This document shows, piece after piece, positions 1 through 64,000 of a stretch of DNA of 64,000 nucleotides (its first letter is position 1; every line of letters starts with the position of its first letter). Both the position numbers and the translations under genes were made by a program. The notes below the pieces were generated by a model. The model did not search any database. It saw only the letters and a program-made list of their open reading frames with translations, and was not told the DNA's origin. Origin of the DNA: Tumebacillus algifaecis (GTDB taxonomy: Bacteria; Bacillota; Bacilli; Tumebacillales; Tumebacillaceae); assembly GCF_002243515.1 (NCBI RefSeq), contig NZ_CP022657.1, forward strand, positions 1,727,001-1,791,000, read 5' to 3'.

Positions 1-497
1 ATGATCTCGACGCTGGCCTTCAAGCCGATTTGGTCTTCCAGCGATCCGATCACGCTATCGTCGAGCGAATAGTGGACGACAGTGTAGCCGACACAGTGGT
101 AGCGCGACGCATCGGGCGTCAATTCCTGCAAGTGACGTTCAGCTTGCTGAACGGCGGTCAGTTCCAAGGCGAGGACCACGTCGCGAGTGACGCGTTCCCC
201 TTGAATGTTGCGATCGACGCGGGCGCGAACCGTTTTCAACGAGCGTCCTGCCGCTGCCACCGCCACTTTGCGCAGCGGGCCGGTTTTGCTTTCCAGTCTG
301 GTTTTCACTTTGCGAATCACATCGGCGACCAATGAGACATCGTGGATCTGCCCGTCGAGCATGGCTCGAGTGGCATGTTCCTCGGCGACGGTGGCGGCAA
401 TTTCGAGCTGCCCCTCCTGATTGAAGCGGGCGACGAGGCCGACAACCGATCGTGTGCCGATGTCGAGCGCAAAGATCTGTTCATCGTGCTGAGCCAA
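1..497 (-). CDS. FtsA/PilM-type actin-like ATPase, partial (3' end outside window)
   Basis: Only the first 165 codons are in the window; the stop lies beyond base 1. From a TTG start at 497, behind the purine-rich GAAAGAGGGGAC, the protein begins with FALDIGTRSVVGLV. This matches the phosphate-1 loop of actin-like ATPases of the FtsA/PilM/EutJ fold. The following segment (LEIAATVAEEHATRAMLDGQ, then a charged helix with KVKTRL and KVAVAAAGRSL) fits the start of an FtsA-like nucleotide-binding lobe with its inserted 1C/SHS2 region. FtsA proteins tether division filaments to the membrane and PilM serves type IV pili; I cannot choose between them without the C-terminus. The gene lies 26 bp downstream of the threonine ammonia-lyase stop on the same strand, so it may be co-transcribed with it. 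Confidence 0.7.
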   Translation of the reverse strand, partial: MAQHDEQIFALDIGTRSVVGLVARFNQEGQLEIAATVAEEHATRAMLDGQIHDVSLVADVIRKVKTRLESKTGPLRKVAVAAAGRSLKTVRARVDRNIQGERVTRDVVLALELTAVQQAERHLQELTPDASRYHCVGYTVVHYSLDDSVIGSLEDQIGLKASVEI

Positions 498-523
498 GCG
501 AAGGTCCCCTCTTTCCAAAAAGA

Positions 524-1729
524 TTATCGGGTGATGACCGCGAAGCCTTTTTCCTGTAAGCGCTTCAAAATCCGGTCTTGGTGAGCATGGTCGCGCGTCT
601 CGATGTCGATTTCAACTTCCGCTTCCCCGAGCATGACGCGAGAGCCCATGCGGTGATGTTGGATGCCGATGATGTTGGCGCGTTCTTCGGCGAAAATGCC
701 GAGGATGTCCTGAAGGACGCCCGGTTTGTCCGAGACGGTGGTGTTGATGCGCAGGTAGCGCCCAGCCTCGACCAGACCGCGCTCGATGATCCGCGACAGG
801 AAGTTCACATCCACGTTGCCTCCAGAGATCAGCACCGCCACTTTTTTGTCGCGGAAGGGGAGTTTGTCGTAGAGGACGGCTGCTAAACCAGTCGCGCCTG
901 CCCCTTCGACGACCATCTTGTTGCGCTCGACGGCGAGCAGCATGGCGCGGGCGATCTCTTCTTCTTCGACGGTGACGATGTGATCGACATATTGCTGCGT
1001 CAAGCGATAGGTGGAATCGCCAGGGCGGCGCACGCAAATCCCATCGGCGATCGTCGCCACCTTATCGAGTGTGCTGATCTCGCCCGCTTCAATCGAAGTC
1101 TTCATACAAGCGGCACCTGCCGCTTCCACACCGACGATTTGAATGTCTGGTTTGACCAGTTTGGCGGCCAGTGCGATACCAGCGATCAGCCCGCCGCCGC
1201 CGATCGGGGCGACGAGCGCGTCAACGTCGGGCAATTGTTCAAGGATTTCCAAAGCGATCGTGCCTTGACCTGCGATCACCGACGGGTCGTCAAAGGCATG
1301 GACGAACGTCAATCCGCGCTCCTGTTGCAGTTCCAAAGCTTTGGCATACGCTTCATCGTAGTTGCTACCGTGCAACACGACCTGTGCGCCGTAGCGTGCG
1401 GTCGCTTCCACTTTCGACAGCGCTGCTGCTTCCGGCATGACGATGATGCAGGGGATGCCTGCGTTGTTCGCGCCGTACGCCACACCCTGCGCATGGTTGC
1501 CAGCAGAGGCTGCGATCACTCCGCGCTCGCGCTCGGCGGTGGTCAGCGTGGCAATTTTGTGGAATGCCCCGCGAATCTTGAAGGAACCAGTCTTTTGCAG
1601 GTTCTCCAGCTTCATGTAAATCTCGTTGTGCGAAAGGTCGGAAAACGTTTTCGAATAGTCGAGCGGGGTATTGTGAATGACGCCTTTCAAATTGGCGCGG
1701 GCAGTGAGAAAATCATTTTTTGTGATCAA
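524..1729 (-). CDS. ilvA: threonine ammonia-lyase with one C-terminal ACT domain
   Basis: PLP enzyme deaminating threonine to 2-oxobutanoate, the entry step of isoleucine synthesis. The PLP lysine is in NLQKTGSFKIRGAF (Lys51 from the chosen start), the phosphate-binding glycine loop GGGGLIAG is at about 177-184, and an ACT domain with DKPGVLQDI starts near residue 325. With 401 residues and a single ACT domain it belongs to the one-ACT form, shorter than the long two-ACT IlvA and longer than ACT-less TdcB. I prefer the TTG at 1729, because AAAGGTG stands about 8 nt before it; the in-frame GTG at 1738 overlaps that site. The ACT domain suggests allosteric control by isoleucine or valine. It is transcribed away from hisC. 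Confidence 0.9.
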   Translation of the reverse strand: MITKNDFLTARANLKGVIHNTPLDYSKTFSDLSHNEIYMKLENLQKTGSFKIRGAFHKIATLTTAERERGVIAASAGNHAQGVAYGANNAGIPCIIVMPEAAALSKVEATARYGAQVVLHGSNYDEAYAKALELQQERGLTFVHAFDDPSVIAGQGTIALEILEQLPDVDALVAPIGGGGLIAGIALAAKLVKPDIQIVGVEAAGAACMKTSIEAGEISTLDKVATIADGICVRRPGDSTYRLTQQYVDHIVTVEEEEIARAMLLAVERNKMVVEGAGATGLAAVLYDKLPFRDKKVAVLISGGNVDVNFLSRIIERGLVEAGRYLRINTTVSDKPGVLQDILGIFAEERANIIGIQHHRMGSRVMLGEAEVEIDIETRDHAHQDRILKRLQEKGFAVITR

Positions 1730-1761
1730 AACAAGCACACCTTTCTATGCAGACACTTCTA

Positions 1762-1790
1762 TTGTCAATGGAGTTGTTATGTGCTATAAT
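1762..1790 (+). promoter_or_regulatory. sigma-A type promoter for hisC
   Basis: TTGTCA (1762-1767) and a perfect TATAAT (1785-1790) are separated by 17 bp. They lie about 125 bp upstream of the hisC start in the intergenic region divergent from ilvA. No riboswitch or T-box consensus was recognised in the leader. Confidence 0.7.
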
Positions 1791-1913
1791 CGGGATTAAA
1801 TTTTATGCTTTGCCGTGTTACAGTGAAGAAGCAATAGACAAATGGTGACAAGAATCTATTACATTCTACCATGAAAATCATGCATGAAAACAGCGTTCGG
1901 GAGGCATCGGTCC

Positions 1914-3035
1914 ATGTCACAAGAAATTTTGATCAATGTGCGGAAAAATCTGTTTGAGATTACGCCTTATGCGCCGGGGAAACCGATTTCCGATGTGAAG
2001 CGGGAGTTCGGGTTGACCGATGTCACCAAGCTTGCGTCGAACGAAAATCCGCTGGGGCCGTCGAAGCGGGCTCAGCAAGCGATCTTAGAAGCTTTGCAAG
2101 AGGTGAACCGCTATCCGGATGGCGGCGCCGTTTTGTTAAAAGAAGCGCTGAGCGATGCCGTTGGGATTCCGACCCAGCAGATCCTGATCGGCAATGGATC
2201 GGATGACTTGATCAAGCTGACGTCAGAAACGTTTTTGAATCCAGGCGATGAGATCGTCGTTCCGTCACCCTCTTTTTCACAGTATTGGTTTGGTGCGAAA
2301 TTGATGGATGCGAAAACGGTAGCTGTACCGCTCACCTCCAATTTTGAATATGACTTGGACGCGATGCTGGCAGCGGTGACCACGAAGACAAAGATCCTCT
2401 TCCTTTGCTCGCCGAACAATCCGACCGGTACGTATATTCGTGAAGAGGCGTTGCAGAGGTTTCTCGACCTTGTGCCGTCCCACGTCTTGGTGATTCTCGA
2501 CGAGGCGTACAATGAGTACGTGACCGAGGCCGATTATGCACAAGGAATTGATTTCCTGAAGCGCGGGTACAATGTACTTGTCATGCGCACGTTTTCGAAG
2601 ATGTACGGGCTGGCCGGACTGCGTTTGGGATATGTGTTCGGACCGATGGAAGTGCTCGATGCGATCAACCGCGCTCGCGAACCGTTTAATGCGAACATGC
2701 TGGCACAAGTCGGTGCTGTTGCAGCATTGACCGATCTTGAGCATGTGGAGGCGTCGCGGATTCAGAATCGTGCGGGCTTTGACCAACTGCAATCCGGGCT
2801 TTCGAAATTAGGATATACGGTTGTGCCGTCACAGGGGAATTTCCTGATCTTTGATACAGGTCTGGATGATCGAGCGTTGTTTGACGCTCTGTTGCGCGAA
2901 GGAGTGATCGTGCGCGGCGGGACGGCTCTCGGAATTCCGGGGTACCTGCGTGTCTCGATCGGACTGGCCGAGGAAAATGAACGCTTTTTGGGTGCCTTTG
3001 AAAAGGTGGTTTCCAGCATAGGCCAAAAGGTGTAA
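1914..3035 (+). CDS. hisC: histidinol-phosphate aminotransferase
   Basis: Fold-type I PLP aminotransferase of 373 residues that converts imidazole acetol-phosphate to histidinol-phosphate and, in Bacillales, often also serves in aromatic amino acid synthesis. Visible motifs are NENPLGPS near 43-50, CSPNNPTG (165-172), DEAYNEY (196-202), the PLP lysine in RTFSKMYGLAGLR (Lys229) and the C-terminal RVSIG. An in-frame start at 1884 exists, but GGGAGG eight bases before 1914 and the family-like N-terminus MSQEILINVRKNL favour 1914. It is followed 37 bp later by the DAHP synthase gene, so it probably shares a message with it, as hisC sits among aromatic genes in Bacillus. Confidence 0.93.
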   Translation: MSQEILINVRKNLFEITPYAPGKPISDVKREFGLTDVTKLASNENPLGPSKRAQQAILEALQEVNRYPDGGAVLLKEALSDAVGIPTQQILIGNGSDDLIKLTSETFLNPGDEIVVPSPSFSQYWFGAKLMDAKTVAVPLTSNFEYDLDAMLAAVTTKTKILFLCSPNNPTGTYIREEALQRFLDLVPSHVLVILDEAYNEYVTEADYAQGIDFLKRGYNVLVMRTFSKMYGLAGLRLGYVFGPMEVLDAINRAREPFNANMLAQVGAVAALTDLEHVEASRIQNRAGFDQLQSGLSKLGYTVVPSQGNFLIFDTGLDDRALFDALLREGVIVRGGTALGIPGYLRVSIGLAEENERFLGAFEKVVSSIGQKV

Positions 3036-3072
3036 AATAGACTTGATTCAATTATGAGCTGAGAGGAGTAAG

Positions 3073-4170
3073 ATGAGCATGAGCAAAGAGAGATTTGAGG
3101 AATTGCGCAGCCAACTTGATGAGGTGAACCTTGAGATTCTGGAGGTCTTAAATCGTCGGGCCGAACTGGTGTCCGAGATTGGCTTGCTCAAGAGCGGCAA
3201 GGGGACGGAGCGATTCGACCCGATCCGCGAGAAGGAAATGCTAGATAAATTGATCCCGGCCAACAAAGGGCCGTTCCCAGATGATACGATTCGTCATCTG
3301 TTCAAACAGATCTTCCAGGCATCGCTCGGATTGCTGGAAGAAGAGAAGAAATCGCTGTTGATCTCTCGCAAGAACCAGTCGCAGGACACGATCGTACAGG
3401 TGGGGCCGTTGGCAATTGGCGGCGGTGATCCTGTGATCATTTCCGGTCCGTGCTCCGTCGAGTCGGCAGGGCAGATGGAAGCGGTCGCCTCGCATCTGAA
3501 AAACGAGGGCATCATGTTGCTTCGCGGCGGAGCGTACAAGCCGCGGACCTCTCCTTATGACTTCCAAGGTCTCGGTAAAGAGGGCTTGAAAATTTTGAGC
3601 GAGACGGCGAAGCGCCACGGCATGGTCTGCGTGTCGGAGATCGTGGCACCTGAAGATGTCGAGATGGCGTGTGAGTACCTCGATGTGATCCAGATCGGGG
3701 CGCGCAACATGCAGAACTTCGAGCTGTTAAAAGCGGCAGGCTCGGTGCGCAAGCCGATCTTGCTCAAGCGCGGTTTGTCTGCCACCATCGAGGAACTGCT
3801 CTATGCGGCCGAATATATCGCATCGCGGGGCAATGATCAGATCATTCTGTGTGAGCGCGGAATTCGCACGTATGAGAAGGCGACGCGCAACACGCTCGAT
3901 ATTTCGGCTGTCCCGATTTTGAAGCAGGAATCGCACTTGCCAGTTGTCGTGGACATCGCACACTCGACCGGACGCAAAGACATCATCCTCCCGATTGCCA
4001 AAGCGGCGATCGCTGTTGGTGCAGACGGCTTGATCGTGGAGACGCACAACGAGCCTGCGGTCGCGCTGTCCGATGCCAAACAACAGCTGGACTTGCCGCA
4101 GTTCAGCACTTTGATGAACCAACTTCGCCAAAGCGGCTTTTTGAAAGACGCTGTGCAGGCGAACTCCTAA
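3073..4170 (+). CDS. aroF: bifunctional chorismate mutase / 3-deoxy-7-phosphoheptulonate synthase
   Basis: Catalyses the first committed shikimate-pathway step (PEP + erythrose-4-phosphate to DAHP). Residues 1-90 form an AroQ-type chorismate mutase helical domain ([31 protein letters not shown]), which in this architecture acts mainly as the feedback sensor for chorismate or prephenate. The catalytic barrel follows, with [27 protein letters not shown] and [10 protein letters not shown]. The length (365 aa) fits the Bacillus AroA(G) type. AGGAG lies four bases before the ATG at 3073; a second ATG is two codons later. It probably forms a two-gene operon with hisC and ends in a strong terminator. 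Confidence 0.93.
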
Positions 4171-4180
4171 TAGCAGACAA

Positions 4181-4212
4181 AAGCCCTGACCATCATTGGT
4201 CAGGGCTTTTTT
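4181..4212 (+). terminator. rho-independent terminator after aroF
   Basis: The stem AAGCCCTGACC pairs with GGTCAGGGCTT around a short loop and is followed by a T run. It starts 10 bp past the aroF stop. Confidence 0.9.
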
Positions 4213-4253
4213 AGCATTATTACTAGGAACAGCAATGAGCGGCTGTTAAACGA

Positions 4254-4285
4254 GAAGAGCCCTGCCGTTACGGTCAGGGCTCTTC
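4254..4285 (-). terminator. hairpin at the 3' side of the copper operon
   Basis: A perfect 11-bp stem, GAAGAGCCCTG with CAGGGCTCTTC, encloses a small inner CCG-TTA-CGG hairpin. It lies 18 bp beyond the stop of the minus-strand YcnI gene. The T tract on that strand is weak (CTCGTTTAA), so it may stop transcription only partly or stabilise the 3' end. Confidence 0.55.
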
Positions 4286-4303
4286 GTTGCATCTCGGTAT
4301 GGA

Positions 4304-4951
4304 TTAACGTTTGCGGAACAGGGAGATCAGCGAGAGAAGCAGGGCGCCGCCCGACAGGACGAGGGGCCAGGTGTTGCTGGAGGTGGTTGCTTCTTCAGCT
4401 TTGTCGCCATGGTCCGTTTGATCAGCATGCTCGTGTTCTGTACTGCCCGTGCCGCCGTGGTGGTCTTCGCCAGCAGCCGCAGCGGTCAAGGTGGTGACAG
4501 ATGCGGGGGTGTTGGAATCGGGAGCGCCTGTCCATTCGACGACAGAGTTGTCCGCGTAGGTCTGGAACGCCTTGAAGACCAGCGTGCCTTCGCCTACCTC
4601 TTTCGGATTGGCGCCGACAAATTCGAACTCGGTAAACTCATGCTGTTTGATCCCACTGTCGCTCGGGGCCGTCCAGGTGATCGCTTTGTTCACGCCTTCT
4701 GAATCTTTTTCAAATTCATAACTCCAGTTGGGAATCGGCTTCACGGTGGAGACTTTCATGCCGGTCGGAAATTCGACGCGAACTTTCACGGTGTTGATTT
4801 CTTTTTCAACGGGCACGCGGACCGTGTATTTTTCATAAGCGCCTGTCTTCGTCTCTTTCGGCCAGACGGTGACATGAGCGGAAGCAGTTCCGGCAAACAG
4901 GGTGAGGGCAGCGGTAGCGATGACAGCAATAGCGATTGGTTTCATTTTCAT
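4304..4951 (-). CDS. YcnI-family (DUF1775) copper-associated exported membrane protein
   Basis: 215 residues. A signal peptide (about 1-25, ending TASA) leaves His26 as the mature N-terminal residue, followed by VTVWP. Known YcnI proteins use this N-terminal histidine with a conserved glutamate to bind Cu(II). The DUF1775 beta-sandwich spans about 26-150. A low-complexity His/Asp/Glu-rich linker (EDHHGG, TEHEHADQTDHGD) could also bind metal, and a C-terminal membrane helix ends in basic FRKR, anchoring the domain outside the cell. It lies 19 bp downstream of the CopC-CopD gene, the same pairing as ycnJ-ycnI in Bacillus subtilis. The likely role is extracytoplasmic copper handling or delivery. 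Confidence 0.85.
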   Translation of the reverse strand: MKMKPIAIAVIATAALTLFAGTASAHVTVWPKETKTGAYEKYTVRVPVEKEINTVKVRVEFPTGMKVSTVKPIPNWSYEFEKDSEGVNKAITWTAPSDSGIKQHEFTEFEFVGANPKEVGEGTLVFKAFQTYADNSVVEWTGAPDSNTPASVTTLTAAAAGEDHHGGTGSTEHEHADQTDHGDKAEEATTSSNTWPLVLSGGALLLSLISLFRKR

Positions 4952-4970
4952 AGTAGGTTCCTCCTCAAGA

Positions 4971-6206
4971 TTAGGGGTACGCGATCATGCTCATCCAGAT
5001 GCCTGCCAGGATCACCAGCAGGCCGATCAGCCATTCGACGCGCAGCAGAGACTGCGACAACGCGTTTGCGTCTTTGCGCCAGCGTAGCGATTGAATCACA
5101 GCGAAGACCAGCATCACAGCCATCAGGCCAATTTTGCTGAACAACAGACCACTCCACCAAGCATTTGCGGCCAGTACCAAGCTCCAGTCGGTCTGGATGC
5201 TGACCAGCACTACGCCGCTCAGGGCCACCATGGCGGAAGCGGCAAGAAATACGCGCAGGAAGAAGGAGCGGAAGCGGCTTCGATCAAGCGGTCGCCGCCA
5301 AATCAGCAACAGGTAGAGCAAGCCGCCAAGCCACAGCGCGATCGACAGCAGATGCAACATGCGCAGGACGAGCGCCAACCACATCGGTTCGCTGGAAAAA
5401 GCATGTCCGCTCAGCGCAAGGTTGATTGTCAACAGCCCAAAGAGCAGCGTTGGCCAGCTGCTCGCCATGCCCGGCACAGCGAACAACAGCAGCAAGAGCA
5501 GTTGTATGAGAATCATCACCAGAAACGGCGTCTCGATCAGAATCTCGAACCGTCCCTCTGTGAAGACGGCAGAAAGCGCATCGCTTTGCAACAGGGTCAG
5601 GTTGGTGATCCCTTCGCCAAGCGTCAACAAAAGTAGCAAGGCCCAGCCAAATTTTTTCCAGCGCCCGAGCAGTTCGGACGCTTGTGGCAATCCGATTCGC
5701 TTGGCGTACCAAGAGAGCAGATACAGTCCACCCGCCATCAGCAGTACGCATTCGGCAACGTCGCGCAGGATCATGTGCAGCGTGGTGTTGAGCTCCTGAT
5801 CGATCGCGGCGTCTGTGTTGATCGGCGCGATCTGTTCGGACACCTGATGAAGTGAAAAGGAGACTTGACCGTTTATTTTATGGCCGTCCTCTGAGATGAC
5901 ACTCCACAATATTCGATAACTTCCCGCTTCCAAATCGGCGGGCAACTCTGTGTACGCTTCGGAGGCGTTACCTTTGGTTAGCTGGGGTGGCGGCAAGTTG
6001 AGGCGCTCAGCGTCCCAGTTATAAAGGTGAAGTTCGATCAGTTCTGGCTCCAGCGGTTCGCTGAACAACAGCCGTATCTCGCCTGAATGATGTAGCAAAT
6101 CGCCATCTGCCGGCGTGCTTTGCAACAGTGTCGCATGGGCAAAGGCCGGAGTGGTTAACAGGCAGAGAAACAGCAGGCACAGCCCGAGCAGAGCACTTTT
6201 TTTCAT
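4971..6206 (-). CDS. CopC-CopD fusion copper resistance/uptake protein (YcnJ-like)
   Basis: 411 residues. The signal peptide MKKSALLGLCLLFLCLLTT...AFA is followed by His24, the expected N-terminal copper ligand of CopC. The CopC domain (about 24-120) carries STPADGDLL, LLFSEPLEPE and the conserved SEDGHKINGQVSFSLH. The rest is a CopD-type domain of about eight membrane helices with intramembrane histidines (HMILRDV, SGHAFSSEP, RMLHLLSIALWLGG). B. subtilis YcnJ is longer; the C-terminal extension is absent here. The ATG at 6206 is chosen because CAGGTG precedes it by six bases; the GTG at 6215 lies inside that ribosome site. The predicted role is copper uptake or transfer across the membrane with YcnI. 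Confidence 0.87.
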   Translation of the reverse strand: MKKSALLGLCLLFLCLLTTPAFAHATLLQSTPADGDLLHHSGEIRLLFSEPLEPELIELHLYNWDAERLNLPPPQLTKGNASEAYTELPADLEAGSYRILWSVISEDGHKINGQVSFSLHQVSEQIAPINTDAAIDQELNTTLHMILRDVAECVLLMAGGLYLLSWYAKRIGLPQASELLGRWKKFGWALLLLLTLGEGITNLTLLQSDALSAVFTEGRFEILIETPFLVMILIQLLLLLLFAVPGMASSWPTLLFGLLTINLALSGHAFSSEPMWLALVLRMLHLLSIALWLGGLLYLLLIWRRPLDRSRFRSFFLRVFLAASAMVALSGVVLVSIQTDWSLVLAANAWWSGLLFSKIGLMAVMLVFAVIQSLRWRKDANALSQSLLRVEWLIGLLVILAGIWMSMIAYP

Positions 6207-6294
6207 GCGTTTCACCTGATTTCGTCAGCTTGTTTGAATCTGCTCTAACTATACGTGGAGAGATGGGCAGTCTATATGGCTCAACTGGGCTATT

Positions 6295-6324
6295 TTTGTG
6301 AACGCCTGCCCCGACTTTGTGAAC
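6295..6324. repeat. direct repeat TTTGTGAAC x2, 21 bp apart, between divergent metal genes
   Basis: TTTGTGAAC occurs at 6295-6303 and again at 6316-6324 in the same orientation. The centre-to-centre distance is 21 bp, two helical turns, so both copies face the same side of the DNA. They lie between the copper operon (minus) and the nickel/cobalt-type permease (plus). This is the geometry of an operator for a regulator binding tandem half-sites, but no regulator gene is adjacent. Confidence 0.45.
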
Positions 6325-6381
6325 ATTTAGGTTGACGGAAAGGGCGGTTCGATGGAAAATGAAACCGAAAGAGGTGAGTAG

Positions 6382-7098
6382 ATGGAAATAGGAATGCTGT
6401 CAGTTCTCGCATTTGGTTTTTTGCTCGGGATGAAGCATGCGATCGAACCGGATCATGTGATCGCCGTTTCGACCATCGCCTCGCAAAGCAAGAAACTGTG
6501 GCGGGCATCGCTTGCCGGAGTGTTCTGGGGCATTGGGCACACGGCGACCTTGTTTGTGGTCGGCCTGCTCCTGATGCTTGTCAAAAATGAAATTCCGGAA
6601 ACGTTGGCGATGTCACTTGAGTTTTGTGTCGGCATCATGCTGGTATATTTGGGATTGAACGCCCTGTTCAAGTTTGGCAAAAAGAAGGTACATGCCCATA
6701 CGCATGTGCACGGAGACGAGGAACACAATCATTTTCATGCACATCAACACATGGCAACTCATGACCACCAACATCCTCGCATTTCCTATCTGAAATCGGT
6801 CGTCATCGGTTTTATCCATGGTCTTGCTGGCAGTGCTGCGATGATGTTGCTGACGCTTGAAACGGTGGATTCGATCTGGCAAGCGATGTCGTTCATCTTG
6901 GTCTTCGGCTTGGGTACCGTGCTGAGTATGTTGCTGTTCACATCGGTGATCTCGATCCCGTTTATCGCCTCACAAAGCAAACCGCGTTTTCATACGCTGT
7001 TGATTCGCGTGACCGGAGGGGTTTCTACCGTGTTTGGCGTGTATTACATGTACGGTGTCGGTGTGAGCGACGGTTTGTTTCAACTTTTACTATCGTAA
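6382..7098 (+). CDS. UreH/NiCoT-like nickel or cobalt permease with histidine-rich loop
   Basis: 238-residue polytopic membrane protein. The first helix carries GMKHAIEPDHVIAV, the H-A-x(3-4)-D-H signature of nickel/cobalt transporters of the NiCoT/UreH/NicO group (His19, Asp24, His25). A second conserved helix has GIGHTATL. Between helices three and four a cytoplasmic loop at about 104-131 has twelve histidines in 28 residues (HAHTHVH, HNHFHAHQH, HDHQH), a probable metal-sequestering segment. GFIHGLAGS follows. GAGGTG lies five bases before the ATG. No urease or hydrogenase genes are in the window, so the ion (Ni, Co or possibly Cu, given the divergent copper operon) is undecided. Confidence 0.75.
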   Translation: MEIGMLSVLAFGFLLGMKHAIEPDHVIAVSTIASQSKKLWRASLAGVFWGIGHTATLFVVGLLLMLVKNEIPETLAMSLEFCVGIMLVYLGLNALFKFGKKKVHAHTHVHGDEEHNHFHAHQHMATHDHQHPRISYLKSVVIGFIHGLAGSAAMMLLTLETVDSIWQAMSFILVFGLGTVLSMLLFTSVISIPFIASQSKPRFHTLLIRVTGGVSTVFGVYYMYGVGVSDGLFQLLLS

Positions 7099-7132
7099 TT
7101 CTCAATCTAGAGTGAACAGATGCAGTATAGAC

Positions 7133-7169
7133 AAAAAAGCCATGATCTTTTCATCGATCATGGCTTTTC
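7133..7169. terminator. bidirectional terminator between permease and response regulator
   Basis: AAAAGCCATGATC pairs with GATCATGGCTTTT, with A and T runs flanking it for both directions. The stop codon of the minus-strand response regulator (7158-7160) lies inside the downstream arm. Confidence 0.85.
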
Positions 7170-7811
7170 TCGTTGAAATCCGTGTCTCACCGCATAAGCG
7201 GCAAGTTGTACGCGATTGTCGAGGTTTAATTTGTCGAGGATGTTCTTGATATGGTTCTTCACCGTATTTTCTGCGATCACCAGCCGTTCGGCGACCTGTT
7301 TGTTCGTGTCGCCGCCCGCCACACAGGCCAGAATTTCCCGCTCGCGACCTGTCAGCAGGGCAGGAGATGGGTCATCAGGCGCTTTTTCAGTACGGAAGCC
7401 GTGCATGAGTCGGCCAGCAATTTCCCGGGGAATCTCGCCAGTTTCGTCGAGCAGTGCGTGCAGGTAGTGCATCCAGTCGTCGGGGTCAAGGTTTTTCAAC
7501 AGATAGCCCTGTGCCCCGTATTGAATGGCTGTGAACAGGTCGGCCACATCGTCTGACACGGTCAGCATGACGATCTTGACGGAGCTGTTCGACTTTTTGA
7601 TCAGGCGCGTCGCTTCCAAACCGTTCAACTTCGGCATATGGATGTCCATCAACACCAGGTCGGGGGCAAGCGTTGCACAAAGCTCGACCGCTTCTAGTCC
7701 GTTTTTGGCTTCTCCGATCAGTTCAAAAGGGTCTTCGCCGTCGAGCAAGGTGCGCACGGCATCGCGGGACAACGGATGATCGTCAGCGATCAGCACACGG
7801 TATTTGTTCAT
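7158..7811 (-). CDS. NarL/FixJ-family response regulator
   Basis: 217 residues. The receiver domain (1-120) has acidic Asp10-Asp11 and the phosphoacceptor Asp56 in DLVLMDIHMP. A LuxR-type helix-turn-helix follows (LTGREREILACVAGGDTNKQVAERL, ENTVKNHIKNILDKL). The ATG at 7811 is eight bases after GAGGAGG and overlaps the stop of the kinase gene in an ATGA arrangement, so the pair is translationally coupled; an upstream in-frame TTG would cover the ribosome site. Targets are unknown; the neighbouring stress protein and cbb3 oxidase genes on the same strand are plausible candidates by proximity only. Confidence 0.9.
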   Translation of the reverse strand: MNKYRVLIADDHPLSRDAVRTLLDGEDPFELIGEAKNGLEAVELCATLAPDLVLMDIHMPKLNGLEATRLIKKSNSSVKIVMLTVSDDVADLFTAIQYGAQGYLLKNLDPDDWMHYLHALLDETGEIPREIAGRLMHGFRTEKAPDDPSPALLTGREREILACVAGGDTNKQVAERLVIAENTVKNHIKNILDKLNLDNRVQLAAYAVRHGFQREKP

Positions 7812-8617
7812 CGCCTCGGCCTCCTCTCGCAAGACGTAAACGTAAGTTGTGTTCCGCCGTCTTCAGGCCGGGAAATGTCAAACGCAGCCCCGAGCTTCTG
7901 GGCCCGTTCTTCCATCATCGTCAGACCGTACGATTTGCGGGCTTCGTCGAGCACTTCGATCCCGCATCCGTCATCTTTGATTAGCAGTTGCCAGCCGTCC
8001 TGATCGGTCTCCTGCAAGGTGAGCAGGACGTGTCTAGCGCGAGAGTGTTTGCGGATGTTGGCAAACGCCTCCTGAATGATGCCAAACAGCTGCACCTGTT
8101 CTGCCGCCGAAAAATATTCGTCAGGCAAGTCGAGCTGTGCAGTGACGTCGATACCGGTCAGCGTTGTAAACTCGTCGAGCCATCTTTGTAAACGCAGGCG
8201 CAGCGAGGCCCCTTCTTCGGGCAGGGAGCGCAAGTTGAAAATCGCTTGGCGCACCTGCTGGTCGATCGTGGAGACGGCTGCACTCGCCTCGTCCAGCTTC
8301 CCTTTTTTCAACTTGACGTTCAGGAAAAAAAGGGTCTGGGCGATGCCGTCGTGCAATTCTTGGGCCAAGCGCTCCCGTTCTTCGTAGACGGCTCGTTTGG
8401 CCTGTTCTTCCGCGAGACGGGCGGTGATGTGTTCCAGTTTGCGGAACATCCAAGTGGCGAAGAGAAACGATAACAGCAAGGTGAGGACCGTGATATAAAA
8501 GTTGCCCCGCTCCATCGACAACACATGGAGCAGGCATTCATGCCGGATGTACTCGAAGCCGCCGATCAAAAAAGTTGGGACGAGCACACTGAACATTTTG
8601 AGGGTGCGGTACGTCAT
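7808..8617 (-). CDS. HisKA_3-type sensor histidine kinase, two membrane helices
   Basis: 269 residues. Two N-terminal helices (about 6-21 and 42-58) enclose a short external loop containing EYIRHECLLHVLSMERGN. A coiled linker leads to the DHp motif ERERLAQELHDGIAQTL with phosphoacceptor His89, as in the NarX/DesK/LiaS class. The ATPase domain follows (EAFANIRKHSRARHV and DDGCGI). The second ATG (8617) is preferred, eight bases after AAAGGA; the first (8623) is too close to it. With no large sensor domain, the signal must come through the membrane or the short His/Cys loop. It precedes its response regulator with a 4-bp overlap. Confidence 0.87.
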   Translation of the reverse strand: MTYRTLKMFSVLVPTFLIGGFEYIRHECLLHVLSMERGNFYITVLTLLLSFLFATWMFRKLEHITARLAEEQAKRAVYEERERLAQELHDGIAQTLFFLNVKLKKGKLDEASAAVSTIDQQVRQAIFNLRSLPEEGASLRLRLQRWLDEFTTLTGIDVTAQLDLPDEYFSAAEQVQLFGIIQEAFANIRKHSRARHVLLTLQETDQDGWQLLIKDDGCGIEVLDEARKSYGLTMMEERAQKLGAAFDISRPEDGGTQLTFTSCERRPRR

Positions 8618-8690
8618 CAGCATCGTCCTTTATGTCAGAATCGCTTCTAACGTACCACTCTGATCAATGCTTGGCAATGGCTCAGACGAG

Positions 8691-9167
8691 CTAGCGCACG
8701 AGCACCGCGTCTGCTCCGTGATCTTGAAAGAGCTGCTCGACAGTCTGTAGATGCTCCTCGCTCACTTCGGCGGTGAGCAGTATTTTACCGTTGGCTACTT
8801 GATCGTGGTAATGCTCAGCATGGGGCGGGGAGATGCCGAGATCGACGAGGCCGCCGACCACCCCGCCGCTCCACGAGCCGTAAAAGGCGCCTGCCAACGG
8901 ACCGAGCGTGATCAGCAGGTTGCCAGCCGCTGGATACATCGCGCTGGCAAATCCGGCGGTGAGGCCAAGGACCGCTCCGATCCCCGCTCCGATCAACGTC
9001 CCATCGACCACATTGTCCGTCTCATATTGCTTTTCCACATAGTCGGGCAACTGGTCCGATTTGGTGATTGCTGAGACTTTGTCCTGCGACACAAAGGGGG
9101 ACAGCGCACCGATCACCGACCGTGCGGCTTCTTGCGTTTCGAACAAACCGAACACGTGCTGTGCCAT
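8691..9167 (-). CDS. general stress protein, YflT-like with glycine-rich central region
   Basis: 158 residues. The N-terminal part (HVFGLFETQEAARSVIGAL, DKVSAITKSDQ) resembles the ferredoxin-like flavin-independent fold of YflT/'general stress protein 17M' domains. The middle is a glycine/alanine-rich hydrophobic segment (GTLIGAGIGAVLGLTAGFASAM and GPLAGAFYGSWSGGVVGGLVD) that could embed in membrane. The C-terminal part (ANGKILLTAEVSEEHLQTVEQLFQDHGADAV) completes the domain. The ATG at 9167 follows GAGGTG by six bases. It lies 10 bp downstream of the cytochrome c gene stop, so it is likely co-transcribed with the cbb3 oxidase genes. Function is unknown. Confidence 0.65.
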   Translation of the reverse strand: MAQHVFGLFETQEAARSVIGALSPFVSQDKVSAITKSDQLPDYVEKQYETDNVVDGTLIGAGIGAVLGLTAGFASAMYPAAGNLLITLGPLAGAFYGSWSGGVVGGLVDLGISPPHAEHYHDQVANGKILLTAEVSEEHLQTVEQLFQDHGADAVLVR

Positions 9168-9177
9168 CCCGTTCACC

Positions 9178-9714
9178 TCACTTTAACGTTTTGATGTAGA
9201 GAAAGAGCGACTCCACCTGTTTGTCGTCCAAGCCAAGACTTGGTGGTGCAGGCATCCCTTTGTCCGGGCGACCATTGTGCAACACCTCTTTGAGCCCATC
9301 ATCACCAAGTCGTTCATACGCTCCGGCAAGACCTGGCCCGATTTTGCGCTCCGCAGTGGTGTTGTGGCAGGCGGCACAGGAGGTGGCGAACGCGTCGGCA
9401 CCAACTTCTACTGACGGTTCCGTGGCAGGAGCGGCCTGCATCTGATCTTCGATCGGCTTGGCGAACAACGCATAGTACAAGGCCCAGACAGCAAGTATGG
9501 CATAGACGAACTTTAAAAACGTAGGGACTTTGGCATGTCCCACTTTGATATCGGAGACGACCTCATAGTGTCCATTGTCTTTGTGCGTCTCGACCTCTTC
9601 CTCGCTCAGGAAGTCTTGCGCCTGCGGGGTAGGCGCGGGCGTTTGGGGAGTTTGTCTGTCTGGGTCCTCCGCAAATTTTCCAGTCTGATCTTTTGGATCG
9701 CGCGAGTCTGCCAT
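9178..9714 (-). CDS. membrane-anchored mono-haem cytochrome c of the cbb3 oxidase cluster (CcoP-like)
   Basis: 178 residues. A charged proline-rich cytoplasmic N-terminus (1-60) is followed by one membrane helix (about 64-85) and a single cytochrome c domain with the haem site CAACH (Cys113, Cys116, His117). A likely axial methionine lies in NGRPDKGMPAPPSLG. Proteobacterial CcoP has two haems; this protein has one, the shorter form seen in some Gram-positive cbb3-type oxidases. It is the last oxidase gene of the minus-strand cluster and starts 24 bp after the ccoS stop, with GAAAGGAGGAGC as ribosome site. It probably feeds electrons to the CcoO/CcoN core. Confidence 0.82.
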   Translation of the reverse strand: MADSRDPKDQTGKFAEDPDRQTPQTPAPTPQAQDFLSEEEVETHKDNGHYEVVSDIKVGHAKVPTFLKFVYAILAVWALYYALFAKPIEDQMQAAPATEPSVEVGADAFATSCAACHNTTAERKIGPGLAGAYERLGDDGLKEVLHNGRPDKGMPAPPSLGLDDKQVESLFLYIKTLK

Positions 9715-9738
9715 CTGCGTGCTCCTCCTTTCTCAAGA

Positions 9739-9897
9739 TCAATACTCGTCTTGCACGACGTCTTCTTGTAACATCCGGTATTTGATGCCTTCCACATCGT
9801 CAAATTGCCCGTCCCGATAGGACCACCAGATCAAAAGTCCTGCCCCGCCTGTCATCGACAGGCAGACAGCAGTCAAGAGCCAGGCAGCGCTGTTCAT
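9739..9897 (-). CDS. ccoS: cbb3-type cytochrome oxidase assembly protein CcoS
   Basis: A 52-codon gene that is easily missed. One N-terminal membrane helix (about 5-25) is followed by WWSYRDGQFDDVEGIKYRML and an acidic tail. The motif G-Q-F-D-D-x-E-G-x-x-x-R-x-L is the hallmark of CcoS/FixS, needed in other bacteria for cofactor insertion into the cbb3 catalytic subunit. It lies between ccoO and the cytochrome c gene, at the position where proteobacteria usually have ccoQ. AAAGGAGGGAACC stands just upstream of the ATG. It starts 28 bp after the ccoO stop. Confidence 0.85.
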   Translation of the reverse strand: MNSAAWLLTAVCLSMTGGAGLLIWWSYRDGQFDDVEGIKYRMLQEDVVQDEY

Positions 9898-9925
9898 CTC
9901 AACGGTTCCCTCCTTTTCGATAGGC

Positions 9926-10432
9926 TCAGTCTTTCGTTTCTGGCGCGCGCTTTAAGCTGAGCAGATAGGCGACCAGGTCGTCGCGGTCCTGTTGGCTCAA
10001 ATAGTTGTATTTGGGCATGATCGATCCCGGTCCCCCAATCTGCTGCGGGTTGAGCAGATGGGCATGTTGCCAGTCGGCAGAGTAGCGCTGGCCAACCCAC
10101 ATCAGATCGGGACCAAAGCGCTGTGTGGAGGTGACGACGGGGGCGTCGTAATAGTAATCTCCTGGCAGCGAAGGCGGTCCGAGCTTGGAGTCTGCACGCA
10201 CCGGGCGCACCTGTTGGGAGTGGCAGTAGAGACAGCCTTCGCGAACATAGACGTGACGTCCGCGGGCTTCGGCCGAATCGGACGGGTAGTTGCGCAGCTT
10301 GGCCGTTTGGGTCGGGGTCACGATCCCTTCATCAAAATAGGGGAGGACAAGCGTGCCGATGACCCCCATCAACACCAGTCCGGCAGCTCCGAACAGCAAA
10401 ATGGCGGGATTCTTCTCCGCATCGTTTGCCAT
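9926..10432 (-). CDS. ccoO: cbb3-type cytochrome c oxidase subunit II
   Basis: 168 residues. One N-terminal anchor helix (about 8-30) is followed by a mono-haem cytochrome c domain with GRHVYVREGCLYCHSQQVRP; haem attaches at Cys67, Cys70 and His71. The family-specific CxxCHSQQVRPVxxD stretch is intact and the axial methionine is in GPGSIMPKYNYL. Length is somewhat shorter than proteobacterial CcoO. It lies 19 bp downstream of ccoN in the same operon. CcoO relays electrons from CcoP-type cytochrome c to CcoN in the membrane. Confidence 0.92.
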   Translation of the reverse strand: MANDAEKNPAILLFGAAGLVLMGVIGTLVLPYFDEGIVTPTQTAKLRNYPSDSAEARGRHVYVREGCLYCHSQQVRPVRADSKLGPPSLPGDYYYDAPVVTSTQRFGPDLMWVGQRYSADWQHAHLLNPQQIGGPGSIMPKYNYLSQQDRDDLVAYLLSLKRAPETKD

Positions 10433-10451
10433 GTGGGCTCACCTCGATTTC

Positions 10452-11879
10452 TTAGGATGTCTTCATGAAGATCTCATCGTCAGCCGTCACTTGACGACCT
10501 GCCGTCACCGAACGGTACACGTTCCATACAAAGATGATCTGACCGAGGAACATCAAGGTTCCGCCGACAGCTCGCGAGATCAGGAAGATGTGCAGCGACT
10601 CCATCAACTCGACAAACGATGCGCCCATCTGCTTGCCGTCCATCCACTCAAAGCCCTGAATGATGCCAGCTGTCCACATCGCAAATCCAAAGATGATAAA
10701 CCCGAGCACCGACAGCCAATAGTGCCAATTCATCATGGCCCGCGAGTAGATGTGGCGATAGGTGACGCGGGGCAGGATGTAGTAAAAGGCGGCAAACTGA
10801 ATCAGCGAGAAGCCACCGAACAAGGGCATGTGCGCATGGCCGATCGTCCAGTAGGTAAAGTGCAGAATCGCGTGCGGACCCATCAGCGCTTGAAACGGCC
10901 CTTGAATGCAGGCCAGCCCGTAAAACAGGGCGCCTGTCATCAGCAATTTCAAAGGTACATTGTGTGAAACTTTGTACCAGACGCCCTTCATCGTCCCGAT
11001 CACGTTGGCGAGCACCGACCAAACGGGGATCAACAGCAACAGCGAGGGGATGATGCCCGCTTTCATCAGCCACATGGGAATCGGCCCGTTGATCAGATGA
11101 TGCGGCCCGTTCCAGACATAAAACGCAGCGATCGTCCAGAAGCCGATCAAGGACAATTTGTGCGAGTAGATCGGGCGCTGGGTCAGTTTCGGCAACAGGT
11201 AGTACAAGGTGCCGACGCCGACAACAGTGACCCACAACCCGATGATGTTGTGCATGTAAAAATAGTAATAGGACATCTGGGCGGTGCCGGAGCCGACCCA
11301 ACCCGCTGGGATGTTGCCAACGATGTAGACGATGGCGAGGAACATCACAGACGCAATCCAATACCAGATCGAAACGTACAGCATGCGCTCCTTACGGCGC
11401 ACGACGGTCTGAAAGAGATTCCAGAACATACATGCGACACAGATGACGACACCGATGTCAAAGAGCAGCGGCATTTCCCCATACTCGACACCTGTCTGGT
11501 AACCTGCGAGGATCGAGCCTGCTCCAAACAAGTAGTTCAGGTTCCAGTAGGTTGCTGTGAACAGGCCGAGTTTTTCACTGTAGAGCTGCGTTTTGCAGAG
11601 CACCGGAACACCGTACAGCATGATGCCAAAAAAGGCGGTGGTCTGCCAGCCGATCACGGCGGTGTTGACGTGTGTTGGGCGCATACGGCCATACTGGAGG
11701 AATTCTTGAAGAAAGCGGGAGCCGGTCAGAAAGTCTGGATTGACCGATTTGATCGCGACAATCAAGCCCATCACCATGCTGGCCAGCAAGTAAAACAGAG
11801 CGCTGTAGAAGAAAAATTTCACCGTTGCGCTGCCTTTGGGAGTGGGGGTAGAAGCGGTAAGGGTGGCGCTTTGTGCCAT
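10452..11879 (-). CDS. ccoN: cbb3-type cytochrome c oxidase catalytic subunit I
   Basis: 475 residues and about twelve membrane helices. Haem and CuB ligand motifs are visible: MRPTHVNTAVIGW, YMHNIIGLWVT, WNGPHHLINGP (adjacent histidines for CuB) and TIGHAHMPLFGG. It reduces oxygen at the cytoplasmic membrane with usually high affinity. The in-frame ORF extends far upstream, but the ATG at 11879 follows AAAGGAG by eight bases and gives the expected N-terminus. It is the first gene of a minus-strand cluster ccoN-ccoO-ccoS-cytochrome c-stress protein and is divergent from the L,D-transpeptidase gene. A cbb3 oxidase is less usual in Bacillales than aa3 or bd enzymes. Confidence 0.92.
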   Translation of the reverse strand: MAQSATLTASTPTPKGSATVKFFFYSALFYLLASMVMGLIVAIKSVNPDFLTGSRFLQEFLQYGRMRPTHVNTAVIGWQTTAFFGIMLYGVPVLCKTQLYSEKLGLFTATYWNLNYLFGAGSILAGYQTGVEYGEMPLLFDIGVVICVACMFWNLFQTVVRRKERMLYVSIWYWIASVMFLAIVYIVGNIPAGWVGSGTAQMSYYYFYMHNIIGLWVTVVGVGTLYYLLPKLTQRPIYSHKLSLIGFWTIAAFYVWNGPHHLINGPIPMWLMKAGIIPSLLLLIPVWSVLANVIGTMKGVWYKVSHNVPLKLLMTGALFYGLACIQGPFQALMGPHAILHFTYWTIGHAHMPLFGGFSLIQFAAFYYILPRVTYRHIYSRAMMNWHYWLSVLGFIIFGFAMWTAGIIQGFEWMDGKQMGASFVELMESLHIFLISRAVGGTLMFLGQIIFVWNVYRSVTAGRQVTADDEIFMKTS

Positions 11880-12034
11880 GGTTGAATCTCCTTTCACTTG
11901 CAGGTATGCCGCATACTGGGTTCCTTTAAAATGTTCCCTATGCCGGAAGGAGTATGCATGACTGGCATGAGGTGCTGAGGCTGGGCATAGTGTAGTACGG
12001 AGTTGAGTAGCGACAACCAAAGGGGGAGAATCAG

Positions 12035-12883
12035 ATGATCTACGCGTCGCGGTCTTTGCGGCTCGTCAGCCCCTATATGCGCGGCCCGGATGTGCTGTTT
12101 TTGCAGGAGCGGCTCGTGGAACTCGGGCTGACGTATGACGCGCCCGACGGCGTATATGGACCGATGACGCTCGATGCGGTGCGCCGCTTTCAGGAGTTGC
12201 AAAACTTGCATCAGGATGGAGTGGTCGGACCTGAGACGTGGTCGGCGCTCGGTGGCAGTGAGTCGGGCGTTCCGTTGAAAGTAGCATCGATAGGGGAGTA
12301 TCGCATACAGATTGACACGGAGCGCTTCGTGCTTTACTTATACAAATCGGCCCACCTGATCAAAACGTACTCGGTCGCCGTCGGCACGATCACCACGCCG
12401 ACTCCGCTTGGCGATTGGAAGATCACGCAAAAGGTGCTCAATCCCGGCGGGCCGTTTGGCACGCGCTGGATGCGACTGTCCATCCCATTTGGGGGCTATG
12501 GCATCCATGGCACGGACAATCCTTATTCGATCGGCAAAGCGGTGTCTCACGGCTGTGTGCGAATGTATAACAAAGATGTGGAGGAGTTGTACGAGATGGT
12601 GCCGCTCGGCACGCTGGTCAAGATCACGGGCAAAGTCGAGACCTCCCGCATCCTGCGCATCGGCGTACCGTATGGCAACGATGTGATCGAAGTGCAGCGC
12701 ATGTTGCAGGCGCTGGGTTACTACAAAGGGGATCTCGACGGGCTGTACGGCCCGAACACAGCTGCGGCGATCCGTTCGTTCCAAGCGGACAAAGACCTCG
12801 TCGTCGATGGGATCGTCGGTCCCAACACGCTGGAAAGCTTGTTACAGAACTTTGATGAAGCGCTTGGCGTGCGCAATCCGTGA
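12035..12883 (+). CDS. L,D-transpeptidase (YkuD) flanked by two peptidoglycan-binding domains
   Basis: 282 residues. PG_binding_1 repeats lie at about 15-72 (GPDVLFLQERLVELGL, DGVYGPMTLDAVRRFQ) and 210-275 (DVIEVQRMLQALGYY, DGLYGPNTAAAIRSFQ). Between them is a YkuD catalytic domain with GIHGTDNPYSIGKAVSHGCVRM (His158, His172, nucleophile Cys174). No signal peptide is evident, as in Bacillus YkuD/YciB-type enzymes found in spore or wall material. It would make 3-3 cross-links or attach proteins to peptidoglycan. The ribosome site AAAGGGGGAG precedes the ATG. It stands alone, ending in a terminator shared with the convergent HD-GYP gene. Confidence 0.9.
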   Translation: MIYASRSLRLVSPYMRGPDVLFLQERLVELGLTYDAPDGVYGPMTLDAVRRFQELQNLHQDGVVGPETWSALGGSESGVPLKVASIGEYRIQIDTERFVLYLYKSAHLIKTYSVAVGTITTPTPLGDWKITQKVLNPGGPFGTRWMRLSIPFGGYGIHGTDNPYSIGKAVSHGCVRMYNKDVEELYEMVPLGTLVKITGKVETSRILRIGVPYGNDVIEVQRMLQALGYYKGDLDGLYGPNTAAAIRSFQADKDLVVDGIVGPNTLESLLQNFDEALGVRNP

Positions 12884-12902
12884 CGAGTGGCAAACGAATA
12901 AG

Positions 12903-12939
12903 AAAAATGCACCTGACAACGAAGGTCAGGTGCATTTTT
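12903..12939. terminator. bidirectional terminator between L,D-transpeptidase and HD-GYP genes
   Basis: A perfect stem, AAAAATGCACCTGAC with GTCAGGTGCATTTTT, has a seven-base loop and A/T tails on both sides. Both flanking genes converge on it. Confidence 0.93.
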
Positions 12940-14212
12940 ACGATTCCTTTGCGGTACGGGTCGGAGCGGCTTCCATCAGGGCTTCCTGCCCCAGCGTTTT
13001 CAAAAAAGCTTTTACCGCCGGAGTCCAAAACTGCGTGTCACACCCTTCGACGAGGATGCTGGCCGCTTTTTCGATCGGCATGGCACTGCGGTAAGCCCGG
13101 TTGCTCGTCATCGCATCGAACGCGTCAGCTACGGCCGTCAGCTTGGCGAATAGCGGAATTTCCGCCCCGACCAGCCCGTGCGGATAACCGCGTCCATCGG
13201 GGCGTTCGTGATGGGAGAGCACAATCTCCAACATCTTCTCGCGTTCTTCCGCGTTAAGGTCATCGAGTGTCGCTCCACGCAGGAGTTCTTCGCCGATCAC
13301 CGGATGCTGTTTCATCACGTCATATTCTTCGGCTGTCAGTTTCCCCGGTTTGATCAACACGGAGTCTGGGATGCCGATTTTGCCGATGTCGTGCAGGAGT
13401 CCGCCCAGGCGGATGATGCCGAGGTCTTTCTCCGACAATCCGAGTTCACGGCCGATCTGCACAGCATAAGTTGCTACGCGCTCCGAGTGTCCGGCCGTGT
13501 ACGGGTCACGCTTCTCCAAAGCTGAGGCGAAGGCGAGCAGCACCTGCTGGTTGGCTTGCGTGATCTGCAGGTTGAGCGCCTCAACTTCGAGGATTTTGGC
13601 TTGCACCCGCTGTGTCTGCAAAATGCCGACGGTGCGCCAGTAATAGAGCCCAAGCAAAGCACACATGATCGTTCCGTTCATCAAGAGGCTTTGCATGGTG
13701 TCGATCTCAAGCGTTTCGATATAAGCGGAAGAGACAAAATAAAGGCTCAAGTACAACGAGTCGATCAGATTGAATTTTAACAATTTCCGTTTCCAGCCGC
13801 CGACGCGCAATGAAACGCGAAACAGCCAGGACGAGATCGCGACGGTGACTAACTGGGTGATGCAAAGCGTCAGAAACATCGCGGGAAAGATCCCCAGCGG
13901 ATTGTACAAGGAAAACACATCTTCGGTCAGCAGATGTGACACTTCATAGATCGTCACCGCCTGAATGACGAACAAGAGTAAATTTTGCGGTTTGTACGGC
14001 AGGCCGTTTTTCAGCATTTCTACCGTGTACAAAATCAACAAGATGGCGACGGAAAACAGCAACACTGGCCATCCGCCGACCAGAGAAGCGGCAATCCAAC
14101 AGATGGTATGCCCGTCCTCGCGAAAATTGCCGCGATCGCCAACCGGTACATAGTAATACATGTTGTAGGCAGCATACGTAAGAATGGCAAATAATAAATA
14201 ATCAAGCAACAC
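12938..14212 (-). CDS. HD-GYP domain membrane protein (putative c-di-GMP phosphodiesterase)
   Basis: The N-terminal half has about six hydrophobic helices resembling a MASE-type membrane sensor. The C-terminal half is an HD-GYP domain with AGHSERVATYAVQIG, LLHDIGKIGIPD, MKQHPVIGEELL and HHERPDGRGYPHGL, so all metal-binding histidines and the GYP signature are present. Catalytically intact HD-GYP proteins usually hydrolyse cyclic di-GMP, though not all do. The open frame reaches an ATG-proximal codon at 14314, but that lies inside a transcription terminator. I prefer GTG 14212 (424 aa), preceded by GGGGGG. The start is the uncertain part; the function call is firm. Confidence 0.8.
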   Translation of the reverse strand: MLLDYLLFAILTYAAYNMYYYVPVGDRGNFREDGHTICWIAASLVGGWPVLLFSVAILLILYTVEMLKNGLPYKPQNLLLFVIQAVTIYEVSHLLTEDVFSLYNPLGIFPAMFLTLCITQLVTVAISSWLFRVSLRVGGWKRKLLKFNLIDSLYLSLYFVSSAYIETLEIDTMQSLLMNGTIMCALLGLYYWRTVGILQTQRVQAKILEVEALNLQITQANQQVLLAFASALEKRDPYTAGHSERVATYAVQIGRELGLSEKDLGIIRLGGLLHDIGKIGIPDSVLIKPGKLTAEEYDVMKQHPVIGEELLRGATLDDLNAEEREKMLEIVLSHHERPDGRGYPHGLVGAEIPLFAKLTAVADAFDAMTSNRAYRSAMPIEKAASILVEGCDTQFWTPAVKAFLKTLGQEALMEAAPTRTAKES

Positions 14213-14270
14213 TTGCAAGACCCCCCAATCGCTTGCATAAAGCCCATTTCGATAACAGTGTAAAATATCC

Positions 14271-14326
14271 TGCAAACAAAAACGGCCTTCTGATAAGATT
14301 ACGAAATTAATCATCAGCAGGCCGTT
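14271..14326 (-). terminator. rho-independent terminator after acuC
   Basis: On the minus strand AACGGCCTGCTGAT pairs with ATCAGAAGGCCGTT (one mismatch), followed by TTTTGTTT. It begins about 13 bp past the acuC stop and overlaps the 5' end of the open frame of the downstream HD-GYP gene. Confidence 0.75.
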
Positions 14327-14338
14327 AATTTCGGGGTG

Positions 14339-15499
14339 TCAATATAAGAAAGGAGTGCCATTCAGTACGCGTCGCACCATGATTTCATTTTTTTCTTCAA
14401 TCTCGGCCCGGCGTGGGATCGCCTCGAAACTGCCTGGTGGATCGAGAAAAAACTCGGGCAGGGCGGTTGACGCTTCCAACTGCCAACGTTCCAGCCAAGC
14501 TTTAGGCAGGCGCTCCGGCAATTCATTGCCGTTCAGTTCGGCCCAGAGCATCGTCCATGCCCGCGGTACGACGCGCCAGATGTCATAACCGCCTCCGCCG
14601 ACGGCGACAAGGCGTCCGTCGCACATTTCCTCGGCTAGTAGGCGCGTGATTTTCGGCATCTCGCGGTAGATGTGTGTGCTCGCAGACAGATGGGTCAGCG
14701 GGTCATACGTGTGCGCGTCACAACCGTTCTGATGGAAGATGATGTCAGGGGCGAATTTTTGAATCGTCGGGATGATCACCGAGCGCACCGCATTCATCCA
14801 CGAGTCGTCCTCTGTAAACGCTTCCAACGGTACGTTGACCGCATAGCCGTAGCCGCGTCCTTCCCCGCGCTCGATAATCTCTCCCGTGCCTGGGTAGAGG
14901 TATTTCCCCGTCTCGTGCAGCGAGATGGTCAGCACGTCCGGGTCTTCATAGAAGATCCACTGGACGCCATCTCCGTGATGCGCATCGGTGTCTATGTAAG
15001 CGACGCGGGCTCCATACTTTTCACGCACGTGGGCGATGGCGACGGCGATGTCGTTGTAGACGCAGAAGCCGGATGCCTCCGCCCGCCGTGCGTGATGGAG
15101 TCCGCCTGCCATGTTCAGGGCGTATCGGTACTGCCCGGACATAACGAGATCGGCGGCGAGCAGGGTACCGCCTGCGATCAGCGACGTGGCCTCATGCATT
15201 CCGGCGAAGATCGGCGTATCTTCCGTGCCAAGGCCCCACGTGGCAAAATCGTCCGGGTTGGCTTGAGGTTGCGAAGCGGCCTGCACCGCATCGAGATAGC
15301 GCGTATCGTGGACGCGAGCCAGTTCTTCTTGCGTCGCCATGCGAGGTGTGATGATCTGATCGGCATCTAGGAAGCCGATCGTCTTGATCAGATCGAGCGT
15401 CATCTCCAAACGCTTCGGGTTGAAGGGATGTTCCTCTGCAAATTTGTATTTGGTAAACGCGTCGCTGTAGATAAACGCGCTTTTTCCATTCGCAACCAT
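14339..15499 (-). CDS. acuC: acetoin utilization protein AcuC, class I/II deacetylase family
   Basis: 386-residue zinc-dependent deacetylase of the histone-deacetylase fold. The zinc and charge-relay residues lie in GGLHHARRAEASGFCVYNDIA and YIDTDAHHGDGVQ, with further conserved HQNGCDAH and VGGGGY. In Bacillus, AcuC removes the acetyl group that AcuA places on acetyl-CoA synthetase, reactivating it. The ATG at 15499 follows GAGGTG, which lies inside the end of acuB; the genes are two bases apart. It is the third gene of acuABC, here divergent from acsA, exactly as in B. subtilis. Confidence 0.93.
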   Translation of the reverse strand: MVANGKSAFIYSDAFTKYKFAEEHPFNPKRLEMTLDLIKTIGFLDADQIITPRMATQEELARVHDTRYLDAVQAASQPQANPDDFATWGLGTEDTPIFAGMHEATSLIAGGTLLAADLVMSGQYRYALNMAGGLHHARRAEASGFCVYNDIAVAIAHVREKYGARVAYIDTDAHHGDGVQWIFYEDPDVLTISLHETGKYLYPGTGEIIERGEGRGYGYAVNVPLEAFTEDDSWMNAVRSVIIPTIQKFAPDIIFHQNGCDAHTYDPLTHLSASTHIYREMPKITRLLAEEMCDGRLVAVGGGGYDIWRVVPRAWTMLWAELNGNELPERLPKAWLERWQLEASTALPEFFLDPPGSFEAIPRRAEIEEKNEIMVRRVLNGTPFLY

Positions 15500-15501
15500 G
15501 G

Positions 15502-16152
15502 CTACACCTCGCCGTCTGTCATCATGCTCGGGTGTCCGACAACACGATAACCGGCCGCTTCGATGTCTTGGATGAAGCGGCGCGGGTCCATCGTGCGGAT
15601 GCGGAAGACGATCGTCCTGTAGCCTTCTTTCGCACTGGGAAAGACCATCACAGCGGAGGTGTTGATCCGGCGGGCGCGCAGCAGATCGGAGATGTTGGCG
15701 AGCATCCCCGTTTTGTCGGGCACTTCCACTTCGATGCGGGAGGTCGGAGCGTTGACTCCCATCATCTCCACCAAGTTGCGCAGAATGTCGCGCTCGGTGA
15801 CGATGCCAGTCAATTTGCCCTGCGAAACGACGGGCAGACAGCCGACGGAGTGCTTGTAAATTTGCGCGGCCGCATCTTCCACAAAATCGAGCGGATGGGC
15901 GGTGATCACGTCTTTGATCATCAACTGTTCGACCCGGATATCGTGCAAGATCTGGTCGCTTTCCGCTTGTTCCAGCGTGGAAGGCGCGGCGGCGCGCAGA
16001 TCGCGGTCGGAGATCAAGCCGACCAGTAAGCCATCTTGGACCACCGGCAGATGGCGAAGACGGTGGTGGTGTGAAAGGTCGAGCGCTTCCTGCAGTGTGT
16101 TGTCTGGCGAAAGTGTCACCACTTCGCGTGTCATGATCTGTTCGACGAGCAT
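15502..16152 (-). CDS. acuB: acetoin utilization protein AcuB, two CBS domains plus ACT domain
   Basis: 216 residues. CBS domain 1 (about 1-60: EQIMTREVVTLSPDNTLQEALDLSHHHRLRHLPVV) and CBS domain 2 (about 75-135: MIKDVITAHPLDFVEDAAAQIY, GIVTERDILRNLVEM) are followed by an ACT domain (about 140-210: EVEVPDKTGMLANISDLL). The CBS pair probably binds an adenine nucleotide and the ACT domain a small molecule, suggesting a regulatory subunit in the acetyl-CoA synthetase acetylation circuit; its biochemical role remains poorly defined. It starts 17 bp after the acuA stop. Confidence 0.92.
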   Translation of the reverse strand: MLVEQIMTREVVTLSPDNTLQEALDLSHHHRLRHLPVVQDGLLVGLISDRDLRAAAPSTLEQAESDQILHDIRVEQLMIKDVITAHPLDFVEDAAAQIYKHSVGCLPVVSQGKLTGIVTERDILRNLVEMMGVNAPTSRIEVEVPDKTGMLANISDLLRARRINTSAVMVFPSAKEGYRTIVFRIRTMDPRRFIQDIEAAGYRVVGHPSMMTDGEV

Positions 16153-16169
16153 AGCTGCATCCCCCTCGT

Positions 16170-16802
16170 TTAGTAGAAGAAGCGGTTCCGAAAGCGAACC
16201 TCGTTAAATTTTTCGATCGAATCGAGATCGACCCGCGACCCGATCCGAGCCATCAGCATGTTGGCAGGATGTGAGGTGATCTCCGGGTCGTCGGTGGCGA
16301 ACATCTCCATGCCGACAGAGCCCATTATCTTTTTCATCACTTCTTTATACGCCCAGACCGAAAGCCCTGTGCTCTCCAAGTCCCAGTGCCAGTAATACTC
16401 GGTCGAAATCACCAGATAATCGTTCATCGCGTCATCGCGAAAAGAGATGTCGAGCAGCGTTTTGGCGACGCTGCCGCTGCGGTAAGGTGCAGCCACTTCA
16501 ATCGCGCCCAACTCGATCAAATTATCCATCTGCGCCTCCGCCCAGCGCTCCATCGGATCGGGATATAGGTAGGTGACATACCCTACGATCGTCCGATCAT
16601 GCCGGGCGATGATGATTCGCCCTTCCGGCAGTCCGGCGATCTCCACCAGCGCCTGCTTTTGTTTATCGGGGATGCGAAAGGCGGTCAGTCCTTCGTGAAA
16701 CTCGTAGGCGGACAGCAGTTCGGGAGCCACAGGACCTTCGATGATCAGGTCGCCGCCTGCTGTGGACAGTTCGGTTACAAAATAGGATTTGGGATGTTCC
16801 AT
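16170..16802 (-). CDS. acuA: protein N-acetyltransferase AcuA (GNAT)
   Basis: 210 residues with a GNAT core: ALVEIAGLPEGRIIIARHDRTIVGYVTYL, then VAAPYRSGSVAKTLLDISF for the acetyl-CoA pyrophosphate loop. In B. subtilis AcuA acetylates and inactivates acetyl-CoA synthetase AcsA, whose gene is divergent here. The ATG at 16802 follows GGAGGTG by nine bases; a Met codon at 16820 lies upstream of that site. A TATAAT on the minus strand (16831-16836) could be its -10 box, although no good -35 was found. Confidence 0.9.
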   Translation of the reverse strand: MEHPKSYFVTELSTAGGDLIIEGPVAPELLSAYEFHEGLTAFRIPDKQKQALVEIAGLPEGRIIIARHDRTIVGYVTYLYPDPMERWAEAQMDNLIELGAIEVAAPYRSGSVAKTLLDISFRDDAMNDYLVISTEYYWHWDLESTGLSVWAYKEVMKKIMGSVGMEMFATDDPEITSHPANMLMARIGSRVDLDSIEKFNEVRFRNRFFY

Positions 16803-16916
16803 GGACGGATTCACCTCCATTGATGTTTACATTATACAAAGAAACAGGGAGCTTCAGTTCTGATAATTTTTTGTCGAAACGAACATAGAATCTACTAGAA
16901 AGAGGAAAACTATTCG

Positions 16917-16946
16917 TTGTGGCACTTAGTTAAGCTGTGCTACAAT
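16917..16946 (+). promoter_or_regulatory. probable sigma-A promoter of acsA
   Basis: TTGTGG (16917-16922) and TACAAT (16941-16946) are 18 bp apart, about 50 bp upstream of the acsA start. No convincing catabolite-responsive element was found between acuA and acsA. Confidence 0.55.
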
Positions 16947-16997
16947 GTGGAGTGGGTAGAATTTAGAATATTTCGGATACTAAGGAGGCACCGGAGT

Positions 16998-18725
16998 ATG
17001 TCTGACGCGCAAACCAATGAGCTGATTGAAGTGTTGGCGAAAGAATACAATTTGCAGGATTATGAGGAAGCGTACGCGTCGTTCGATTGGCAAGAGGTGG
17101 AGAAGGAATTTAGCTGGTATACGACCGGGAAAGTCAACGCTGCCTATGAAGCGATTGACCGCCATGTCGAGAATGGTCGCGGCGATGACATCGCCTTGTA
17201 TTACAGCGATCCTGTCCGTGATGAGCGTTATACATTTGCAGACTTGAAAGCGTTGTCGAACAAATTTGGCAACGTGTTGAAAAAATATGGTGTGAACAAA
17301 GGGGATCGCGTCTTTATATTCATGCCGCGCTCGCCAGAACTGTATGCGGCACTGCTTGGTGCTGTGAAGATCGGGGCAATTGTTGGCCCGCTGTTTGAAG
17401 CGTTCATGGAAGCGGCGGTCAAAGACCGTCTCGAAGATGCGGAAGCGGTGGCGATCATCACCACGCCGAAGTTGAAAGATCGCGTGCGCGTGCAGGAACT
17501 GCCCGCTTTGAAGCACGTGTTTTTGGTCGGTGCGGAAGGGGAGCAAGCCGATCATGAGATCGATTTTCACCAAGAGATGCAGGAAGCTTCCGATCAGTTG
17601 GAGATCGAGTGGATGGACCGCGAGGATGGACTCGTCCTGCACTATACGTCAGGTTCGACTGGGAAGCCCAAAGGTGTGCTGCATGTACATAATGCGATGA
17701 TTCAGCATTTCCAGACCGCAAAATGGGTGCTCGATCTGAGACGTGGTGACGTGTATTGGTGTACCGCCGACCCTGGCTGGGTCACAGGTACCGCATATGG
17801 CATCTGGGGACCGTGGCTGCACGGCGTGACCAATGTGATTCGCGGTGGGCGCTTTTCGCCTGACGACTGGTACGGTACGCTCCAGCGCTATCAGGTCTCG
17901 GTCTGGTACTCGGCTCCGACCGCGTTTCGCATGTTGATGGGCGCGGGCGATGAGTTGGTGAAAAAATATGACCTGTCTGCTGTCCGCCATATCCTCTCTG
18001 TCGGCGAGCCGCTGAATGCGGAAGTGGTGCGCTGGGGCTTAAAAGTATACGGCAAACGGATTCATGACAACTGGTGGATGACGGAGACGGGCGGCCAGAT
18101 GATCTCCAACTACCCGTCTCTGCCGATGAAACCAGGTTCGATGGGCAAACCGTTCCCAGGCATCTATGCGGCGATCGTCGATGATTCAGGGAACGAGCTG
18201 CCAGCCAACACGATGGGCAACTTGGCGATTCGAGCGCCGTGGCCGTCGATGATGCGTCGAATTTGGAACAACCCGGCGAAATATGAAGAGTATTTCCGCT
18301 TGCAGCCGTGGTATATCTCCGGCGATTCGGCTTATCGGGATGAGGACGGTTACTTTTGGTTCCAAGGCCGCATCGACGATGTGATCAACACATCAGGTGA
18401 GCGCGTCGGGCCGTTTGAAGTCGAATCGAAGCTGGTGGAGCACCCGGCGATCGCCGAAGCGGGCGTGATCGGGAAGCCCGATCCGCTGCGCGGTGAGATC
18501 ATCAAAGCGTTTATCGCACTGCGCGAAGGCTATGAGCCGTCTGAGCAGTTGATCGAAGAGATCCGCGATTTTGTGAAAAAAGGATTGGCTGCACATGCTG
18601 CTCCTCGCGAAATCGAATTCCGTGATAAACTTCCGAAGACTCGCTCCGGCAAGATCATGCGCCGTGTGCTGAAAGCGTGGGAACTGGGCTTGCCTACGGG
18701 CGACCTGTCCACCTTAGAAGATTGA
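16998..18725 (+). CDS. acsA: acetyl-coenzyme A synthetase
   Basis: 575-residue AMP-forming acyl-CoA synthetase that activates acetate with ATP and CoA. Motifs include the P-loop-like LHYTSGSTGKPKGVLH, DNWWMTETGG, the hinge segment FQGRIDDVINTSGERVGP and the C-terminal LPKTRSGKIMRRVLKAW. The lysine of the last motif is catalytic and is the known acetylation target of AcuA-type enzymes. The length and the ending GDLSTLED match the Bacillus AcsA type. The open frame begins upstream, but AAGGAGG nine bases before the ATG at 16998 decides the start. Transcription is divergent from acuABC, so enzyme and regulators share one control region. Confidence 0.95.
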   Translation: MSDAQTNELIEVLAKEYNLQDYEEAYASFDWQEVEKEFSWYTTGKVNAAYEAIDRHVENGRGDDIALYYSDPVRDERYTFADLKALSNKFGNVLKKYGVNKGDRVFIFMPRSPELYAALLGAVKIGAIVGPLFEAFMEAAVKDRLEDAEAVAIITTPKLKDRVRVQELPALKHVFLVGAEGEQADHEIDFHQEMQEASDQLEIEWMDREDGLVLHYTSGSTGKPKGVLHVHNAMIQHFQTAKWVLDLRRGDVYWCTADPGWVTGTAYGIWGPWLHGVTNVIRGGRFSPDDWYGTLQRYQVSVWYSAPTAFRMLMGAGDELVKKYDLSAVRHILSVGEPLNAEVVRWGLKVYGKRIHDNWWMTETGGQMISNYPSLPMKPGSMGKPFPGIYAAIVDDSGNELPANTMGNLAIRAPWPSMMRRIWNNPAKYEEYFRLQPWYISGDSAYRDEDGYFWFQGRIDDVINTSGERVGPFEVESKLVEHPAIAEAGVIGKPDPLRGEIIKAFIALREGYEPSEQLIEEIRDFVKKGLAAHAAPREIEFRDKLPKTRSGKIMRRVLKAWELGLPTGDLSTLED

Positions 18726-18736
18726 GCCAACGAATG

Positions 18737-18772
18737 AAAAGCATCTCTGCGATCGTGCAGAGATGCTTTTTT
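18737..18772 (+). terminator. rho-independent terminator after acsA
   Basis: AAAAGCATCTCTGC pairs with GCAGAGATGCTTTT, followed by TT. It starts 12 bp past the acsA stop. Confidence 0.92.
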
Positions 18773-18816
18773 CGCTCAGGCATGGCCGTTGCAAGTGAAA
18801 AATATTGTAAGAAGAG

Positions 18817-18843
18817 TGAAACCAAGTGTGCTGTTCACACGTA
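18817..18843 (+). promoter_or_regulatory. ECF sigma-W-like promoter of pspA
   Basis: TGAAAC (18817-18822) and CGTA (18840-18843) are 17 bp apart, about 46 bp before the pspA start. This matches the B. subtilis sigma-W consensus TGAAAC-N16-CGTA apart from one extra spacer base. B. subtilis pspA is a known sigma-W target. Confidence 0.65.
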
Positions 18844-18889
18844 CTACTATGCAAATGCTGTGATCCACACTCTTAGGAGGTAGAAATAG

Positions 18890-19558
18890 ATGGCCCTTTT
18901 TAAACGACTGCGTGATTTGACTTTGGCTAACATCAACTCGCTGTTAGACAAAGCGGAAGATCCGGTAAAGATGCTCGATCAATATCTGCGTGACATGGAA
19001 GAAGACATTCAAGATGCAGAATCTGCGGTGGCGAAGCAGATCGCTTTAGAGAAGAAACTTCAGCAACAATATCAAGAAGCGAAAGAACTGGCCGAGAAGC
19101 GTGAAGCACAAGCTTTGCAAGCGTTGGAAGCGGGCAACGAAGACTTGGCGCGCCGTGCGCTGATCGACAAAAAAGCGATGTCAGAAAAAGCGGCCGACTT
19201 CAAAGTGCAATACGATGGTGCCAAGTTGACGGCCGACAATCTGCGCGGCAAACTCGGCGAGATGAAAGATCAACTGGGCGAGATGAAGAACAAGCGCGAC
19301 ACATTGAAAGCGCGCGCCGAAGCGGCCAAAGCGCAAAAGCAGATCAACCAGACCCTTTCTGGCCTTGGCAGCAACAATGCAGCGAGCGGCTTCTCGCGGA
19401 TGGAAGACAGAGTCCTCCAACTGGAAGCGGAAGCCGAAGCGTCGACTGAGATGTCGGGCAGCAAATCGCTCGATCGCGAATTTGCGGAGTTGGAGAAAAA
19501 GAATACGTCCGACATCGACGCTGAGCTGGAAGCACTCAAAGCAAAACTGAAAAAATAA
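18890..19558 (+). CDS. pspA: phage shock protein A / IM30 family membrane-stress protein
   Basis: 222 residues, almost wholly charged alpha-helix, as expected of the PspA/Vipp1 (ESCRT-III-like) family. The amphipathic N-terminal helix MALFKRLRDLTLANINSLLDKAEDP and the conserved KMLDQYLRDMEEDIQDAE are intact. Long coiled-coil stretches run to about 145, and a Gly/Ser linker (LSGLGSNNAASGFSRMEDRV) precedes the last helix. Such proteins assemble on damaged cytoplasmic membranes and seal or stabilise them. AGGAGG lies nine bases before the ATG. The upstream sigma-W-like promoter suggests induction by envelope stress. It is monocistronic, ending in a very strong terminator. Confidence 0.93.
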   Translation: MALFKRLRDLTLANINSLLDKAEDPVKMLDQYLRDMEEDIQDAESAVAKQIALEKKLQQQYQEAKELAEKREAQALQALEAGNEDLARRALIDKKAMSEKAADFKVQYDGAKLTADNLRGKLGEMKDQLGEMKNKRDTLKARAEAAKAQKQINQTLSGLGSNNAASGFSRMEDRVLQLEAEAEASTEMSGSKSLDREFAELEKKNTSDIDAELEALKAKLKK

Positions 19559-19560
19559 CA

Positions 19561-19609
19561 TATGCACGCAAAAAGCTCTGTCAGGCTGACAGAGCTTTTT
19601 GCGTGCATA
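19561..19609. terminator. terminator after pspA with 23-bp perfect stem
   Basis: The two 23-base arms are exact reverse complements around a GGC loop. The inner part reads AAAAAGCTCTGTCA / TGACAGAGCTTTTT. It begins two bases after the pspA stop. Symmetric A/T runs let it work for both strands, and the small minus-strand gene ends 55 bp further on. Confidence 0.9.
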
Positions 19610-19663
19610 GATGCTGTTTTTTGAAAGCCCAATTCTGTGAGGAAGAGCTGGGCTTTTCCTAAG

Positions 19664-19918
19664 TTACAGATCGGGGAGTTCGGCGCTTTCGGGATGGGCG
19701 AGCGTGTCGCTAAAGGCTGGATTTTCATCAACATAGCGATTGTTGGTGTGCTGACCAGGTTCCCAAGGGCTGGATTTTCCTAACGGTTGGTCGTTGTAAA
19801 CGGTAGCCCCATATGGACCTTCCGGAAATTCCTCTGGCACCAACGTGTTCTGGATCGATTGCACATACTCCAACTCTTTGTTGCTGCGGAACCAATTGCG
19901 TATGCCTTTCTTTTCCAT
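19664..19918 (-). CDS. small acidic protein of unknown function, divergent from spoVAF
   Basis: 84 residues; family not recognised. The N-terminus is basic (MEKKGIRNWFRSNKELEYVQ). The remainder is hydrophilic and rich in Pro, Glu and Asn (EEFPEGPYGATVYND, SSPWEPGQHTNNRY), with no cysteine, no signal peptide and no membrane helix. The second of two adjacent ATG codons (19918) is chosen, six bases after GGAGGTG. The strong ribosome site, sensible length and head-to-head position with spoVAF support a real gene. The composition would suit a spore-associated or low-complexity soluble protein, but that is inference. Confidence 0.6.
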   Translation of the reverse strand: MEKKGIRNWFRSNKELEYVQSIQNTLVPEEFPEGPYGATVYNDQPLGKSSPWEPGQHTNNRYVDENPAFSDTLAHPESAELPDL

Positions 19919-20022
19919 CATCTGCACCTCCAATTTCGTAATGTAGCATTTCCATGTTTGAACCACTTCATCCAAGGTTCATACTGGCTGGTATTGGAAG
20001 GTTGAAAAAGGAGGTGCGACCT

Positions 20023-21498
20023 GTGCTTGACATAGTCGAAGCTTCACCAAAGCGCGCCGTCAGCGCCGATCTTCAGCAAAATATTGCGATTTTGAACCAA
20101 GAGCTCGGCGTGAAAAAAAGTTTCGATATGCTCTGCCGCGAGTTGGAGTACGGCGGAAAGAAATTTGCTTTGTATTTTGTGGACGGTTTTGCCAAAGACG
20201 ACATCATGAATCGGATCATGGAACATCTGGCCTTGCTCGACAAAGAAATGCTGACCAGCGACACGATCAAAAAACTGCTGGAAACACAGGTCGGTTATCT
20301 CGAAGTTGAAATTGTAGAAGACCTCGAAGCGGTCAAAACGGCCGTCCTGTCAGGTCCGCTCGTCTTTCTGATCGATGGAGAAACCAAAGCGATCTCGATC
20401 GATGCTCGAACCTATCCGGCCCGCGGCCCGGCCGAACCCGATCTGGAGCGTGTCGTGCGCGGCTCCCGCGATGGTTTTGTCGAGACGATGATCTTCAATA
20501 CCTCCTTGACTCGCCGCCGCGTTCGTGACCCTGGTCTGCGCATGGAATATGTTCAGGTCGGCAAGCGTTCGAAAACGGATATCGTCGTCTCCTATATCGA
20601 AGATGTTGCCAATCCTGATCTCGTCACGCTGATCAAAAACAAACTGCAAGAGATCAAGATTGACGGTCTGCCGATGGCCGAAAAAACGGTCGAAGAGCTG
20701 ATGTTCGGGAAGAATTGGAACCCATACCCGATGGTGCGCTATACGGAGCGTCCAGACGTGGCGGCGGTGCACCTTTTGGAAGGCCACGTGCTGATCTATG
20801 TGGACACTTCTCCTAGTGTCATGATCACCCCGACCACTTTTTTCCACCATGTACAACATGCCGAGGAGTTCCGTCAAAAGCCGATCAGCGGCGTCTATGT
20901 GCGCTGGCTGCGCTTTCTGGCCATCCTCTGTTCGATCCTGCTGACCCCGCTGTGGATGGCGTTGGTGATGAACAAATCGTTTATGCCGAGTTTCTTTATG
21001 TTTACGATTCCTGAGAAGAGCCTAGCGATCACGATCTTTTGGCAGATGATGTTTGCCGAAATTGGTCTCGCCCTGTTGCGCATGGCTGCCATCCACACGC
21101 CCAATCCGCTCGGCTCTGCACTCGGGCTGGTCGCCGCATTGATGGTCGGTCAGGTGGCGATTGAGATCGGATTTTTCACAAGAGAAGTGATCCTGTTCAC
21201 CTCGATTGCGGCGATTGGCACGTTTGCCACTCCGAGTTACGAACTGTCGCTCGCCAACCAGCTGGTTCGCCTCGGGCTGCTCGTGCTCACCGGGATCTTC
21301 GGCTTCTACGGGTTTCTGGTGGGCGTGGTGCTCTGGCTGGTTCTGCTCGTGCGAACTAAGTCTTTAGACACGCCTTATTTTTGGCCGCTCCTGCCCTTTA
21401 ATTGGAACGCGCTCGTGCATGTGCTGTTTCGCTCTCCGGTCGAATGGAACAGCAAACGTCCGAAAATATTACATCCGCAGGATGACACTCGCAAATAA
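20023..21498 (+). CDS. spoVAF: stage V sporulation protein AF (GerA-family spore membrane protein)
   Basis: 491 residues. A soluble N-terminal region (1-280) is followed by about five membrane helices (from LRFLAILCSILLTPLWMALVM). It is related to A-subunits of germinant receptors, but the short C-terminus ending LHPQDDTRK and the KSFDMLCRELEYGGKK start fit SpoVAF, which in Bacillus associates with the SpoVA channel and helps germination signalling. The GTG at 20023 lies six bases after AAAGGAGGTG; the open frame upstream is not used. Unusually, no other spoVA genes are adjacent. It stands first in a run with an aminotransferase, an SRPBCC protein and an acyl-ACP-reductase-like gene, 14 bp before the aminotransferase start. 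Confidence 0.85.
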   Translation: MLDIVEASPKRAVSADLQQNIAILNQELGVKKSFDMLCRELEYGGKKFALYFVDGFAKDDIMNRIMEHLALLDKEMLTSDTIKKLLETQVGYLEVEIVEDLEAVKTAVLSGPLVFLIDGETKAISIDARTYPARGPAEPDLERVVRGSRDGFVETMIFNTSLTRRRVRDPGLRMEYVQVGKRSKTDIVVSYIEDVANPDLVTLIKNKLQEIKIDGLPMAEKTVEELMFGKNWNPYPMVRYTERPDVAAVHLLEGHVLIYVDTSPSVMITPTTFFHHVQHAEEFRQKPISGVYVRWLRFLAILCSILLTPLWMALVMNKSFMPSFFMFTIPEKSLAITIFWQMMFAEIGLALLRMAAIHTPNPLGSALGLVAALMVGQVAIEIGFFTREVILFTSIAAIGTFATPSYELSLANQLVRLGLLVLTGIFGFYGFLVGVVLWLVLLVRTKSLDTPYFWPLLPFNWNALVHVLFRSPVEWNSKRPKILHPQDDTRK

Positions 21499-21512
21499 AT
21501 GGAGGGAAACGG

Positions 21513-22751
21513 ATGAACGATCGTGTGATCGAACAGTACGAACAATTTATCAATCCCGGTCTGGCTCGTCTGCTGCGCGTGATGGGTCTTGCCCATGTGG
21601 AAGATGAGGCGCACGGCTCTCGCGTGCGCACTACGGACGGCACCACCTATATTGACTGTGTCGGTGGGTATGGTACATTTTCCTTTGGGCATCGTAACCA
21701 AAGAATTCTTGAAGCGGTGACCGCACAACTTCATCGCATGCCGCTTGCGAGCAAAGTGCTGCTCTCAAAACCGATGGCCGATCTGGCTGAAAAGTTAGCG
21801 AAGATCACGCCGGGTGATCTGCAGTACAGCTTCTTTTGCAACTCAGGGGCCGAGGCTGTCGAAGCGGCGCTGAAATTGGCACGCCTCGCAACGGGGCGTA
21901 CCAAAATAGTCGCGGCGCTGGGCGGATTTCATGGCAAGACGTTCGGTGCATTGTCCGCTTCGGGCAACGAGATGTACCGTGACCCGTTTCAGCCGCTCCT
22001 CGATGGTTTTTTACACGTGCCGTTTGGCGATGCTGACCTGCTTGGGCAACTGGTCGACCAAGAGACGGCCGCGGTGATCCTGGAGCCGGTGCAAGGGGAA
22101 GCGGGCGTCGTGCTTCCTCCGCCAGGCTATCTCCAGCAGGTGCGGGACGTCTGCGACGCGACAGGTGCCCTTTTGATCGCAGATGAAGTGCAGACCGGCT
22201 TGGGGCGCACTGGGAAACGGTTTGCCGTGCAGCATGAAGGGGTCGTCCCCGACATCCTGTGTTTAGCCAAAGCGCTGGGCGGAGGGGTGATGCCGATCGG
22301 GGCGGTAGTCGCAAGGCCACATCTCTATGCGAAGTACGAATCGGCGCCGCTTTTGCATACCTCCACATTTGGTGGCAATCCGCTTGCTTGTGCGGCGGCG
22401 AATGCGGCGATCGATGTGCTCGTGTCCGACAGATTGGAAGAACAGGCGGCTTGGAAAGGCGAGTTCCTCTTGACCAAGCTACGCAGTTTGCAAGAGCGCT
22501 ATCCGGGCACGATTCAAGAGGTGCGCGGCATCGGCCTTTTGATCGGATTGGAATTTACGTCAGATGCGCTGGGCGGGCTGATTTTGAGCGAAATGATCGG
22601 GGGTGGCGTCCTGACCGCCTTCGCCTTGAACAACTTGAGCGTCACGCGGATCGAGCCTCCGCTGACGATTGAACAGCACGAGCTTGAGCGCGTGGTGAGC
22701 GTATTGGAAGCGGCGTTGCAAGCAGGACAGCAACAGTTGCACATCTCGTAA
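21513..22751 (+). CDS. class III PLP aminotransferase (ornithine/putrescine/4-aminobutyrate type)
   Basis: 412 residues with all class III landmarks: NSGAEAVEAALKLAR (110-124), GGFHGKTFGALSASG, LEPVQGEAGV (190-199), IADEVQTGLGRTG (222-234), the PLP lysine Lys253 in LCLAKALGGGVMPIGA, and HTSTFGGNPLACAAA. It is closest in look to acetylornithine/putrescine/diaminobutyrate-type enzymes that transfer a terminal amino group to or from an aldehyde. GGAGGG precedes the ATG and the gap from spoVAF is 14 bp. The absence of arginine-synthesis genes and the presence of an acyl-ACP-reductase homologue two genes on suggest an aldehyde partner made by that enzyme. Substrate unknown. Confidence 0.85.
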   Translation: MNDRVIEQYEQFINPGLARLLRVMGLAHVEDEAHGSRVRTTDGTTYIDCVGGYGTFSFGHRNQRILEAVTAQLHRMPLASKVLLSKPMADLAEKLAKITPGDLQYSFFCNSGAEAVEAALKLARLATGRTKIVAALGGFHGKTFGALSASGNEMYRDPFQPLLDGFLHVPFGDADLLGQLVDQETAAVILEPVQGEAGVVLPPPGYLQQVRDVCDATGALLIADEVQTGLGRTGKRFAVQHEGVVPDILCLAKALGGGVMPIGAVVARPHLYAKYESAPLLHTSTFGGNPLACAAANAAIDVLVSDRLEEQAAWKGEFLLTKLRSLQERYPGTIQEVRGIGLLIGLEFTSDALGGLILSEMIGGGVLTAFALNNLSVTRIEPPLTIEQHELERVVSVLEAALQAGQQQLHIS

Positions 22752-22768
22752 GAATGGGGTGAGTAGAC

Positions 22769-23212
22769 ATGCCAAGTGTGGAAGTGACCGCACTGATCAC
22801 AGGGGATCGGAACCGCGTGTACGGACTGATCTCCGACATGGAATCCTATCCGCGCTTCATGCCTTCGTTGAACCGGTTGGAAGTCGTTGATAAAGGCGAG
22901 GGGTGGACGATGACCTCGTGGGATACATCGATTTCCGGAATGAATTTTCGCTGGTTGGAGCGCGATGAGTTTGATCAAAGCAATTACCGCATCACCTACC
23001 GTCAAGTGACGGGTGATTTGAAGCAGTTCGAAGGTGAATGGCGCGTCGAGGAAGCGGACGGGCAATGCAAAGTGACGCTGACGGTCGATTTTGATTTTGG
23101 CGTACCGATGCTCTCCACGTTGCTCAACCCGGTGGCTTCGCTCAAATTGCGGCAAAATGGGGAAGCGATGCTTCGCGCCATCAAGTCGCGCTGTGAAACG
23201 GGGTTTCACTAA
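22769..23212 (+). CDS. SRPBCC/START-like (Coq10-type) hydrophobic-ligand binding protein
   Basis: 147 residues beginning PSVEVTALITGDRNRVYGLISDMESYPRFMPSL. This is the characteristic first strand and helices of the polyketide cyclase/dehydrase and Coq10/RatA branch of SRPBCC proteins. YRQVTGDLKQFEGEWRVEEADG and a long C-terminal helix complete the helix-grip fold, which forms a deep hydrophobic cavity. There is no signal peptide. It starts 17 bp after the aminotransferase and its stop codon directly abuts the ATG of the next gene, so it is part of the same operon. A role in holding a lipid-like or aldehyde intermediate is inferred only from fold and neighbours. Confidence 0.75.
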   Translation: MPSVEVTALITGDRNRVYGLISDMESYPRFMPSLNRLEVVDKGEGWTMTSWDTSISGMNFRWLERDEFDQSNYRITYRQVTGDLKQFEGEWRVEEADGQCKVTLTVDFDFGVPMLSTLLNPVASLKLRQNGEAMLRAIKSRCETGFH

Positions 23213-24307
23213 ATGGGAAAGTTCGGTTTCGTCATTCACCCTTTTGACACGAGTGATTTAGCGCGCAAGTTTCCGCTGGTCGATCGCATGTCGAGCGAAT
23301 GGGTGGAATCGTTTATGAAACATGCGCCGCCGATCAGCGCTCAGCACATGCAAAACATCGACACCGGGCGCGCGAGTACCGAAGGCTGGCTGGTGGCAAC
23401 CACGCTCACCTCCCGCCAACTGCTCGACCTGCCGTTGCCCTTTGTGCTTCGAAAAATCATCGCCGCCTGCAAAAAGGCGGAGCGTCAAGGGGCGCAGATC
23501 ATCGGCCTTGGCGCGCTGACCGCGGTGGTCGGGGATGCGGGCATCTCGGTGGCACGCCAGCTGTCGATCCCGGTGACAACAGGCAACTCGTATACGGTGG
23601 CCACAGCGATCCAAGCGACCTGCCAAGCTGCCTCGCTGATGGGGATTGATCTTGGCCGTGCCAACCTTTGTGTGGTGGGAGCGACTGGGTCGATCGGCGC
23701 CGTCTGTGCGCGGATGATGGCTGCATCTGTAGGACGTTTGATCTTGTCGGCGCGTGATGAGGAGAAGTTGGAAGACTTGGCCGGATATATTTTTTCAGAA
23801 TCTGCTGTGCTTGCTGACATTCAGACCGATTTGCGCGAGGCGGTGCGGGAAGCGGACATCATCCTCGCCGTCTCTTCAGCGGCGGAAGAGTTGATCCATC
23901 CAGAAGATTTGAAGCCTGGGGCGGTGGTCTGCGATGTGGCGCGTCCTCGCGATGTTTCCAGACGGGTCGCAGTGGAGCGCGACGATGTGCTGGTCATCGA
24001 AGGCGGCCTTGTCGAAGTGCCAGGCGGATGGGGAGGCAAACCGTTTTCGTTCGGCCTTCCGCACGGCATCGTCTACGCCTGCATGGCCGAGACGATGCTG
24101 CTCGCCTTAGAAAATCGCTTTGAGTGCTTCACGCTTGGGCGTACCATTCAGATCGAGCAGGTGCGGGAAATCGATGCGCTCGCTCGCAAGCACGGTTTTC
24201 AACTGGCGGCGTTCCGCTCGTTTGAACGGCTGATCACACCTGACGATGTGTTACAGATCAAACGGCGGGCTGAACAGAAGGTGAAGAAAAAAATCCTTGC
24301 CCCTTAA
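23213..24307 (+). CDS. homologue of cyanobacterial long-chain acyl-ACP reductase (aldehyde-forming)
   Basis: 364 residues with a Rossmann nucleotide site LCVVGATGSIGAVCARMM (152-169) and upstream TTGNSYTVATAIQ. The C-terminal YACMAETMLLALENRFECFTLGR has a cysteine (Cys290) aligning with the nucleophile Cys294 of Synechococcus acyl-ACP reductase, whose neighbourhood (ACFAEAMLLEF) I recall as nearly the same. VIEGGLVEVPG and ARKHGFQLAAF also match that family's layout. Those enzymes reduce acyl-ACP or acyl-CoA with NADPH to fatty aldehyde. Automatic annotation would likely say shikimate/quinate dehydrogenase-like. The ATG abuts the previous stop. A hairpin terminator overlaps the 3' end. Confidence 0.75.
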   Translation: MGKFGFVIHPFDTSDLARKFPLVDRMSSEWVESFMKHAPPISAQHMQNIDTGRASTEGWLVATTLTSRQLLDLPLPFVLRKIIAACKKAERQGAQIIGLGALTAVVGDAGISVARQLSIPVTTGNSYTVATAIQATCQAASLMGIDLGRANLCVVGATGSIGAVCARMMAASVGRLILSARDEEKLEDLAGYIFSESAVLADIQTDLREAVREADIILAVSSAAEELIHPEDLKPGAVVCDVARPRDVSRRVAVERDDVLVIEGGLVEVPGGWGGKPFSFGLPHGIVYACMAETMLLALENRFECFTLGRTIQIEQVREIDALARKHGFQLAAFRSFERLITPDDVLQIKRRAEQKVKKKILAP

Positions 24308-24325
24308 TCGTGGGCAGGGATTTTT
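24288..24325 (+). terminator. terminator at the end of the spoVAF operon
   Basis: AAATCCTTGCCC pairs with GGGCAGGGATTT (one G-T pair), followed by TT. The stop codon of the acyl-ACP-reductase-like gene lies in the loop. Confidence 0.8.
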
Positions 24326-24408
24326 CGTTCGCTGCCAGAAGTGGTATGATGATGTACGACTACATATAGTCAGGTATCAGCAGATTTTGCAAAGATGGGG
24401 GAATCCTC

Positions 24409-24723
24409 ATGGCGATTCAAAATGCCACCGACTCGAACTTTAACGAATTCATCGCACGAGGAACGGTATTAGTGGATTTTTGGGCGCCTTGGTGCGGCCC
24501 GTGTCGGATGCTGGCACCCGTTCTCGATGAACTAGGCCGGGAATTGAAAGGGAAGCTTTCGATCATAAAAGTCAATGTGGAAGAGTATGGACAGCTCGCC
24601 AGCCGATTCCAAGTGATGAGCATTCCGATGCTCGTGCTCTTTAAAAATGGCAAGCCGGTCGAGAAGATCCACGGCTTCCAATCGAAAAAAGCGTTGCTTG
24701 ACACGATCAAGCCTCATCTGTAA
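24409..24723 (+). CDS. trxA: thioredoxin
   Basis: 104-residue classical thioredoxin with VDFWAPWCGPCRMLAPV (active-site Cys29 and Cys32), the cis-proline loop SIPMLVLFKNG and the C-terminal helix KALLDTI. It is a cytoplasmic disulfide reductase of broad use. GGGGG lies seven bases before the ATG. A terminator on each side makes it an independent unit. Genomes of this group usually have several thioredoxins, so whether this is the principal TrxA cannot be judged here. Confidence 0.92.
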   Translation: MAIQNATDSNFNEFIARGTVLVDFWAPWCGPCRMLAPVLDELGRELKGKLSIIKVNVEEYGQLASRFQVMSIPMLVLFKNGKPVEKIHGFQSKKALLDTIKPHL

Positions 24724-24750
24724 GCATCGCGCGCAGGCGGTGCTTTTTTT
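24722..24750 (+). terminator. terminator after thioredoxin gene
   Basis: AAGCATCGC pairs with GCGGTGCTT (one G-T pair) around a short loop, with seven T residues following. It overlaps the stop codon. Confidence 0.88.
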
Positions 24751-24786
24751 GTGGTATCATGAAAAGATGAAAGAAGGGGGAGGTCC

Positions 24787-26571
24787 ATGGAAACTCGCGA
24801 GCAGATTCGTGAAAAATTGAAACTTCTGCCAGATAAACCGGGCGTGTATCTGATGAAACATGCAAACGGCGACATCATCTACGTCGGGAAAGCCAAAGTG
24901 TTGAAAAACCGCGTTCGCTCTTACTTTAACGGAGCGCATTCCGGCAAGACACAACTGCTTGTCTCGAACATCGCCGATTTTGAATATATTGTCACCAACA
25001 CCGAGGTCGAAGCGCTGGTGTTGGAAGGCACTTTGATCAAAAAGCATCTGCCGATCTACAACATCAACTTAAAAGATGACAAGACGTATCCGTATCTCAA
25101 GATCACAGGCGGCGAACATCCACGCTTGGAGATCACACGGCGCGTTGAAAAGGACAAAGGGAAATATTTTGGTCCGTACCCGAATGCGAGTGCCGCGACC
25201 GAGACGAAAAAGTTGCTTGACCGCCTCTATCCACTGCGCAAATGCAAAACGCTAAAAGACAAAGTATGCCTGTATTATCATATCAACCAATGCGTTGCCC
25301 CATGTGAATTTCCTGTTGAGCAAGCGACATATGCGGGCATGATCAAAGAGATCACCAAATTTCTAAACGGCGGCCACGAAGAGATCAAAAAGAATCTGCA
25401 AGAAAAGATGATGCAGGAAGCAGAAGCTCTCAACTTTGAGCGCGCCAAAGAACTACGTGACCAGATATCCCAGATCGATCGGGTGATGGAGAAGCAAAAG
25501 GTCGAGTTGCACGACAAGGAAGACCGCGATGTATTTGGTTTTTACGCGAACAAAGAGTACATGTGCGTGCAGGTTTTTTATATGCGCGCTGGCAAACTGA
25601 TCGAGCGCGGGACAGAAATTTTCCACTATCACGGCGAAGAGTTGGAAGACTTCCTGACTTATGTCACCCAGTTCTACCTCGACAACAACGACCTGCCCAA
25701 AGAGATTCTGTTGCCGCATGAAGGGGAAGCGGCAGAGCTGATCGGCCAGTGGCTGACATCGGTCAAAGTCCGCTTCCCGCAGCGCGGTCCGAAAAAGCAA
25801 TTGGTGGACATGGCGAACGAAAACGCCAAAATCGCGTTGGAAGAACGCTTTAAACTGATGGAGCGCGATACGAGCCGTACCGTCAAAGCGATCGAAGAGC
25901 TGGGCGAACTGATGATGATCCCGACTCCGCGCAGGATCGAAGCGTTTGACAACTCGAATATCCAAGGTACCGATGCGGTGGCGGCGATGATCGTGTTTGA
26001 TGATGGCCGTCCGAATAAAAAGGAGTACCGCAAATATAAGATCAAGACGGTGGAAGGTCCGAACGACTATGCATCGATGCAAGAAGTGGTGCGCCGCCGC
26101 TATACTCGACTGCTCAAAGAAAGCGCTCCACTGCCCGATCTGATCGTCATCGACGGCGGTAAAGGGCATATTAATGCCGCACTGGAAGTGCTCGAAGATG
26201 AACTCGGCCTCGACATTCCAGTCTGCGGACTGGCTAAAGATGAAAAGCACCGCACCTCACAGCTGTTCCTTGGCAGTGATCCGACTCCTGTGGCGATCGA
26301 TCGCAGTTCGCAGGCGTTCTATCTGCTGACCCGCGTGCAGGAGGAAGTGCATCGCTTTGCGATCTCGTTCCACCGACAACAGCATGGGAAAAATGCGATC
26401 CGCTCCATCCTCGACGACATTCCAGGCGTCGGAGAAAAGCGGCGCAAAGAACTGCTCAAGCATTTCGGATCGCTTCCGGCGATCAAAGCAGCTCCCGTCG
26501 AGGAATTCCGCAAAATTGGGATCGGAGATAAACTGGCCAAAGAGATTTTGGCCTATCTTGCGCAAGTGTAA
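24787..26571 (+). CDS. uvrC: excinuclease ABC subunit C
   Basis: 594-residue nucleotide-excision repair nuclease making both incisions around UvrB-bound lesions. The N-terminal GIY-YIG domain ([30 protein letters not shown]), a cysteine-containing middle region ([21 protein letters not shown]), a UVR domain binding UvrB ([20 protein letters not shown]), an RNase H-like endonuclease domain ([31 protein letters not shown]) and C-terminal helix-hairpin-helix repeats ([18 protein letters not shown]) are all present. Length is normal. GGGGGAGG precedes the ATG. Confidence 0.96.
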
Positions 26572-26586
26572 ACGCTGTGTTAGAAT
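26558..26586 (+). promoter_or_regulatory. promoter of the lysC leader
   Basis: TTGCGC (26558-26563) and TAGAAT (26581-26586) are 17 bp apart, overlapping the uvrC stop. The predicted start is just upstream of the lysine aptamer. Confidence 0.55.
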
Positions 26587-26619
26587 AATCGGCAGTTCAA
26601 TATCACCATCTCATCTCTT

Positions 26620-26884
26620 ATGAGGTGAGTAGAGGCGCGTTGCATCATCAGTACCGCGGGGAGAGCCCGAAAGCTCTGGGAACCGATTGGGAAAGGGATC
26701 ATCGCCGAAGCTTGGGCCGCTTTTCGGGTTGCTCACGGCTGGGTCTGCATCGAACAGGTGCAGGACTGTCACACAGGAGGGGCCCACCACCTGTGTGGAG
26801 GACTATCTCACATTTGGGGAGAGAGGGGATCGCCACGACTATGCGCAGCCATAGAAGCTCATCCTTCTACTGGCTGTTTTTTAT
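26620..26884 (+). ncRNA. lysine riboswitch (L box) with terminator, upstream of lysC
   Basis: The lysine aptamer spans about 26620-26812. Conserved elements are GGTGAGTAGAGGCGCG at the 5' side, the AGTA-containing loop (ATCATCAGTACCGCGG), GGGAAAGGGATCATCGCCGAAG, GGCTGGGTCTG and the closing GGAGGACTATCTCAC, which pairs back to the GTGAGTAG strand as P1. Downstream, CAGCCATAGAAG pairs with CTTCTACTGGCTG (26846-26875) and is followed by TTTTTT, a clear expression-platform terminator. The 5' flank CTCATCTCTTATGAGG could compete with P1. High lysine should stop transcription before the aspartokinase gene. Confidence 0.92.
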
Positions 26885-26948
26885 TTTCGTGACCCTCCGT
26901 CATGTGAGACTGAAGTGCTCGAAAATTTAAGATGGGAGTGGAGAAACA

Positions 26949-28202
26949 GTGGCATTGATCGTACAAAAATTTGGTGGCTCTTCGGTCGCCAATCCCGAGC
27001 GCATCAAGCGCGTGGCGAGCCGCGTGGCAGAAACGGCGCAATCGGGACAGGGAGTGGTAGTCGTCGTCTCCGCGATGGGCGATACCACCGATGAACTGAT
27101 CGAACTGGCTGGTAAGCTGTCGGATAACCCGTCAGCACGCGAGATGGATATGTTGCTCACCACAGGTGAGCAGATTTCGTCCGCACTGCTTGCGATGGCA
27201 GTACAGAACTTAGGTCTTCACAGCGTCTCGCTGACCGGAGGCATGGCTGGCATTCGCACCGAAGGAGTGCATAGCAAGGCGCGGATCACGGGGATCGATC
27301 CGGCGCGCATTCGCCGTGAAGTTGAACAAGGTCGCGTGGTGATCGTTGCAGGCTTCCAAGGCATGAGCGATCAGGGCGACATCACGACGCTCGGGCGAGG
27401 TGGCTCAGATACGACGGCTGTGGCGCTGGCAGCAGCGCTCGGCGCTGATCTGTGTGAAATTTACACCGACGTGGACGGCGTATATACGACCGACCCGCGC
27501 ACGGTGCCAGCGGCGAAGAAACTGGATCGCATCTCGTACGATGAAATGCTGGAACTTGCCAACCTCGGCGCAGGTGTGCTACACCCGCGCGCAGTAGAAT
27601 TTGCGAAACAATATCACGTGCCGCTGATGGTGCGTTCAAGCTTTACGAAAAACATCGGGACGCTGGTCGAGGAGGAAGCTCAGATGGAACAGGGAATGAT
27701 CGTCCGTGGGATCGCCCACGACATGAATGTGGTAAAGGTTTCGCTCGTAGGGGTGAAAAGTCGTCTTGGCAACATGCATAGAATTTTTCAATCGCTAGCC
27801 GAGTCGTCTGTCAACGTGGACATCATCGTCACTTCGGTCGCACATGAAGGCGTTTCGGACATCTCCTTTACGATCGATCACGATGATCTGAGCAGAGCGC
27901 TCCCGGTGTTAAAAGCGTTGGGACCAGAGTTTGGCGGCGCAGATTTTGAACTGGAAGAAGATCTGGCCAAGGTGTCGATCGTCGGGGCAGGAATGATCTC
28001 CAACCCAGGCGTCGCGGCTCAGATGTTCGGCGCGTTGGCCGACGCGGGCATCGAAATCAAGATGGTCTCGACTTCGGAGATCAAAGTCTCTTGCGTCATC
28101 GAGAAAGCGCGGGCGCATGACGCAGTGCGCGTCTTGCATACCTCTTTTGGGATGGACGGTGCGGAATCGGTCGTCGTCTCCGGATTGAACGCAGCCGAAT
28201 AA
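26949..28202 (+). CDS. lysC: aspartokinase, lysine-riboswitch controlled
   Basis: 417-residue kinase phosphorylating aspartate at the head of lysine, methionine and threonine synthesis. Motifs are [16 protein letters not shown] at the N-terminus, [29 protein letters not shown], and two C-terminal ACT domains (about 265-330 and 345-410). The GTG at 26949 follows GGGAGTGGAG; the family-typical start [12 protein letters not shown] supports it. In B. subtilis terms this is the LysC-like alpha/beta type with an internal beta start. Transcription is gated by the lysine riboswitch immediately upstream. Confidence 0.94.
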
Positions 28203-28211
28203 AAGAGAAAA

Positions 28212-28240
28212 TTGACAACGAACGATTCGCATAGTACGAT
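28212..28240 (+). promoter_or_regulatory. sigma-A promoter of the SAM-riboswitch transcript
   Basis: A perfect TTGACA (28212-28217) and TACGAT (28235-28240) are 17 bp apart, 32 bp before the first base of the S-box aptamer. Confidence 0.8.
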
Positions 28241-28272
28241 ATAGAAAATCTTTTTCTAACCGAATAGTTTAT

Positions 28273-28440
28273 CTCTTATCGAGAGTGGCGGAGGGACTGG
28301 CCCTTTGAAGCCCGGCAACCTCGCTTGTGTACCGACACAAGCGGTATGGTGCTAAATCCAGCAGACTGTGATGGTCTGACAGATAAGAGGTGTGGAGCTA
28401 TAAATGCTACCCCCTCTTCAATTAGAAGCGGGGGTTTTTG
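28273..28440 (+). ncRNA. SAM-I riboswitch (S box) with terminator
   Basis: P1 arms CTCTTATC (28273-28280) and GATAAGAG (28382-28389) enclose the conserved core: GAGAGTGGCGGAGGGACTGGCC, GAAGCCCGGCAACC, a variable hairpin (CTTGTGTACCGACACAAG), GGTGCTAAATCCAGCAGA and the pseudoknot partner. The terminator follows at 28406-28440 (CCCCCTCTTC with GAAGCGGGGG, then TTTTT). SAM should turn off the downstream small ORF-metX-hom transcript. Confidence 0.96.
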
Positions 28441-28497
28441 TTGTGTCCTGATCGGATCGCTCAAGGCCCCTGTAAAACGAAACGGAGTGAGAGCAAC

Positions 28498-28788
28498 ATG
28501 GCAGGGAGCAACCAGAATTTCGCTCGCAACACACGAGTTGGACAACGGATAGGGGAGGCCGCTTTGTACGAGCAAATGAGGACACAAGGAGGAGAAATAG
28601 AGGTCACTGTCGTATCAGCGAGAGTAAAGACTACAGTAGATCTACTTAAATCAGTGAAACGGAACGATCGATCTTGCGCTCGCGATCTTGTGCGGGTAGG
28701 GGCAGGGCACGTTTTGCCGATGCGGATGCGCGCGACCATCCACGATGACCGACACACTTGGGTCGGGGTCGGAAAGGAGGGCGCGTGA
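28498..28788 (+). CDS. uncharacterised 96-codon ORF between SAM riboswitch and metX
   Basis: Not recognised. The ORF starts at an ATG about ten bases after a CGGAGTG ribosome-like site. It encodes a basic hydrophilic protein (NFARNTRVGQRIGEAALYEQ, SARVKTTVDLLKSVKRND) with a single cysteine and no membrane helix. Its TGA (28786-28788) overlaps the GTG at 28785 just before metX in a GTGA arrangement, as coupled genes do. Against it, the ORF uses codons rare among neighbours (AGA, ATA, AGG, CTA), and the stretch could be a decayed gene remnant. Evidence is moderate at best. Confidence 0.35.
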   Translation: MAGSNQNFARNTRVGQRIGEAALYEQMRTQGGEIEVTVVSARVKTTVDLLKSVKRNDRSCARDLVRVGAGHVLPMRMRATIHDDRHTWVGVGKEGA

Positions 28789-28790
28789 CG

Positions 28791-29780
28791 ATGCAAACGG
28801 CAGCGATTGGGGAGATCGGCCTCGAATGCGGCGTGTCACTTCCTGCTGTGGAGATCGCCTATGAAGCGTACGGAACGTTAAATGAGCGTGGCGACAATGC
28901 GATTCTGATCTGTCACCCGCTGACATTGGATGCGCAGGCAGACGTGTGGTGGCAGCCGCTGATCGGGCCGGGCAAGGTGTTGGATACGAGGCGCTACTAT
29001 GTGATTTGCTCCAATGTGCTTGGCGGCTGTGCGGGCTCGACCGGGCCACAGGCGCACCGTCCATTTCCACTGATCACGATTCGTGACATGGTGCGCGCGC
29101 AAAAGCAGTTGCTCGACCGACTCGGTGTGAAGCTGTTGCAGTTGGTGCTCGGCGGTTCGATGGGCGGCCTGCAGACGATCGAGTGGGCGGTGACCTATCC
29201 GTCTTTTGTCAAACGCTGTGCCCCGATGGCCACTTCAGGTCAGTTGTCTGCACTCGCTATCGGCTACAACCATGTGATGCGCTCGGCGATCGAGAACGAC
29301 CCGGTGCACGGACTTGCGCTCGCCAGAAAAATTGGCATGATCACCTACCGATCCTTTGAGCTTTTCGAAGCTCGTTTCGGACGCGAGATCAAGCAGGAGG
29401 ACGCATCCCTTCAGGATACATGGTTCCAGATCGAAAGTTACCTTGAACACATGGGTGACAAGTTGAACGGACGCTTTGATGTAAACTCCTATCTCTGTTT
29501 GCTAAAAGCGATGGATTTGCACGATATTGGGCGCGGCCGCGGTGGAGCGGTTGCAGCGCTGGAGCGGATCGAGGCTGAGGTGCTCTGGGTCGGGATTGAC
29601 ACCGACCACCTCTACCCGCCGCAGGAACAACGGATGTGGGCGGAGCGCCTGCGCCAATCTGGAAAACAGGTGACGTACTGCGAACTGAGTTCACCGTACG
29701 GTCACGATGCTTTTTTGGTAGAAGGTCAGCAGTTGAGCAAGTTCATAACAGATTTCTTACGCGAAACGGGAGGGAATTGA
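28791..29780 (+). CDS. metX: homoserine O-acyltransferase (MetX-type alpha/beta hydrolase)
   Basis: About 329 residues. Acylates homoserine (usually from acetyl-CoA in Firmicutes) for methionine synthesis. Conserved features: ICHPLTLDAQAD, the oxyanion-loop region NVLGGCAGSTGP, the nucleophile elbow LGGSMGGLQTIEWA, the acidic residue region GIDTDHLYPP, and the C-terminal YGHDAFLVE with the catalytic histidine. The ATG at 28791 lies ten bases after AAAGGAGG; the GTG at 28785 is an alternative that overlaps the upstream ORF stop. The hom gene follows with two bases between, so both are under the SAM riboswitch. Confidence 0.92.
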   Translation: MQTAAIGEIGLECGVSLPAVEIAYEAYGTLNERGDNAILICHPLTLDAQADVWWQPLIGPGKVLDTRRYYVICSNVLGGCAGSTGPQAHRPFPLITIRDMVRAQKQLLDRLGVKLLQLVLGGSMGGLQTIEWAVTYPSFVKRCAPMATSGQLSALAIGYNHVMRSAIENDPVHGLALARKIGMITYRSFELFEARFGREIKQEDASLQDTWFQIESYLEHMGDKLNGRFDVNSYLCLLKAMDLHDIGRGRGGAVAALERIEAEVLWVGIDTDHLYPPQEQRMWAERLRQSGKQVTYCELSSPYGHDAFLVEGQQLSKFITDFLRETGGN

Positions 29781-29782
29781 CG

Positions 29783-31144
29783 ATGATTCAAAAACAAGCA
29801 CAAAAACAGGTAAAGGTCGGTTTGCTGGGATTAGGAACGGTTGGCGGTGGGGTGTATAAGACCCTTTTAAAAAACAGAGACACAATTCTGACCCGCACAG
29901 GCTGTACTGTGGAAGTGGTCAACGTCCTCGTCCGCGACCGTGGGAAAGAGCGTGGCTTTGCGATCGATCCAAGCGTGCTGACCCTTGAACCGCAGGAACT
30001 GCTCAGCGACGAGCAGATCGACATTTATATTGAAGTAATCGGTGGCTTGCATCCGGCCAAGGAGATCATCGAACAGGCGTTGAACAGCAAGCGACATGTG
30101 ATCACCGCCAACAAAGAACTGATGGCGAAACACGGAGCGGAGCTGTTGCGATTAGCACATCAAAACGGAGTCCATCTGTTATTTGAAGCTAGTGTGGCAG
30201 GCGGCATTCCGGTGATCCACATGCTGCAAGGCTACCTCACCGCCAACCGTGTGCACGAGATCTCTGGAATTCTGAACGGCACGAGCAACTACATATTGAC
30301 CGAGATGAGTAAAACGGGGCGCAGTTTCCCAGAGGTGCTGTCTGAAGCGCAGAGTTTGGGCTATGCTGAAGCGGACCCAACCTCCGATGTGGAAGGGTTT
30401 GATGCTGCGTACAAATTGGCGATCTTGACCAACCTCGCCTATGACACCTGCGTTGATGTCGCACAGATCGACCGCCAAGGGATCTCGGAGATCAGCGGGC
30501 ACGACTTGAAGCTTGCCGAGCAATTGGGCTACACGGTGAAATTGATCGGCCATGCGCATGAGCAGGATGGAGCGCTGCGACTTTCGGTGCGCCCGAGCCT
30601 GCTTGCGGGGAGCCATCCGCTGGCTCGCGTCGATGATGTGTTCAACGCGGTCACACTGCGTGCCGATGTGGTCGGCGACTTGACGCTGATCGGCCGCGGT
30701 GCAGGGGAGTTCCCGACGGCGAGCGCTGTGATCGAAGACCTGACCACTCTGCTGACACAGGGCGAGAACATCCGCCGCCCGAACTGGGATCGCGTTCAGA
30801 CAGCTGCCTCCCATGCTGAACCGAAGGTGGGCAACTTTTATCTGTCCTGTACGGGCTGTCCGACCCAGACCGATTCGATTGGCCAAGCGATTCAAGCAGG
30901 AATCACAACACTTGGCGGGATTCTCGCAGACTATCAATCGATCGAAACGACAGAGCGCCTGCACCAAGCGTGGCTCTTAGGAGGCGTAACAGAAGAGCAG
31001 GTGAACGCTTTGATTGAAAATGTCGCGCAAATCGCCCCAGAGCCGCCGATCACGCTCCTTTTGCGTGTTGAAGGAGAAATTAGCACAGGTGTAAAATGGG
31101 AGACAGAAGCTTCGGGACTCGAAAAAAATCCCCGCTATGCGTAA
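29783..31144 (+). CDS. hom: homoserine dehydrogenase with divergent C-terminal regulatory region
   Basis: 453 residues. Reduces aspartate semialdehyde to homoserine. The NAD(P) loop VGLLGLGTVGGGVYK, VITANKELMAKHG, EASVAGGIPVI, GILNGTSNYIL and the catalytic ADPTSDVEGFDAAYKLAIL are intact. After residue about 350 an ACT domain is expected. The segment NFYLSCTGCPTQTDSIGQAIQ...GGILADYQSIE has the ACT-like strand-helix pattern but lacks the usual PGVL turn, so ligand control may be altered. The ATG at 29783 is eight bases after GGGAGGG. It follows metX by two bases in the SAM-regulated operon. Confidence 0.93.
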   Translation: MIQKQAQKQVKVGLLGLGTVGGGVYKTLLKNRDTILTRTGCTVEVVNVLVRDRGKERGFAIDPSVLTLEPQELLSDEQIDIYIEVIGGLHPAKEIIEQALNSKRHVITANKELMAKHGAELLRLAHQNGVHLLFEASVAGGIPVIHMLQGYLTANRVHEISGILNGTSNYILTEMSKTGRSFPEVLSEAQSLGYAEADPTSDVEGFDAAYKLAILTNLAYDTCVDVAQIDRQGISEISGHDLKLAEQLGYTVKLIGHAHEQDGALRLSVRPSLLAGSHPLARVDDVFNAVTLRADVVGDLTLIGRGAGEFPTASAVIEDLTTLLTQGENIRRPNWDRVQTAASHAEPKVGNFYLSCTGCPTQTDSIGQAIQAGITTLGGILADYQSIETTERLHQAWLLGGVTEEQVNALIENVAQIAPEPPITLLLRVEGEISTGVKWETEASGLEKNPRYA

Positions 31145-31444
31145 AAATTGGCCGAATCGCGCACCGTAAACACAGTGACTCTCAGAAATTGCTTCGAAAC
31201 TTGTCGGATTTGACAGTTTCTTGACATTCCTTCTATTGAAACAGTACAATTTATGGTGCATTGATTCGGCCGCCCCTGCCCCTCCGGGAAATTGGACGGG
31301 ACGGTCAAAGTAAAAAAAGGGGGCACCGTATCGCACTGTAAGGGGAGTTTGGAGAGTCGGGCATGTGAGAATCCGTGCATGCCACCAGAGAAAAAGCAAC
31401 TGTGAATCAATCATTCACAGGTATCTTGGAAGGAGGATCGACAC
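31145..31444 (+). other. sdh promoter region and long structured 5' leader
   Basis: This 300-bp gap holds a good promoter (31221-31250) and then a leader of roughly 185 nt before sdhC. The leader contains GGTGC...GCACC ends (about 31255-31327), a GGCATG/CATGCC hairpin (31360-31383) and a perfect 8-bp inverted repeat CTGTGAAT-caatc-ATTCACAG (31400-31420) just before the ribosome site. No known riboswitch consensus was recognised, and no terminator for hom was found at its start. Confidence 0.55.
31221..31250 (+). promoter_or_regulatory. sigma-A promoter of sdhCAB
   Basis: A perfect TTGACA (31221-31226) and TACAAT (31245-31250) are 18 bp apart. Confidence 0.8.
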
Positions 31445-32065
31445 GTGGCCAACAAACAGGCTAGCCGAGAGTTTTTATTTCGCCGGTTGCACTCACTGCT
31501 CGGTGTAATTCCGGTCACTTTGTTCCTGATCATGCATCTGAGCATCAACTCGTTCGCCACTAAAGGCGAGCAAGCGTTCAATGACAAGGTGGGCGTACTG
31601 GAGAGCATTCCCTTTTTGCCGTTTATTGAATTCGTTTTCATCCTGCTGCCGTTGATCTATCACGGCGTCTACGGCATGTATGTCGCATACACATCTGGCT
31701 ATAACGCATCGAAGTATTCCTGGGGCCGCAATGTAATGTTTACGTTGCAACGCATCACCGGGGTCTTCACTTTCATCTTTGTGATCTGGCACCTTTGGAC
31801 GACCCGTTTTTCGGGCGACGCTCCGTCTTTTGACATGGTCGTACAGATCGTGACCAGCCCGGTTGGGTTCTGGTTTATGATCATCGGTACGGTAGCATCT
31901 GTGTTCCACTTGGCAAACGGCCTGTGGGGCTTCTTCATTCACTGGGGCATCACGGTTGGCCCGCGCGCGCAACGTGTTTCCGCGTATGTGCTGATGGGTC
32001 TGTTCGTCGTGCTGTCCGCAGTCGGCATCGCAGCACTGAATGCTTTCCAAGCAGCAGTAGCGTAA
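31445..32065 (+). CDS. sdhC: succinate dehydrogenase cytochrome b558 subunit
   Basis: 206-residue membrane anchor with five helices, the B-type (Bacillus, di-haem) SdhC pattern. Conserved histidines that would bind the two haems occur in FLIMHLSIN, PLIYHGVYG, FVIWHLWTTR and ASVFHLANG. It passes electrons from the SdhB iron-sulfur protein to menaquinone. The GTG at 31445 follows GGAAGGAGGATCGACAC. It is the first gene of sdhCAB; sdhA begins 23 bp later. Confidence 0.93.
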   Translation: MANKQASREFLFRRLHSLLGVIPVTLFLIMHLSINSFATKGEQAFNDKVGVLESIPFLPFIEFVFILLPLIYHGVYGMYVAYTSGYNASKYSWGRNVMFTLQRITGVFTFIFVIWHLWTTRFSGDAPSFDMVVQIVTSPVGFWFMIIGTVASVFHLANGLWGFFIHWGITVGPRAQRVSAYVLMGLFVVLSAVGIAALNAFQAAVA

Positions 32066-32088
32066 GTTAGCCTAAGGGAGGAAACGCA

Positions 32089-33837
32089 ATGAGTAACCAA
32101 CGTGTTGTGATCGTCGGCGGTGGCCTTGCGGGCCTGATGGCGACCATCAAGGTTTGCGAGGCCGGGATTCCGGTCGATCTGTTCTCGTTAGTACCTGTAA
32201 AACGTTCTCACTCCGTCTGTGCACAAGGCGGGATCAACGGCGCCGTCAACACCAAAGGTGAAGGCGACTCGCCGTGGGAACATTTTGATGACACCGTGTA
32301 CGGTGGCGACTTCCTCGCCAACCAACCGCCGGTTAAAGCGATGTGTGACGCAGCGCCTGGCATCATCCATCTGATGGACCGCATGGGCGTTATGTTCAAC
32401 CGCACTCCGGAAGGATTGCTCGACTTCCGCCGTTTTGGCGGTACCAAGCATAGCCGCACTGCATTTGCAGGCGCGACCACCGGTCAGCAGCTCTTGTATG
32501 CACTCGATGAGCAAGTGCGCCGCTTCGAATCCCAAGGTCTCGTACAAAAGTACGAAGGCTGGGAGTTCGTACAGGCTGTTGTCGATGAGGAAGGGGTCTG
32601 CCGCGGTATCGTGGCTCAAGACCTGCGCTCGATGGAGATCCAATCCTTCGTCGGTGATGCTGTCATCCTCGCGACAGGCGGCCCTGGACTTGTATTTGGC
32701 CGTTCTACCAACTCGATCATCAACACCGGTACCGCCGCTTCGGCTGTGTACCAACAAGGTGTAAAATATGCAAACGGTGAGTTCATCCAGATTCACCCGA
32801 CGGCGATCCCAGGCGATGACAAACTGCGCCTGATGTCCGAGTCTGCGCGCGGTGAAGGTGGCCGCGTCTGGACGTACAAAGACGGTAAACCGTGGTACTT
32901 CCTCGAAGAAAAATACCCGGCATATGGCAACCTCGTGCCGCGCGACATCGCGACTCGCGAGATCTTCCACGTCTGCGTCGATCTCGGTCTTGGCATCGAC
33001 GGCGAGAACATGGTATACCTCGACGTTTCTCACATTCCGAAAGAAACACTTGACGTCAAACTGGGCGGCATCATGGAAATCTACGAGAAATTTGCCGGCG
33101 ATGACCCGCGCAAAGTCCCGATGAAGATCTTCCCGGCTGTTCACTACTCGATGGGCGGCATGTGGGTTGACTACAACCAGATGACCAACATTCCGGGGCT
33201 GTTTGCAGCGGGCGAGTGTGAGTACCAGTACCACGGAGCAAACCGTCTGGGCGCGAACTCGCTGCTCTCCGCGATCTTCGGCGGCATGGTGACCGGCCCG
33301 AATGCGGTTTCTTACATCAAAGGTCTCAAGAAAACGGCTGCAGATGTTGAGAAGTCTGTCTTTGAAACGGCTGCGAAGAAACAAGAGCAAAAATACGAGT
33401 CGATCCTCAAGATGGAAGGCACCGAGAACCCGTATGCGCTGCACCGTGAACTTGGCCAGTGGATGACCGATAACGTGACCGTTGTCCGTTATAACGACCG
33501 CTTGCAGAAGACCGATGAGAAGATTCAAGAACTGATGGAACGTTGGCATAACATCGGCATGGCTGACAAGTCGCGTTGGGAGAACATGATGGCACCGTTC
33601 ACCCGTCAGTTGTGGAACATGCTCGAACTCGCTCGCGTCATGACCATCGGCGCGCTCAAACGCGATGAATCCCGCGGCGCGCACTACAAGCCTGACTTCC
33701 CGGATCGCAATGACGAGCAGTTCCTGAAAACCACAATTGCTGCTTGGACGCCAAACGGCCCGGAAATCAGCTATGATGAAGTCGATGTCTCGCTGATCGA
33801 GCCGCGTCTGCGCAACTACGCAGTCGATAAAAACTAA
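32089..33837 (+). CDS. sdhA: succinate dehydrogenase flavoprotein subunit
   Basis: 582 residues. The FAD-binding Rossmann start VVIVGGGLAGLMATIKV, the flavin-attachment region SHSVCAQGGINGAVN, active-site DFRRFGGTKHSRTAFAG, the substrate-loop ATGGPGLVFGRSTNS, FIQIHPTAIPGDDKL and HYSMGGMWVDYNQMTNIPGLFAAGECEYQYHGANRLGANSLL are all present. It oxidises succinate to fumarate on the cytoplasmic face of the membrane complex. Ribosome site GGGAGGAAACGCA. Codon bias is very strong, in keeping with high expression. Confidence 0.96.
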   Translation: MSNQRVVIVGGGLAGLMATIKVCEAGIPVDLFSLVPVKRSHSVCAQGGINGAVNTKGEGDSPWEHFDDTVYGGDFLANQPPVKAMCDAAPGIIHLMDRMGVMFNRTPEGLLDFRRFGGTKHSRTAFAGATTGQQLLYALDEQVRRFESQGLVQKYEGWEFVQAVVDEEGVCRGIVAQDLRSMEIQSFVGDAVILATGGPGLVFGRSTNSIINTGTAASAVYQQGVKYANGEFIQIHPTAIPGDDKLRLMSESARGEGGRVWTYKDGKPWYFLEEKYPAYGNLVPRDIATREIFHVCVDLGLGIDGENMVYLDVSHIPKETLDVKLGGIMEIYEKFAGDDPRKVPMKIFPAVHYSMGGMWVDYNQMTNIPGLFAAGECEYQYHGANRLGANSLLSAIFGGMVTGPNAVSYIKGLKKTAADVEKSVFETAAKKQEQKYESILKMEGTENPYALHRELGQWMTDNVTVVRYNDRLQKTDEKIQELMERWHNIGMADKSRWENMMAPFTRQLWNMLELARVMTIGALKRDESRGAHYKPDFPDRNDEQFLKTTIAAWTPNGPEISYDEVDVSLIEPRLRNYAVDKN

Positions 33838-33863
33838 AACTGCGAGGAAAGGGGGAGACATCC

Positions 33864-34613
33864 ATGAGCAAGAAAGAAATTCACGTGATTATCGAACGTC
33901 AAGATCGTACGGACAGCCAACCGTATACGCAGGAATTCACCATTCCGTACCGTCCGAACTTGAACGTGATCGCACTTCTGATGGAGATTCAGCGTAACCC
34001 GGTTGACAATTCAGGTAAACTGTCTGCACCGGTTGCATGGGAATCGAACTGTCTGGAAGAAATCTGTGGCGCCTGCATGATGGTCATCAACGGCAAGCCA
34101 CGCCAAGCGTGCTCCGCGCTGGTGGATCAGCTCGAGCAGCCGATTCGCCTGAAGCCGGCGCGCACGTTCCCAGTCGTTCGTGACCTCGTCATCGACAGAA
34201 GCCGCATGTTCAAAGCTTTGCAAAAAGTGAAAGCATGGGTGCCGATCGACGGTACGTATGATCTCGGTCCGGGACCGCGCATGGCGGAACGTGATCGTCA
34301 ATGGGCCTATGAGCTGTCCAAATGTTTCACGTGCGGCGCGTGCGTCGAGGCTTGCCCGAACGTGAACGAGCGTACCTCCTTTATCGGCCCGTTTGCAATT
34401 TCGCAGGTTCGTCTGTTCAATACGCATCCGACCGGCGAAATGCACAAAGAAGATCGTCTCGAAGCTTTGATGGGCGAAGGCGGTATTCATGAGTGCGGCA
34501 ACTCGCAAAACTGCGTTCAGGTATGCCCGAAAGGCATTCCGTTGACCACGTCGATTGCAGCGATGAACGGTGCTGTCAACCGTCACGCGATCTCGTCTTG
34601 GCTGAAGCGCTAA
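33864..34613 (+). CDS. sdhB: succinate dehydrogenase iron-sulfur subunit
   Basis: 249 residues. The [2Fe-2S] ligands lie in SNCLEEICGACMMVINGKPRQAC. The second domain has CFTCGACVEACPN and CGNSQNCVQVCPKGIPL for the [4Fe-4S] and [3Fe-4S] clusters. It wires the SdhA flavin to the SdhC haems. GAAAGGGGGAG lies ahead of the ATG and sdhA ends 26 bp upstream. The operon ends in a strong terminator, so sdhCAB is a complete three-gene unit with no sdhD, typical for B-type complexes. Confidence 0.96.
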   Translation: MSKKEIHVIIERQDRTDSQPYTQEFTIPYRPNLNVIALLMEIQRNPVDNSGKLSAPVAWESNCLEEICGACMMVINGKPRQACSALVDQLEQPIRLKPARTFPVVRDLVIDRSRMFKALQKVKAWVPIDGTYDLGPGPRMAERDRQWAYELSKCFTCGACVEACPNVNERTSFIGPFAISQVRLFNTHPTGEMHKEDRLEALMGEGGIHECGNSQNCVQVCPKGIPLTTSIAAMNGAVNRHAISSWLKR

Positions 34614-34616
34614 TCC

Positions 34617-34649
34617 AAAAAGACCACCTTCGAGGTGGTCTTTTTTTTT
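34617..34649 (+). terminator. rho-independent terminator of sdhCAB
   Basis: GACCACCT-tcg-AGGTGGTC is preceded by AAAAA and followed by nine T residues. Confidence 0.95.
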
Positions 34650-34668
34650 GCGTAAAAGAAGTCAGGGA

Positions 34669-34697
34669 TTGTCGAAAATGCTCTTACAGTTTATAAT
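34669..34697 (+). promoter_or_regulatory. sigma-A promoter of the cheX-like gene
   Basis: TTGTCG (34669-34674) and a perfect TATAAT (34692-34697) are 17 bp apart. Confidence 0.7.
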
Positions 34698-34765
34698 AAT
34701 GAAAATTAGAAACGTTAAAATTTGGAACGAATGCATATCGAGACAACAAAAGGGGAGATTGTTTC

Positions 34766-35224
34766 ATGCACGGACAGATCATTGTACCGTTTCTGGAATC
34801 GGCACAGCAAGTGCTGCAAATGATGACCACTGTCGCATTGACTCCGGGAACGGTTGCGACCGCAGCCCCAGACTTACATTCGCAGCACGTATGGATTCTC
34901 ATCGACCTAAAAGGCGATGTTGAGGGACAAGTTGCTTTTGGATTAGCACCGGAAATGGCGATGAAGATTGCTTCGGCGATGATGGGCGGATTCGAACTGA
35001 GCCAATTTGACGAGATGAGTCAGAGCGCCGTAGCGGAGTTGGCCAACATGATCAGCGGGAATGCGTGCATTCAGCTGTCAAACAACGGGATGTCGATCGA
35101 TATCACTCCGCCGCAGGTACAGATGGGAGAGTCGCTCGTACAACCGATGCAAGAAATCGCATACGCAGTTCCGCTCGAATTGCAAGAATTAGGCATTCTT
35201 GAAATCAAATTATTGATCGCATAG
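34766..35224 (+). CDS. CheX/CheC-family chemotaxis phosphatase-like protein
   Basis: 152 residues of the CheC/CheX/FliY fold. The signature SAVAELANMISGNA contains the E-x-x-N phosphatase pair (Glu and Asn of ELAN). The N-terminal half (HGQIIVPFLESAQQVLQMM) and the strand GQVAFGLAPEMAMKIASAMMGGFE fit CheX. Such proteins dephosphorylate CheY-P or related receivers. No flagellar or chemotaxis genes adjoin it, so its partner receiver is unknown; stand-alone CheX proteins also serve other signalling circuits. AAGGGGAG lies eight bases before the ATG. Confidence 0.8.
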   Translation: MHGQIIVPFLESAQQVLQMMTTVALTPGTVATAAPDLHSQHVWILIDLKGDVEGQVAFGLAPEMAMKIASAMMGGFELSQFDEMSQSAVAELANMISGNACIQLSNNGMSIDITPPQVQMGESLVQPMQEIAYAVPLELQELGILEIKLLIA

Positions 35225-35238
35225 GTGGCTGTTCGTTT

Positions 35239-35267
35239 CACCAATCGACCCTTTTTTGTATAGGATA
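35239..35267 (+). promoter_or_regulatory. candidate sigma-K promoter of gerE
   Basis: CACC (35239-35242), a 16-bp spacer and TATAGGATA (35259-35267) match the mother-cell sigma-K pattern mACm-N16-CATAnnnTA with one mismatch. B. subtilis gerE is sigma-K dependent, which supports the call. Confidence 0.45.
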
Positions 35268-35342
35268 GTTCGAGAACAATGGCAATTAACTCACCCAATC
35301 CCTAGACCTTGTATTCATGACCCGAGCAAGGAGGGATCGAGA

Positions 35343-35570
35343 GTGACAGCGGGCAAGGACGCACGAGGAAAATCCCTACTTACCACCCGTGAACGTGAAG
35401 TATTTGAACTGCTGGTTCAGGACAAGACGACGAAAGACATCGCGGAGAAGTTGTTCATCAGCGAGAAAACGGTACGCAACCACATTTCGAACGTCATGAA
35501 AAAGCTCAACGTCAAAGGTCGTTCGCAAGCGGTGGTTGAGTTGGTACGACTCGGAGAACTGCAAATCTGA
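35343..35570 (+). CDS. gerE: spore coat regulator GerE
   Basis: 75 residues, almost entirely a LuxR-type helix-turn-helix: LLTTREREVFELLVQDKTTKDIAEKLF, then ISEKTVRNHISNVMKKL and GRSQAVVELVRLGELQI. This is nearly the B. subtilis GerE sequence as I recall it. GerE acts late in the mother cell, switching coat genes on and off. The GTG at 35343 follows AAGGAGG by eight bases; the open frame extends upstream without a ribosome site. It ends in a terminator and is monocistronic. Confidence 0.95.
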   Translation: MTAGKDARGKSLLTTREREVFELLVQDKTTKDIAEKLFISEKTVRNHISNVMKKLNVKGRSQAVVELVRLGELQI

Positions 35571-35592
35571 CGCTCTCTGAATTATTTTTGAC

Positions 35593-35624
35593 ACCCTGCT
35601 CATCGAGTGAGCAGGGTCTTTTGT
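35593..35624 (+). terminator. rho-independent terminator after gerE
   Basis: ACCCTGCTCA pairs with TGAGCAGGGT around a five-base loop, followed by CTTTTG. Confidence 0.85.
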
Positions 35625-35674
35625 TTGTCTTGGAGAATAGAACGTTGGGTATTATATCAGGACGGAGTGATCGT

Positions 35675-36241
35675 TTGAGCAAGCTCTATCTAGTTCGTCA
35701 TGCCCAAGTCAAACTTGAGGCGCAAGTCCCGGCACAGGATTGGAATTTGTCTGCGGAAGGGGTGCTTTCCGCCCAACAACTAGCTCGGGAAGAGGGATGG
35801 GACGGGGTGGTCGCGATCTGGCATTCGCCTGAGCGGAAAGCATGGGCGACTGCCGTGCAGATCGCCGCACATACTGGACTTCCGCTCCGCATGCATGAGG
35901 GATTGCGCGAAGTGGAGTTCAAAACGGGCATTCTCCAGCCCGATCAATTTCAGGCGCGTGTCGGGGCTTATTTTCAAGGGGAAGAGGACCCAGCTTTTGA
36001 ACGATACGAACTGGCAGAAGCGCGCATCGTCGGCGCGGTGCGCGAGATTGTGGCGTTATCGCAGGACCAAGATGTGGTGATTGTCACTCATGGGCGAATC
36101 TTGATGGTGCTTTACTCCTATCTGTTCGGACGACGACTAGGACCTGAGGAGTGGAAGTCGATCGGCTTGCCCGATCTGTCGGTGATCGATACGAAAACAT
36201 GGAAGGTGGAGCGAGGATTCTTATGCAACGTTTCAAACTGA
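35675..36241 (+). CDS. histidine phosphatase superfamily protein (phosphoglycerate mutase-like)
   Basis: 188 residues. The catalytic LVRHAQV motif is at the N-terminus (the third residue is alanine rather than the usual glycine). A second histidine lies in VVIVTHGRILMVLYS. Glu in GLREVEFKTG is the likely acid. Family members range from phosphoglycerate mutases to cobalamin, sugar-phosphate or broad phosphatases, and the substrate cannot be inferred. The TTG at 35675 follows GGACGGAG; the longer upstream frame runs through the gerE terminator. It overlaps the Nudix gene by 19 bp, so the two are coupled. Confidence 0.75.
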   Translation: MSKLYLVRHAQVKLEAQVPAQDWNLSAEGVLSAQQLAREEGWDGVVAIWHSPERKAWATAVQIAAHTGLPLRMHEGLREVEFKTGILQPDQFQARVGAYFQGEEDPAFERYELAEARIVGAVREIVALSQDQDVVIVTHGRILMVLYSYLFGRRLGPEEWKSIGLPDLSVIDTKTWKVERGFLCNVSN

Positions 36242-36663
36242 TTCCAGCTGTGCATCTCTTTTTTGTGCAAGAGGGGCAGGTGCTGTTGCTACGGCGCGCG
36301 AACACGGGTTACGAGGATGGCAACTACAGCGTGGTGGCTGGACATCTTGATGGGTACGAATCGGTCATTCAAGCCGCGATTCGTGAGGCGCGCGAAGAGG
36401 CGGGGGTGGAAATCGATCCGGCTGACGTGCAGATGGTCGGGGTGATGCATCGTTTGTCGAACGATGAACGGGTCGATTTTTTTGTCGAAATTGTTCGTTG
36501 GACGGGTGAGATTTGGAATCGGGAGCCAAATAAATGTGATGACTTGCGTTGGTTTGCATGGGACGCATTGCCAGATAATCTCATTCCCTATGTGCGCAGA
36601 GCTTTGGACAACTATCGGCAGGGGAGATGGTTTGACAGCGTAGGATTTGAGCAAGTGGAGTAA
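36223..36663 (+). CDS. Nudix hydrolase
   Basis: 146 residues. The Nudix box GHLDGYESVIQAAIREAREEAGV contains the G-x5-E-x7-R-E-x-x-E-E metal-binding pattern. IPAVHLFFVQEGQVLLLRR precedes it, and DLRWFAWDALPDNLIPYVRRAL is the usual C-terminal helix. Nudix enzymes cleave nucleoside-diphosphate-linked compounds; the substrate is not evident. The ATG at 36223 follows GCGAGG by six bases and overlaps the preceding phosphatase gene. The overlap suggests a coupled clean-up pair acting on phosphorylated metabolites (inference). Confidence 0.88.
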   Translation: MQRFKLIPAVHLFFVQEGQVLLLRRANTGYEDGNYSVVAGHLDGYESVIQAAIREAREEAGVEIDPADVQMVGVMHRLSNDERVDFFVEIVRWTGEIWNREPNKCDDLRWFAWDALPDNLIPYVRRALDNYRQGRWFDSVGFEQVE

Positions 36664-37213
36664 TTGATACACGACTTGGAAACGAAGCTTTTGAACTGCC
36701 CGACTTTAGGGGGCCTAGGACTGGTTGGGTGATCCGAATTTTTTGCACCTTCACAGGAACGGGAGCAATGGGGCTAAATACCCGATATGGTCCGCTGTCG
36801 AATCTTGCGGTACCCCCTTCTGTTCAAACGGCGTGGACAGGCTTTCAAAAGGCGTTGAAGCCGCTTGGGTGGCAAGTCCGCGCTGTTCGATCTGCATCGC
36901 CCGATCCAAGACACCTAAGTTTGCCTGCGCGCCGAATCTCTTCTCTCGGCCAGACGGTGGTGCGCGGCTCCGTTAAGGAACAATGAATACTGGCGGAAAT
37001 GCTTTGCACAAGCGGTGTCTTCCCTTTTTGCAAGCACACCAATAACGCCTGTCCTCAGGTGGAAGCGGTGTGCTTTTTTGCATGCAAGTTCGGAGATGCG
37101 CATTGACGAACATGTAAATACCAGATACGCTAAATCAAGAAACATATGGAATATTCATTATTTTAAAATGTTAGGATAAACGACATGTAGCCAGAACAAG
37201 CGGGAGGTACCGT
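36664..37213. other. 550-bp gap with no recognisable gene
   Basis: No known family is visible. A GTG-started ORF of 85 codons on the plus strand (36729-36986) lacks a good ribosome site and resembles nothing I know, and overlapping frames of similar length exist. A hairpin GCACACC...GGTGTGC with a T run lies at about 37033-37079. The last 130 bp are AT-rich and should hold the promoter of the MFS gene, but no good -35/-10 pair stands out. Confidence 0.5.
37033..37079 (+). terminator. possible terminator upstream of the MFS gene
   Basis: AGCACACC and GGTGTGCT enclose a long loop containing an inner CCT...AGG, followed by TTTTT. The loop is longer than usual, so confidence is moderate. Confidence 0.5.
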
Positions 37214-38494
37214 ATGAGTAAAGCATCGATCTTTGCACCGCTAAAACATCGTCCTTATCGGATGCTGTTTACGGGGCAGCTTTTTTCAGATCTTGGGGCT
37301 TGGCTGGACTTACTTGCCTTGGGCATCCTGGTCGCCTATACGTGGGGGCTCGGCGCGTTCGAACTGGCCGCGCTGACGATCACGATCGGTATTCCATGGG
37401 TGCTGATCGGTCCTTTTGCTGCGGTGTGGGCGGACCGTCTGCCGCGCAAAGGACTGATGATCTTCTGTGACTTGGTCCGAATTTTCGTCGTGTTGGGCTT
37501 TGTGATCGCTCCCAACTTGTATGTGTTGCTAGTGTTGGTTTTTTTGAAAGAGACGTTCTCGGCGCTGTTTGATCCTGCACGGCAAGGGGCGATCCGAACG
37601 CTGGTGCCAGAGGAGGTGCTACTGCAAGCCAGTTCGCTGTCCCAGCTGTCCTTAAATGCGACGAAAGTGCTCGCTCCTGTGCTTGGCGGAATCATCATCG
37701 CCGTCTATTCACCGTCGTTTGTGTTTCTGTTAGAAGCGGTGTTGTTCCTCTTCTCGATCTTTTTCATCATGCGTCTACCGCATTTGCCCAAGCCGTCTGC
37801 TGATCGTAAGGACGGTGGTGAGCATGACAGGCAAGAAAAGTCTGCTTTTTGGCAGCAATTTAAGGAAGGGCTGCGCTTTATCGGGGAAAATCGAATTCTG
37901 CTAACTGCGATCTCGCTGATGGCGGTTCGTTTTTTCTTGATCTTTCTCTATGATGGTCTGCTCGTCTTGTGGGGGAAAGAGGTTGGAATGGGCGAAGCGT
38001 ATTTTGGCATCTTTCTCGGTGCGGTCGGGCTTGGTACGGTGATCGGGACGCTGCTTGTCGGTCAATGGAGCTTTTGGAGCAACAGGCCGATCCAGATGAT
38101 GGCGATCACCGGTGCGCTCAGTGGGTTCGGCATCCTCACGCTTGCCTTGGGTTCCTTTCAACTGATCCCCGGCAATGCGATTCTTTGGACATCGATCTTT
38201 TTCCTGCTCGGTTGTATCGGGGCTGGCGCGGCCGTTCCATATGGCTATGTTCTGCAAAAGGAAACACCGTCCGACATCATCGGGCGGGTCACAGGTTCGG
38301 CCAACGCGATTTCCAACTTTGCCATGTTTGTCGCCCCGGCACTGGGCGCCGTCGTAGCCGAATGGATCGGTACAGGTGGTGTCTTTGCTATCGCAGGCAC
38401 AGGCACGGTGCTGACCGGGATGGTCGCGATGATTGCGGTGCGCGGCTTGGAAATGACAAAGGGGCAGGCCGAATCAAAGGCGCGCTCCCTTTAA
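37214..38494 (+). CDS. MFS transporter, EntS/MFS_3-like exporter
   Basis: 426 residues, about twelve membrane helices. PLKHRPYRMLFTGQLFSDLGAWLDLLALG at the N-terminus and the loop WADRLPRKGLMIFCDLVRI (motif A-like) match the MFS_3 group that includes enterobactin exporters and macrolide pumps. FDPARQGAIRTLVPEEVLLQASSLSQLS is another family hallmark. The charged central loop is at about 195-215. Likely drug or metabolite efflux; substrate unknown. CGGGAGG precedes the ATG. It is followed 31 bp later by the YdbC-like gene. Confidence 0.85.
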   Translation: MSKASIFAPLKHRPYRMLFTGQLFSDLGAWLDLLALGILVAYTWGLGAFELAALTITIGIPWVLIGPFAAVWADRLPRKGLMIFCDLVRIFVVLGFVIAPNLYVLLVLVFLKETFSALFDPARQGAIRTLVPEEVLLQASSLSQLSLNATKVLAPVLGGIIIAVYSPSFVFLLEAVLFLFSIFFIMRLPHLPKPSADRKDGGEHDRQEKSAFWQQFKEGLRFIGENRILLTAISLMAVRFFLIFLYDGLLVLWGKEVGMGEAYFGIFLGAVGLGTVIGTLLVGQWSFWSNRPIQMMAITGALSGFGILTLALGSFQLIPGNAILWTSIFFLLGCIGAGAAVPYGYVLQKETPSDIIGRVTGSANAISNFAMFVAPALGAVVAEWIGTGGVFAIAGTGTVLTGMVAMIAVRGLEMTKGQAESKARSL

Positions 38495-38525
38495 AGGCAA
38501 GAGATCGCGGGAAGGAAGTGAGCCG

Positions 38526-38927
38526 ATGTTGGTCAAATGGATGATCTGCACGGTGGAACCAGAGCAAAGAGACGCCTTCTCGCAGGCGCAAGAATCATGG
38601 TCACAACTGCATGGCGTGGCAGGATTTTGCGGGCAGGTGGGCGGTTGGAAAGTGGAGGAAGGAGACGTGACAGCTCGCATTGTCGGCCTGTGGTGTGATG
38701 AAGCGGCCTACCAGACGTTTATGGATGAGGTGCACGACCTCATCACGGAAGGTAGCGCACAAGGCAAGACGTACACCTCAATACAAGTCAGGCTGGAAGA
38801 AATCCACGAAGCGCAACTTCCAGCGCGGCTTCGTTCCTGGATTGAGGGAGTGGCATCCGTTTCACAATGGACGGTGCGTTCCAGCGTGGCGAGATGGGAT
38901 ACGCTGATGCTTCTTGGCTCAAACTAA
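38526..38927 (+). CDS. YdbC-like (DUF4937) protein
   Basis: 133 residues beginning MLVKWMICTVEPEQRDAFSQAQESWSQLHGVAGFCGQVGGW. This resembles the dimeric ferredoxin-like (ABM-type) DUF4937/YdbC family of Bacillus, with a family-typical GLWCDEAAYQTFMDEVHD. Function is uncharacterised; related folds act as monooxygenases or small-molecule binders. The gene is close to the MFS gene upstream and the carboxymuconolactone decarboxylase-like gene downstream, so the three may be one transcript. Confidence 0.7.
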   Translation: MLVKWMICTVEPEQRDAFSQAQESWSQLHGVAGFCGQVGGWKVEEGDVTARIVGLWCDEAAYQTFMDEVHDLITEGSAQGKTYTSIQVRLEEIHEAQLPARLRSWIEGVASVSQWTVRSSVARWDTLMLLGSN

Positions 38928-38961
38928 CCTCGTCATTTTAGAGGAAAGGGTGAGCCGATCG

Positions 38962-39330
38962 GTGGAAGAACATGAGTATCGTTCCTATGTTATCGACTCC
39001 ATTCGCGATTATAAAATGGGGTTGAGTCATTTTTCGGAGCAACTGCCCGATGTGGGCCGCAAATTTATGGAGTTTACCGCAGCATGCTTTCAGGACGGTG
39101 CTGTCTCCGAGAAAAACAAACACCTGATCGCGCTTGGCATCGCCGTCAGCGCGCAGGATGAGACTTGCATCATGTATCATACGCACGCCGCGCTGGCAAC
39201 AGGCGCCTCTGAACAGGAAGTTCTAGAGACGATCGGCGTCTGCGGCGCGTTTGGCGGCGGTGCTGCCATGTCACAGGGCGTGACGCTGGTGCAACATGTG
39301 ATCGATGTTTACAATGAGCCACAGCATTGA
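38962..39330 (+). CDS. carboxymuconolactone decarboxylase/AhpD-like protein
   Basis: About 122 residues with the CMD core FMEFTAACFQDGAVSEKNKHLIALGIAVSAQDETCIMYHTHAAL. The E-x(n)-C-x3-H pattern (CIMYH) has one cysteine where AhpD has a CxxC pair, so alkylhydroperoxidase disulfide chemistry of the AhpD kind is unlikely as such. GVCGAFGGGAAMS follows. The GTG at 38962 is preferred, with AAAGGGTGA ahead; GTG 38950 overlaps that site. It ends in a terminator. Function is probably a small redox or decarboxylase-like role. Confidence 0.75.
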   Translation: MEEHEYRSYVIDSIRDYKMGLSHFSEQLPDVGRKFMEFTAACFQDGAVSEKNKHLIALGIAVSAQDETCIMYHTHAALATGASEQEVLETIGVCGAFGGGAAMSQGVTLVQHVIDVYNEPQH

Positions 39331-39335
39331 TTGCC

Positions 39336-39367
39336 AGCTCCTCGGAGAAAGTGCCGGGGAGCTTTTT
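39336..39367 (+). terminator. terminator after the CMD-family gene
   Basis: AGCTCCTCGG pairs with CCGGGGAGCT (one G-T pair), followed by TTTTC. Confidence 0.85.
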
Positions 39368-39767
39368 CGTTTAAAGCTCGTTGCCAAAATGCGCAGCTGA
39401 ACATAGTAGGTTTCCGTGGTACATCGAAGTATAACGAAGTAGATCGAATGAATCGTGATCTGGTCGTACGCATGCAGGAGGTCTGCACAGCTTACAAAAC
39501 GGCGAACTGCTCGAATCTGTATAAACGAAACATGCGCAGATAAGTGTGCGCAAGGATGCAATTCGAGGTGGACGAACTTTCTTCATGGCGCACGGCGCAG
39601 ATCATTTGCCGATCGCTTGCGGGCTGAGGGAGGGGTTATGTCACTTTGCTTTTTACTTAATTATTCGTCTATTTATCTGACTACAATTCCAATTCTCTTT
39701 CAGGGTTTTATTTCTTCTCTCATTATGATAAAATGGTAGGCAGTTGTTTCCACGGGAGGATCGATAA
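39368..39767. other. 400-bp gap before the MarR gene, nothing recognisable
   Basis: Only short frames without ribosome sites occur, the longest plausible one encoding 31 residues from 39448. The last 130 bp are AT-rich. TATGAT at 39723-39728 could be a -10 box for the MarR gene, but the -35 is weak. No repeats or RNA consensus were noticed. Confidence 0.5.
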
Positions 39768-40211
39768 ATGCCACAGCAAAAGATCCATGCAGATCTCGTT
39801 CGCGAGATTGAGCTGTTGCTGCGTCAGATTTCTAAGGAAGTCAGACGCAAAGGACGCGGGATTCTGTCCGATTTTAATATCACGCCGCCGCAGTTTGATG
39901 CGCTGGTCTACCTGCACGAATTCGGCGACTTGACGATCGGCGAACTCAGTTCCAAGCTTCATTTGGCGTACAGCACCACGACCGACCTTGTGGACCGAAT
40001 GGAACGCAACAATCTGGTTGAACGGGTTCGCGACAAGAGTGACCGTCGCGTCGTTCGCTTGCATATGATGGAGAAAGGTCGCGATCTGATCGAGCGCGTG
40101 GTTGCCAAGCGCCGAGAACATTTGGGGAATGCATTGCAATTTGTGCATGCAGAAGACTTGCAGCCACTTGTTGTATCGCTTAAAGAAATCTATACTCATA
40201 TCAGCGATTGA
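39768..40211 (+). CDS. MarR-family transcriptional regulator
   Basis: 147 residues of a winged-helix MarR protein: FNITPPQFDALVYLHEFGDLTIGELSSKLHLAYSTTTDLVDRMERNNLVERVRDKSDRRVVRLHMMEKGRDLIE spans the recognition helix and wing, including the conserved DxRxxxxxLT-like DRRVVRLHM. Helices at both ends form the dimer interface. CGGGAGG precedes the ATG. It is monocistronic and upstream of murI; its target could be itself or the nearby MFS exporter, though neither is shown by sequence. Confidence 0.9.
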   Translation: MPQQKIHADLVREIELLLRQISKEVRRKGRGILSDFNITPPQFDALVYLHEFGDLTIGELSSKLHLAYSTTTDLVDRMERNNLVERVRDKSDRRVVRLHMMEKGRDLIERVVAKRREHLGNALQFVHAEDLQPLVVSLKEIYTHISD

Positions 40212-40300
40212 CCATAGCAGTCTAGCGTTTTCCAGATGTATGAACTGGAGAACGCTTTTTCTTTTCTGGTTGCGCTGCCAAAGATGAAAGGAAGATTTAC

Positions 40301-41104
40301 GTGACTTCAAAACAGCCGATCGGCTTGCTTGATTCCGGATTTGGCGGACTGACAGTAGCGTCGGAGGTCCTGCGGCAGTTGCCACAGGAAGACATCATCT
40401 ATGTCGGAGATAATTTACGTTGTCCGTACGGCTCCAGGCAGCCGTCAGAAGTGAAGAGATACCTGTTTCAAATCATGGACGTGTTGGCCGAACAAGATGT
40501 GAAGATGATCATCATCGCCTGCAATACGGCGACGGCTGCCGGACTTGATGAAGCCCGCACTCGCTACAGCATCCCGGTGCTCGGTGTCATCTCACCGGGC
40601 AGTCGCGCTGCGATTTCAGCGACGCAGACGGAGCGCATCGGAGTGATCGGCACCGATGTGACGATCACGAGCGACTCCTACCGCCGTGAGATCCATCGGA
40701 TCAACCCGCGTCTGTATGTAGTCAATCAGGCGTGTCCGCCGTTTGTGCAATTGGTCGAAGAGGATCGCACCGATACGGAGGAAGCGCACCAGATCGTTGC
40801 CCGTTTTCTCAATCCCTTGCAAGACGAGCAGATCGACACGCTGATCCTCGGTTGTACGCACTACCCACTGTTGGCACCCGTCATCGGTGAGGTGATGGGC
40901 GACAAGATCAAACTGATCTCATCTGCGGAAGAGACAGCTCGAGAAGCGAGTACGATTTTGCAGGTCAAACACCTGCTCAATGATGACAACCCGGTGCCGC
41001 AGCATCGCTTTTTGACGACGGGTGATCCCGACTATTTCCGCAAGGTCGGCTCCCGGTGGCTGAAGCGCGAGATCGAGGTGACAGGAATCACGCTCCTCCC
41101 TTGA
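40301..41104 (+). CDS. murI: glutamate racemase
   Basis: 267 residues. Interconverts L- and D-glutamate for peptidoglycan. The two catalytic cysteines lie in MIIIACNTATAAG and LILGCTHYPLLAP. The substrate-binding LLDSGFGGLTV and YVGDNLRCPYGSR are also intact. The GTG at 40301 has AAAGGAAG ahead. It heads the conserved order racE/murI-gerM-rph-rdgB-ysnB known from Bacillus. Confidence 0.95.
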   Translation: MTSKQPIGLLDSGFGGLTVASEVLRQLPQEDIIYVGDNLRCPYGSRQPSEVKRYLFQIMDVLAEQDVKMIIIACNTATAAGLDEARTRYSIPVLGVISPGSRAAISATQTERIGVIGTDVTITSDSYRREIHRINPRLYVVNQACPPFVQLVEEDRTDTEEAHQIVARFLNPLQDEQIDTLILGCTHYPLLAPVIGEVMGDKIKLISSAEETAREASTILQVKHLLNDDNPVPQHRFLTTGDPDYFRKVGSRWLKREIEVTGITLLP

Positions 41105-41124
41105 TTTCAATGGACAAAATACAA

Positions 41125-41154
41125 GCATATCTCCTCCAAGGGCTCGTATACATG
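41125..41154 (+). promoter_or_regulatory. candidate sigma-E promoter of gerM
   Basis: GCATATC (41125-41131), 15 bp, then TATACATG (41147-41154) resembles the mother-cell sigma-E pattern (kmATATT, CATACAnT). It lies about 37 bp before the gerM start. Mother-cell expression is known for gerM in B. subtilis. Confidence 0.45.
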
Positions 41155-41190
41155 TAACAAGAATCCAAATTGGAGGAGGACAAAAGAAAC

Positions 41191-42186
41191 ATGCGAACAC
41201 GCACAAAATGGGCGGTAGTCGGTGTCCTCGCAGTGACGATCGCTGCGGCTACCGGTTGTTCGGCAACGCCTGAGAAAACGTCGAGCAAAGGGGCAGCGCA
41301 GCAGACTGGACAACAAGTTGAAACGCTCATGCCGACCACGGTATACGTAGCCGATCAAAACGGGTTCGTCATTCCTTTTAACATCAAGATGGAACAGACC
41401 AAACAGGTGGCACAGGCCACCTTGCAGCACATGATTGCGGGAGGGGTGGGCGAAGCATCGCTCGTCGGTACGGGCTTTCGCAACTTGCTGCCCGAAGGCT
41501 CGCAGATTCGCGGCATCTCGGTCAACGATGGTGTGGCCAAAGTGGACTTCACCAAAGAAGTGAACGCGCTGAAAAACGGGGAAGACGAGCAGGCGATGGT
41601 AGATGCGGTGGTCTGGAGCCTGACGGGATTGGAAAACATCAACAAGGTGCAGTTCATGGTCGAAGGCCATATCCAAAACACCTTGAAAAATGGTACTCCG
41701 GTCGGTGACCCGATCTCCCGCGCCAACGGCATCAATCTGCAGATGACCTCAAACCTCTCGCCATCGCAGACCACGGCGCTCACGTTGTACTTTGAAGGCA
41801 AGAGCAACGATGCGAATTTCGCTTATCTCGTCCCGGTCACACGAATGGTGCCGAAGCAAGCGGAACAAAACATGATCGAACTGACGATGGCCGAATTGGC
41901 AAAAGGGCCGAACACCGCAGCTCTGGAGCCAGTGATCTCACCCGATCTCAAGCTGTCCAAGTCGGACGTGAAAGATAAAGTCGCGACGCTCGATTTTGCT
42001 TCCGAACTGGCGGCAAAAGGTGTCAATCCAAATCGATTGGTCAACACGATCGCGCTATCGGTCGCAGCGAATGCGGCGGTGGACAAAGTCAAGTTCACAG
42101 TCGGTGAGAAAGCGCCGACAAGCGATGGTCTCGATCTGAGTCAGCCAGTGCTGATTCCCCAGACGATCAACGAGCAAAAACTGTGA
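41191..42186 (+). CDS. gerM: GerM-family sporulation/germination lipoprotein
   Basis: 331 residues. A lipoprotein signal peptide ends in the lipobox AATGC (cysteine at residue 23), followed by a Gly/Ser-rich linker. Two Germane (GerMN) domains follow, at about 48-165 (TVYVADQNGFVIPF, IRGISVNDGVAKVDFTKEV) and 185-310 (LTLYFEGKSNDANFAYLVPVTRMV, VKDKVATLDFASEL). GerM in B. subtilis is needed for septal peptidoglycan events during engulfment and for normal germination, forming a ring-like structure with SpoIIQ-SpoIIIA. The ATG at 41191 is preferred to the TTG at 41170, which covers the GGAGGAGG ribosome site. Confidence 0.9.
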   Translation: MRTRTKWAVVGVLAVTIAAATGCSATPEKTSSKGAAQQTGQQVETLMPTTVYVADQNGFVIPFNIKMEQTKQVAQATLQHMIAGGVGEASLVGTGFRNLLPEGSQIRGISVNDGVAKVDFTKEVNALKNGEDEQAMVDAVVWSLTGLENINKVQFMVEGHIQNTLKNGTPVGDPISRANGINLQMTSNLSPSQTTALTLYFEGKSNDANFAYLVPVTRMVPKQAEQNMIELTMAELAKGPNTAALEPVISPDLKLSKSDVKDKVATLDFASELAAKGVNPNRLVNTIALSVAANAAVDKVKFTVGEKAPTSDGLDLSQPVLIPQTINEQKL

Positions 42187-42200
42187 TGCGCCTGCCCAAC

Positions 42201-42233
42201 ACTAACGGATTGTTGTCTTCCGTTAGTTTTTTT
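42201..42233 (+). terminator. terminator after gerM
   Basis: ACTAACGGA pairs with TCCGTTAGT around a nine-base loop, followed by seven T residues. Confidence 0.88.
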
Positions 42234-42317
42234 CTGTAAAAGTTTGGGGTAGTGGAATCGGCAAATTAAGGTTATGCTATCAGAGTATCTTATGGGAACA
42301 AGGGGAGGTCTTCAAGG

Positions 42318-43076
42318 ATGCGAGTGGACGGACGTCAAGCGAATGAAACCCGCACGATTACGATTGAACGCAATTACATCAAACATGCTGAAGGATCGGT
42401 ACTGATCTCGGTCGGCGATACGAAAGTAATTTGCACGGCGACAGTCGAGGACAAAGTTCCGCCGTTTTTGCGCAACTCGGGGACGGGTTGGATCACAGCA
42501 GAATACGGGATGCTGCCGCGTTCGACCGGAACCCGCAACCAACGCGAGTCTTCACGCGGTAAGGTCGGCGGGCGCACGATGGAGATTCAGCGGTTGATCG
42601 GACGGGCTCTGCGCGCAGTCGTCAATCTGAAAGCACTTGGCGAAAAAACGTTGTGGCTCGACTGTGACGTGATCCAAGCGGACGGTGGAACGCGCACAGC
42701 GTCGATCACAGGCGCCTTTGTCGCGTTGGCCGACGCCCTGTATAAGCAGGTGGAAAAAGGGTCGCTCAATCAATTGCCGATCACCGATTTTCTGGCGGCC
42801 GTCTCGGTGGGAATCGTTAGTAACCAAGCGGTGCTCGATCTCAACTATCAGGAGGATTCGGCTGCTGAAGTGGACATGAATATCGTGATGACTGGGGCTG
42901 GCCGTTTCGTAGAACTGCAAGGCACCGGTGAAGAAGCGACCTTCTCGATGGACGAACTGCATCAGATGCTCGACTTAGGCAAGATCGGAAACGAAAATTG
43001 GATCGCGCTGCAAAAAGAAGTTCTGGGACCGGAAATTTCGAATTTGATCGCGAAAAACGCGCTGCAAAACGCCTAG
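42318..43076 (+). CDS. rph: ribonuclease PH
   Basis: 252-residue phosphorolytic 3'-5' exoribonuclease trimming tRNA ends. [85 protein letters not shown] and [26 protein letters not shown] are classic Rph blocks. AGGGGAGG lies ahead of the ATG. rdgB follows 37 bp later. Confidence 0.95.
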
Positions 43077-43113
43077 GCGCTCTATACATAGGAGAGGTAT
43101 CGGAGGTCGGGAG

Positions 43114-43722
43114 ATGGAACAGATTCAAACCAAGTTGCTGCTGGCCACGAAGAATCAAGGCAAAGTAAAAGAGATTCAGCATTTTTTTGCCGAACTTGGC
43201 TGGCATGTCGAAGCGGTGCCGCAAACGGCTCCCGATGTCACAGAGGATCAGGAGACGTTTGCAGGGAATGCGATCAAGAAGGCGGAGGAGATGGCCAGAG
43301 CGTTCCATATGCCAGCGCTGGCTGATGATTCCGGTTTGGAGGTCGATGCCCTGCAAGGACGGCCAGGCGTCTATTCGGCACGTTATGCGGGGGAGCACGC
43401 GTCCGATCAGCAAAACAATGAGAAACTGTGTGCCGAACTCGCTTCGATAAGCGATGGGGAGCGGACGGCGCGCTTCGTCTCGGCGATCGCACTGGCAAGA
43501 CCGGGGCAGGAGACGCTGGTCGCTTTCGGAACGCTCGAAGGCTACATCTTGACGGAAGGGCGAGGGACGGGGGGGTTCGGTTATGACCCGCTGTTCTTGT
43601 TGCCTGAGAGGGACAAGACGTTGGCAGAGCTGACAATCGAAGAAAAGAATGGCATCTCGCATCGAGCAAAGGCTCTTACGAGCATGATCGAGATGCTGAA
43701 GATGGAAGACCGGCAGTCATGA
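43114..43722 (+). CDS. rdgB: XTP/dITP diphosphatase (non-canonical purine NTP pyrophosphatase)
   Basis: 202 residues of the HAM1/RdgB family. LLLATKNQGKVKEIQHFF, ADDSGLEVDALQGRPGVYSARYAG, GGFGYDPLFLLPE and ISHRAKAL are the characteristic blocks. It removes ITP, dITP and XTP from nucleotide pools. The stop codon overlaps the start of the phosphodiesterase gene (ATGA), showing translational coupling. Confidence 0.95.
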   Translation: MEQIQTKLLLATKNQGKVKEIQHFFAELGWHVEAVPQTAPDVTEDQETFAGNAIKKAEEMARAFHMPALADDSGLEVDALQGRPGVYSARYAGEHASDQQNNEKLCAELASISDGERTARFVSAIALARPGQETLVAFGTLEGYILTEGRGTGGFGYDPLFLLPERDKTLAELTIEEKNGISHRAKALTSMIEMLKMEDRQS

Positions 43723-44267
43723 ACAGATCGTTGCGCGTTCTGATCATCTCCGACTCGCACGGTCGCACCGATCGCATCGGCCAGGTGATCCAGCGCGTAC
43801 AGGAGCAGGTGGGCGGCTATGACCTGCTCCTGCACGCTGGAGATCATGCGGAAGATGTGCTAAACGGAGACTTTGATCGCGCAGTCGCCGTGAGTGGCAA
43901 CTGTGATCCGGCCGGTTGCGAAGCGGAAGAGAAGAAGCTCGACCTGCTTGGCGTGCCGACGCTGCTTTTGCATGGGCATACTGTGCATGTGAAGACTTCG
44001 CCTTTGCAGCTCGGGTATAAAGCGGCCGAGCACGGGGTACAGCTTGCCGTGTTTGGGCATACGCACACGCCCGTCCTGTTTCAGGAAGGAGGCTGTGTGT
44101 TTCTCAATCCAGGCAGCTTGTCCTACCCGCGCGGCTATACAGAATGCACTTATGCGCTGTTGCTCTTGACCGAGCGGGCAGACGGGATTGATGCCGACTT
44201 TTCTTTCTACACGCTCGACGGTTTCCGCATTCCCGCCTTTGATCTGTCGCACGTCTTTTCGGGATGA
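43719..44267 (+). CDS. YfcE/MJ0936-family metallophosphoesterase (YsnB-like)
   Basis: 182 residues. The metal-ligand motifs are DSHG near the N-terminus, LLHAGDHAEDV, AVSGNCD, LLHGHTVH and VFGHTHTPV, then NPGSLSYPRG: a full calcineurin-like phosphodiesterase set. Position after rdgB matches ysnB of Bacillus. It probably hydrolyses small phosphodiesters in vivo; the natural substrate is not known. Confidence 0.9.
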   Translation: MNRSLRVLIISDSHGRTDRIGQVIQRVQEQVGGYDLLLHAGDHAEDVLNGDFDRAVAVSGNCDPAGCEAEEKKLDLLGVPTLLLHGHTVHVKTSPLQLGYKAAEHGVQLAVFGHTHTPVLFQEGGCVFLNPGSLSYPRGYTECTYALLLLTERADGIDADFSFYTLDGFRIPAFDLSHVFSG

Positions 44268-44332
44268 GCAGACCGCTGTGCGCATATGCGTCGGCGGTCT
44301 GTATCGTTCCGCAATTTTCCTCGCGTAAGCTG

Positions 44333-44362
44333 TTGACTTTGCGTTTTGTTCTGTTGTATACT
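44333..44362 (+). promoter_or_regulatory. promoter of the tRNA cluster
   Basis: TTGACT (44333-44338) and TATACT (44357-44362) are 18 bp apart, about 43 bp upstream of the first tRNA. Confidence 0.75.
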
Positions 44363-44405
44363 AACTCTCGTCGCCTTGATCGCGACCTTCTTCTTACAAT
44401 CATGC

Positions 44406-44479
44406 GCGGGTGTAGTTCAATGGTAGAACTCCAGCCTTCCAAGCTGGTCGCGTGGGTTCGATTCCCATCACCCGCTCCA
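44406..44479 (+). tRNA. tRNA-Gly (anticodon TCC)
   Basis: 74 nt with an encoded CCA. The acceptor GCGGGTG pairs with CACCCGC, and the anticodon arm is CCAGC-CTTCCAA-GCTGG. The T arm contains GGTTCGATTCC. Confidence 0.96.
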
Positions 44480-44483
44480 TCAT

Positions 44484-44560
<77 letters not shown>

Positions 44561-44564
44561 TCAT

Positions 44565-44641
44565 GGCGGCCGTGGCGAAGTGGTTAACGCACCAGATTGT
44601 GGCTCTGGCATTCGGGGGTTCGATTCCCCTCGGTCGCCCCA
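44565..44641 (+). tRNA. tRNA-His (anticodon GTG)
   Basis: 77 nt including the genomically encoded G-1 (44565), which faces C73, as required for histidyl-tRNA recognition. The acceptor GCGGCCG pairs with CGGTCGC, the anticodon loop is TTGTGGC, and CCA is encoded. Confidence 0.95.
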
Positions 44642-44660
44642 TAAAATTTCTAGAAAATAG

Positions 44661-44692
44661 GCACCTCCATCCTGTAGATGGGGGTGTTTTTG
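44661..44692 (+). terminator. terminator of the tRNA cluster
   Basis: CACCTCCATC pairs with GATGGGGGTG (one G-T pair), followed by TTTTTGTG, 20 bp after tRNA-His. Confidence 0.88.
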
Positions 44693-44695
44693 TGT

Positions 44696-44723
44696 TTGAA
44701 CTTATCTCCATTTGTGATATAAT
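44696..44723 (+). promoter_or_regulatory. sigma-A promoter of tig
   Basis: TTGAAC (44696-44701) and a perfect TATAAT (44718-44723) are 16 bp apart; the tig start is about 105 bp downstream. Confidence 0.65.
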
Positions 44724-44827
44724 GTAGTGGTTGTGTCGATCTACACTATCTACATGCGTGGACAAGCCACAGTATTACATACAAGGCAGTCTTTTCCGCA
44801 TTGGTTGATTCAAGGGAGGATTCGCAG

Positions 44828-46132
44828 ATGGCAGTAGCAATTAAGACTTGGGAAAAAATAGAGAAAAACGTAGGTGTTCTTGAATTCGAGGTTGGCGTTG
44901 AAGAAGTTAACTCCGCACTCGATAAAGCATTCCAAAAAGCAGCGAAAACGGTAGCAGTTCCGGGCTTCCGCAAAGGCAAAGTGCCGCGCCAGATCTTCGA
45001 AAACCGCTTTGGCGTTGAGGTATTATATCAAGACGCACTGGACATCCTGTTACCGGAAGCATACACGGCAGCAGTTAATGAAGCGAACATCACTCCGGTT
45101 GATCGTCCGGAGATCGATGTTGTTCAATTCGGCAAAAACGAGACCGCTGTGATCAAAGCGACCATCACCGTCAAGCCGGAAGTTGAACTGGGCGCTTATA
45201 AAGGTCTGACCGTTGAGAAGAAAGACTTTACCGTAACGGCTGAAGCGATCGATGCTGAACTTGCGAACCTGCAAGGTTCCCACGCTGAGATCGTCGTTGC
45301 AGAAGAGGGCGTTGCTGTTGAAACTGGCGATCTCGTTATCATCGACTTCAAAGGCTTTGTAAACGGCGAAGCATTTGAAGGCGGCGAAGCGGACAACTAC
45401 CAGCTCGAAATCGGCTCCAACACGTTCATCCCGGGCTTTGAAGATCAAATCATCGGCATGAAAAAAGGGGAAGAAAAAGAAGTCAACGTCAACTTCCCGG
45501 AGCAATATCATGTAGCAACTCTCGCAGGCCAACCGGCTGTATTCAAGGTGACCCTGAACGAAACGAAGCGCAAGCAATTGCCGGCGCTCGATGACGAGTT
45601 TGTCAAGGACATCTCCGAGTTCAACACCCTTGACGAATTGAAGGCAGACATCGAGAATAAACTCAAAGAAAAAGCGGAGCAAGATGCGAAATTGTACGTC
45701 GAGGAAGCTGTGATCTCCCAAGCGGTTGAGAACGCAACCATCGAAATTCCGGAAGCGATGATCGACAACGAGATCGAATTCCTGATGAACGATTTCAAAC
45801 AACGCCTGCAACAGCAAGGCATCCCGTTTGATGCGTATGTTCAATTCACCGGCGCTTCTACTGAGAGCCTGAAAGACGAGTTCCGCGGTCAAGCGGTCAA
45901 CCGTGTTCGCACAGGTCTGGTACTGGAAGCAGTAACAGCTGCAGAAGGAATCGAAGCGACTGAGGGCGAAATCAATACAGAACTGGAAAACATCGCAGCT
46001 TCCGCAAAAATGGAAGTTGAGCGCGTGAAAAGCATTCTCGAAGCGCGTGATCCGGGTCTGTCCAACCTGCACAACGATATCAAAACTCGCAAGACGATCG
46101 CAGTCCTCGTTGAGTCTGCGAAAGTTGAGTAG
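44828..46132 (+). CDS. tig: trigger factor, ribosome-associated chaperone
   Basis: 434 residues. The N-terminal ribosome-binding domain ends in the signature VPGFRKGKVPRQIFENRFG. The FKBP-type prolyl isomerase domain lies at about 160-245 (GDLVIIDFKGFVNGEAFEGGEADNY, GSNTFIPGFEDQIIGMKKGEEK), followed by a long alpha-helical substrate-holding domain. It binds emerging chains at the ribosome exit tunnel. The ATG at 44828 follows AAGGGAGG. Strong codon bias implies high expression. The order tig-clpX-lonB-lonA is the Bacillus arrangement. Confidence 0.96.
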   Translation: MAVAIKTWEKIEKNVGVLEFEVGVEEVNSALDKAFQKAAKTVAVPGFRKGKVPRQIFENRFGVEVLYQDALDILLPEAYTAAVNEANITPVDRPEIDVVQFGKNETAVIKATITVKPEVELGAYKGLTVEKKDFTVTAEAIDAELANLQGSHAEIVVAEEGVAVETGDLVIIDFKGFVNGEAFEGGEADNYQLEIGSNTFIPGFEDQIIGMKKGEEKEVNVNFPEQYHVATLAGQPAVFKVTLNETKRKQLPALDDEFVKDISEFNTLDELKADIENKLKEKAEQDAKLYVEEAVISQAVENATIEIPEAMIDNEIEFLMNDFKQRLQQQGIPFDAYVQFTGASTESLKDEFRGQAVNRVRTGLVLEAVTAAEGIEATEGEINTELENIAASAKMEVERVKSILEARDPGLSNLHNDIKTRKTIAVLVESAKVE

Positions 46133-46169
46133 TTCCCACATAACAAAGTTCCAATACGATCTGGAAGAG

Positions 46170-46201
46170 ACAAGGCACTTGCATAAGGTGCCTTGTTTTT
46201 C
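46170..46201 (+). terminator. terminator after tig
   Basis: CAAGGCAC pairs with GTGCCTTG around a nine-base loop, followed by TTTTT. Confidence 0.88.
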
Positions 46202-46274
46202 CAAAATACATAATGCGAGTCAAAGATGGCAGTTGTCAGGTTGTCGCGGGCACTTAACGTAGGGGAGGGTTATG

Positions 46275-47528
46275 ATGTTCAAATTCAATGATGACAAAGG
46301 ACAACTGAAATGTTCGTTCTGCGGCAAGACACAAGACCAAGTTCGTAAACTGGTCGCAGGGCCAGGTGTTTATATTTGTGATGAGTGCATTGAGCTCTGC
46401 AACGAGATCGTGGAAGAGGAGCTCGGGGAAGAAGAAGAGTTTGAGATGAAGGACATTCCGAAGCCGGGTGAGATTCGGAATATCCTCGATCAGTACGTCA
46501 TCGGTCAGGATCAGGCGAAAAAAGCGCTCGCGGTTGCTGTATATAACCACTACAAGCGGATCAATTCGCAAACGAAGAACGAAGAGGTCGAACTGTCCAA
46601 GTCGAACATTCTGCTGATCGGTCCGACCGGGAGCGGTAAAACGCTGCTCGCTCAAACGCTGGCTCGCATCCTGAACGTTCCGTTTGCGATTGCGGACGCT
46701 ACCTCGCTTACCGAAGCGGGTTATGTTGGTGAAGACGTGGAAAACGTGTTGCTCCGCCTGATTCAAGCGGCCGACTACGATGTGGAAAAAGCTCAGAAGG
46801 GCATCATCTACATCGACGAGATCGACAAGATCGCTCGCAAGTCGGAGAACCCGTCGATCACTCGTGACGTCTCGGGTGAAGGTGTTCAGCAGGCATTGCT
46901 GAAAATCTTGGAAGGCACGACAGCAAGCGTACCGCCGCAAGGGGGCCGCAAGCATCCGCACCAAGAATTTATCCAGATCGACACGAAAGACATCATGTTC
47001 ATCTGCGGCGGTGCGTTTGACGGCATGGAGTCGATCATCAAGCGCCGTATGGGTGAGAAGGTGATCGGTTTTGGTCAAGATGGACAGAAGAAGGATGAGC
47101 GTGAGTTCGTTCTTTCCAAACTGATGCCGGAAGATTTGCAGCGTTACGGGCTGATTCCGGAATTTGTCGGTCGTCTGCCAGTATTGACTGCGCTCGAACC
47201 GCTCGACATCGAGGCGCTGAAGCGCATTCTGACTGAGCCGAAGAACGCGATCGTCAAGCAATACAACCGTCTCTTGCAGATGGATAACGTTGACTTGGAG
47301 TTCACCGAAGAAGCACTGGAAGAGATCGCCAAAGAAGCGATCAAGCGCAAGACCGGTGCGCGGGGGTTGCGCGCGATCATCGAATCGACGATGCTCGACG
47401 TGATGTTTGAACTTCCGTCGCGTGACGATGTGGTGAAATGTGTGATCACCCAAGAAGCGATCACTGAAGGCAAGACACCGACCTTGGTCACCCAAGGCGA
47501 CAAAAGCAAACAGGAAGAACCGGCCTAG
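46275..47528 (+). CDS. clpX: ATP-dependent Clp protease ATP-binding subunit ClpX
   Basis: 417-residue AAA+ unfoldase for ClpP. The N-terminal zinc domain (CSFCGK and ICDECIELC) recognises adaptors and substrates. Walker A is [18 protein letters not shown] and Walker B is [14 protein letters not shown]; the pore loop GYVGEDVEN and the ClpP-contact IGF loop (KVIGFGQ) are present. The second of two adjacent ATG codons fits both GGGAGGG spacing and the family N-terminus MFKFND. A terminator separates it from lonB. Confidence 0.96.
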
Positions 47529-47541
47529 GCCATTCTGATGC

Positions 47542-47580
47542 AAAGAACCGATTCCATCATCTGGAGTCGGTTCTTTTTCA
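47542..47580 (+). terminator. terminator after clpX
   Basis: AAGAACCGATTCCA pairs with TGGAGTCGGTTCTT (one G-T pair), followed by TTT. Confidence 0.88.
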
Positions 47581-47591
47581 TTTGGACAAAG

Positions 47592-47620
47592 GTTTTACTT
47601 CGCTTTTCTGAGGACATACT
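47592..47620 (+). promoter_or_regulatory. possible forespore sigma-F promoter of lonB
   Basis: GTTTT (47592-47596), 15 bp, then GGACATACT (47612-47620) fits the -10 pattern GGnnAnnnT, with one mismatch in the -35. B. subtilis lonB is expressed in the forespore from sigma-F. This is a weak match by itself. Confidence 0.35.
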
Positions 47621-47666
47621 AAATCCAATGCGATGGAACGTGACAGGAAGAGGGGGTAAGCAAGCG

Positions 47667-49373
47667 ATGAGTTTCACAATGATCCTGAGTCTGGTGCAAG
47701 TGTTTTTTGCTGTCGTCATCGGACTTTATTTTTGGAATCAGTTAAAAGCTCAGCAAAACAACCGCTCCGCCATCGAGAGCGAGTCCAAAAAAGAGCTGGA
47801 GAAACTCCGGAAGATGCGGGCGATCGCACTGACCGAACCGCTCGCGGAGAAAACGCGTCCAGCCAAGTTTGAAGAGATCGTAGGCCAAGCTGATGGGATC
47901 AAAGCATTGCGCGCCGCACTTTGCGGCCCGAATCCGCAGCATGTCATCATCTACGGACCGCCTGGCGTCGGCAAGACGGCAGCTGCGCGTCTCGTGCTTT
48001 CCGAAGCGAAGAAAAACGGGGTATCGCCGTTTGGAAAAGAAGCCAAGTTTATCGAATTGGATGCTACCACCGCCCGTTTCGATGAGCGGGGCATCGCCGA
48101 CCCATTGATCGGTTCTGTACATGACCCGATCTACCAAGGTGCAGGCGCGATGGGTATGGCCGGGATTCCGCAGCCCAAACCGGGCGCTGTCACCAAAGCG
48201 CACGGCGGTATGCTGTTTATCGACGAGATCGGTGAACTCCACCCGATCCAACTAAATAAGCTGTTAAAAGTACTCGAAGACCGCAAAGTGTTTCTGGAGA
48301 GCGCGTATTACTCTTCGGAAGATAACCAGATCCCAAGCCATATTCACGACATTTTCCAAAACGGCCTGCCTGCAGACTTTCGCATGATCGGTGCAACCAC
48401 TCGAACGGCGGATGAAATCCCTCCTGCGATTCGCTCGCGCTGCGTGGAAATTTTTTTCCGAGCGTTAAAACCGGATGAGATCATGTCGATCGTGCAGACG
48501 GCTGCCGAAAAGATTCAGTTTGAGATTGAGGAGGGAGCGGTGCAAACGATTGCCAAATACGCCACCAATGGCCGAGAAGCGGTCAATGTGGTGCAAACAT
48601 CGGCGGGCATCGCGCTTGGAGAATCGCGCAAGAGCATCCTGACTGCCGATGTCGAGTGGGTGATCAACTGTTCACAGATCTCACCGCGCCCAGAAAAGCA
48701 GGTGCCTGACCTGCCGCAGATCGGGTTTGTCAACGGTCTTGCCGTCTACGGGCCGAACATGGGGATGCTGTTGGAGATCGAGGTGACAGCAGCCAAGTCC
48801 TCCGAACGGGGAAAAGGTACGATCAACATCACTGGAGTCGTCGAGGAGGAGCAAACCAACGGCGGTGCACGCAGCACCCGTCGTAAGTCGATGGCGAAAG
48901 GATCGGTTGAAAACGTGATGACCGTCTTGCGCCGCACGATGGACGTCGATCCGCTCGACTATGACCTCCACGTCAATTTCCCAGGTGGGATTCCGGTCGA
49001 CGGCCCATCAGCGGGGGTGACGATGGCGACGGCGATCTATTCGGCGATCAAAGGCATCGCCGTAGACAACCGGATAGCGATGACCGGAGAAGTGTCGATT
49101 CGCGGCTTCGTCAAACCGATCGGCGGTGTGATTGCCAAGATTGAGGCGGCCAAGCAGGCCGGGGCAACCCGCGTGGTGATTCCTAAAGACAATTGGCAAG
49201 ATATTTTCAAAACGTTCGAAGGTGTCGAGATCATTCCTGTCGAGCGGATCGAGCAGGTGATCGATCTGTCTTTGGTGCTGGAAGAAGGACCGGAAAAGAG
49301 CGCCCTGTCGGCAAGCGCTCCTGCCAATATGCTCACCGTGCCTTCAGTTAACCTGTCAAACGGAATGACATAA
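47667..49373 (+). CDS. lonB: membrane-anchored ATP-dependent protease LonB
   Basis: 568 residues. One N-terminal membrane helix (MSFTMILSLVQVFFAVVIGLYFW) replaces the LonA substrate domain. The AAA+ module has Walker [17 protein letters not shown] and Walker B GMLFIDEIGEL. The C-terminal Lon protease domain has the catalytic serine in VDGPSAGVTMA and the lysine in PIGGVIAKIEAAKQAG. In B. subtilis LonB is forespore-specific and located at the forespore membrane. The ATG at 47667 follows GAGGGGG; the ORF upstream runs through the clpX terminator. Confidence 0.94.
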   Translation: MSFTMILSLVQVFFAVVIGLYFWNQLKAQQNNRSAIESESKKELEKLRKMRAIALTEPLAEKTRPAKFEEIVGQADGIKALRAALCGPNPQHVIIYGPPGVGKTAAARLVLSEAKKNGVSPFGKEAKFIELDATTARFDERGIADPLIGSVHDPIYQGAGAMGMAGIPQPKPGAVTKAHGGMLFIDEIGELHPIQLNKLLKVLEDRKVFLESAYYSSEDNQIPSHIHDIFQNGLPADFRMIGATTRTADEIPPAIRSRCVEIFFRALKPDEIMSIVQTAAEKIQFEIEEGAVQTIAKYATNGREAVNVVQTSAGIALGESRKSILTADVEWVINCSQISPRPEKQVPDLPQIGFVNGLAVYGPNMGMLLEIEVTAAKSSERGKGTINITGVVEEEQTNGGARSTRRKSMAKGSVENVMTVLRRTMDVDPLDYDLHVNFPGGIPVDGPSAGVTMATAIYSAIKGIAVDNRIAMTGEVSIRGFVKPIGGVIAKIEAAKQAGATRVVIPKDNWQDIFKTFEGVEIIPVERIEQVIDLSLVLEEGPEKSALSASAPANMLTVPSVNLSNGMT

Positions 49374-49380
49374 GCGATGC

Positions 49381-49428
49381 AACATGCATAGCAGGGGAGA
49401 TTCATAAACTCCCCGCTTTTGCATGTTT
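49381..49428 (+). terminator. terminator after lonB
   Basis: GGGGAG pairs with CTCCCC inside an extended structure: AGC/GCT next to it, and an outer AACATGCA/TGCATGTT 8-bp pairing. A short T run follows the inner stem. Confidence 0.75.
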
Positions 49429-49461
49429 AGACAAGTGGGTCTACTTTTTAATGGTCAGGAT

Positions 49462-49490
49462 TAGACAAACAACATGGCATACGGTACAAT
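49462..49490 (+). promoter_or_regulatory. sigma-A promoter of lonA
   Basis: TAGACA (49462-49467) and TACAAT (49485-49490) are 17 bp apart. No CIRCE or CtsR heat-shock operator was found nearby. Confidence 0.6.
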
Positions 49491-49547
49491 TGGCATACTA
49501 GCAAGAAGCAGGTTCTTTTTTCTTTTCATGTCATGGAGGTGAACACG

Positions 49548-51869
49548 ATGGGAATCAGTACAAAGCGCACACTTCCTTTGTTGCCGCTACGCGGACTTAT
49601 CGTCTACCCCACAATGGTCATGCACTTTGACGTGGGGCGCGATGTATCGGTCAAAGCTGTGGAGCGGGCGATGGTTGGCGAAAATCTGATCCTCCTCGTC
49701 TCGCAGGTTGAAACACATATTGATGACCCAGAGCCGGAAGATCTGTTCGATGTTGGCACAGTAGCGAAGGTCAAACAGATGCTCAAGTTGCCCAACGGCA
49801 CGATGCGCGTCATCGTAGAAGGCTTGAACCGAGCAAAGGTTACAGGCTATGTCGAGACCGACGATTGCTATGTCGTCGAAGTGGAGGAGCTGCCGGAGCC
49901 GGCCGATAACGACCCGGAGACGGAAGCGCTGATGCGTGCAGTCCTGCATCAGTTTGAACAATATATCAAGATCTCCAAGAAGATCACCCAAGAGACGCTG
50001 GCTGCGGTTACCGATATTGACGAGCCAGGGCGATTGGGCGATGCGATTGCGTCGCACTTGACGCTCAAGATCACCGACAAACAGGAAATTCTTGAAGCGG
50101 TCGATGTGAAAGAGCGTTTGGAGCGGCTTTTGAAAATTCTCTCCGATGAGCGTGAAGTGCTGGAATTGGAGCGCAAGATCAACCAGCGCGTTCGCAAGCA
50201 GATGGAGAAAACGCAGAAGGAATATTACCTGCGCGAACAGATGAAGGCGATCCAGAAAGAACTGGGCGACAAAGAAGGCCGCGGCGGCGAAGCAGAAGAG
50301 CTGCGCGAGCTGGCAGCCAAGAAGAACTTGCCTGAAGAAGTGCGCGAGAAGGTTGAAAAAGAGATCGACCGTCTGGAAAAAATGCCGACCACGTCTGCAG
50401 AAGGCGGCGTGATCCGCACTTATATCGACTGGATTTTGGCCCTGCCCTGGACCGAGGAAGGGGAAGAAGATATCGACATCTTGCGCGCCGAAGAGATTCT
50501 CGATGAGGAGCATTACGGCCTTGAGAAGATCAAAGAGCGCATCCTCGAATACCTCGCCGTGCAAAAGCTGGTCAAAAAACTCAAAGGCCCGATCCTTTGC
50601 CTCGCCGGACCTCCCGGTGTCGGGAAAACGTCGTTGGCACGCTCGATCGCCAAAGCCTTAAATCGCAAATTTGTCCGGATGTCGCTTGGCGGCGTACGCG
50701 ATGAAGCGGAAATCCGCGGCCATCGCAGAACGTATGTCGGTGCGATGCCAGGTCGTGTGATCCAAGGCATGAAAACGGCAGGCGAGAACAACCCGCTGTT
50801 CCTGCTCGACGAGATTGACAAGATGACATCCGATTTCCGTGGCGATCCGTCTTCCGCACTGTTGGAAGTGCTCGACCCGGAGCAAAACAACACGTTTAGC
50901 GATCATTACATAGAAATGCCGTACGACTTATCCAAGGTCATGTTCATCACAACGGCTAACGTGTTGCATAACATTCCCCAGCCTTTGATGGATCGGATGG
51001 AAGTGATTTCGCTATCCGGTTACACCGAAGTGGAGAAATTGCACATCGTCAAGAATCACCTGCTGCGTAAACAGTTGGAAAATCACGGACTGACTCCTGA
51101 GCAGGTGGAGATTACCGATGACACGATCTATGGAGTGATCCGCGGCTATACCCGTGAGGCTGGTGTGCGCAGCTTGGAGCGTCAGATCGCTTCGCTATGC
51201 CGTAAAGCTGCGAAACAGATCGTGTCGGGGGAAGCGGAACATGTGACGATCACGCCAGAGAACTTGCCAGATTATCTCGGCGGTGCTCGATTCCGTCATG
51301 GCCTGGCCGAAAAAGAGGATCAGATCGGCGTTGTGACCGGATTGGCGTGGACAGCAGTCGGCGGCGAAACGCTGTCGATCGAAGCGACCACCTATCCTGG
51401 CAAAGGCAAGCTGACTTTGACCGGCCAGCTCGGCGATGTGATGAAAGAGTCGGCATCAGCAGCCTTCTCCTACATCCGCTCGCGTTCGGAATCGCTTGGT
51501 GTCGATCCGAATTTCCTTGAGAAAAATGACATCCACCTGCACATCCCGGAAGGTGCGATCCCTAAAGATGGTCCTTCTGCCGGTATCTCGATGTGCACGG
51601 CGCTCGTTTCGCAAATGACAGGTGTTCCGGTCTCTCGCGAAGTGGCGATGACAGGTGAGATCACTTTGCGCGGTCATGTTTTGCCGATCGGCGGAGTCAA
51701 GGAAAAGTGCATGGCTGCACATCGCGCAGGAATCAAGAAAGTGCTCCTGCCATTTGAGAACAAAAAAGACATTGAAGACATTCCGGAAACGGTCCGTGCA
51801 GAGCTGCAGATCGTGATCGTGGAACATATGGATGAAGTGTTGAAAGAAGCGTTGGTGCCTAACAAATGA
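49548..51869 (+). CDS. lon: ATP-dependent protease LonA
   Basis: 773 residues. The N-terminal Lon substrate domain ([24 protein letters not shown]) and long coiled helices ([24 protein letters not shown]) are followed by the AAA+ module (Walker [18 protein letters not shown], Walker [11 protein letters not shown]) and the protease domain with the catalytic serine in [10 protein letters not shown] and the lysine in [13 protein letters not shown]. It degrades misfolded and regulatory proteins. The ATG at 49548 follows GGAGGTG. Its stop overlaps the engB start (ATGA). Confidence 0.97.
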
Positions 51870-52477
51870 TGATTCGGGAAGCAAAATTCATTATTTCCGC
51901 TGTAAAACCACACCAATATCCGGAAGGTGACCTGCCCGAAATTGCGCTGGCAGGTCGCTCCAATGTTGGGAAATCTTCGTTGATCAATCGGCTGTTGCAT
52001 CGCCGTGGATTGGCGCGCACCTCGGGGACCCCGGGCAAGACGCAGCAGTTGAACTATTACTTGCTCAATGAAGACATGTACTTAGTAGACTTGCCCGGCT
52101 ACGGATTTGCCAAAGTGCCAAAGGATGTCAAAGCCCAGTGGGGCAAGATGATTGGTACGTACCTCGACCAGCGGGAGAATTTAAAGCTGGTCATGCAGCT
52201 GATCGACATACGTCACGCGCCTTCGAAAGAAGACGTAGAGATGTATCAGTATTTGGCTCACTACGCTCGTCCGCATGCGATCATCGTCACGAAAGCAGAC
52301 AAAGTTGCACGCGGGCAATACCAGAAACACATCAAGGTCATTCGCGAAACGCTGAATGTCCTACCTGGCACGCCGATCATTCTCACTTCGGCTGACAGCG
52401 GACTTGGCAAACAAGAAGTCTGGGATCTGGTCGCCAAGCACATTGGCGTTGAAGAAATCATCGCACCCTCCGGTTGA
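51866..52477 (+). CDS. engB: ribosome biogenesis GTPase EngB/YsxC
   Basis: 203-residue GTPase required for 50S subunit assembly. G1 is [15 protein letters not shown], the G2 region contains [15 protein letters not shown]3 is [10 protein letters not shown], and G4 is VTKADK. The ATG at 51866 overlaps the lonA stop by four bases; a second ATG follows at once. The lonA-ysxC-hemA order matches Bacillus, except that three transport and unknown genes are inserted here before hemA. Confidence 0.95.
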
Positions 52478-52494
52478 GCACCGGGGGGTTTTTT
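52465..52494 (+). terminator. terminator after engB
   Basis: ACCCTCCGGT pairs with ACCGGGGGGT (one G-T pair), followed by TTTTT. The engB stop codon is in the loop. Confidence 0.85.
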
Positions 52495-52585
52495 GTTGCC
52501 CGCAAGATTTTTTTGAAAAAGTGAAGGGTATTGTGATAGGTCGTCGTCTATATGGACAAACGGAAGAATACGGAGGGGTGCAGAG

Positions 52586-53518
52586 ATGAAACTGCATAAA
52601 AGTTGGGGCTATGCGCTGATCGTTTTCGGCCTGGTCTTGATGACCGGTGCGGTGGGTAGGTTGCTTCATCTCGATGACGGTCTGGCCGCACATGTGGGAC
52701 AGCATTACATCGAAGACTCGGTGCAGCTTGGTCAAGACATGGAGCAGTTCGGTGAAGAGATGGATCGGTTTGGCCGGAGCATGGAACAGTTGGCCGAGGG
52801 CTATCACGACGGGCACCTGATTACCGATACGGGTGAAGAAACGTTCGAACTGGCCAACATCAAGAAGATTCGCTTGGAGAACAACGTAGGTCAGATCAAA
52901 GTGACTGCTGACGCCAAGGCTACCAAAGCAACGCTGAAATTTATCAAAAAGCTGAACACGAACGAAGCAAAGTCTGAGGCAGAAGCGAAGCTCAAGCAGG
53001 TAGCGATCGATGTCAACACAACCGACGGCGAAATCCTTCATGTGCAGGCTAGTCAATACTACTCCAACTCTTGGATGAAGCAGTTTCGCGTCGATTATGA
53101 GTTGATCGTGCCGCCGACGATGGCGATTGAGCTGAATACGAAAGTTAGCGATATCACCACCGTCGGGATGCTTAGCGATCTGAGCGTAGAAGCAAACGTT
53201 GCCAAGATCGACATCGACGGCTTTAAAGGAAAGTTGAGCGTCAAGAACAACACGGGCGCGATCTCGATTAAAGGTGGTCAGGAGATCAAGGAAGTGGAGG
53301 TCAGCTCCAACGTAGGTGCGTTGACTCTGCAACTGCCGGAGAAAGCGAATCTGAATGTCGATGCGAAGACGAACGTCGGTGCTCTCGACTCCGAGTTTCA
53401 ACTGAACGAGCGTCGGATCGGTCCGAGCAAGTCGGTGCAAGGAAAGATTGGCAGCGGCGGAGGGCAGGTGACGTTGAGCACCAATACTGGCGCGATCTCA
53501 ATTGTGAAACAAAAGTAG
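52586..53518 (+). CDS. DUF4097-like beta-helix protein with N-terminal membrane anchor
   Basis: 310 residues. One hydrophobic helix near the N-terminus (WGYALIVFGLVLMTGAVG) is followed by a charged helical segment rich in Met and Glu. A repetitive beta region (about 90-305) then has recurring NVGxIKV / NTGAISI / NVGALTL turns, the parallel beta-helix look of DUF4097 putative adhesins. Such proteins often accompany cell-envelope stress systems (LiaI/YvlB type). The six-residue-period Asn-x-Gly turns stand out. Function is unknown. It is between the engB and EamA genes and has its own terminator. Confidence 0.7.
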   Translation: MKLHKSWGYALIVFGLVLMTGAVGRLLHLDDGLAAHVGQHYIEDSVQLGQDMEQFGEEMDRFGRSMEQLAEGYHDGHLITDTGEETFELANIKKIRLENNVGQIKVTADAKATKATLKFIKKLNTNEAKSEAEAKLKQVAIDVNTTDGEILHVQASQYYSNSWMKQFRVDYELIVPPTMAIELNTKVSDITTVGMLSDLSVEANVAKIDIDGFKGKLSVKNNTGAISIKGGQEIKEVEVSSNVGALTLQLPEKANLNVDAKTNVGALDSEFQLNERRIGPSKSVQGKIGSGGGQVTLSTNTGAISIVKQK

Positions 53519-53538
53519 AACCAAAACATGGCCGACCC

Positions 53539-53581
53539 AAAAAGACACCTCTTACGTCCTAAGCGTAAGAGGTGTCTTTTT
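53539..53581. terminator. bidirectional terminator between DUF4097-like and EamA genes
   Basis: AAAGACACCTCTTACG pairs perfectly with CGTAAGAGGTGTCTTT, flanked by A and T runs. The stop codon of the minus-strand EamA gene lies in the loop region. Confidence 0.92.
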
Positions 53582-54473
53582 GTCCTACTTCTTCCTGTCC
53601 GCCACCCAACTCTGCGATCAGCATGCCACCTAAGATGCACAGACATCCGATCACCTGCAAGGTGCCAAGTCGGTCCCCCGCCCACAGATACCCAGTCAAG
53701 GCAGCAAATACTGGCTCCATCGCAAAAATCAAAGCGGTGCGTGTCGGTGTGGTAAATTTCTGGAATTGATTTTGCGCCACAAAAGCGAAGGCGGTGGCGA
53801 TTACCGAGCAGATCAACAGCGCAGAGAAAACGGTGAGATCGAACAGCACGTCCGCACTGAATGATGCGCTTACATCTTCGAACAAAAAGCCGCCGATCAT
53901 GTTGAACAAGCCACAGGACAAAATCTGTACAAATGCAAATGGAAGCGCATGAAAACGTGTTGTATATTTGCCGATACATATAATGTGTAGCCCATAGCAG
54001 ATGGCACAGAAAAAGACGAGGAGATCGCCCAAGTTGACCTGAAACTGGGTGAGCGACAGGAACGCTAAGCCGATCGTCGCCACGATCACGCCGATTACGG
54101 CATTGCGCTTTAAACGTTGGCGCAGAAACCAATAGGCAAAAATAGGCACCATCACCACCGACAGCCCGGTGATAAATCCGGCGTTGGACGCCGTGGTGTA
54201 GAGCAGACCAAACGTTTGCAGCGCATACCCGCCGAAGAGCAGCAAGCCAATCCAAGAGCCCACCACCCACAGTTGTTTGGTCATCCCCTTGACGGTGTCA
54301 CGGAAAAACAGCACCATGATCAGCCCTAAGATCAAGGCGGCAAACAAAAAACGCACGCCTAGGAAGGTGAACGGCGGCATTTTGTCCACCGCTTCTTTGA
54401 CCAAGACAAAGGTGGCTCCCCAGGAAAATGTTACCCCGAGCAGCACGAGGTCGGCCGCTACGTTTTTTCTCAT
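53559..54473 (-). CDS. EamA/DMT-family transporter
   Basis: 304 residues and ten predicted helices from two EamA repeats: VLLGVTFSWGATFVLVKEAVDKMPPFTFLGVRFLFAALILG begins repeat one, and LLVFFCAICYGLHIICIGKY begins repeat two, ending with ALIFAMEPVFAALTGYLWAGDRLG. These drug/metabolite transporters usually export amino acids or metabolites. The ATG at 54473 (MRKNVAAD) follows GGAGGG by ten bases; the frame upstream is open but lacks a ribosome site. Substrate unknown. Confidence 0.87.
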   Translation of the reverse strand: MRKNVAADLVLLGVTFSWGATFVLVKEAVDKMPPFTFLGVRFLFAALILGLIMVLFFRDTVKGMTKQLWVVGSWIGLLLFGGYALQTFGLLYTTASNAGFITGLSVVMVPIFAYWFLRQRLKRNAVIGVIVATIGLAFLSLTQFQVNLGDLLVFFCAICYGLHIICIGKYTTRFHALPFAFVQILSCGLFNMIGGFLFEDVSASFSADVLFDLTVFSALLICSVIATAFAFVAQNQFQKFTTPTRTALIFAMEPVFAALTGYLWAGDRLGTLQVIGCLCILGGMLIAELGGGQEEVGQKDTSYA

Positions 54474-54570
54474 CGATGTTGTACCCTCCAGGTTGTCCAG
54501 ACTTGAGAAATTTCGATACTCAAAATATACAGACTCATTCTTCCATAGGAGGCTTGCCCCGTCAATAGTG

Positions 54571-54607
54571 AAAAGCAGGAGGTGCATGTGCCGCACCTCC
54601 TGCTTTT
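54571..54607 (-). terminator. terminator of the ABC importer operon
   Basis: AAAAGCAGGAGGTGC pairs perfectly with GCACCTCCTGCTTTT around a seven-base loop. It overlaps the last codon of the minus-strand permease gene. Confidence 0.9.
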
Positions 54608-55427
54608 AGTTGCGCCATTTCAACGAGCGTTTTTCGAAATAGGATACAGCGTGGTACATGATCGTCGAGACGATCACGATCACGAACAAGGCTAGCATGA
54701 CGAGGGTGAGGTTGAACACTTGGAACCCGTAGATGATCAGGTAGCCAAGCCCAGCCTTAGCGACGAGAAATTCGCCGACGATCACGCCGACCCAAGACAG
54801 TCCGACATTCACTTTGAGTGTGGACAAAATCGTTGGCAGTGCCGCTGGAAAGACGACCTTTTGAAACACCTGCCAGCGCGTTCCGCCAAACGACCGCACC
54901 AACTTGATCATGTTCGAATCGACATCTCGAAACGCGGTGTAGACGACAATCGTTGTGATTACCACGGAGATTGCCAGCGCCATCATCACGATGGAGAGGA
55001 ATCCTTGCCCAAAGGCCACGATAAAAATGGGGCCGAGCGCTACTTTCGGCATCGAGTTAAAGATGACGAGATAGGGGTCGAAAATCCGTGCCAGCAGCGG
55101 CGAGGCCCAGATGACGACGGCGAGCAATGTGCCTGCCGCAGTGCCGAGCAGGAAGCCGACGACCGTCTCCCAAACGGTGATCCACGTGTGATGGAGAAGC
55201 GTCCCATCGCTGAGCATGGACAAGAGCTGTGTCCAGACTTTAGATGGTTGGGAGAATAGAAAGGCATTGACCATTCCTTGGCGAGCGCCAAGTTCCCAAA
55301 ACAGGAGTAAGGCGATCGCGATCAAGAGTTGGACGCTGACGATCACAATCGAGGTCAGCCGTTTTTTGCGTAGAAAGGCCGCATGGTCAGGAGTCTTCGC
55401 GCCACGGGTCAAGAGGTTAGTCCGCAT
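54606..55427 (-). CDS. ABC transporter permease, SsuC/TauC/ThiX-like
   Basis: 273 residues, six membrane helices. The cytoplasmic EAA loop reads AFRDVDSNMIKLVRSFGGTRWQVFQKVVFPAALP, matching BPD_transp_1 permeases of the nitrate/sulfonate/taurine/pyrimidine group. The ATG at 55427 follows GGAGGG by about eight bases, and the gene overlaps the ATPase gene by 11 bp. It is the last gene of a three-gene importer (binding protein, ATPase, permease). Confidence 0.88.
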   Translation of the reverse strand: MRTNLLTRGAKTPDHAAFLRKKRLTSIVIVSVQLLIAIALLLFWELGARQGMVNAFLFSQPSKVWTQLLSMLSDGTLLHHTWITVWETVVGFLLGTAAGTLLAVVIWASPLLARIFDPYLVIFNSMPKVALGPIFIVAFGQGFLSIVMMALAISVVITTIVVYTAFRDVDSNMIKLVRSFGGTRWQVFQKVVFPAALPTILSTLKVNVGLSWVGVIVGEFLVAKAGLGYLIIYGFQVFNLTLVMLALFVIVIVSTIMYHAVSYFEKRSLKWRN

Positions 55428-56181
55428 CTTGCAAATCCCTCCAGACTTGTCGAAACAGTGCATGGAATTCGGGGTGTTCCCGCGCTGCAAACGGGGAAAG
55501 ATCGCGAATCTCTTCGGGGATCGGATACACGCTTTTGATCGTGCCCGGATTTTTGCTCATCACGAACACGCGGTCGCACATGGCGATCGCTTCGCCCAAG
55601 TCGTGTGTGACGAGGACTCCAGTCAGCCGTTTTTCCTTGAGCGTGCTTTGGATCAGTTCTTCGAGCTGCAATTTGATCTGATAGTCGAGCGCCGAAAACG
55701 GCTCGTCGAGCAAGATCACTTGTGGGTTCGCCGTCAGCGTCCGCACGAGCGCCACGCGCTGTCGCATACCGCCGGAGAGTTGGTGCGGGTGCTGATCGGC
55801 CGCATGAGCGAGACCCATCTCGTGGAGCAAACGGAGCGCCTGCTCCATGTTTGCTTTGGTCTTTTTGCCTTGAATCTCCAAGCCGAGCAGGATGTTGTCG
55901 TGGATCGTGCGCCAGGGTAGCAAGTAGTCCTGTTGTAACATGTAGCCAACGTCGGGGGAGGGACTATGCACCAGCTCTGCGAAGACGCGCACCTCTCCTT
56001 GCGTGGGCAAGAGCAGTCCTGCGATCAGCGAGAGGATCGTGCTCTTGCCGCAGCCGCTCGGACCGACCAATCCGATCAGTTCGCCTTCCTCGACTAGAAA
56101 CTCGATCCCTCGAAGCGCAAGCGTTTCACCAGCAACGGTGATATATTTCTGACCCACCCCCGCAAATGAGATCGCTGTCAA
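55417..56181 (-). CDS. ABC transporter ATP-binding protein, SsuB/TauB-like
   Basis: 254 residues. Walker A is GLVGPSGCGKSTIL, the Q-loop lies in LQQDYLLPWRTI, the signature is LSGGMRQRVAL, Walker B is VILLDEPFSALD, and the H-loop is VLVTHDLGEA. The D-Y-L-L-P-W-R-T stretch is characteristic of the nitrate/sulfonate/taurine importer subclass. The TTG at 56181 is eight bases after GGAGGTG. It energises uptake with the adjacent permease and binding protein. Confidence 0.9.
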   Translation of the reverse strand: MTAISFAGVGQKYITVAGETLALRGIEFLVEEGELIGLVGPSGCGKSTILSLIAGLLLPTQGEVRVFAELVHSPSPDVGYMLQQDYLLPWRTIHDNILLGLEIQGKKTKANMEQALRLLHEMGLAHAADQHPHQLSGGMRQRVALVRTLTANPQVILLDEPFSALDYQIKLQLEELIQSTLKEKRLTGVLVTHDLGEAIAMCDRVFVMSKNPGTIKSVYPIPEEIRDLSPFAAREHPEFHALFRQVWRDLQDAD

Positions 56182-56267
56182 TTGCTGCTCACCTCCGTGG
56201 ATGTATAAAATTTGGAAAAACAGAGAAGATAGTAGGGAAACCCATATTTCTCCTCTCCTTTTCTTGA

Positions 56268-56303
56268 TAGCCTCTTCTTTCTATAGAAGAGGCTCTTTTT
56301 TAC
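56268..56303. terminator. intercistronic hairpin in the ABC importer operon
   Basis: AGCCTCTTCT pairs perfectly with AGAAGAGGCT around six bases. The T run lies on the plus-strand side; on the coding (minus) strand no T tract follows. It sits between the binding-protein gene and the ATPase gene, so it more likely marks 3'-end stabilisation or partial attenuation that keeps the binding protein in excess. Confidence 0.5.
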
Positions 56304-56328
56304 AACTTCTTACTGTGTGAGCGGGCTC

Positions 56329-57339
56329 CTATTTTGCCTTCGCTTTTTTTGCGAAAGTGGTGTTGACCAGCTCTTCGTACTTGACGTCCGCTTTCAATTC
56401 GCCCGCGTCTTTCATGATCGCTTTCATGTTGTCAAATTCCTCTTGGTCGATCAGCGGGTCTTTGGCCCAGCCGTCCGTCGCTTGGTAGCGTTTGACGACA
56501 GCGGTCAGAATTTCGGGAGCGACACCCTCAAAATAAGGGGCGATGACCGCGGCGACCAGCTCAGGCTGGGAAGCGTGGACGAAGTTTTGTGCTTTTTGAA
56601 CGGCGTTGGTGAACTTTTGGATGGTCGCCGGAGCGGACTTGATCGTGCTGGATTTGGTCATGTATACCGTATAGGGTAGTTTGCCAGAATCTTCACCAAA
56701 GGCGGCGACAACATGGCCTTGCCCCGCTTTTTCCAAAATCGCCCCGCTTGGTTCGAACGCTTGCAAGAAATCCCCGGTTCCAGACGAGAAGGCGGTCGCC
56801 TGATTGTCGAAGCTGATGTTTTGGATGATGTTGACGTCGGTGAACGGCTGCAGGCCATTTTTCTTCTGGACGTATTCGGACACCATCTCCGGCATCGAGC
56901 CTTTGCGCGAACCGATCAAACTTTTGCCTTTGAGCATCGACCAGTCCCACTTGTCAATTTTGGTTCTGGCGATCACAAAGGAACCGTCGCGCTGAGTGAC
57001 CTGTGCGAAGTTGACGACAGGGTCGGTCGCACCTTGCTGTTGCACGTAGACGGTCGTCTCGGCGCCAATCAGTGCGATGTCCGCTTGGTCGGCCAAAAGG
57101 CGAGTCATCGCTTTGTCACCGCCCCAGGCGGTATCCAGTTGGATGTCGAGCCCTTCTTCTTTGAAGTAGCCTTTTTCGATCGCCACATATTGCGGCGCGT
57201 AGAAGATCGAGCGAATGACTTCTGACACGCGAACGGTTTGTAATGCTTCGTTCGAGCTGTCTTTGTTCGGGCTACAAGCTGTCAAAGTGAGCGCGGCCGT
57301 CAAAATGCCAAGCGTAGCAAACTGACTCCATTTTTTCAT
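56329..57339 (-). CDS. ABC transporter substrate-binding lipoprotein, SsuA/NMT1-like
   Basis: 336 residues. A lipoprotein signal peptide ends in LTACSPNKD (lipidated Cys22). The mature protein has the NMT1/SsuA periplasmic-binding fold: RSIFYAPQYVAIEKGYFKEEGLDIQL, MTRLLADQADIALIGAET and WSMLKGKSLIGSRKGSMPEMV. Candidate ligands are alkylsulfonates, nitrate, or thiamine-precursor pyrimidines. No TPP riboswitch, sulfonatase or nitrate genes are adjacent, so the ligand is open. AAGGAGG lies ahead of the ATG. It is the first gene of the importer operon, divergent from hemA. Confidence 0.87.
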   Translation of the reverse strand: MKKWSQFATLGILTAALTLTACSPNKDSSNEALQTVRVSEVIRSIFYAPQYVAIEKGYFKEEGLDIQLDTAWGGDKAMTRLLADQADIALIGAETTVYVQQQGATDPVVNFAQVTQRDGSFVIARTKIDKWDWSMLKGKSLIGSRKGSMPEMVSEYVQKKNGLQPFTDVNIIQNISFDNQATAFSSGTGDFLQAFEPSGAILEKAGQGHVVAAFGEDSGKLPYTVYMTKSSTIKSAPATIQKFTNAVQKAQNFVHASQPELVAAVIAPYFEGVAPEILTAVVKRYQATDGWAKDPLIDQEEFDNMKAIMKDAGELKADVKYEELVNTTFAKKAKAK

Positions 57340-57451
57340 CGCTGTCTATGACCTCCTTGATCATGAAGTTGATAGCCAGTGTATGTATGGGCGTCTGTCT
57401 TGGTGCATGAGGCGGCTATGATGTCGAAGCGGTCAAAAAGATGTCATATTT

Positions 57452-57472
57452 CGTCCGTGAGTTGTACGGACG
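57452..57472 (+). promoter_or_regulatory. inverted repeat at the hemA promoter
   Basis: A perfect 7-bp inverted repeat, CGTCCGT-N7-ACGGACG, lies immediately upstream of TATGAT/TATAAT (57474-57484). No good -35 box exists at the proper distance: the repeat occupies that place. It looks like a binding site for a dimeric regulator of the haem operon, or a hairpin at the 5' end of the transcript. Confidence 0.45.
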
Positions 57473-57559
57473 CTATGATATAATGAAAATGTTTGCAGTG
57501 GACGGAGCTAATTGTACGAAGGCATGCGGCTTTTGAGATAGATAAGGGAGTGAGAGAGA

Positions 57560-58978
57560 ATGTACATCATGGTCGTGGGGCTGAATTTCCGGTCGGCTCC
57601 TGTCGAGATTCGCGAGCGGTTCGCCCTCCCGGCCGTAGGTCTGGAGGAAGCGATCTCACGTCTGAAGCGAAGCGGCCGAATTTCAGAAGTCGTGTTGGTC
57701 TCGACCTGCAACCGCACTGAGGTGTATGCTGTGGCGGAAGAACGGATCAACGGACAAGATGAGATTTATTCTTTTTTGAGCGAAATGTCAGGTGTGTCGC
57801 GCCAAGCTTTTTTGCCGCACTTGTACCAGTATGGAGAAATCGATGCGGTGCGCCATCTGTTTCGCGTCGTCTCCGGTCTTGATTCGATGGTGCTCGGCGA
57901 GACACAAATTTTGGGACAAGTTCGGCAGGCCTTCCTGTTTGCGCAGAAAGAGCAGGCGACCGGGACGATTTTTAACTATTTGTTCCGCCGGGCCGTCACG
58001 GTGGCGAAACGTGCGCACTCGGAGACGAAGATCGGGGAGAATGCCGTTTCGGTTTCGTATGCGGCGGTTGAGCTTGCTAAGAAAATTTTTGAATCGCTCG
58101 ATCATAAGACGGTGCTGGTCATCGGTGCTGGTAAGATGAGCGAATTGACGGCTAAACATTTGAACGCAAACGGTGCAACCAAAGTGTTGGTGGTAAACCG
58201 GACCTATGACCGTGCGAAAGAACTGGCCGATAAGTTCCAAGGAAAGGCGCTCGATCTTAATTCGCTCGATCTAGCGTTGAAAGAAGCGGATATCGTCGTT
58301 TCCTCCACCGGGGCAGAAGGCTATGTGGTGACCAAAGAGCATGTGCAGGCGACGATGAAACACCGCCGTCACCGACCGCTGTTCTTAATCGATATTGCCG
58401 TTCCGCGCGATTTGGACCCGGAGATGAGCAAGATCGACAACGTGTTTCTTTATGATATTGACGACCTGGAAGGGGTCATCAAAATCAATATGCGAGAGCG
58501 CCAAAAGGAAGCAGAAAAGGTTGGCGAGATCATCGGTGAGGAGCTGGGGACGTTTAAAATGTGGATGAACCAACAGGAAGCGATTCCGTTGATTCATAAG
58601 CTGCGTGAGAAAGCGCAAGCGGCACAAGCGAACCTGATGCACAATCTGCTCAACAAAATGCCGAACCTCTCCGAAAAAGAAGTGCACACGGTCAACAAAC
58701 TGACCAATGCGATGGTCAACCAGCTCCTCCATGAGCCGATGAAGCAAGTCAAAGAAATGGCTGGCGAGCGCGATGCCGACCTGTATCTGGAAGCGTTCAC
58801 ACGCATCTTCGGTCTGGAGGACGAGCAAAACGAGCAACGAAAAACAAATCAGGGCGAAGTGCGGCAGATGACGACCGTCATCGCGGCGGCAACCCGGCAG
58901 ATCGAACAGTCCCGCCAAGAGGAAGCTGCATCGTCAGGGGCCAAACGCTCGCTTCTCTCCCGCTTAGGCTCGCGATGA
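57560..58978 (+). CDS. hemA: glutamyl-tRNA reductase
   Basis: 472 residues. Reduces glutamyl-tRNA with NADPH to glutamate-1-semialdehyde, the first committed step of tetrapyrrole synthesis. The catalytic Cys50 is in LVSTCNRTEVYAV, the substrate loop includes LFRVVSGLDSMVLGETQILGQVR, the NADPH site is VLVIGAGKMSELTAKHL, and a C-terminal dimerisation helix bundle follows. The C-terminal 45 residues are an extra, Gln/Glu- and Ser-rich tail. It heads hemA-hemX-precorrin-2 dehydrogenase-hemC-hemD-hemB-hemL, all within short gaps or overlaps. Confidence 0.96.
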   Translation: MYIMVVGLNFRSAPVEIRERFALPAVGLEEAISRLKRSGRISEVVLVSTCNRTEVYAVAEERINGQDEIYSFLSEMSGVSRQAFLPHLYQYGEIDAVRHLFRVVSGLDSMVLGETQILGQVRQAFLFAQKEQATGTIFNYLFRRAVTVAKRAHSETKIGENAVSVSYAAVELAKKIFESLDHKTVLVIGAGKMSELTAKHLNANGATKVLVVNRTYDRAKELADKFQGKALDLNSLDLALKEADIVVSSTGAEGYVVTKEHVQATMKHRRHRPLFLIDIAVPRDLDPEMSKIDNVFLYDIDDLEGVIKINMRERQKEAEKVGEIIGEELGTFKMWMNQQEAIPLIHKLREKAQAAQANLMHNLLNKMPNLSEKEVHTVNKLTNAMVNQLLHEPMKQVKEMAGERDADLYLEAFTRIFGLEDEQNEQRKTNQGEVRQMTTVIAAATRQIEQSRQEEAASSGAKRSLLSRLGSR

Positions 58979-59061
58979 GGCAGACTGGTTGTCCGTTTAG
59001 TAGCAAGAATTCAGGAAGGTCGGTGTCATAGAATCAGGCTGGCAAGAAGGAGGTGTTCATC

Positions 59062-59880
59062 ATGCCAAAAAGTCTGTTGATGTATGATCTGATGGTCTTT
59101 ATTTACGCGGCTGTCGTCGTGTTGTATTTTTTTGATTTTCTCGCACATCGTCGGACGCTCAACCGCATCGCGTTTGGTCTGTTGGCGGCTGTGTGGGGGT
59201 TGCAAACTTCGTTTTTCTTGACCAGAATGACGGAGGTAGGCTATGTGCCTTTGGTGACATCTTTTGAGACGACCTTGTTCTTTTCATGGCTGTTGATCTC
59301 GTTTTCGCTTGTCATCAACTATTTTTATAAAATTGATCTATTCGCATTTTTTACAAATGTCATCGGTTTTGCGATGGTCGTTTTCGATCTCTTCACCAGA
59401 GACGGTGCGGCGCGAGTCGGGGAAAACTTGCAAGGGGATCTGCTCGTCTTGCATATCACGCTCTCCTTCTTGAGCTACGCGGCTTTTTCCATCTCGTTCA
59501 TCTTCTCGACGATGTATTTGATTCAGTCGAAAATGCTCAAAGAAAAACGCTGGAACAACCTGTTTCGCCGGATGCCTGCACTCGACCAATTGGATGCGTT
59601 TACGTACCGTTTGATCGTCGTCGGGTTCCCATTGCTTTTGGTGGGGATGATCCTCGGGGTCAACTGGTACTATGTTAAATTTGGCACGATCTTGATCCTT
59701 GACGCCAAGCCGATCGTCTCGGTCATTCTGCTGGGGCTATACGTCGCATGGCTCTACCTGCGCAACGCGAGCGGTTGGTCGGGACGCAAATTGGCATGGT
59801 GGAACGTCTGCTCCTTCGGACTTGTCATCATCAACTACCTATTCGTCGGCACCTATTTTTCCGACTTTCACAGCTGGTAG
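59062..59880 (+). CDS. hemX: HemX, CcsA/CcmC-like membrane protein
   Basis: 272 residues and eight predicted helices of the cytochrome c assembly (CcsA-like) family. It contains the tryptophan/tyrosine-rich LGVNWYYVKFGTILILDAKPIVSVILLGLYVAWLYLR region, a relative of the WWD motif, and conserved histidines in LLVLHITLSFLSYAAF. In Bacillus, HemX negatively affects the amount of HemA protein; its exact activity is unknown. The ATG at 59062 follows AAGGAGGTG by six bases; the GTG at 59053 lies inside the ribosome site. Confidence 0.9.
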   Translation: MPKSLLMYDLMVFIYAAVVVLYFFDFLAHRRTLNRIAFGLLAAVWGLQTSFFLTRMTEVGYVPLVTSFETTLFFSWLLISFSLVINYFYKIDLFAFFTNVIGFAMVVFDLFTRDGAARVGENLQGDLLVLHITLSFLSYAAFSISFIFSTMYLIQSKMLKEKRWNNLFRRMPALDQLDAFTYRLIVVGFPLLLVGMILGVNWYYVKFGTILILDAKPIVSVILLGLYVAWLYLRNASGWSGRKLAWWNVCSFGLVIINYLFVGTYFSDFHSW

Positions 59881-59892
59881 GGGGACAGATGC

Positions 59893-60534
59893 ATGAGTCG
59901 GATGTATGGAGCCTTTATACAGCTTACGGGACGCAGGTGTCTCGTGGTCGGAGGTGGCCCGGTGGCGGAGCGCAAGATCACCGGGCTGCTCGATTCTGAG
60001 GCCGAGGTGACGATGATCGCGCCGCGTGCGACCTCTTCTTTAGTGAAAATGGCGGAGAATGGTACAATAAGATGGGAGGCTCGTCCGTTTCAAGCGGGTG
60101 ATACTGCTCCGTTCTTCCTGATCATCGCTGCAACCGCTTCGCGAGAGGTGAACGCCCAGGTGTTCGCAGAAGGGGAGACGCATGGTCGGCTGGTCAATGT
60201 GGTCAACGACCCGAAACTCGGCAATTTTACCGTTCCGGCATTGCTCAGGCGCGGGTCGCTAACGGTAGGAATTTCGACTTCGGGAGCTGCACCGGTCGTC
60301 GCCAAGAAGCTGCGCGAGGATCTGGAAGCGTATTGGGGGCCGGGGATTGAGCTGTTTGTGGAGTGGGTGTCGGAGGCCCGCAGGCGCATCGCGGCAGAAG
60401 TGCCGGAGGAAGCGCAGCGGACCGAACTGTTGCGAAGATTGACCAATTCAGAACTGTTGCAACTGCTGCGCGAAGGCAGACAGCTGGAAGCTGAGCAGTT
60501 GCTGAAACGCATAATGGGGGGACGCGGAGGATGA
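59893..60534 (+). CDS. precorrin-2 dehydrogenase/sirohydrochlorin ferrochelatase-like protein
   Basis: 213 residues of the Met8/SirC/CysG-N type. The NAD site is RRCLVVGGGPVAERKITGLL, followed by ATASREVNAQVFAE, LVNVVNDPKLGNFTVPALLRRGSLTVGISTSGAAPVVAKKLRE. It would oxidise precorrin-2 to sirohydrochlorin for sirohaem. Its presence inside the haem operon is the arrangement found in several Bacillales and links sirohaem and haem synthesis. Its stop overlaps the hemC start (ATGA). Confidence 0.92.
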   Translation: MSRMYGAFIQLTGRRCLVVGGGPVAERKITGLLDSEAEVTMIAPRATSSLVKMAENGTIRWEARPFQAGDTAPFFLIIAATASREVNAQVFAEGETHGRLVNVVNDPKLGNFTVPALLRRGSLTVGISTSGAAPVVAKKLREDLEAYWGPGIELFVEWVSEARRRIAAEVPEEAQRTELLRRLTNSELLQLLREGRQLEAEQLLKRIMGGRGG

Positions 60535-61457
60535 AGCGTATTGTAGTCGGGACTCGAAAAAGTCCGCTGGCGCTGACCCAGACCGAAATGGTGATGGCCA
60601 AGTTGCAGGAGCATCACACAGGTCTTGAGATCGGCATGGAAAAGATCGTGACCAAAGGGGACCGCATTCTCGATGTCACACTGTCCAAAGTGGGCGGCAA
60701 AGGGCTGTTCATTAAAGAGATCGAGCAGGCGATGTATGAAAAGAAGATCGACTTTGCCGTGCATTCGCTCAAAGACATGCCGACCGAGATGCCGGAAGGG
60801 TTGATGCTCGCTGCGATCACCGAGCGCGAAGACCCGCGCGATGTGGTGATCACCAGAAACGGCAGCACATTTGCCGACCTGCCGATCGGGGCGCGCGTGG
60901 GGACTTCGTCTTTGCGCCGTGCAGCCCAACTGCTCAATGCCCGTCCGGACATCGAAATCGTCTCGGTGCGCGGGAACATCAACACCCGCATTGCGAAATT
61001 GGAAGAGCTTCAGCTCGATGCGATCGTGCTGGCGGCGGCCGGGCTCGAACGAATGGGCTGGGCGGAGAAAATTTCGGAGCGTTTATCGACCGAACTGTGC
61101 ATCCCGGCAGTAGGACAAGGGGCGCTGGCGATTCAGTGCCGTTCGGAAGATGAGGAGATTCGCGAGATTCTGTCCGTGCTGGACGATGTGAACACCCGCC
61201 GCACCGTCACGGCTGAGCGCACTGTGCTCGGACGTCTCAACGGCGGCTGCCAGATTCCGATCGGCGCTTTTGCAGAGCTAGAAGGCGGCGAGTTGAAACT
61301 GACCGGAATCGTTGGCTCAGCCGACGGCTTGACCCTGCTCAAAGAAACGGCGACTGGCACCGATCCGATGGCGCTTGGTCATGCGGTTGCAGAGCGCTTG
61401 ATCGAAAAAGGGGCTGGCGAGATTTTGGCGAAAGTGCGCGAGGAAATCTCGCAGTGA
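60531..61457 (+). CDS. hemC: hydroxymethylbilane synthase (porphobilinogen deaminase)
   Basis: 308 residues. Polymerises four porphobilinogens into hydroxymethylbilane. VGTRKSPLALTQTEMV, the active-site HSLKDMPTEMPEGL, RVGTSSLRRAAQL, VRGNINTRIAKLEE and LNGGCQIPIGAF (dipyrromethane cofactor Cys240) are intact. It overlaps the preceding and following genes by four bases each, so translation of this part of the operon is tightly coupled. Confidence 0.96.
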   Translation: MKRIVVGTRKSPLALTQTEMVMAKLQEHHTGLEIGMEKIVTKGDRILDVTLSKVGGKGLFIKEIEQAMYEKKIDFAVHSLKDMPTEMPEGLMLAAITEREDPRDVVITRNGSTFADLPIGARVGTSSLRRAAQLLNARPDIEIVSVRGNINTRIAKLEELQLDAIVLAAAGLERMGWAEKISERLSTELCIPAVGQGALAIQCRSEDEEIREILSVLDDVNTRRTVTAERTVLGRLNGGCQIPIGAFAELEGGELKLTGIVGSADGLTLLKETATGTDPMALGHAVAERLIEKGAGEILAKVREEISQ

Positions 61458-62251
61458 GTGGATTGATCGCACAGCCTTTGGACGGCAAGCGCATCGTCGT
61501 CACGCGCTCCCGCAGTCAGGCGAGCGAGTTGAGCCGGATGATCGAGCAACTGGGAGGCACCGCCTTCGAGTTCCCGGTGATCCACACCGACTGGCCGGAG
61601 GACCTGGGGCCGCTCGATAAGGCGCTGACCAAGCTTGGCGAGTACGACTGGATCATTCTGACCAGCGTGACGGGTGTTGAAAAGTTTTTTGCGCGCATGA
61701 AACAATTGAAGCAGGAATTGCGACCCGATGCACACACCCGTTTTGCTGCTGTCGGTAGCAAAACGGGTGCCGCGCTTGAAAAGCAAGGTGTGACAGTCGC
61801 AGTCACAGCTGAGGAATTTGTTGCTGAAGGGCTGTTGCGCGCACTTGAAGAGCAGGTGGGGCCTGGTGACAAACTGTTGTTTCCACGGGCCAACATCGCT
61901 CGCAAAATGATGCCCGATGCCCTGCGTGCCAAAGGGTGTGAAGTGACGGAGGTCGATGCGTATCAGACGCTTGCCGTCACCGATGAAGTCGAGACTTTGC
62001 TTCGGTTGTTGCAGGATCAGGAGATTCACGCGGTCACTTTCACATCGTCCTCAACGGTGAACAACTTTCTTGCCGCGCTGAAAGGGCAGGACGTTCGGCC
62101 ACTGCTCGCTGGCGTCGTGCTGGCAGCGATTGGACCGATAACGAAACAGACGGCAGAAGGACACGGGTTGACGATCGATGTGATGGCCGATACATATACG
62201 ATTCCAGGGCTGGTCGAGGCGCTTGGCCGCTTTTTTGCAACCAGTCGGTAG
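61454..62251 (+). CDS. hemD: uroporphyrinogen-III synthase
   Basis: 265 residues of the poorly conserved but recognisable HemD fold: KRIVVTRSRSQASELSRMIEQLGG, WIILTSVTGVEKFFARM, FAAVGSKTGAALEKQG and AVTFTSSSTVNNFLAAL, with VVLAAIGPITKQTAEGHGL near the C-terminus. It cyclises hydroxymethylbilane with inversion of ring D. The start is a GTG at 61454 overlapping the hemC stop (GTGA). hemB follows 12 bp later. Confidence 0.93.
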   Translation: MSGLIAQPLDGKRIVVTRSRSQASELSRMIEQLGGTAFEFPVIHTDWPEDLGPLDKALTKLGEYDWIILTSVTGVEKFFARMKQLKQELRPDAHTRFAAVGSKTGAALEKQGVTVAVTAEEFVAEGLLRALEEQVGPGDKLLFPRANIARKMMPDALRAKGCEVTEVDAYQTLAVTDEVETLLRLLQDQEIHAVTFTSSSTVNNFLAALKGQDVRPLLAGVVLAAIGPITKQTAEGHGLTIDVMADTYTIPGLVEALGRFFATSR

Positions 62252-62263
62252 GGGGACTTACAG

Positions 62264-63247
62264 ATGAACCACTTAGAATTTCAACGTCACCGCCGCTTGC
62301 GCAGTTCGGCTGGGATTCGGGCGATGGTGCGCGAGAACCACGTTTCGGTCAACGACCTGATCCATCCGCTCTTCGTGGTCGAAGGCAACAACGTCAAACA
62401 CGAAATTCCGTCGATGCCGGGCGTGTTCCATTTCTCGCTCGACAATTTCCGGCGCGAAGTGAACAAAGTGTCTGAACTTGGCATTCCGTCGATCATCCTG
62501 TTTGGCGTGCCCGATCACAAAGATGAATGCTCCTCTCAAGCCTATGCAGAAGAGGGCATCGTGCAAAAGGCGATTCGGGTGGCCAAAGAAGAGAACCCGA
62601 ACCTTGTGATCACCACCGACGTCTGCCTCTGCCAGTACAACCCTGCTGGGCATTGCGGCATCGTGGAGAACGGTGAGATCCTCAACGATCCGTCGCTCGA
62701 ATTGATCGCCAAAACGGCGCTGTCCCACGCTCAGGCTGGTGCAGACATCGTCGCACCGTCCGACATGATGGATGGGCGCATTGCTGCGATTCGCCACACT
62801 TTAGATCAAAACGGGTATCTCAACGTTCCGGTCATCTCCTATGCGGTGAAATATGCGTCCGCCTACTATGGACCGTTTCGCGAAGCAGCGCACTCCACTC
62901 CGGCCTTTGGCGACCGTAAAACCTATCAGATGGACCCGGCCAATTCGCGGGAAGCGATGCGCGAGGCTGAATCTGATGTGCGGGAAGGTGCAGACATGCT
63001 GATGGTCAAGCCGGCGCTTTCGTACATGGATGTGATCCGTCAACTGCGTGACCGCTGGGACCTGCCAATTGTGGCCTACAACGTGTCGGCCGAATATGCG
63101 ATGGTCAAAGCGGCTGCACAAAACGGCTGGATCGACGAGCGCGCGCTGGTGATGGAGACGATGACCGGCTTTAAGCGCGCCGGGGCAGACCTGATTCTGA
63201 CCTATTTTTCCAAAGACATTGCAGGTTATCTGAAAGAAGGCTATTGA
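62264..63247 (+). CDS. hemB: delta-aminolevulinic acid dehydratase (porphobilinogen synthase)
   Basis: 327 residues. Condenses two aminolevulinates to porphobilinogen. The zinc-binding cysteines are in [15 protein letters not shown] (Cys121, Cys123, Cys131), marking a zinc-dependent type. One active-site lysine lies in [21 protein letters not shown], the second in [16 protein letters not shown]. The family block [21 protein letters not shown] is intact. hemL begins 17 bp after the stop. Confidence 0.96.
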
Positions 63248-63264
63248 TCCCCGGAGGTGTCCCG

Positions 63265-64000
63265 ATGCATAAAGGCTATGAACGTTCCCAAGCAGCATTT
63301 GCAGAAGCAAAAAAGATCATCCCGGGCGGTGTGAACTCCCCAGTTCGCGCCTTTCGCGGTGTTAAAGGTGATCCGGTGTTCATCGAGCGCGGTGCTGGCT
63401 CGAAAATGGTGGACATCGACGGAAATGAATACATCGATTACTGCCTGTCCTGGGGGCCGTTGATCCTGGGTCACGCTCACCCGGACGTCATCAAGGCGGT
63501 GCAGGAGATGGCGACAAAAGGCACGTCGTTTGGCGCACCGACCGAGTTGGAGACGGAGATGGCGCAACTGGTCACCGAAATCGTGCCCTCGATCGAAGTG
63601 GTGCGCATGGTAAACTCCGGCACGGAAGCGACCATGTCGGCGCTGCGTCTGGCACGCGGTTACACCAAGCGCAACAAGATCGTCAAGTTTGAGGGCTGTT
63701 ACCACGGCCATGCTGACTCTCTGTTGATCAAAGCGGGCTCCGGCGTGGCGACGCTCGCACTGCCCGACTCGCCTGGCGTCCCGGAGTCGGTCGCGTCCAA
63801 CACGCTGACCGTCCCGTTTAACGATGTGGACAGCTTGAAGCTGGCATTCGAAAAATACGGGGATGACATCGCAGCTGTGATCTTGGAACCGATCGCAGGC
63901 AATATGGGCTGTGTGTTGCCGCAAGCAGGTTATCTGGAAGCGGTACGTGCGATCACCACGCAATATGGTGCTTTGCTGATCTTTGACGAAGTGATGACCG
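63265..64000 (+). CDS. hemL: glutamate-1-semialdehyde 2,1-aminomutase, partial (3' end outside window)
   Basis: The first 245 codons are present; the window ends before the PLP lysine. [89 protein letters not shown] and [15 protein letters not shown] are unmistakable for HemL. It converts the HemA product to 5-aminolevulinate. Ribosome site CCGGAGGTG precedes the ATG at 63265. It is the last haem gene visible in the operon. Confidence 0.95.

Follow-up and report, generated by a model that had tools for sequence, protein, structure and literature searches.

Within a 64,000-nucleotide stretch of the Tumebacillus algifaecis genome (NZ_CP022657.1, positions 1,727,001 to 1,791,000; hereafter the window), three tightly packed genes on the forward strand encode a class III aminotransferase, an SRPBCC protein and, in last position, a reductase, a contiguous arrangement hereafter referred to as the cassette. 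We consider it probable (roughly 0.6) that reductase and aminotransferase constitute an unfused PigE/TamH-like pair, which would convert an acyl thioester via an aldehyde into an amine; activity, direction, chain length, product and the role of the SRPBCC protein are what we infer from the comparisons below. Enzymes of the acyl-ACP reductase (AAR) type are familiar from alkane formation in cyanobacteria and, as components of a small number of fusion proteins, from pigment and alkaloid synthesis. The relevant features are the following:

16917-18725, same strand as the cassette, upstream of it: acetate--CoA ligase (acsA) gene (NF003313, 998.9 bits, cut-off 729)
19954-21498, +: GerA-family spore germination gene (PF03323, 516.4 bits; start codon uncertain)
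21513-22751, +: class III PLP aminotransferase, 412 aa, predicted aldehyde transaminase (PF00202, named models, tree)
22769-23212, +: SRPBCC/START-like protein, 147 aa, predicted ligand carrier (PF03364, PDB 2d4r)
23213-24307, +: predicted AAR-fold acyl-thioester reductase (COG5322-like), 364 aa (PigE-half and AcACP_reductase matches, predicted fold)
23576-23596, +: TTGNSYT block, residues 122-128 (alignment of 132 reductase domains)
23675-23704, +: dinucleotide loop VGATGSIGAV, residues 155-164, corresponding to GATGDIG 162-168 of SeAAR (PMC7089970, in excerpt)
24080-24082, +: codon of Cys290, the nucleophile predicted to accept the acyl chain (opposite SeAAR Cys294 and PigE Cys296 in the alignment)
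24290-24327, +: terminator-like hairpin, identified by eye, with a loop of 9 and T bases after it, overlapping the 3' end of the reductase gene

The reading frame 23213-24307 (+) translates to 364 aa, the length given in a sequence-only reading of this DNA, and the opposite strand contains stops in the same register. The reductase was matched once in the genome (a single 4.5-Mb contig), and its nearest relative among those fetched is found in Tumebacillus avium (89% identity). The sequence-only reading had proposed homology to AAR, together with a structural superposition and a profile search as checks. The homology is not a matter of chance, as PigE (4ppm, 1.3e-36) and AAR (6jzq, 6.2e-27) were the leading matches in a sequence search against solved structures, and the superposition agreed: the AlphaFold2 model (pLDDT 88.0, pTM 0.87) shows the three-domain fold of AAR, with AAR as best match both in Foldseek (1.8e-25) and in VIA-align (6jzq_B, Z 35.0, 2.7 A, 325 residues, 28% identity). 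The profile search gave a divided answer: the AAR family model AcACP_reductase (TIGR04058) matched, but only as second NCBIfam match (4.3e-33) and with 115 bits against a cut-off of 449.7, behind the reductase half of PigE (NF053554, 4.6e-65, 220.4 bits). The PigE model in turn has a cut-off of 850 bits, above the 220.4 and 399.6 bits obtained from the two separate reading frames.

Placement with shikimate dehydrogenase- or glutamyl-tRNA reductase (GluTR)-like enzymes, which had been named as a possible refutation, is answered in part by profile and fold scores, both of which place the reductase with AAR and PigE rather than with AroE or GluTR. The GluTR model TIGR01035 reached 34 bits over residues 125-253 only (cut-off 209.55), and shikimate dehydrogenase models, whose NCBIfam cut-offs are 200 bits and more, were absent from the best 25 of 63 matches, the lowest of these scoring 19.2 bits. 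Pfam PF01488 was matched above its threshold (39.9 bits vs 24.3), covering residues 146-254 only. In the VIA-align ranking, AAR was followed by the carmabin TAD at about Z 32 and then by Rossmann enzymes, AroE and GluTR chains included, at about Z 14. On these scores we rejected a shikimate dehydrogenase or GluTR reading. Judged from profiles and the predicted model, the window reductase is a protein with the AAR fold but not a cyanobacterial-type AAR.

The attribution to a cyanobacterial family and its alkane chemistry was not supported by this analysis. Besides the TIGR04058 score and the better fit of the PigE half, ADO (TIGR04059), the partner enzyme in the cyanobacterial alkane pathway, was matched in 0/14 genomes of the order (Tumebacillales), the control search finding it in two of 14 named genomes, S. 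elongatus among them; on the ADO and TIGR04058 results we rejected the alkane reading. Nor is such a gene unexpected in a spore former, as had been suggested: a reductase match was present in 73 of 101 genomes of the phylum, and three AAR-transaminase fusions from Thermaerobacter and Thermincola have been characterised (PMC10829540, in excerpt).

The motifs reported earlier were recovered at residues 155-164 and 122-128 and around position 290, where ACMAETMLL surrounds Cys290. As proposed, this cysteine aligns with Cys294 of the Synechococcus enzyme, and also with PigE Cys296; a cysteine occupies the position in 128 of the 132 rows of the reductase-domain alignment, in which T122 and G124 are invariant (132/132) and N125 is nearly so (128/132). 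The four exceptions comprise one gap and three divergent lysS-linked proteins, two with Ser (L182:2800-3816 and L183:3304-4392) and one with Trp (L174:2642-3757), which are possibly decayed or repurposed copies. The genome carrying the Trp variant (G408) also encodes an aminotransferase-reductase fusion.

In SeAAR, the acyl chain is carried on C294, the GATGDIG loop binds NADPH, and R189, R193 and R314 hold the NADPH phosphate (PMC7089970, in excerpt). The latter three align with R181, K185 and R310 of the window reductase, and the 12 cassette rows have R, K or R, and R at these sites in 12/12 cases each. Since these residues are retained, the window reductase is predicted to use NADPH. Fusion reductases (n=16) carry Asn at the first position in 13 cases and are variable at the third, in line with the NADH specificity of the fusion TamH (PMC9594044, in excerpt). 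Two departures from AAR were noted, Y247 being replaced by R244 in the window reductase and M279 having no counterpart.

Concerning the partner genes, the aminotransferase scored 354.7 bits against PF00202 (gathering score 30.5), with Lys253 in AKALGGG as PLP lysine by motif. Its best named models are putrescine aminotransferase, at 500.7 bits for NF008570 (cut-off 612) and 434.3 bits for TIGR03372 (cut-off 658.65) and thus below both cut-offs, followed by the PigE aminotransferase half (399.6 bits). In the tree it groups with SRPBCC-adjacent Clostridia aminotransferases and E. coli PatA, apart from the PigE and fusion domains, so that its substrate may be a diamine. The SRPBCC protein was matched by PF03364 (87.6 bits, gathering score 23.4) and PDB 2d4r (2.1e-17), and its stop codon (23210-23212) abuts the ATG of the reductase at 23213. 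The earlier description of the reductase as lying beside an aminotransferase therefore holds in that the gene is nearby (21513-22751) and fails in that the 147-aa SRPBCC gene (22769-23212) stands between them. The aminotransferase is likely not incidental but the second enzyme of a pair.

Only 14 bases separate the end of the GerA gene from the aminotransferase, and gene and cassette possibly share a transcript. The hairpin at 24290-24327 went unlisted by the automated scan, whose shorter loop limit it exceeds. A sigma-70 scan stayed at chance level (2 found vs 2.9 expected), and a sporulation promoter scan upstream of the GerA gene, with two mismatches allowed, returned scattered matches without a chance estimate; a CATACTG-like element near 19880-20020, upstream of the GerA gene, recurs by eye in several relatives. 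Ten flanking genes were scanned (14.3-31.1 kb), of which acetate--CoA ligase, a PspA/LiaH-like protein, thioredoxin, UvrC, aspartate kinase, MetX and homoserine dehydrogenase were named and three had no NCBIfam match at 1e-20. In one Tumebacillus relative, two adjoining aspartokinase-like frames (L097:2546-5019) occur where the window has one. The acetate--CoA ligase might, in principle, supply the reductase with its acyl-CoA; alternatively, the location of acsA may simply be inherited. A phage or defence origin was discarded: none of the three proteins was matched by PADLOC, and with PHROGs the reductase gave two weak matches to Rossmann proteins.

Nine of the 14 genomes of the order encode the reductase, and the cassette is contiguous in eight of them (the window and seven others), the ninth (G004) having the reductase alone; it is likewise contiguous in all four sampled reductase-bearing genomes of a further family, f25. 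In the class sample, a reductase match at 1e-20 was found in 16 of 398 genomes, namely these nine and four plus three fusions (open frames of 905-921 aa), so that, fusions aside, 12 of the 13 reductase-bearing genomes have the cassette. Every one of these 12 carries acsA on the same strand upstream of the cassette, at a distance of 0.5 to 5.7 kb from the aminotransferase; in f25 it lies within about 0.6 kb of the cassette. This constant linkage suggests one inherited arrangement rather than repeated gain: the cassette is probably a single inheritance whose proteins have since diverged to about 50% identity, and for the same reason we rejected independent gain in the two families. On this account, we weighed both the enzyme-pair reading and the sporulation pathway considered below slightly lower. 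The GerA gene lies between acsA and the aminotransferase in 6/12 cassette genomes (the window and five of the other 11) and is not a constant member of the cassette.

Co-occurrence was counted in a single sample of 101 Bacillota genomes. Matches were found for the reductase in 73, the SRPBCC protein in 12, the window-type aminotransferase (E <= 1e-110) in 15, and c3, a highly conserved 300-aa protein co-inherited with the reductase (L063:5040-5963 and homologues; G000:C1:4439899-4440792), in 78. The 73 reductase genomes divide into 56 with a standalone reductase of normal sequence, 14 with fusions, none with both, and three (G398, G403 and G423) with truncated or divergent reductases only, the latter being counted under 'no canonical reductase' (31 in total). 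Each of the 12 genomes with an SRPBCC match also has a window-type aminotransferase (the SRPBCC type, here called type S), and the two genes adjoin in 11; a transposase-like frame lies between them in G452 (C1:1720835-1725509). A second standalone aminotransferase, type P, was defined by the fusion aminotransferase-domain query at E < 1e-100 and found in 40 genomes, 26 of them checked by tree or best match and fourteen assigned on E-value alone; the cut is narrow, as type S proteins reach 1e-96.

Where the reductase is standalone (56 genomes), type P was found in 37 and type S in 11, no genome having both and eight having neither at the thresholds used, four of these eight being under 90% complete; type P occurs in one of the 14 fusion genomes, and the 31 genomes without canonical reductase have type P in two, type S in one and neither in 28. 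Either type is thus present in 48/56 standalone-reductase genomes vs 3/31 without canonical reductase, with Fisher values for the reductase-aminotransferase association of 1e-15, or 2e-12 when genomes with a fusion are left out, genomes being treated as independent despite shared descent. Stronger arguments than these values are the mutual exclusion of types and the several distinct forms of physical linkage, namely the cassette, the fusions of either domain order and the type P gene directly upstream of the reductase in G472. Similarly, c3 was present in 55/56 standalone, 13/14 fusion and 10/31 other genomes and, within the order, in all nine reductase genomes and 0/5 others. The SRPBCC pair by itself was not significantly associated with the reductase over the 101 genomes (11/12 vs 62/89, p 0.17), the reductase being so common in the sample. 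In two loci, L162 (type S) and L239 (type P), the aminotransferase lies a few genes upstream of a glutamine synthetase gene, with a small frame between that looks similar by eye; the impression is of one type having been exchanged for the other at the same site. Among plasmids, 16 records match the reductase and, of the 15 listed, all 13 annotated carry a class III aminotransferase label.

In Clostridia, the reductase is found elsewhere, typically near lysS. Within 80 loci fetched by relatedness, many of them cut by contig ends, lysS was present in 67, c3 in 61 and the HTH-like c2 in 62, with c3 immediately upstream of the reductase in 60; either aminotransferase type was present in one (Tumebacillus avium) within the DNA retrieved. 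The reductase tree was built from 79 of the 132 rows, after removal of roughly two thirds of those from L003-L081, and has no outgroup root. In it, the cassette sequences group as a clade (98/92) among lysS-linked reductases, and the fusions make up a clade of their own (100/100). As three inspected genomes of the window's order read dusB-c3-greA-lysS at this site, with c3 present and the reductase absent, the reductase has probably moved from the lysS site into the aminotransferase-SRPBCC pair, a direction proposed from an unrooted tree. In two further loci (L169 and L170; G405 and G489), c2, normally beside the lysS-linked reductase, adjoins the aminotransferase-reductase fusion, which suggests that c2 serves the same pathway as these enzymes.

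For c3 and c2, Pfam and NCBIfam gave no informative match except a weak helix-turn-helix in c2, and in a PDB profile search c2 matched mostly helix-turn-helix regulators, with no informative match for c3. The c3 model (pLDDT 87.8) was placed by VIA-align nearest to AAR (Z 14.0, middling according to the tool's note, 4.3 A, 251 residues), followed by TAD (13.2-12.4) and glutamate dehydrogenase (10.4), and Foldseek ranked phosphinothricin dehydrogenase first (2.9e-6) and AAR fifth (8.6e-6, TM 0.48). An AAR-like fold of c3 is therefore likely on the basis of its model, with no sequence kinship detected: profile-profile comparison gave a probability of 0.3% for homology to the reductase, which we dropped, and the conserved residues of c3 are its own. 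By eye, a Cys-to-Asn correspondence seemed apparent, on which we base no claim.

A connection to sporulation is suspected and serves as a lead only. The reductase was matched in 70 of the 87 sampled genomes with spoIVA vs 3/14 without, a distribution that descent could explain, and the SRPBCC pair showed no association with spoIVA (11/87 with vs 1/14 without). Neighbouring genes include, besides the GerA gene of 6/12 cassette genomes, spoIVA adjoining the aminotransferase in G415 and DUF1657 genes flanking type P aminotransferases in three loci; in one locus a Coat_F match fell below its cut-off. The lipids listed for the Tumebacillus type strain are PE, PG and PME, with no aminolipid (PMC11123200, in excerpt), which speaks against a major vegetative aminolipid in the genus. 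We regard it as a tentative and rather doubtful proposition that many endospore-forming Bacillota possess a hitherto unrecognised pathway composed of an AAR-type reductase, c3 and an aminotransferase that comes in three interchangeable forms (fused, type P, or type S together with SRPBCC). Its product would be an alkylamine or aminolipid not described before, acting around sporulation or germination.

According to the enzyme-pair reading, an acyl chain from acyl-ACP or acyl-CoA would be loaded onto Cys290 of the 364-aa reductase, which would reduce the thioester with NADPH and release the aldehyde; the 412-aa class III aminotransferase would then convert it, with glutamate or a similar donor, into a primary amine or an amino-ketone able to cyclise, and the SRPBCC protein would probably bind or shield the acyl, aldehyde or amine species. 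This reading is supported by the PigE reductase half as best family match, PigE and TamH being known to perform both steps (PMC8341465; PMC9594044, in excerpt), and by the predicted AAR fold (Z 35.0), conserved Cys290, NADPH-phosphate residues, contiguity of the cassette and co-occurrence. Against it count the single inherited arrangement, the 8/56 genomes without either aminotransferase, the grouping with PatA and the 1/80 loci with an aminotransferase, as do the R244/M279 differences and two biochemical precedents: PigE performs both steps in cell lysate but no reduction of its thioester was observed with purified protein in vitro (PMC8341465), and TamH, which together with TamA turns a C12 acid into the C12 amine, did not accept C12-CoA (PMC9594044, in excerpt).

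Several of these observations bear on other explanations. The substrate of the reductase might instead be an acyl thioester that is polyketide-like or short and functionalised; the resulting amine might then close to an imine or pyrroline, as in the prodigiosin or koreenceine pathways, giving a small metabolite rather than a fatty amine. PigE does so (PMC8341465) and KecF, a proposed reductase-aminotransferase case in koreenceine synthesis, has been proposed to (PMC6498172, in excerpt), and the PigE match, the two altered residues in the AAR acyl tunnel/cofactor region and the upstream acetate--CoA ligase in 12/12 cassette genomes, which makes a short acyl-CoA possible, all fit; however, no ketosynthase or carrier protein was found among the named flanking genes (14.3-31.1 kb), and a breadth of 73/101 genomes is more like general metabolism, so that we judge this unlikely. 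The kinship of the aminotransferase with putrescine aminotransferase (500.7 bits to NF008570, cut-off 612) and the upstream CoA-ester enzyme gene would also suit a pair running catabolically, in which an amine such as a diamine would be deaminated by the aminotransferase and the aldehyde then oxidised to an acyl thioester by the reductase. This appears improbable, as the characterised reductase relatives in the literature consulted run reductively (PMC8341465; PMC7089970 and PMC9594044, both in excerpt) and the window reductase retains an NADPH-type site.

About equally improbable is that the genes are chance neighbours, the reductase making an aldehyde for another use (alcohol, wax or alkane) and the aminotransferase being an unrelated diamine enzyme. 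Reductase and aminotransferase are indeed unlinked in the Clostridia loci, 8/56 reductase genomes have neither aminotransferase type, and cassette conservation may reflect one inherited event. Yet the cassette is kept in 12/13 reductase-bearing non-fusion genomes of the class sample, both domains are fused in one frame elsewhere, G472 has another aminotransferase type directly upstream of its reductase, and the co-occurrence pattern, the 13 annotated plasmid matches and the absence of ADO (0/14 genomes, in a search that finds S. elongatus) point the same way.

Firmicute AAR-aminotransferase fusions are already known (PMC10829540, in excerpt), and the gene is common in Firmicutes. In the open-licence PMC literature searched, neither the split cassette nor its distribution across Bacillota nor c3 was described, and no function was given for the split pair in spore-forming Bacillota. 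If the enzyme-pair reading is correct, the same chemistry would be widespread in spore-forming Bacillota, its amine product would be new for this group, and stand-alone enzymes, some of them thermophilic, would become available for acid-to-amine synthesis. The co-occurrence pattern predicts that reductase, aminotransferase and c3 contribute to one shared compound.

Compared with known systems, the window reductase has in common with cyanobacterial AAR (TIGR04058, PDB 6jzq/6jzy) the fold, the catalytic cysteine, the dinucleotide loop and the NADPH-phosphate site, but differs by its 26-29% identity, its score below the family cut-off, the Arg in place of Y247 and the missing counterpart of M279. 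The carmabin-pathway 'TAD' (PDB 9e4s, 9e4u, 9e4x, 9e50 and 9e56), known here from the PDB titles, has the same fold (Z 32.1 to 31.4) at 16% identity and, as its numbering suggests, is a domain of a much larger protein. E. coli PatA belongs to the same class III branch as the window aminotransferase, which scores below the putrescine aminotransferase cut-offs. In the fusions PtTamH, PpKTFusion, TmFusion, TsFusion and TfFusion, the aminotransferase precedes the reductase, and acyl release is followed by amine formation (PMC10829540, in excerpt). Both domains of such TamH-type fusions reside in one chain, whereas the window has separate frames, and fusion reductases form a separate clade (100/100) mostly lacking the first NADPH-phosphate residue, which the window reductase keeps. 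PigE of Serratia (prodigiosin MAP biosynthesis; NF053554, PDB 4ppm) shares both domains with the window pair, including the cysteine in a CMAETxxLALEN context. It is a single polypeptide with the reductase first, in contrast to two genes with the aminotransferase first and an additional SRPBCC gene, and its aminotransferase domain belongs to another branch; its reaction sequence, thioester reduction and then transamination (PMC8341465), comprises the same steps that we propose for the window pair.
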